A DNA stretch of 13,167 nucleotides from an uncultured Desulfovibrio sp. (lineage in GTDB: Bacteria > Desulfobacterota > Desulfovibrionia > Desulfovibrionales > Desulfovibrionaceae). The notes beneath the pieces were generated by a model. The model was not told the origin of the DNA and did not search any database. It saw only the letters and a list, made by a program, of their open reading frames with translations. The stretch covers positions 1-13,167 of the forward strand of contig CAMBWG010000023.1 in NCBI GenBank assembly GCA_945871415.1, written 5' to 3'. Positions within the stretch are counted from its first letter, which is position 1. Each line of letters starts with the position of its first letter. Shown one piece after another: positions 1 through 13,167 of this stretch. Both the position numbers and the translations under genes were made by a program.

Positions 1-23
1 CCCTTTGCGCGCCAGCCAAAGGG
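1..23. repeat. Short inverted repeat downstream of the RND pump gene
   Basis: CCCTTTG (1-7) and CAAAGGG (17-23) form a perfect 7-bp inverted repeat with a 9-base loop, about 40 bp beyond the stop codon of the pump gene on the minus strand. It could be the stem of a terminator, but any T-tract for minus-strand transcription would fall left of base 1, so this cannot be judged. The remaining bases 24-61 are C-rich and show nothing else. Confidence 0.35.
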
Positions 24-61
24 CCTCCCCTCCCCCAACTTATCAAGCCACCTCTCCCCCA

Positions 62-3000
62 CTACTCGGACACAGTCTGATTGAAGCGCTTACCAAAGCG
101 TCGAGTAAGCCAGAGGGAGAAGGTTTCCATATAGGAATAATAGACAGGCGTGATGTAGAGGGTGATGATCTGGGAGAAGCACAAACCGCCGACCACGGCG
201 AGTCCGAGGGGCTGGCGGGCCTGCGCGCCCGCGCCGATACCGACGGCAATGGGCAGTGCGCCCATAAGCGCGGCGAGGGTTGTCATCATAATGGGACGGA
301 AACGTACGCGACAGCCCTCGGTAATGGCGTCGAGAGGCGAAAGAGAGGGATCGCGCCGCTGGGCCTCAAGGGCGAAGTCGAGCATCATGATGGCGTTTTT
401 CTTGACGATGCCGAGCAGCATGATAACGCCGACAAAACCGTAAAGATCCAGAGGCTTGTTAAAGAGCCAGAGCGTGGCCAGCGCACCGAAACCGGCGGAC
501 GGCAGACCGGAAAGAATGGTCAGAGGGTGAATAAAACTTTCATAGAGAATGCCCAGCACCAGATAAATGACGACAATGGCCAAAAGGAGCAGCCAGCCCA
601 TGCCGGAGAGGGAGTCCTGGAAGGCCTGCGCGGTGCCTTGCGAAACGGCGGACACCGACGGCGGCAGGAGGGGAGCCGCGGTTCGTTCCACAGCGCCCAC
701 GCCTTCGCTGAGGGCGACACCGGGCCGCAGGTTATAGGAGATGGTAACGGACGGGAACTGCCCGGAATGGTTGACGGCAATGGGCCCGACACCGTGCTTC
801 ATGGTTGCAATGGCGGACAGCGGTACGAGATCGCCGGAGGTCGAACGAACATAGAGACGGGAAAGCGCGGAGGCATCCCGCTGGAAGTCCTCTTCCAGTT
901 CCACAAAGACAGTATAGTCGTTGTTGGGCGCGTAGATGGTGGAGACATTGCGCGATCCGTAGGCTGATTGCAGAGCAAGCTCAATCTGCCCGGCGCTGAT
1001 GCCGAGAGCCGACGCGCGGTCTCTGTCGATGTTGACGCGCATTTCCGGATTTGTGAGCTGAAGATCGCTGTTCACGTCCTGGAGCTGCGGCAAACGACGC
1101 AGGGCTTCTTCCACCACCTGGGCGCTGGCATAGAGCTCCTCCGTATTGGAGCCGGAAAGAGTGAACTGATACAGCGCCTTGGAGGAACGACCTCCGATAT
1201 TGATGGCCGGCGGGACACGCAGAAAGACACGCAGGGAAGGAAGCGTATTGAGCTTGGCGCGCAGACGCTGGGCCACCTCCTCAACGGGCGGACGTTCGCC
1301 ATGCGGCTTGAGACGGAACAGCATCATGCCGTTGTTCATACTCTGACTGCTGCCCACGATGCCGACTGTCGAGTTATAGCTGCTCAGATCGGGATCGTCA
1401 CGCAGAAGCGCGTCCAGCCCCTTTTGCGCCGTGACCATGCCGTCGAAGGAAACTCCCTGCTCGGCTTCCGTACTGCCGACAATAAAGCCTTCGTCTTCAG
1501 AGGGCAGAAAGCCCTTGGGCACAACGGCGCCGAGCCAGCCGGTGGCAAAAAGCAGGAGAATGGAAAGCAGCAGCGTCAGAAAACGATGGCGCAGGACCAC
1601 GGCCAGCGAGGCGTCGTAGGCATCCGCCAGCCTGTCGAAAGCGCGTTCCATGACGCCGTAGAAACCTTCATAGCCGACGCGATGCTGTCCCTGCGGCTTG
1701 AGGAAGTAGGCACACAGCATGGGCGTCAGCGAGAGGGACACCACACCGGAGAACAGAATGGCGGTAATGATGACCACGGCGAATTCGTAGAATAATCGCC
1801 CCACGACGCCGCCCATGAAGAGTACGGGAATAAAGACGGCGGCCAGAGAAATGGTCATGGACAGAATGGTGAAACCGATTTCCTCTGAACCGTCATAAGC
1901 AGCCTGAATGGGATTTTTCCCCATTTCCTGATGGCGGACGATATTTTCCAGCATGACGATGGCGTCGTCCACCACAAAGCCCACAGCCAGTGTCAGGGCC
2001 ATGAGCGAGAGGTTGTCCAGACTGAAATCCATGACGTACATGACCGCGAAGGTGGAAATCACGGACATGGGCAGGGCCAGTCCGGGAATGACCGTGGCGG
2101 GCAGGTTACGCAGGAAAAGGAAGATGACGAGGACCACAAGGCCCACGGTCAGAATCAGGGTAAACTTGACGTCGGCCACGGATTCCCGAATGGACTCCGA
2201 GCGGTCATAGAAAATCTTGACGGAAACCGACGGCGGCAGCTGACGTTCCAGCTCCGGCAACAGGGCCTTGATGGCGTCCACGACCTTGACGGTATTGGTG
2301 CCGGGCTGGCGCTCCACGGCCAGCGTCATGCCCGGAGCGCCGTCGTCGCCCCAGGAAATCTGCTCGTTCTGCTCCACGTCGTCGATGACCTGCCCGATAT
2401 CGCGCAGACGCACGGGAGCGCCGTCACGATAGGCGACAATAACCTCGCGGAAGGCCCGGGCGTTTTCGAGCTGCCCGGAGGCCTTAATGGCGCTGGAACG
2501 GCGCACCCCGTCCAGCGAACCGGTGGGGAGCTTGCTGTTGGCCCCGGAAACGGCGTCGGCCACTTCGTCAATGCCGAGCCCGCGGGAGGCCAGCGCATCC
2601 GGGTCAAGCTGCACGCGGACCGCATACTTCTTCTGACCGTAAATAACCACCTGCGCCACGCCCTGCACCATGGAAAGCCGCTGGCCGATGAGGGTGTCCG
2701 CGTATTCGTTCAGCTCGTACAGAGGCAGGGTCGGAGAGGAAACCCGCAGGTAGAGAATAGGCGAGTCCGCGGGGTTGACCTTGCGGAAGCTGGGCTGCGA
2801 AGTCATGTTGTCGGGCAAACGACGCTGCGCCACGCTGATGGCCGACTGCACGTCCAGCGCCGCGCCGTCAATGTCGCGATCCAGCGCAAACTGGATGGTG
2901 ATGCGGGTACGCCCGCGCGAATTGACGGATGAAATGGAGTCGATGCCCGAAATGGTGAAAAATTCCTTTTCCAGCGGGGTTGCCACCGAAGCCGCCATAG

Positions 3001-3172
3001 TTTCCGGATCGGCCCCGTCCAGAGTGGCCGTCACCTGAATGGTGGGAAAGTCCACGTTGGGGAGCTGATTGACCGGCAGATTAACATAGCCGGCCGCACC
3101 GAAAAAGAGCATGCCCAGCATGATCAGGACAGTAGCGACAGGACGCCGGATAAAAATGGCGGCGATATTCAT
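62..3172 (-). CDS. RND efflux pump inner-membrane permease, HAE-1 family (MdtB/MdtC-like)
   Basis: Proton-driven inner-membrane exporter of the resistance-nodulation-division family; the trimer normally works with a periplasmic fusion protein and an outer-membrane channel to expel hydrophobic or amphiphilic compounds. The 1036-aa length is normal for the family. The N-terminus (IFIRRPVATVLIM) is the first membrane helix, followed by a large periplasmic porter loop (~30-335), a bundle of membrane helices (~336-480), a second porter loop (~550-855) and a final helix bundle. Visible proton-relay residues are the Asp pair D402-D403 in GFVVDDAIVMLEN, a lysine in GIVKKNAIMMLD (~924) and an arginine in VRFRPIMMTT (~959). 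Early residues resemble MdtB/MdtC more than AcrB (VDFPTIQVTA, ETMAASVATPLE). The ATG at 3172 follows a GGGGG stretch 22 bp after the cbiB stop, so it is probably the last visible gene of the trmL-cbiB operon. The family call is firm; the substrate is unknown. No fusion protein gene lies in the window. Confidence 0.93.
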   Translation of the reverse strand: MNIAAIFIRRPVATVLIMLGMLFFGAAGYVNLPVNQLPNVDFPTIQVTATLDGADPETMAASVATPLEKEFFTISGIDSISSVNSRGRTRITIQFALDRDIDGAALDVQSAISVAQRRLPDNMTSQPSFRKVNPADSPILYLRVSSPTLPLYELNEYADTLIGQRLSMVQGVAQVVIYGQKKYAVRVQLDPDALASRGLGIDEVADAVSGANSKLPTGSLDGVRRSSAIKASGQLENARAFREVIVAYRDGAPVRLRDIGQVIDDVEQNEQISWGDDGAPGMTLAVERQPGTNTVKVVDAIKALLPELERQLPPSVSVKIFYDRSESIRESVADVKFTLILTVGLVVLVIFLFLRNLPATVIPGLALPMSVISTFAVMYVMDFSLDNLSLMALTLAVGFVVDDAIVMLENIVRHQEMGKNPIQAAYDGSEEIGFTILSMTISLAAVFIPVLFMGGVVGRLFYEFAVVIITAILFSGVVSLSLTPMLCAYFLKPQGQHRVGYEGFYGVMERAFDRLADAYDASLAVVLRHRFLTLLLSILLLFATGWLGAVVPKGFLPSEDEGFIVGSTEAEQGVSFDGMVTAQKGLDALLRDDPDLSSYNSTVGIVGSSQSMNNGMMLFRLKPHGERPPVEEVAQRLRAKLNTLPSLRVFLRVPPAINIGGRSSKALYQFTLSGSNTEELYASAQVVEEALRRLPQLQDVNSDLQLTNPEMRVNIDRDRASALGISAGQIELALQSAYGSRNVSTIYAPNNDYTVFVELEEDFQRDASALSRLYVRSTSGDLVPLSAIATMKHGVGPIAVNHSGQFPSVTISYNLRPGVALSEGVGAVERTAAPLLPPSVSAVSQGTAQAFQDSLSGMGWLLLLAIVVIYLVLGILYESFIHPLTILSGLPSAGFGALATLWLFNKPLDLYGFVGVIMLLGIVKKNAIMMLDFALEAQRRDPSLSPLDAITEGCRVRFRPIMMTTLAALMGALPIAVGIGAGAQARQPLGLAVVGGLCFSQIITLYITPVYYSYMETFSLWLTRRFGKRFNQTVSE

Positions 3173-3194
3173 GAGGCCCCCGTAATACTTATAA

Positions 3195-4307
3195 TTAGAA
3201 AGGAAAAAGAAAGATGGAAGAAGACGGAAAGAACAGCCCGCGCGCCAGCAGCGCGGCGGCCCAGAGGATCAGGCCGCCGGTCAGCATGCCGCGCAGCAGC
3301 AGACGATTGAGAACGGTCAGACGCTCCTCATCCCAGGGGGCGGCTTCGTCTTCGGGCGGCCCCAGCCATTCCTTGTGCACAAGCTCGCCAAAATAGACGG
3401 AAGGCCCGCCCTGCCGCGCCCGGCAGAGCCAGGCGCAGGCCGCCATACTCCAGCCGGAATTGGGACTGGGCATGCCTGCGGCATCGCGGCGAATACGGGT
3501 CAGACCGGGCCAGCGACCGTCCCAGGGGCGCAACGTCGCGGCCCAGAAGGGCAGGAGACGCGCCGCCGCGCGGGCGCACAGATCCGTCAGATACAGCAGC
3601 ACGGCTCCCAGACGGGCGGGCAGAAAGGCCAGCAGATCATCCCCGCGGGCTCCGGCCCAGCCGAGCCAGCGCCAGCGGGGCGTCTTATACCCCCACATGG
3701 AATCCGTCGTACTGACAGCCTTGTAGCACCAGAGCGCCACAGGCCCGCCCACAAGCAGCCAGAACAGGGGCGCGATACCGGCATCCGTGAAATTTTCGGA
3801 CAGCGTATCGGCCAGAGTTTTACGCATCAGCGGCCGCTCCATGACGGAAGTGTCACGGCTGACGAGCCAGGAAAGCGCCTCGCGCGCAGCGGGCAGAGGA
3901 AATTTTTCCACACGAAAACGCACGGTCGCGCCGGTACGCACCAGACTCCCCAGAGCCAGCCCGGCCCACGCCCAGTAGAGCGTCAGAAAGAAAAGCGGAA
4001 AGTCGCCTGGAAGGAGCGCGGCAGCGGCCAGAGAGAACCGCACGACAAGGCCCGTGACAAGTACAAGCAGCAGCACGGCCAGCATTCCCGCCACACGCAG
4101 CGCCGTCTGCGGCGGCAGCAAAGGCATACGGGAGGCCAGACGGCGCGCCGGGGCTTCCAGACGCCGCAGCAGGCCGCCCACCCAACAGACAGGATGTCGC
4201 CACGGGAGTTCCGGATCCCCCATCAGAGCATCCATTATGAGCGCGGTCGGGACAAGCCACCAGCATTCCCAGACGCTGAAAGGAAAAAGCGTCGTCCACG
4301 CCATCAT
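3195..4307 (-). CDS. cbiB: Adenosylcobinamide-phosphate synthase (CbiB/CobD), cobalamin biosynthesis
   Basis: Membrane enzyme of cobalamin (B12) synthesis that joins adenosylcobyric acid to an aminopropanol (phosphate) side chain to give adenosylcobinamide (phosphate). The 370-aa protein has the family landmarks in order: MDALMGDP (~25-32) with HPVCWVG just after, a hydrophobic stretch (~70-120), RDTS (~151-154), LSENFTDAGIAPLFW (~169-183), YKAVSTTDSMWGY (~195-207) and MPSPNSGWSMAA followed by GGPSVYFGEL (~279-309). The ATG at 4307 is preferred because its A lies one base before the trmL stop (ATGA overlap), implying translational coupling; the next codon is also ATG. A reading that starts at 4367 would run 60 bp inside trmL and adds residues with no family likeness. 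It is about 50 residues longer than typical CbiB, partly from a polar insert (~311-325, EWLGPPEDEAAPW) and a hydrophobic C-terminal end (FFPSSSIFLFPF). No other cob/cbi genes are in view. Confidence 0.93.
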   Translation of the reverse strand: MMAWTTLFPFSVWECWWLVPTALIMDALMGDPELPWRHPVCWVGGLLRRLEAPARRLASRMPLLPPQTALRVAGMLAVLLLVLVTGLVVRFSLAAAALLPGDFPLFFLTLYWAWAGLALGSLVRTGATVRFRVEKFPLPAAREALSWLVSRDTSVMERPLMRKTLADTLSENFTDAGIAPLFWLLVGGPVALWCYKAVSTTDSMWGYKTPRWRWLGWAGARGDDLLAFLPARLGAVLLYLTDLCARAAARLLPFWAATLRPWDGRWPGLTRIRRDAAGMPSPNSGWSMAACAWLCRARQGGPSVYFGELVHKEWLGPPEDEAAPWDEERLTVLNRLLLRGMLTGGLILWAAALLARGLFFPSSSIFLFPF

Positions 4308-4816
4308 GAGGCATCCCCCGGAGAGGTGGCGGGAAGCTGCCATTCCGGCCCGTCCAGGATGCCGCAATGCGCCAGCGCGGCGTACAGCACAATTCCCGCC
4401 GAGGTGGAAAGATTAAGGCAGCGCCCCCGCCCTGCCAGCATGGGAATACGTACCCGCCACGGCGACAATGCCAGAACGTCTTCCGGCAGCCCGCGCGTTT
4501 CCGGGCCAAAGACAAGACAATCATCCTCGGCAAAGGGGAAGCGATGCAGGGGCTGCCCGCCCTTGGCGGAGGTCATGACGCAGCGCGGCGGGCGTCCGTT
4601 GCGGGAGGCGGCAGCGTCAAACCAGGCCTGCATATGCGGCCAGACGGCAAGCTCCACCTGCGGCCAGTAGTCGAGTCCGGCCCGCCTGAGGTAACGATCT
4701 TCCAGCTTGAAGCCGAGAGGCTCGATAAGATTCAGACGCACGCCCGTCATGGCGCACAGGCGCGCGATATTTCCCGTATTAGGGGGGATCTCAGGTTGAT
4801 ACAGGAGTATTTCCAT
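4304..4816 (-). CDS. trmL: tRNA (cytidine(34)-2'-O)-methyltransferase, SPOUT family
   Basis: Methylates the ribose 2'-OH of the wobble base C34/cmnm5U34 in tRNA-Leu isoacceptors, using SAM bound in a SPOUT trefoil knot. The 170-aa product is close to the ~157 aa of E. coli TrmL. Motifs: QPEIPPNTGNIARLC (7-21, motif 1), LVFGPETRGLP (101-111, motif 2) and IPM followed by CLNLSTSAGIVLYAAL (124-148, motif 3, the knot). The start at 4816 gives the classic MEILLYQPEIPPNTGN N-terminus and has GGGGA 7 bases upstream; the frame runs open much further right, but that is only antisense to fliD. First gene of the minus-strand operon; its stop overlaps the cbiB start. It is transcribed away from fliD, so the 225-bp spacer must hold its promoter, which I cannot place with confidence. 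Confidence 0.95.
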   Translation of the reverse strand: MEILLYQPEIPPNTGNIARLCAMTGVRLNLIEPLGFKLEDRYLRRAGLDYWPQVELAVWPHMQAWFDAAASRNGRPPRCVMTSAKGGQPLHRFPFAEDDCLVFGPETRGLPEDVLALSPWRVRIPMLAGRGRCLNLSTSAGIVLYAALAHCGILDGPEWQLPATSPGDAS

Positions 4817-4947
4817 AATTTTTTCCCCGGGTTGCAGCGGCAGAAACCGTCCGGGCGCTAAAGTTTCTTCTGGTGTAACCGTTAAGAGAGACATGGTAAA
4901 GCGGTCCGCCGTGTCCCCTGTCGTATCGGCAGGGCGGAAATTTTTTC

Positions 4948-4964
4948 TTGGTATATTTTTTGCA
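4948..4964 (+). promoter_or_regulatory. Candidate sigma-54 (-24/-12) promoter of fliD
   Basis: TTGG (4948-4951) is followed, after exactly ten bases from its GG, by the GC of TTTGCA (4959-4964). GG-N10-GC with TTGCA at the -12 side is the diagnostic spacing of RpoN promoters. The predicted start is near 4975, giving a leader of ~67 nt that ends in the fliD ribosome site (GGAG 5030-5033, 8 bases from the ATG). RpoN control of fliD is known in several polarly flagellated bacteria; for this organism it is an inference. The CAC part of the -24 consensus (TGGCAC) is not conserved. Confidence 0.55.
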
Positions 4965-4983
4965 GTTACCAGAAAAAACTGCA
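4961..4983. promoter_or_regulatory. Operator-like dyad overlapping the fliD promoter
   Basis: TGCAGTT (4961-4967) and AACTGCA (4977-4983) form a perfect 7-bp inverted repeat, 9 bases apart. It covers the -12 element and predicted start of the sigma-54 candidate, and it lies where a minus-strand promoter for trmL could also be. Position suggests a binding site that could affect either direction, but a chance dyad of this size is possible. Confidence 0.3.
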
Positions 4984-5041
4984 CACGGCACGGGCGACCC
5001 TGATCCGGCCCGGCAACGACGCGCACCGAGGAGAAGACGGT

Positions 5042-8000
5042 ATGGCAACTAGTATTTCCGGCTCCATATATTTTTCCGGCCTGGACGGAACAGGCAACGA
5101 CTGGGCCCAGACGCTCGAGCAGCTGAAGCAGATCGAATCCATGAACCTCACCCGACTGGAGGCATGGAAGAGCGACTGGAATATCCGGTATCAGGGCTTT
5201 ACCAAGATTATCGAAGCGGTGACCACGGCCCGCACGGAACTGAGCAGCCTCAAGAACCGCAACAGTTTCGTGTCCAAGATGGTTTCCAGCTCCAAGGAAG
5301 AGTTCGTCACCGGCACGGCCACGGCCGACGCCATTGACGCTCAGCACAAGATCAACGTCAAGCAGGTGGCCAACAACGCCGTCTGGGCCAACACCGGCCA
5401 TTTGTTCAAGAACAAGACCGATATCATCAACACCACCGACAAGGATATCGAGTTCAAGTACAACTACGCCGGCAAGGATTACAGCATAACCGTACCGCCG
5501 AACACCACGCTGGACTCGTTCATCAATCTGGTGAACAACAACAAGGAAAATCCCGGCATCAAGGCCAGCCTGATCCAGACCAGCGGCGGTTACTACTTCC
5601 AGATTGCGGGCAAGGATACGGGCGAAGCCAACAGCCTCACCATTGAAAGCTGCGAGCTGCTGGGCTTTGACGATTCCGGCATCAAGTCCATCTGGGAAAG
5701 CAACGACGGCATCAAGGGCGACGCAACCTTTACCGATCCGTCCAGCATCGCCTATGACTTCGTGCTGCGCGACGGCAAGACCGTCACCATCACCATGGAC
5801 GGGGACAGCACGCTGCAGGAATTCGCAGATCAGGTCAACGCCCGCATCGGCAAGGGCACGGCGGAAATCGACCCGACGACCGGCGACCTCAAGTTCAAGA
5901 ACGTACAGGCCGTCATCCGGCGCGATGCTGAAAATACCGACAAGGATAATCAGTATCAGGCCGAATATGTGCGCGTCGAGGCGGGCGACTATAATGAGAT
6001 CAATGAAGGCTACCTGATCGGCAAGGACGACAAGTCCACCGTCACCTTCACAATCAAGATGAAGGACGGTTCCACGCGCACCATCACCATGAGCGGGGGC
6101 GACAAGAAGAAGGACTTCATCACCAAGATTGCCGCCGCCACGGGCAACGCCGCCAACATGGTTCTGGACGAGGACGGCAAGTACTATCTGAAGCTCAACG
6201 GCGTGAAGGAAATTACTTCCTCTGTGGACGGCGGCGGCTCTCTGCCGGGCGTCACCTTTACTCACGAGGATGAAAAGCTGCCCAAGGACGATCTCTATAG
6301 CCAGCTGACGACCAAGGGTGAAAATTACAAGCTGACCATGTCCTTTAACAAGGACAAGCTGGACAAGGCCATTTCCGACTCCGATCCCGATCTGCAGAAG
6401 GAATACATGATCGTCATGGAAGACGGGACGGCCAAGACCTTCACCCTGAGCGGCAACGCCACCTACCGGGATCTGCTGGAGAAGCTGAAGACATACCCGG
6501 ACTTTGCCGAGGATCCCAGCGATCCCAACAAGCTGATCGGCACCGGCGTGATGAGCGTGACCCTCATCGCGGGCGCGGACCCCGGTACGGGCTACACCAA
6601 GGAACTGACCTGCGAGAACACAATTGCTTTCGGGACCATGACCAACGCCACGCCTCCCAGCGACGGCAGCGGGACGCACTATGATCAGGCCGCTCTGGAA
6701 ACGCCGCCGGATCTGGAATATACCTACAAGGGCAACGACGGTACGGAAGAAACGTTCACGCTTGCCAGCGGTTCCAGCATCACGGACGTTATCAAGGAGC
6801 TGAAGAACAAGGGCGTGAATGCGGAAGTAGTTTACAAGGACTCCAATGGCGATGAGCAGACTATTTCAATCGCCGATATCGCCAGCGGCACGAAGACTCT
6901 TGATCCTGATACCGAATACACGCTCCGCATTCATGACGGCGTGCTGTCCGGCCCCGGTGTGAGCGGTCAGGTCGTCCAGTCCGACAACTGGAGCATCCAG
7001 AAGGCCTGCAACGCCATTTACAACGTGGACAACTGGCCTATGGACCTGGAGTCCGACAGCAACACGATCACCGGCGTCATCGAGGGCGTGACCTTCAACC
7101 TGCATGACGTGGGCGAAGCCCGTCTGACCATTGCCACGGACGCCAATTCCGTGCAGGAAAGCATCCAGACCTTCATCGACACGGTCAACAACGTGCTGGC
7201 GACGGTCATTGCCTTTACCAAGTTTGACGAAAACGCCGAAACCACGACCAACGACCCGGATCATAAGACGGACAGCAATTACAGCATGTCCCAGCTGACC
7301 AGCCAGAAGGGCGGCATCCTGCAGGGTAACTACGGCGTGCAGCTCTTTGACTCGCGCTTTACCTCCGTTCTGACCGGCGTGCCCGCCGGTTTCAAGAACA
7401 TGGAAGACAAGGACGATCCCCTGTCCGGCGACTGGGTGGCCAACCTGGCGAACCTCGGCATCAAGGTCTGCTCGGACGAAACCAGCGAAAATTACGGTCT
7501 GCTCATGATCGGCGCGCCTTCGGCCATCAGCGGCATGACCACCATGGACCAGGAGAACTACACGGAGATGCTCTCCGAGCATCTGGATTCCGTCATTGAC
7601 TTCTTCTGCGGGCCGTCCACGCCGGGCACAAGCGACACCTCCAATTTCCGCTATGCCAGCAGTCTTGACGGCATCACCAAGGCCGGCACCTATGATGTTA
7701 CCTATACCGTCGATAATGACGGCAACATCACCGACGTGTACATCGGCGGCGAACGGGCGACCAACGACTCCACCATGGGCAGCAACTACTTCTCCGTTGC
7801 TTCCGGCGATGCCAAGGGTACGGCTATTTATATCGACAATCTGGAACCCGGCACCCATACCGGCACCCTGCGCATCAAGACCGGCCTGATCGACACCGTC
7901 GATCAGTTCATGAAGGCCGAACTGACCTACGTGGATACCGGCGACAGCATCAACGACGACTCCATCGCCCTCAAGGCCCAGAACGGCGGCTTGATGATCC

Positions 8001-8191
8001 TTCAGGCCAACTACCTTGATATTATGGAGAGCATTGACGCCAAGATTGAACGGGAGCAGGATCGACTCGCGACATGGGAACAGCACCAGAAGGACAAGTT
8101 CGCCCGCCTGCAGACCCTGCTGTCCCAGTACTCCAATACGCAGGCGCAGCTGCAAAGCCAGCTGAGCCAGCTGAGCGGCAGCAGCAGCTAG
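5042..8191 (+). CDS. fliD: Flagellar hook-associated protein 2 (filament cap), long form with repeated flagellin-IN-like motifs
   Basis: FliD forms the cap at the filament tip under which exported flagellin folds. The N-terminal domain is typical: GSIYFSGLDGTGNDW then a coiled-coil-prone helix (LEQLKQIESMNLTRLEAWK, ~25-43) and a heptad-like region to ~80. The C-terminal FliD domain spans ~650-1049 (VQESIQTFIDTVNNVLA ~703-719, then DIMESIDAKIEREQDRLATW near the end) and closes with a Gln/Leu coiled-coil tail. The 1049-aa length is far above the common 400-700. The excess is a middle region (~135-615) with five diverged copies of a unit 'DGxxxTFTLxxxxTLxDFIxxLN' at about 139-199, 239-289, 336-391, 455-509 and 560-610, resembling the Pfam flagellin hook IN motif. 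The start is fixed by GGAG 8 bases upstream. Followed by fliS; preceded by a sigma-54-like promoter. Long open frames on the opposite strand are compositional shadows. Confidence 0.93.
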   Translation: MATSISGSIYFSGLDGTGNDWAQTLEQLKQIESMNLTRLEAWKSDWNIRYQGFTKIIEAVTTARTELSSLKNRNSFVSKMVSSSKEEFVTGTATADAIDAQHKINVKQVANNAVWANTGHLFKNKTDIINTTDKDIEFKYNYAGKDYSITVPPNTTLDSFINLVNNNKENPGIKASLIQTSGGYYFQIAGKDTGEANSLTIESCELLGFDDSGIKSIWESNDGIKGDATFTDPSSIAYDFVLRDGKTVTITMDGDSTLQEFADQVNARIGKGTAEIDPTTGDLKFKNVQAVIRRDAENTDKDNQYQAEYVRVEAGDYNEINEGYLIGKDDKSTVTFTIKMKDGSTRTITMSGGDKKKDFITKIAAATGNAANMVLDEDGKYYLKLNGVKEITSSVDGGGSLPGVTFTHEDEKLPKDDLYSQLTTKGENYKLTMSFNKDKLDKAISDSDPDLQKEYMIVMEDGTAKTFTLSGNATYRDLLEKLKTYPDFAEDPSDPNKLIGTGVMSVTLIAGADPGTGYTKELTCENTIAFGTMTNATPPSDGSGTHYDQAALETPPDLEYTYKGNDGTEETFTLASGSSITDVIKELKNKGVNAEVVYKDSNGDEQTISIADIASGTKTLDPDTEYTLRIHDGVLSGPGVSGQVVQSDNWSIQKACNAIYNVDNWPMDLESDSNTITGVIEGVTFNLHDVGEARLTIATDANSVQESIQTFIDTVNNVLATVIAFTKFDENAETTTNDPDHKTDSNYSMSQLTSQKGGILQGNYGVQLFDSRFTSVLTGVPAGFKNMEDKDDPLSGDWVANLANLGIKVCSDETSENYGLLMIGAPSAISGMTTMDQENYTEMLSEHLDSVIDFFCGPSTPGTSDTSNFRYASSLDGITKAGTYDVTYTVDNDGNITDVYIGGERATNDSTMGSNYFSVASGDAKGTAIYIDNLEPGTHTGTLRIKTGLIDTVDQFMKAELTYVDTGDSINDDSIALKAQNGGLMILQANYLDIMESIDAKIEREQDRLATWEQHQKDKFARLQTLLSQYSNTQAQLQSQLSQLSGSSS

Positions 8192-8345
8192 GACAAGGCC
8201 ATATCCGCCTCGGCGCATAGCATGAAGAAGCGCCGGGAAGCACGCCACACATCCGATCGTCCGCCGCCGTTCCGTACAGGTTCCGGCGGCGGACGCAACA
8301 GCGCCCAGCGCGCAAGACGGGCATACCGCCCAAGGACAGAACATT
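8192..8345 (+). promoter_or_regulatory. fliD-fliS spacer with two GC-rich inverted repeats
   Basis: Two inverted repeats lie in this 154-bp spacer. The first is CGGCGC (8211-8216) with GCGCCG (8230-8235). The second is stronger: CGTCCGCCGCCG (8258-8269) with CGGCGGCGGACG (8284-8295), a perfect 12-bp stem with a 14-base loop. Neither is followed by a T-tract, so they are not standard intrinsic terminators. They may protect or process mRNA between the cap and chaperone genes, so that the two are expressed at different levels. The fliS ribosome site (AAGGA, 8332-8336) comes after both. Confidence 0.5.
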
Positions 8346-9020
8346 ATGAATAACAAAGCGGCGCAGGCCTATATTCAGACCAAGGTCGGCACCACGGATC
8401 AGGGCCAGTTGTTGCTGCTGCTCTACGACGGCGCACTTCGGTTCCTGCAGCAGGCCCGGGAAAAAATGCTGGCCAAGGACTATGCCGGCAAGGGGCTGTA
8501 TATCTCCAAGGCGCTGGACATCATCGGCGAGCTGTCCAGCTCCCTCAATATGGAAAAAGGCGGCGAGCTCGCCACCAATTTGAACAACCTCTACTTTCTG
8601 TGCATGGCACGGCTGCTGGACGCCAACCTTAAAATGAATGTGGAGCGGCTGGACAGCGTGTGCGAGATCCTTTCCGGTCTGCGCAGCGCTTATGCCCAGA
8701 TTATTGATACGCCCGAAGCCCGGCAGGCGGCCGAACAGATTGTACGTAATCGTCCGGCGGAAGCCGGAGCCATACGGCGCGCCCCCCTTGCCCCCACAGC
8801 CTCCATGCCCGGGGTCAAGCCCGGCGCCAGCAGGGCGCAGGCCAGCATGGCCTACGGCAAAAGCGCCGGAGCCTTTGCCAATCCCCTGACCTCCGTGGAA
8901 GGGCAGACTGCCGCGGGGCCGACGGTTGCCCCCGCGGCCGCGCAGAATCTGGAAGCGGCGCAGGCGAGCGGCAGCTCACAGATGCGTCGCGTGGCCAACG
9001 CCTACGGCAAGGGGTCTTAG
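8346..9020 (+). CDS. fliS: Flagellin-specific export chaperone FliS with a long Ala/Pro-rich C-terminal tail
   Basis: FliS binds the C-terminus of cytoplasmic flagellin, keeps it unpolymerised and delivers it to the flagellar export gate. Residues 1-~122 are a standard FliS four-helix domain: AAQAYIQTKVGTTDQGQLL, LLYDGALRFLQQA (26-38), GGELATNLNNLY (72-83) and ARLLDANLKMNVERLD (88-103). The usual protein is ~120-145 aa; this one is 224. The extra tail (~125-224) is low-complexity, rich in Ala, Pro, Gly and Ser, and probably disordered, with an AYGK motif twice (169-172 and 219-222). The start has AAGGA 9 bases upstream. The stop TAG (9018-9020) is also the first three bases of a repeat end, so the last residues may have been shaped by an insertion. 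It follows fliD by 154 bp in the same direction. Confidence 0.92.
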   Translation: MNNKAAQAYIQTKVGTTDQGQLLLLLYDGALRFLQQAREKMLAKDYAGKGLYISKALDIIGELSSSLNMEKGGELATNLNNLYFLCMARLLDANLKMNVERLDSVCEILSGLRSAYAQIIDTPEARQAAEQIVRNRPAEAGAIRRAPLAPTASMPGVKPGASRAQASMAYGKSAGAFANPLTSVEGQTAAGPTVAPAAAQNLEAAQASGSSQMRRVANAYGKGS

Positions 9021-9175
9021 AGCATTTTTAGAGCCTTTTCAGCTTGAAACGCGTTGCATTTCAAACCATACGGCCTGTCGTTTCGCGGAAAAAACGCGGT
9101 TTTTCCGCCCCCTTTGGGCCGTGCGGCGTTGTGCCGCCGCCTCGCGTTTCATCTTTTCAAAGTTGAAACGCTCTA
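9018..9175 (+). repeat. Interspersed palindromic repeat, copy A (full length, + orientation)
   Basis: Full element at 9029-9175 (147 bp) with ends TAGAGCC and CGCTCTA, preceded by an 11-bp near-duplicate of its own end (TAGAGCATTTT at 9018-9028, TAGAGCCTTTT at 9029-9039, 10 of 11 identical). Inner inverted repeats: GAAACGCG (9046-9053) with CGCGTTTC (9143-9150), and GCGGAAAAA (9085-9093) with TTTTTCCGC (9100-9108). The core CCATACGGCCTGTCGTTT begins at 9066. Bases 9029-9115 match the reverse complement of copy B in 77 of 87 ungapped positions by hand count. It begins at the fliS stop codon. Confidence 0.85.
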
Positions 9176-9339
9176 GCGCACGCGCGCTTTGCCCGCGTTG
9201 CGGATAAGCATTCCGCAACAGTACGGCACTTTTCCGAACGCAGGCGCGGCAGATAAATCCCCGGCCGCCCGCGTTCCGTACTCTATCGCCATTCCGTGCC
9301 GTGTGCAGGGCCGGGGCGATGACAAGAAGGAGGCGTCCC
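9176..9339 (+). other. Leader region of the 123-aa gene, no gene seen
   Basis: This stretch between repeat A and the small gene holds no convincing frame. I looked for -35/-10, sigma-28 and sigma-54 patterns and found no good match. It ends in a strong ribosome site, AAGGAGG at about 9327-9333, close to the ATG at 9340. Confidence 0.5.
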
Positions 9340-9711
9340 ATGAGCAGCGACGTCAGTTTCACGCTTTGCAGCGGCAGCTACCTGTCAGAAAAGGCCAATA
9401 CCTTTGACAACAGCTGGCTTTCTTCCACCCGCTCGGACTTCAAGCGTCTCTATCCTGAAGACGAGGAAGGCAGCAGTACCAGTCAGACGGGCAGAAAGGA
9501 CCTTGACTTTCTGTACAAGGACGCGGGCGAGGTAAAGGAGCGCAAGCCTGTTCCCCGCTTCCGCATCAATGCGACGGTCGAGCCGGAAGAAGCCGCCGAG
9601 GAAAAGAAGATTGTCACTCCCGGCGAACTGACCTTTGACAGCCTTTTTGGCGATGACGGGCTGATTTACAGCAACGCCAAGAAGGGCACTTCGCTGGATA
9701 CGACCGCTTAA
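9340..9711 (+). CDS. Unrecognised acidic 123-aa protein downstream of fliS
   Basis: I do not recognise this protein. It is soluble, with no signal peptide or membrane segment. Visible parts are an N-terminal Ser/Asn-rich segment (SSDVSFTLCSGSYLSEK) with its only Cys, an acidic run PEDEEGSS (~38-45), a mixed helix-like part FLYKDAGEVKERKP (~58-71), an EPEEAAEEKK cluster (~80-89) and a C-terminal segment LTFDSLFGDDGLIYSN (~95-110) that could be a short binding motif. The start at 9340 is preferred over 9301 because AAGGAGG lies directly upstream, and the extra 13 residues of the longer form are Arg-rich and overlap that site. It follows fliS in the same direction and is bracketed by inverted repeats A and B; its TAA stop forms the end of B. 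A flagellar accessory role is possible from position only. Confidence 0.7.
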   Translation: MSSDVSFTLCSGSYLSEKANTFDNSWLSSTRSDFKRLYPEDEEGSSTSQTGRKDLDFLYKDAGEVKERKPVPRFRINATVEPEEAAEEKKIVTPGELTFDSLFGDDGLIYSNAKKGTSLDTTA

Positions 9712-9858
9712 GGCGTTTTGCCCTTGAAAAGGGCGGAACGCGAAGCGGCAGCACAGCGCCGTCCGCGGCCAAAAGGGGGTGGAAAAACTGCGCTTTTTCC
9801 GCAAAACGACAGGCCGTATGGTGTGAAACGCACAGCGGTTCAAACTGAAAAGGCTCTA
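9709..9858 (-). repeat. Interspersed palindromic repeat, copy B (full length, - orientation)
   Basis: Inverted copy of the same ~150-bp element. Read on the minus strand from 9858 it starts TAGAGCCTTTTCAG, passes the core at 9822-9794 and a GGAAAAA/TTTTTCC hairpin (9781-9787 with 9794-9800, loop of six), and ends at TTA (9711-9709). Its inner end, TAAGGCGTTTT on the plus strand, begins exactly with the stop codon of the 123-aa gene. Both ends carry TA next to a GAGCC/AGGCG-like sequence. Confidence 0.85.
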
Positions 9859-9867
9859 CAATATAAA
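9839..9867 (+). promoter_or_regulatory. Candidate sigma-70 promoter at the outer end of repeat B
   Basis: TTCAAA (9839-9844) and TATAAA (9862-9867) are separated by exactly 17 bases. The -10 fits TATAAT at 5 of 6 positions and the -35 fits TTGACA at 4 of 6. The -35 and most of the spacer belong to repeat B; the -10 lies just outside it. It points at the RlmM-like gene, with a leader of ~120 nt. Not tested. Confidence 0.45.
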
Positions 9868-9994
9868 GCCTTTCACCCTGTGCGCCAGATTGCCGCCACA
9901 TCTTCCGCCCGCGGGCAGCCGCCACCCTCTGCGGCCGCTCAAGGGCGGAGACAACTTCCTTTCTTTTCTCCGACGCAGATTCCCGGATGAGTCA

Positions 9995-11113
9995 ATGAAG
10001 CAGCGAAAGGCCTTTTCTTCCGCAGGCATCGACCGCGTGTCCGACATGCCGGGCACACGCGGCCATAAAGGCCCTCAGGGCAACCGGGCGCGGCATGCCG
10101 CGCGTTCGGCCATGCGTCCCGCAGTGAGGGAACAGGCCCCTTCGCCCTTCTGGGAAACAGCCCCGCCGGATCTCGAACCTGCCCGTCTGCCGGAAGAAAA
10201 TTTCAGCGTTCAGATTGCCGCGCGCCATTACGTCCGCCCATTGCTGGAGGAACTGGGTTCCCGCGTGCTGGGGGCGCGTGGCCGACTTGTGCTGGCGCGC
10301 GGTTTCGCGCCGGCCGCCTGGGCGCAGAATGTCTGGCTTCAGCCCCTCTGGCTGCCCATTGCCTCCATTGGCAACGCAGCGCGCCAGCTGACGGCTCTCC
10401 AACGCAACTGGCGCGCGCATGTGCCGCCGACCGGCGTGGAGCCCGGCTTTCGTCGTCGCCTTGCGCTCATTGGCGAGCGCCTGCCCCACGTCGGGACCCG
10501 TCCCCTTGCTTTCGGCAGTCCGATGCCGACCGCCCCTCTCGGTGCCTTCACCCTCTGGCGCGACGATCTTCTGCTGGCATCACCGCGCACAACCTCCGCC
10601 TTTGCCGACGGCGAACTGCTGTTTCAGGAAAACCGCGACGATCCGCCGGGGCGCGCCTACCTGAAGCTCTGGGAAACCTTCACCCTGCTGGGGCGCCAGC
10701 CGCAACCCGGCGAACTCTGCGTCGATCTCGGCGCCGCACCCGGCGGCTGGACGTGGGTACTGGCCTCGCTCGGCTGTCGTGTTTTCAGCATCGACAAAGC
10801 CCCGCTCGATCCCCGTGTACAGCACATGCCGAAAGTCAATCACTGCATCGGCAGCGGCTTTGCTCTTGATCCCAGAAGTACGGGTCCCGTGGACTGGCTC
10901 TTTTCCGATATGATTTGCTATCCCGAAAAGCTGCTGGACACCGTCCTTCGCTGGCTGGAAGCCGGCGCCTGCCGCAATATCGTCTGTACCCTCAAATTCC
11001 AGTCCGAAACCGATCACGAAACAGCCCGACGTTTTGCCGCCATCCCCGGCGGCAGCCTCCGCCACCTCTCCTGCAACAAGCATGAACTGACCTTTGTCCG
11101 CCTTGCGGACTAG
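9995..11113 (+). CDS. RlmM-like rRNA 2'-O-methyltransferase (RrmJ/FtsJ fold)
   Basis: SAM-dependent ribose methyltransferase; the closest known family is RlmM, which methylates C2498 of 23S rRNA. Landmarks in the 372-aa form: PGRAYLKLWE with catalytic-type K224, VDLGAAPGGWTW (243-254, SAM motif I), FSIDKAPLDP (264-273, motif II), VDWLFSDMICYPEK with D305, CTLKF with K334 and KHELTFVRL with E364. These give the K-D-K-E tetrad of the RrmJ/RlmM group. The N-terminal ~70 residues are basic and low-complexity; the following ~150 correspond to the place of the RlmM RNA-binding region, but I see no clear THUMP motif. The start is uncertain: ATG 9995 has only a weak GGATGA site, the longer reading begins with TTG at 9890, and ATG 10046 is possible. 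The E. coli RlmM length (366) fits 9995. Flanked by repeats B and C. Confidence 0.82.
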   Translation: MKQRKAFSSAGIDRVSDMPGTRGHKGPQGNRARHAARSAMRPAVREQAPSPFWETAPPDLEPARLPEENFSVQIAARHYVRPLLEELGSRVLGARGRLVLARGFAPAAWAQNVWLQPLWLPIASIGNAARQLTALQRNWRAHVPPTGVEPGFRRRLALIGERLPHVGTRPLAFGSPMPTAPLGAFTLWRDDLLLASPRTTSAFADGELLFQENRDDPPGRAYLKLWETFTLLGRQPQPGELCVDLGAAPGGWTWVLASLGCRVFSIDKAPLDPRVQHMPKVNHCIGSGFALDPRSTGPVDWLFSDMICYPEKLLDTVLRWLEAGACRNIVCTLKFQSETDHETARRFAAIPGGSLRHLSCNKHELTFVRLAD

Positions 11114-11159
11114 GGAGAGCTAACGCCAGATCGTTCTTCCGGGGGAATCCCCTTGGCTG

Positions 11160-11197
11160 GCGCACAAGGGGCGTTTCCTTCCCCGACGCGCTTTTTT
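11160..11197 (+). terminator. Candidate intrinsic terminator of the RlmM-like gene
   Basis: GCGC (11160-11163) pairs with GCGC (11188-11191), and inside it GGGG (11168-11171) pairs with CCCC (11181-11184); a six-T run follows directly (11192-11197). The stem has an internal loop, so it is not ideal. A second nested hairpin, GGGG-GAAT-CCCC inside GCCAG/CTGGC, sits just upstream (about 11124-11161). Confidence 0.5.
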
Positions 11198-11231
11198 CCA
11201 ACGGATGCAGGAACATACGGCAGTCTTCTTT

Positions 11232-11289
11232 TAGAGCATTTTCAGTTTGAAACACTGCTCATTCCACACCATACGGCTTGTCGTTTCGC
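11232..11289 (+). repeat. Interspersed palindromic repeat, copy C (outer half only, + orientation)
   Basis: Begins TAGAGCATTTTCAGTTTGAA and includes the core CCATACGGCTTGTCGTTTCGC (to 11289), then likeness to the other copies stops. A degraded remnant may continue past 11300 (GCAAAAAACAGC), but the GGAAAAA/TTTTTCC hairpin is lost. It appears to be a decayed or truncated member of the family. Confidence 0.7.
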
Positions 11290-11327
11290 TGGCCGCACTC
11301 CGACTGCAAAAAACAGCTTCCTCTGCT

Positions 11328-11381
11328 AAAAACATAAGAGGGAACGACGCGTTACGGCTTCCGCCCGCAAAGGTCGTTCCC
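11328..11381 (-). terminator. Candidate terminator of the transporter gene
   Basis: Read on the minus strand, GGGAACGAC (11381-11373) and GTCGTTCCC (11348-11340) form a perfect 9-bp stem with a 24-base loop. A TTTTT run follows after about 7 bases (11332-11328). The long loop and gap before the T-run make it imperfect. It is ~90 bp past the transporter stop. Confidence 0.4.
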
Positions 11382-11472
11382 CCGCATGTCTCCGGTATGC
11401 GACATTGCTTTGTCGCAGTCCAAGGTTAAGGCCTAAAGGAAAACATAATTCTGATTATGAGATTTATTTTCA

Positions 11473-12933
11473 TTAGTAGAGGAGACTGCCGAGCGTGCCG
11501 GTAACGAGCGCCGTGGCCGCATAAGCTCCAAGGATGGCTATGGGAGCGGTCTTCCAGATGACGGCGGTATTTGACCACTCGTTGCCGTGGAGCAGCGCGG
11601 CACTTGCGCTTGCAGCGGGCGTCAGGAAGGCGAAATGCACGCCCATGACAACCATAATCAGAGGCAGGGCGGGCTCCATGCCCGAAGCCTGACAAAAACT
11701 GTGAATGACGGGCATAAGGACGACGCCGACGGCGCCGTTATTCATAATCTGCGTCAGCAGCACGGCGGCCATCCCGATACACAAAGCAAAGATCATCTGC
11801 GAACTTTCCCCGAAAAGGGGCATGATCAACTGCATGAGAAAGGCGGTGATACCGCTGTCTTCTCTGGCCATGCCGATGGTGAGCGGCTGGACAAAGGCAA
11901 GCAGCAGCACAATGCCCCACGTCACGCCGGAATCGACCATAACCTTGAAGTTGAGCAGCGCCTTGCCGTCAACCTTGATGGCGCACATGACGGTCACCAG
12001 CAGAATGACGATACCGGTATTGCCTATGGCTTTGAGAAGACGGGTCAGAAGCAGATCGGCGGGAAGGAAGTTGGGAGCCAGCAGCAAGCCTACCAGCAGG
12101 AACAAAAAGACAAGAATGGTCTTCTGTCTGCCGTCGAGTTGCAGAGCGCCGTCCTTGTCGAGTTCTTCCGCCTTGAGAGCCAGCAGTTTGCTCATGTCGG
12201 GCCGGAAGACATACTTGCCCATGACAATGAAGAACAGGGCGCACCCCACACAGATTAAAGTGGCGACAAGCATATACCGGGCGTAGTCTATGCCAGTGCC
12301 GGACAGCGTCTCATAGGCGCTGAACACCGTCAGCGCCACCTGTTTGAAAGGAATGATGGATTGTCCGATCTGGGCGGCAAAAACGATGCCGAAAACCATC
12401 ATGGTCGGATAGCCTTCACCCTTCCTGTAACCGCAAATCTCGCAGACGCCATACAGGATGCTCCAGCCTATCAGTGCCGCCGGGGATGCGCTGGTCAGAG
12501 CGCCAAGGATGAAAATGGACGAAAGGAAGGTAAAGGTAAAAAGCCACGGTCTGCCGGCAACACATTTGCGGGTGATGAACCAGAGAGAAATGAATTTGGA
12601 CAAACCGTAATGATTGATGGTCGCACAGAAGACGAAGATAAAGAACATCATCTGCACAATAGGATGCCCGAAACTGTTGTTCAGCAACTGCACGGGCGTC
12701 ATGCCGCCTACAAGCATCATGGCCAGCAGTCCGGCCAGGCTCGGCCAGACAATCTCTATAAGAATCCAGCCATAAAGAACGCCTAAAAAGATGCCCGCAA
12801 GGCGCATGCCGAGATCTGTCAACGGGGCTACAGGTTCCAGCAGTCCGAAGCCGAACATAATGGCAAGACAGATCACGCTGTGCAGGACGTACGATGCGGA
12901 TACGGGCAGAGATATCGCCTTGGCTGTCGTCAT
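11473..12933 (-). CDS. DASS/SLC13-like (ion transporter superfamily) anion permease
   Basis: Polytopic inner-membrane protein of 486 aa, a normal size for divalent anion:Na+ symporters and related ArsB/NhaD/CitM carriers. It has roughly 11-13 hydrophobic segments in two halves, split by a charged cytoplasmic loop (~243-268, RPDMSKLLALKAEELDKDG). Each half has a small-residue re-entrant-loop-like motif where SNT-type ion/substrate sites sit in the family: ALTSASPAALIGW (~145-157) and QIMNNGAVGVVLMP (~395-408), followed by FLTPAASASAALLHGNEW (~436-453). Canonical SNTA and TPxGTPPN signatures are not exact, so the substrate (dicarboxylate, sulfonate or other anion) cannot be named. ATG 12933 is chosen over the upstream ATG 12984 because AGGA lies ~10 bases upstream and residues then start a normal cytoplasmic N-terminus. 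Monocistronic, convergent with the RlmM-like gene, bracketed by repeats C and D. Confidence 0.8.
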   Translation of the reverse strand: MTTAKAISLPVSASYVLHSVICLAIMFGFGLLEPVAPLTDLGMRLAGIFLGVLYGWILIEIVWPSLAGLLAMMLVGGMTPVQLLNNSFGHPIVQMMFFIFVFCATINHYGLSKFISLWFITRKCVAGRPWLFTFTFLSSIFILGALTSASPAALIGWSILYGVCEICGYRKGEGYPTMMVFGIVFAAQIGQSIIPFKQVALTVFSAYETLSGTGIDYARYMLVATLICVGCALFFIVMGKYVFRPDMSKLLALKAEELDKDGALQLDGRQKTILVFLFLLVGLLLAPNFLPADLLLTRLLKAIGNTGIVILLVTVMCAIKVDGKALLNFKVMVDSGVTWGIVLLLAFVQPLTIGMAREDSGITAFLMQLIMPLFGESSQMIFALCIGMAAVLLTQIMNNGAVGVVLMPVIHSFCQASGMEPALPLIMVVMGVHFAFLTPAASASAALLHGNEWSNTAVIWKTAPIAILGAYAATALVTGTLGSLLY

Positions 12934-13032
12934 AGAATTTCTATCCTGAAAATTGCGGGTTACGGATGTGCATTCACCGGGCACATAAGAGGAAAGGAAA
13001 CAGCGCGTCGTGAAAGACCTCCCCTTCTCCGG
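12934..13032 (-). promoter_or_regulatory. Upstream region of the transporter gene
   Basis: About 100 bp between the transporter start and repeat D. It should contain the leader and possibly the promoter, but I see no convincing -35/-10 or -24/-12 pair. No gene seen. Confidence 0.35.
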
Positions 13033-13167
13033 CAGCGCGTTTTGCCATTGAAAAAGGCACAGACGAGGCGGGGCACCGCGCCACCCGGTCTGTCGTTTCG
13101 CGGAAAAACCGAGCTTTTTCCGCGAAACGACAGGCCGTATGGTTTGTGAAACGCACAGCGTTTCAAA
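13033..13167 (-). repeat. Interspersed palindromic repeat, copy D (- orientation, cut by the window end)
   Basis: Inner end CAGCGCGTTTTGCC starts near 13033; the outer TAGAGC end would lie just past base 13167. It has the best-preserved hairpin of the family: arms 13090-13108 and 13115-13133 are perfectly complementary over 19 bp with loop CCGAGC, and pairing continues to 13086/13137 with one G-T position. The core appears in both arms, once complete (13115-13142 on the minus strand) and once as TGTCGTTTCGCGG (13091-13103), so this copy is nearly a true palindrome. Confidence 0.8.

Follow-up and report, generated by a model that had tools for sequence, protein, structure and literature searches.

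The window, meaning the whole stretch of DNA that was analysed (13,167 nt, an entire contig of an uncultured Desulfovibrio sp.), raises the question of what the palindromic repeats are that lie between the genes of its right-hand part, how they reached these positions, and why some of them coincide with the ends of genes. The initial annotation had considered either a non-autonomous element moved by an IS630/mariner-type transposase or a REP/BIME-like origin. The evidence set out below indicates that the repeats are very probably non-autonomous MITEs of about 148 bp that are linked to an IS630-family insertion sequence and target the motif YTAR. Searches of an open-access literature library yielded no description of this family.

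A profile of the family matched all four places that had been noted in the window, and no match occurred left of 9.0 kb, as had been stated (Table 1). However, only copies A and B are full elements, C consists of a left part, and D lacks its left end because the window is the whole contig. Copy A had been placed from 9018 onwards; it starts at 9029, and the preceding 11 bp represent a separate end fragment. A fliS-like gene (8346-9020) ends within this fragment with TAG at 9018-9020. The corresponding arrangement, GAGCRTTTT-TAGAGC, occurred twice in 780 kb of the source genome and not in the samples of the two nearest relatives, G072 and G012. In locus L192 of G012, copy A is absent and a TAA stands at the place aligned to the fragment. 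The same locus is empty at the site of copy B, with the stop codon TAG, and locus L193 of G072 is occupied there; in the window, the stop codon of the gene at 9340-9711 is the TAA of the right end of copy B (9709-9711). The similarity noted between A and B was borne out, with 82.6% identity over 149 columns and 88% over the gap-free 96 nt. Copy A folds strongly as RNA (z = -6.2 and -5.1) and copy B now folds poorly (z = -1.0 and -2.0). Copy D has CA as its right-end dinucleotide, and its central hairpin is lengthened to a near-perfect palindrome (13088-13135); a fifth profile match at 13081-13140 is this palindrome on the opposite strand and not an extra copy. A search for tandem repeats yielded none.

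Table 1. Members of the repeat family in the window
Feature	Position	Strand	Basis
11-bp end fragment TAGAGCATTTT	9018..9028	+	directly before copy A; read from the sequence
Copy A, full element TA...TA	9029..9175	+	profile model 1-148, 158.8 bits
Copy B, full element	9709..9858	-	profile model 1-148, 134.5 bits
Copy C, left part only	11232..11291	+	profile model 1-60, 44.7 bits
Copy D, truncated at contig end	13033..13167	-	profile 13034-13167, model 15-147, 94.2 bits

Further copies were abundant. The profile search identified 239 non-redundant copies or fragments (261 raw matches), 110 of them full, in 780 kb of the source genome, whereas the same 780 kb reversed gave a single raw match. Similarly, the core 14-mer, allowing up to one mismatch, was found 353 times in the source genome compared to two times for the reversed pattern. 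The source genome is 79% complete; G072, which is 99% complete, holds the most core copies. At least 99 public stretches contain the family core and, among the matches listed, all belong to Desulfovibrio, Desulfovibrionaceae or Mailhella. No match was obtained in the phage or plasmid collection. The family accounts for 3.5% of the bases in the 780 kb and for 3.2-3.5% of the sampled sequence across the three species, where 8-16% of the counted non-coding YTAR sites are occupied. For a bacterial MITE this is a high load. For the analyses of ends and genes, 108 of the 110 full copies of the source genome were kept, as two were too near a contig end. Using gene calls predicted in the present analysis, three of these 108 lay inside a predicted gene (2/110 in another count), so that the placement of all copies between genes, as claimed initially, is mostly true for the family but does not extend to these three.

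Full copies are bounded as TA|GAGC...GCTC|TA and fold as hairpins that are closed by the inverted ends, the terminal inverted repeats being imperfect and about 21 bp long. In alignments of 35 and of 50 copies, the latter drawn from a set of 64, the element edges were sharp and the flanks random, confirming that the copies share ends with precise boundaries. TA at both ends, which had been regarded as a general feature, was found for 30/108 full copies in the source genome but not for the remainder; in the samples of G072 and G012 it was present in 35/58 and 16/33, respectively. The commonest non-TA end pairs involve TG, CA or CG. As the left and right dinucleotides of such copies are mostly unlike each other, these ends suggest decay, and the view that all non-TA ends are true alternative duplications was rejected.

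At many sites the element is present in one species and absent from a close relative, and comparison with such empty sites revealed an exact 2-bp target duplication at three empty/filled sites. Two of these are TA duplications (L039 with L136 of the source genome, and L238 of G072 with L147 of the source genome), and the third is a TG duplication (L177 of the source genome with L260 of G012). At this last site the element is flanked by TG on both sides and the relative has TG, indicating that TG is able to serve as a target. Two sites were ambiguous, as the empty site reads CA and the filled one TA..TA, and the other empty/filled sites agree with a 2-bp duplication after decay. Sites with both flanks aligned, and hence classable, numbered 18/110 between the source genome and G072 and 11/110 between the source genome and G012.

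An autonomous element with the same ends was identified through the DDE_3 domain (PF13358; 116 bits at a cut-off of 28.6) in both nearest relatives, as an IS630-family insertion sequence of 993 bp in G072 and 995 bp in G012. The right end of the MITE is identical to the IS end at 21/21 bases in G072 and 20/21 in G012, TA stands at both outer ends of the IS in L214 and L215, and the interiors of the MITE and the IS have no significant match. The 326-aa transposase of G072 scored 192.9 bits against the NCBIfam IS630 model NF033545 (cut-off 100). A matching IS end also occurs in G067. No match to the partner transposase at E 1e-10 was found in the 79% complete source genome, nor in G009, G066, G068, G069 and G071, in which core copies are present. 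The single IS630-like gene of the source genome (L190) was rejected as a partner because it is shortened and no such end pair was seen around it in its 1854-bp locus. Searching contigs of the source genome and public loci for inward-facing end pairs gave scattered pairs 400-3500 bp apart. The matching ends together with the unrelated interior strongly argue for an IS630-linked MITE, and the 2-bp duplication and the sharp boundaries likewise support the non-autonomous IS630/mariner-type origin proposed initially.

The target was found to be YTAR. When copies abutting another copy were left out (8/108, 7/58 and 3/33), isolated intergenic copies away from stop codons lay in YTAR in 41/66, 26/39 and 12/20 cases in the source genome, G072 and G012, respectively, whereas the share among free TAs between genes was 10-13% (p = 6e-24, 2e-14 and 5e-7). 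In coding sequence this context is rare, with 297 of 12,504 TAs in the source genome. Since TAA and TAG stop codons that follow a pyrimidine are themselves YTAR sites, the rule also bears on the ends of genes: the element exactly re-forms the predicted stop codon in 34/108 full copies of the source genome, and 12/58 and 10/33 full copies in the samples of G072 and G012 form a stop codon. At seven of 13 comparable sites an empty relative has TAA or TAG in this place. In the source genome, YTAR sites at stop codons were occupied no more than other non-coding ones (19/155 vs 41/341, p = 1.0), so that special targeting of stop codons is not needed and this simple rule largely accounts for genes that end in the transposon's own TAG. 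Occupancy in G012 was 7/55 at stop codons vs 12/137 elsewhere (p = 0.43). In G072 it was about twofold higher at stop codons (11/67 vs 26/326, p = 0.039), an excess beyond what target choice alone explains, which leaves room for a positional advantage.

These observations are consistent with a mechanism in which an IS630-family transposase, supplied in trans by the partner IS, would recognise the shared ends (approximately GAGCrTTTcAryTTTGAAA) and join the element to YTAR, thereby duplicating the central TA or occasionally another pyrimidine-purine pair. The accumulation of copies in non-coding DNA would be explained by the scarcity of YTAR in the coding sequence of this organism, and by the harm that coding insertions would do, which would probably lead to their loss. 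As both ends begin with TA-G, an insertion at a YTAR stop codon would restore an in-frame TAG and leave the protein unchanged.

The initial alternative, a REP/BIME-type origin, would involve extragenic palindromes that owe their spread to a RAYT (Y1 tyrosine) transposase. It would fit intergenic, palindromic copies in the hundreds, and a single 144-aa Y1_Tnp frame does occur in G012. However, PF01797 (Y1_Tnp) had no match in the source genome or in the 99% complete G072, and a length of about 148 bp, inverted ends and a 2-bp duplication differ from the short GTAG-headed REPs as tabulated in Table 1 of PMC2817692, making this origin extremely improbable. It also appears very unlikely that a different TA-targeting transposase moves the MITE and that the likeness to the IS630 end reflects coincidence or old inheritance. 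While the source assembly and several other carriers show no close IS, they may hold relics, and metagenome-assembled genomes lose repeats; the agreement at 21/21 end bases and in TA placement argues against coincidence, and the IS4/IS5-type transposases PF01609 and PF13586 had no match in the source genome.

The third possibility concerns not the origin of the copies but their persistence, namely that selection retains them for a function as RNA or DNA hairpins, e.g., as modules of 3' UTRs, rather than their being mostly selfish DNA. Intact copies fold strongly and are frequently positioned at stop codons. In addition, 19/53 pairs are changed on both sides, amounting to 62 cells with two-sided changes compared to 24.3 after shuffling and 17-24 in slid controls. 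However, 42 of these 62 cells come from three pairs, as expected with a few subfamilies, and arm-to-arm copying also yields palindromes, extended ones being found in 6/186 cores in the source genome, 0/94 in G072 and 0/57 in G012. The weak fold of copy B, the variable occupancy among close species and the lack of matches at gathering score between Rfam models and the window further speak against this possibility, which we consider very unlikely. A variant of the IS630-linked MITE reading, in which the YTAR-guided element silently colonised stop codons and its hairpins are now retained by selection as common, base-paired 3' UTR modules shaping mRNA ends in these gut Desulfovibrio, is speculative and has a low probability.

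Among known systems, the IS630 family (Tc1/mariner-like) shares TA outside the ends with the repeats, and the partner IS has the DDE_3 transposase; the MITE differs in that it lacks a transposase gene and has an unrelated interior. IS630 itself uses CTAG as target. ERIC and Correia/NEMIS repeats are 100-160 bp in length. As described in PMC2229807, these are intergenic, palindromic and MITE-like, and thus resemble the present family in description, including a similar size, in different hosts. RUP is reported as a non-autonomous pneumococcal element of about 100 bp with ends like those of the resident IS630-Spn1 and TA-containing targets, of which some hundred copies or more lie between genes (PMC2229807, PMC3049150). 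By these accounts both families are non-autonomous, have an IS630-family IS with like ends, and reach many intergenic copies at TA-containing targets. The host differs and the sequence probably does too, RUP being compared by description, and the Desulfovibrio family is denser (239 matches/780 kb), follows the YTAR rule and is frequently placed at stop codons, while RUP is reported to be densest 50-150 bp from genes (PMC3049150). BOX repeats, in which 36 annotated pneumococcal genes end (PMC3049150), also supply stop codons; they are modular, larger as composites and, in the same source, linked to ISSpn2 rather than IS630, and its available excerpts give no target rule explaining the BOX stop codons.

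With a partner IS, comparable sites in relatives and a target rule at hand, the family provides a good natural system for measuring how target preference and selection jointly determine the placement of insertions. It also can mislead the annotation of gene ends and breaks assemblies: 20 of the 122 ends of 61 stretches, three of the 122 being 20-kb cuts made in the analysis, were located inside a copy or no more than 10 bp away from one.

In the source genome (2.56 Mb in 435 contigs, 79% complete; the window is the entire contig C23), the MITE of about 148 bp extends well beyond the window, as the initial annotation had expected: 45 matches to copy A were obtained with 40 of 619 candidates scored, and the 14-mer core, at up to one mismatch, occurred 353 times versus 2 for the reversed pattern. 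The four places assigned to the family in the right part of the window were recovered, but only two hold full copies, one being a left part and one cut by the contig end. A family profile built from 35 copies was applied to the window and 60 further contigs (780,332 bases) and yielded 239 non-redundant matches, which occupy 3.5% of the bases and include 110 full-length copies; the reversed sequence of this sample gave a single raw match. In the two nearest relative genomes, G072 and G012 (89% and 88% identity over a 1.4-kb comparison), 105 matches covered 3.2% of a 400-kb sample and 83 covered 3.3% of a 262-kb sample, the latter density being possibly biased upward as the G012 stretches were chosen from contigs on the core-match list. 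Full copies had a median identity of 87% to the consensus in the source genome, compared to 92% in G072 and 90% in G012, indicating that the copies of the source genome are the most decayed.

Features of the window and related loci of the source genome
Feature	Location	Strand	Description
Copy A	window 9029-9175	+	
Copy B	window 9709-9858	-	
Copy C	window 11232-11291	+	
Copy D	window 13033-13167	-	
Extended central hairpin of copy D	window 13088-13135		near-perfect palindrome
Extra end fragment	window 9018-9028; L177 ~4366-4376		11 bp, directly before a full copy (GAGCRTTTT-TAGAGC)
FliD-like protein	window 5042-8191		long, 1049 aa
FliS-like protein	window 8346-9020		224 aa; FliS domain only over residues 7-119
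Shortened IS630-type gene	L190 964-1743	+	orthologs in L217 (G072) and L218 (G012)

In aligned copies the edges are abrupt, with unrelated flank giving way to TAGAGCATTTTCAGTTTGAAA, an interior of about 105 bp, TTTCAAAGTTGAAACGCTCTA and again unrelated flank. The TA at both ends had been taken to fit transposition of the IS630/mariner type, and the comparison of filled and empty sites between species bears this out by revealing a 2-bp duplication. TA was duplicated at the filled sites L039 (6152) and L238 of G072 (11683) versus the empty loci L136 and L147 of the source genome, and L177 (4453) of the source genome carries TG at both ends where the empty L260 of G012 has a single TG. Further pairs, among them the source-genome sites L187 (7920) with L076 and L133 (5612) with L114, fit a duplication with one decayed end. 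At the empty sites L130 and L138 of the source genome, CA is found where the filled counterpart has TA at both ends, reflecting either decay or a non-TA target. Among the 110 copies, 18 could be classed in G072 (9 filled, 8 empty, 1 unclear) and 11 in G012 (6 filled, 4 empty, 1 unclear); many insertions therefore differ between these close species.

Searches with PF13358 identified an IS630-family IS of 993 bp in G072 and of 995 bp in G012 (mutual identity 90.5%), with the ends TAGAGCAATTCAACTTTGA(A/G)A and TAGAGCGTTTCA(A/C)CTTTGAAA. The right end of the MITE consensus agrees with the IS at 21 of 21 bases in G072 and 20 of 21 in G012, and its left 31 bases are 81% and 77% identical to the IS right end; between the ends, neither IS gave a significant match to the MITE. 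The postulated autonomous IS with the same ends was thus located in both relatives but not in the source genome, which at 79% completeness contained zero matches to the G072 transposase at E 1e-10; the same applied to five other carriers (G009, G066, G068, G069, G071). The G072 transposase is a single frame of 326 aa that passes the NCBIfam IS630 cut-off (192.9 vs 100 bits). In the G012 copy the frame is split in two, further IS pieces of 78-92% identity occur elsewhere in that genome, and an IS end accompanied by a matching tail of 39 aa lies at a contig edge of G067. A protein search with the transposase at E 1e-40 returned 2138 proteins among 7998 scored candidates; among the best 120 of these, identity goes up to 59% for proteins that cover at least 90% of the query, and a 201-aa piece aligned to 47% of the query shows 94% identity. 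Other IS630-family copies, with transposases about 50-54% identical and related ends of type TAGAGCAATTTGACTTT or TAGAGCATTTTGCTTTT, were observed in G064 (L216/L271, L219) and G025 (L272, L288) and may have MITEs of their own.

The target was analyzed using isolated, non-stop, intergenic full copies, with free intergenic TAs as background. A pyrimidine before and a purine after the site (YTAR) was present at 41/66 copies vs 300/3009 free TAs in the source genome, at 26/39 vs 300/2336 in G072 and at 12/20 vs 125/1073 in G012. Stop codons of genes predicted by our own hexamer-based caller fell exactly into the first three bases of 34/108 full copies in the source genome, 12/58 in G072 and 10/33 in G012. 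In an earlier count in the source genome, an element faced 111 gene 3' ends, 33 of them at offset -3 and 9 others between -10 and +10; of the 33 element-made stops, 27 read TAG, combining TA with the G of the element, and 6 read TAA through a change of that G. Thirteen of the 33 sites were comparable in a relative: 7 are empty with TAA or TAG, one of them resting on only 72% identity, 3 are occupied and 3 unaligned at the junction. The empty sites include that of copy B (G012 empty with TAG, G072 occupied). The fliS-like gene takes its stop codon from the fragment next to copy A, and G012 shows TAA in that position. YTAR sites in stop codons and at other non-coding positions were occupied equally often in the source genome (19/155 vs 41/341); the excess in stop codons was not significant in G012 (7/55 vs 12/137, p 0.43) and mild in G072 (11/67 vs 26/326, p 0.039). 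The simplest reading is that copies enter stop codons through the target preference, and that these insertions do no harm since the stop is restored. TAG is the commonest predicted stop in the source genome (244/600, at 60% G+C) and in the samples of G072 (116/294) and G012 (80/192); the element ends explain only part of this predominance.

On one strand the MITE folds into several arms closed by a 6-bp outer stem. For a near-consensus copy the folding energies of the two strands were -71 and -74 kcal/mol (z -7.4, -7.5), and for copy A -61 and -62 kcal/mol (z -6.2, -5.1); the diverged copy B folds weakly (z -1.0, -2.0), and the RNAalifold consensus is modest (-13.8 kcal/mol, 21 pairs). When the structure of a folded copy was mapped onto 50 copies, 90.8% of cells held standard pairs, and both-sided changes occurred at 19 of 53 pairs, in 62 cells vs 24.3 in shuffled and 17-24 in slid controls, as selection on an RNA might leave them. 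However, 42 of the 62 cells come from three pairs, a concentration that a few subfamilies would give, and coupled changes can likewise arise when one hairpin arm is copied from the other. Such arm-to-arm copying seems to have acted where the central hairpin is extended to a near-perfect palindrome, as in copy D and five other places among 186 core matches in the 780 kb of the source genome (0 for 94 cores in the G072 and 57 in the G012 sample). As both processes also produce coupled changes, these alone are no proof of RNA function. The arrangement of an end fragment before a full copy occurred twice in the same 780 kb and in neither relative's sample.

Of 79 genomes in the genus, 11 contained the exact 14-mer core, at 1 to 381 copies each. 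Across the family (288 genomes), a 15-mer was present in 21, and 15 of these, across 3 genera, had at least 2 copies. Public genome contigs contained at least 99 stretches with the core, and among the matches listed all were titled Desulfovibrio, Desulfovibrionaceae or Mailhella; no matching record was found in phage and plasmid collections. The patchy distribution suggests horizontal arrival and separate bursts. The nearest precedent for a MITE with an IS630-family partner is RUP, which is paired with IS630-Spn1, and BOX repeats supply stop codons to 36 pneumococcal genes; in the main text of a 2024 review of prokaryotic MITEs the terms 'Desulfo', 'IS630' and 'stop codon' are absent. An open-access library, with few subscription journals covered, yielded no description of this MITE. 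We class it as a new family within a kind already known, in which the link between target motif and stop codon is unusually clear.

The source genome, G072 and G012 also share a shortened IS630-type gene, next to a predicted sigma-54-activator-like gene in all three. The product (259-260 aa, C-terminus ...RRFLPPRAL) comprises a helix-turn-helix and part of DDE_3 and, by its predicted sequence, stops short of where the third acidic residue would lie. Its pN/pS between G072 and G012 is 0.21. It looks like a domesticated transposase.
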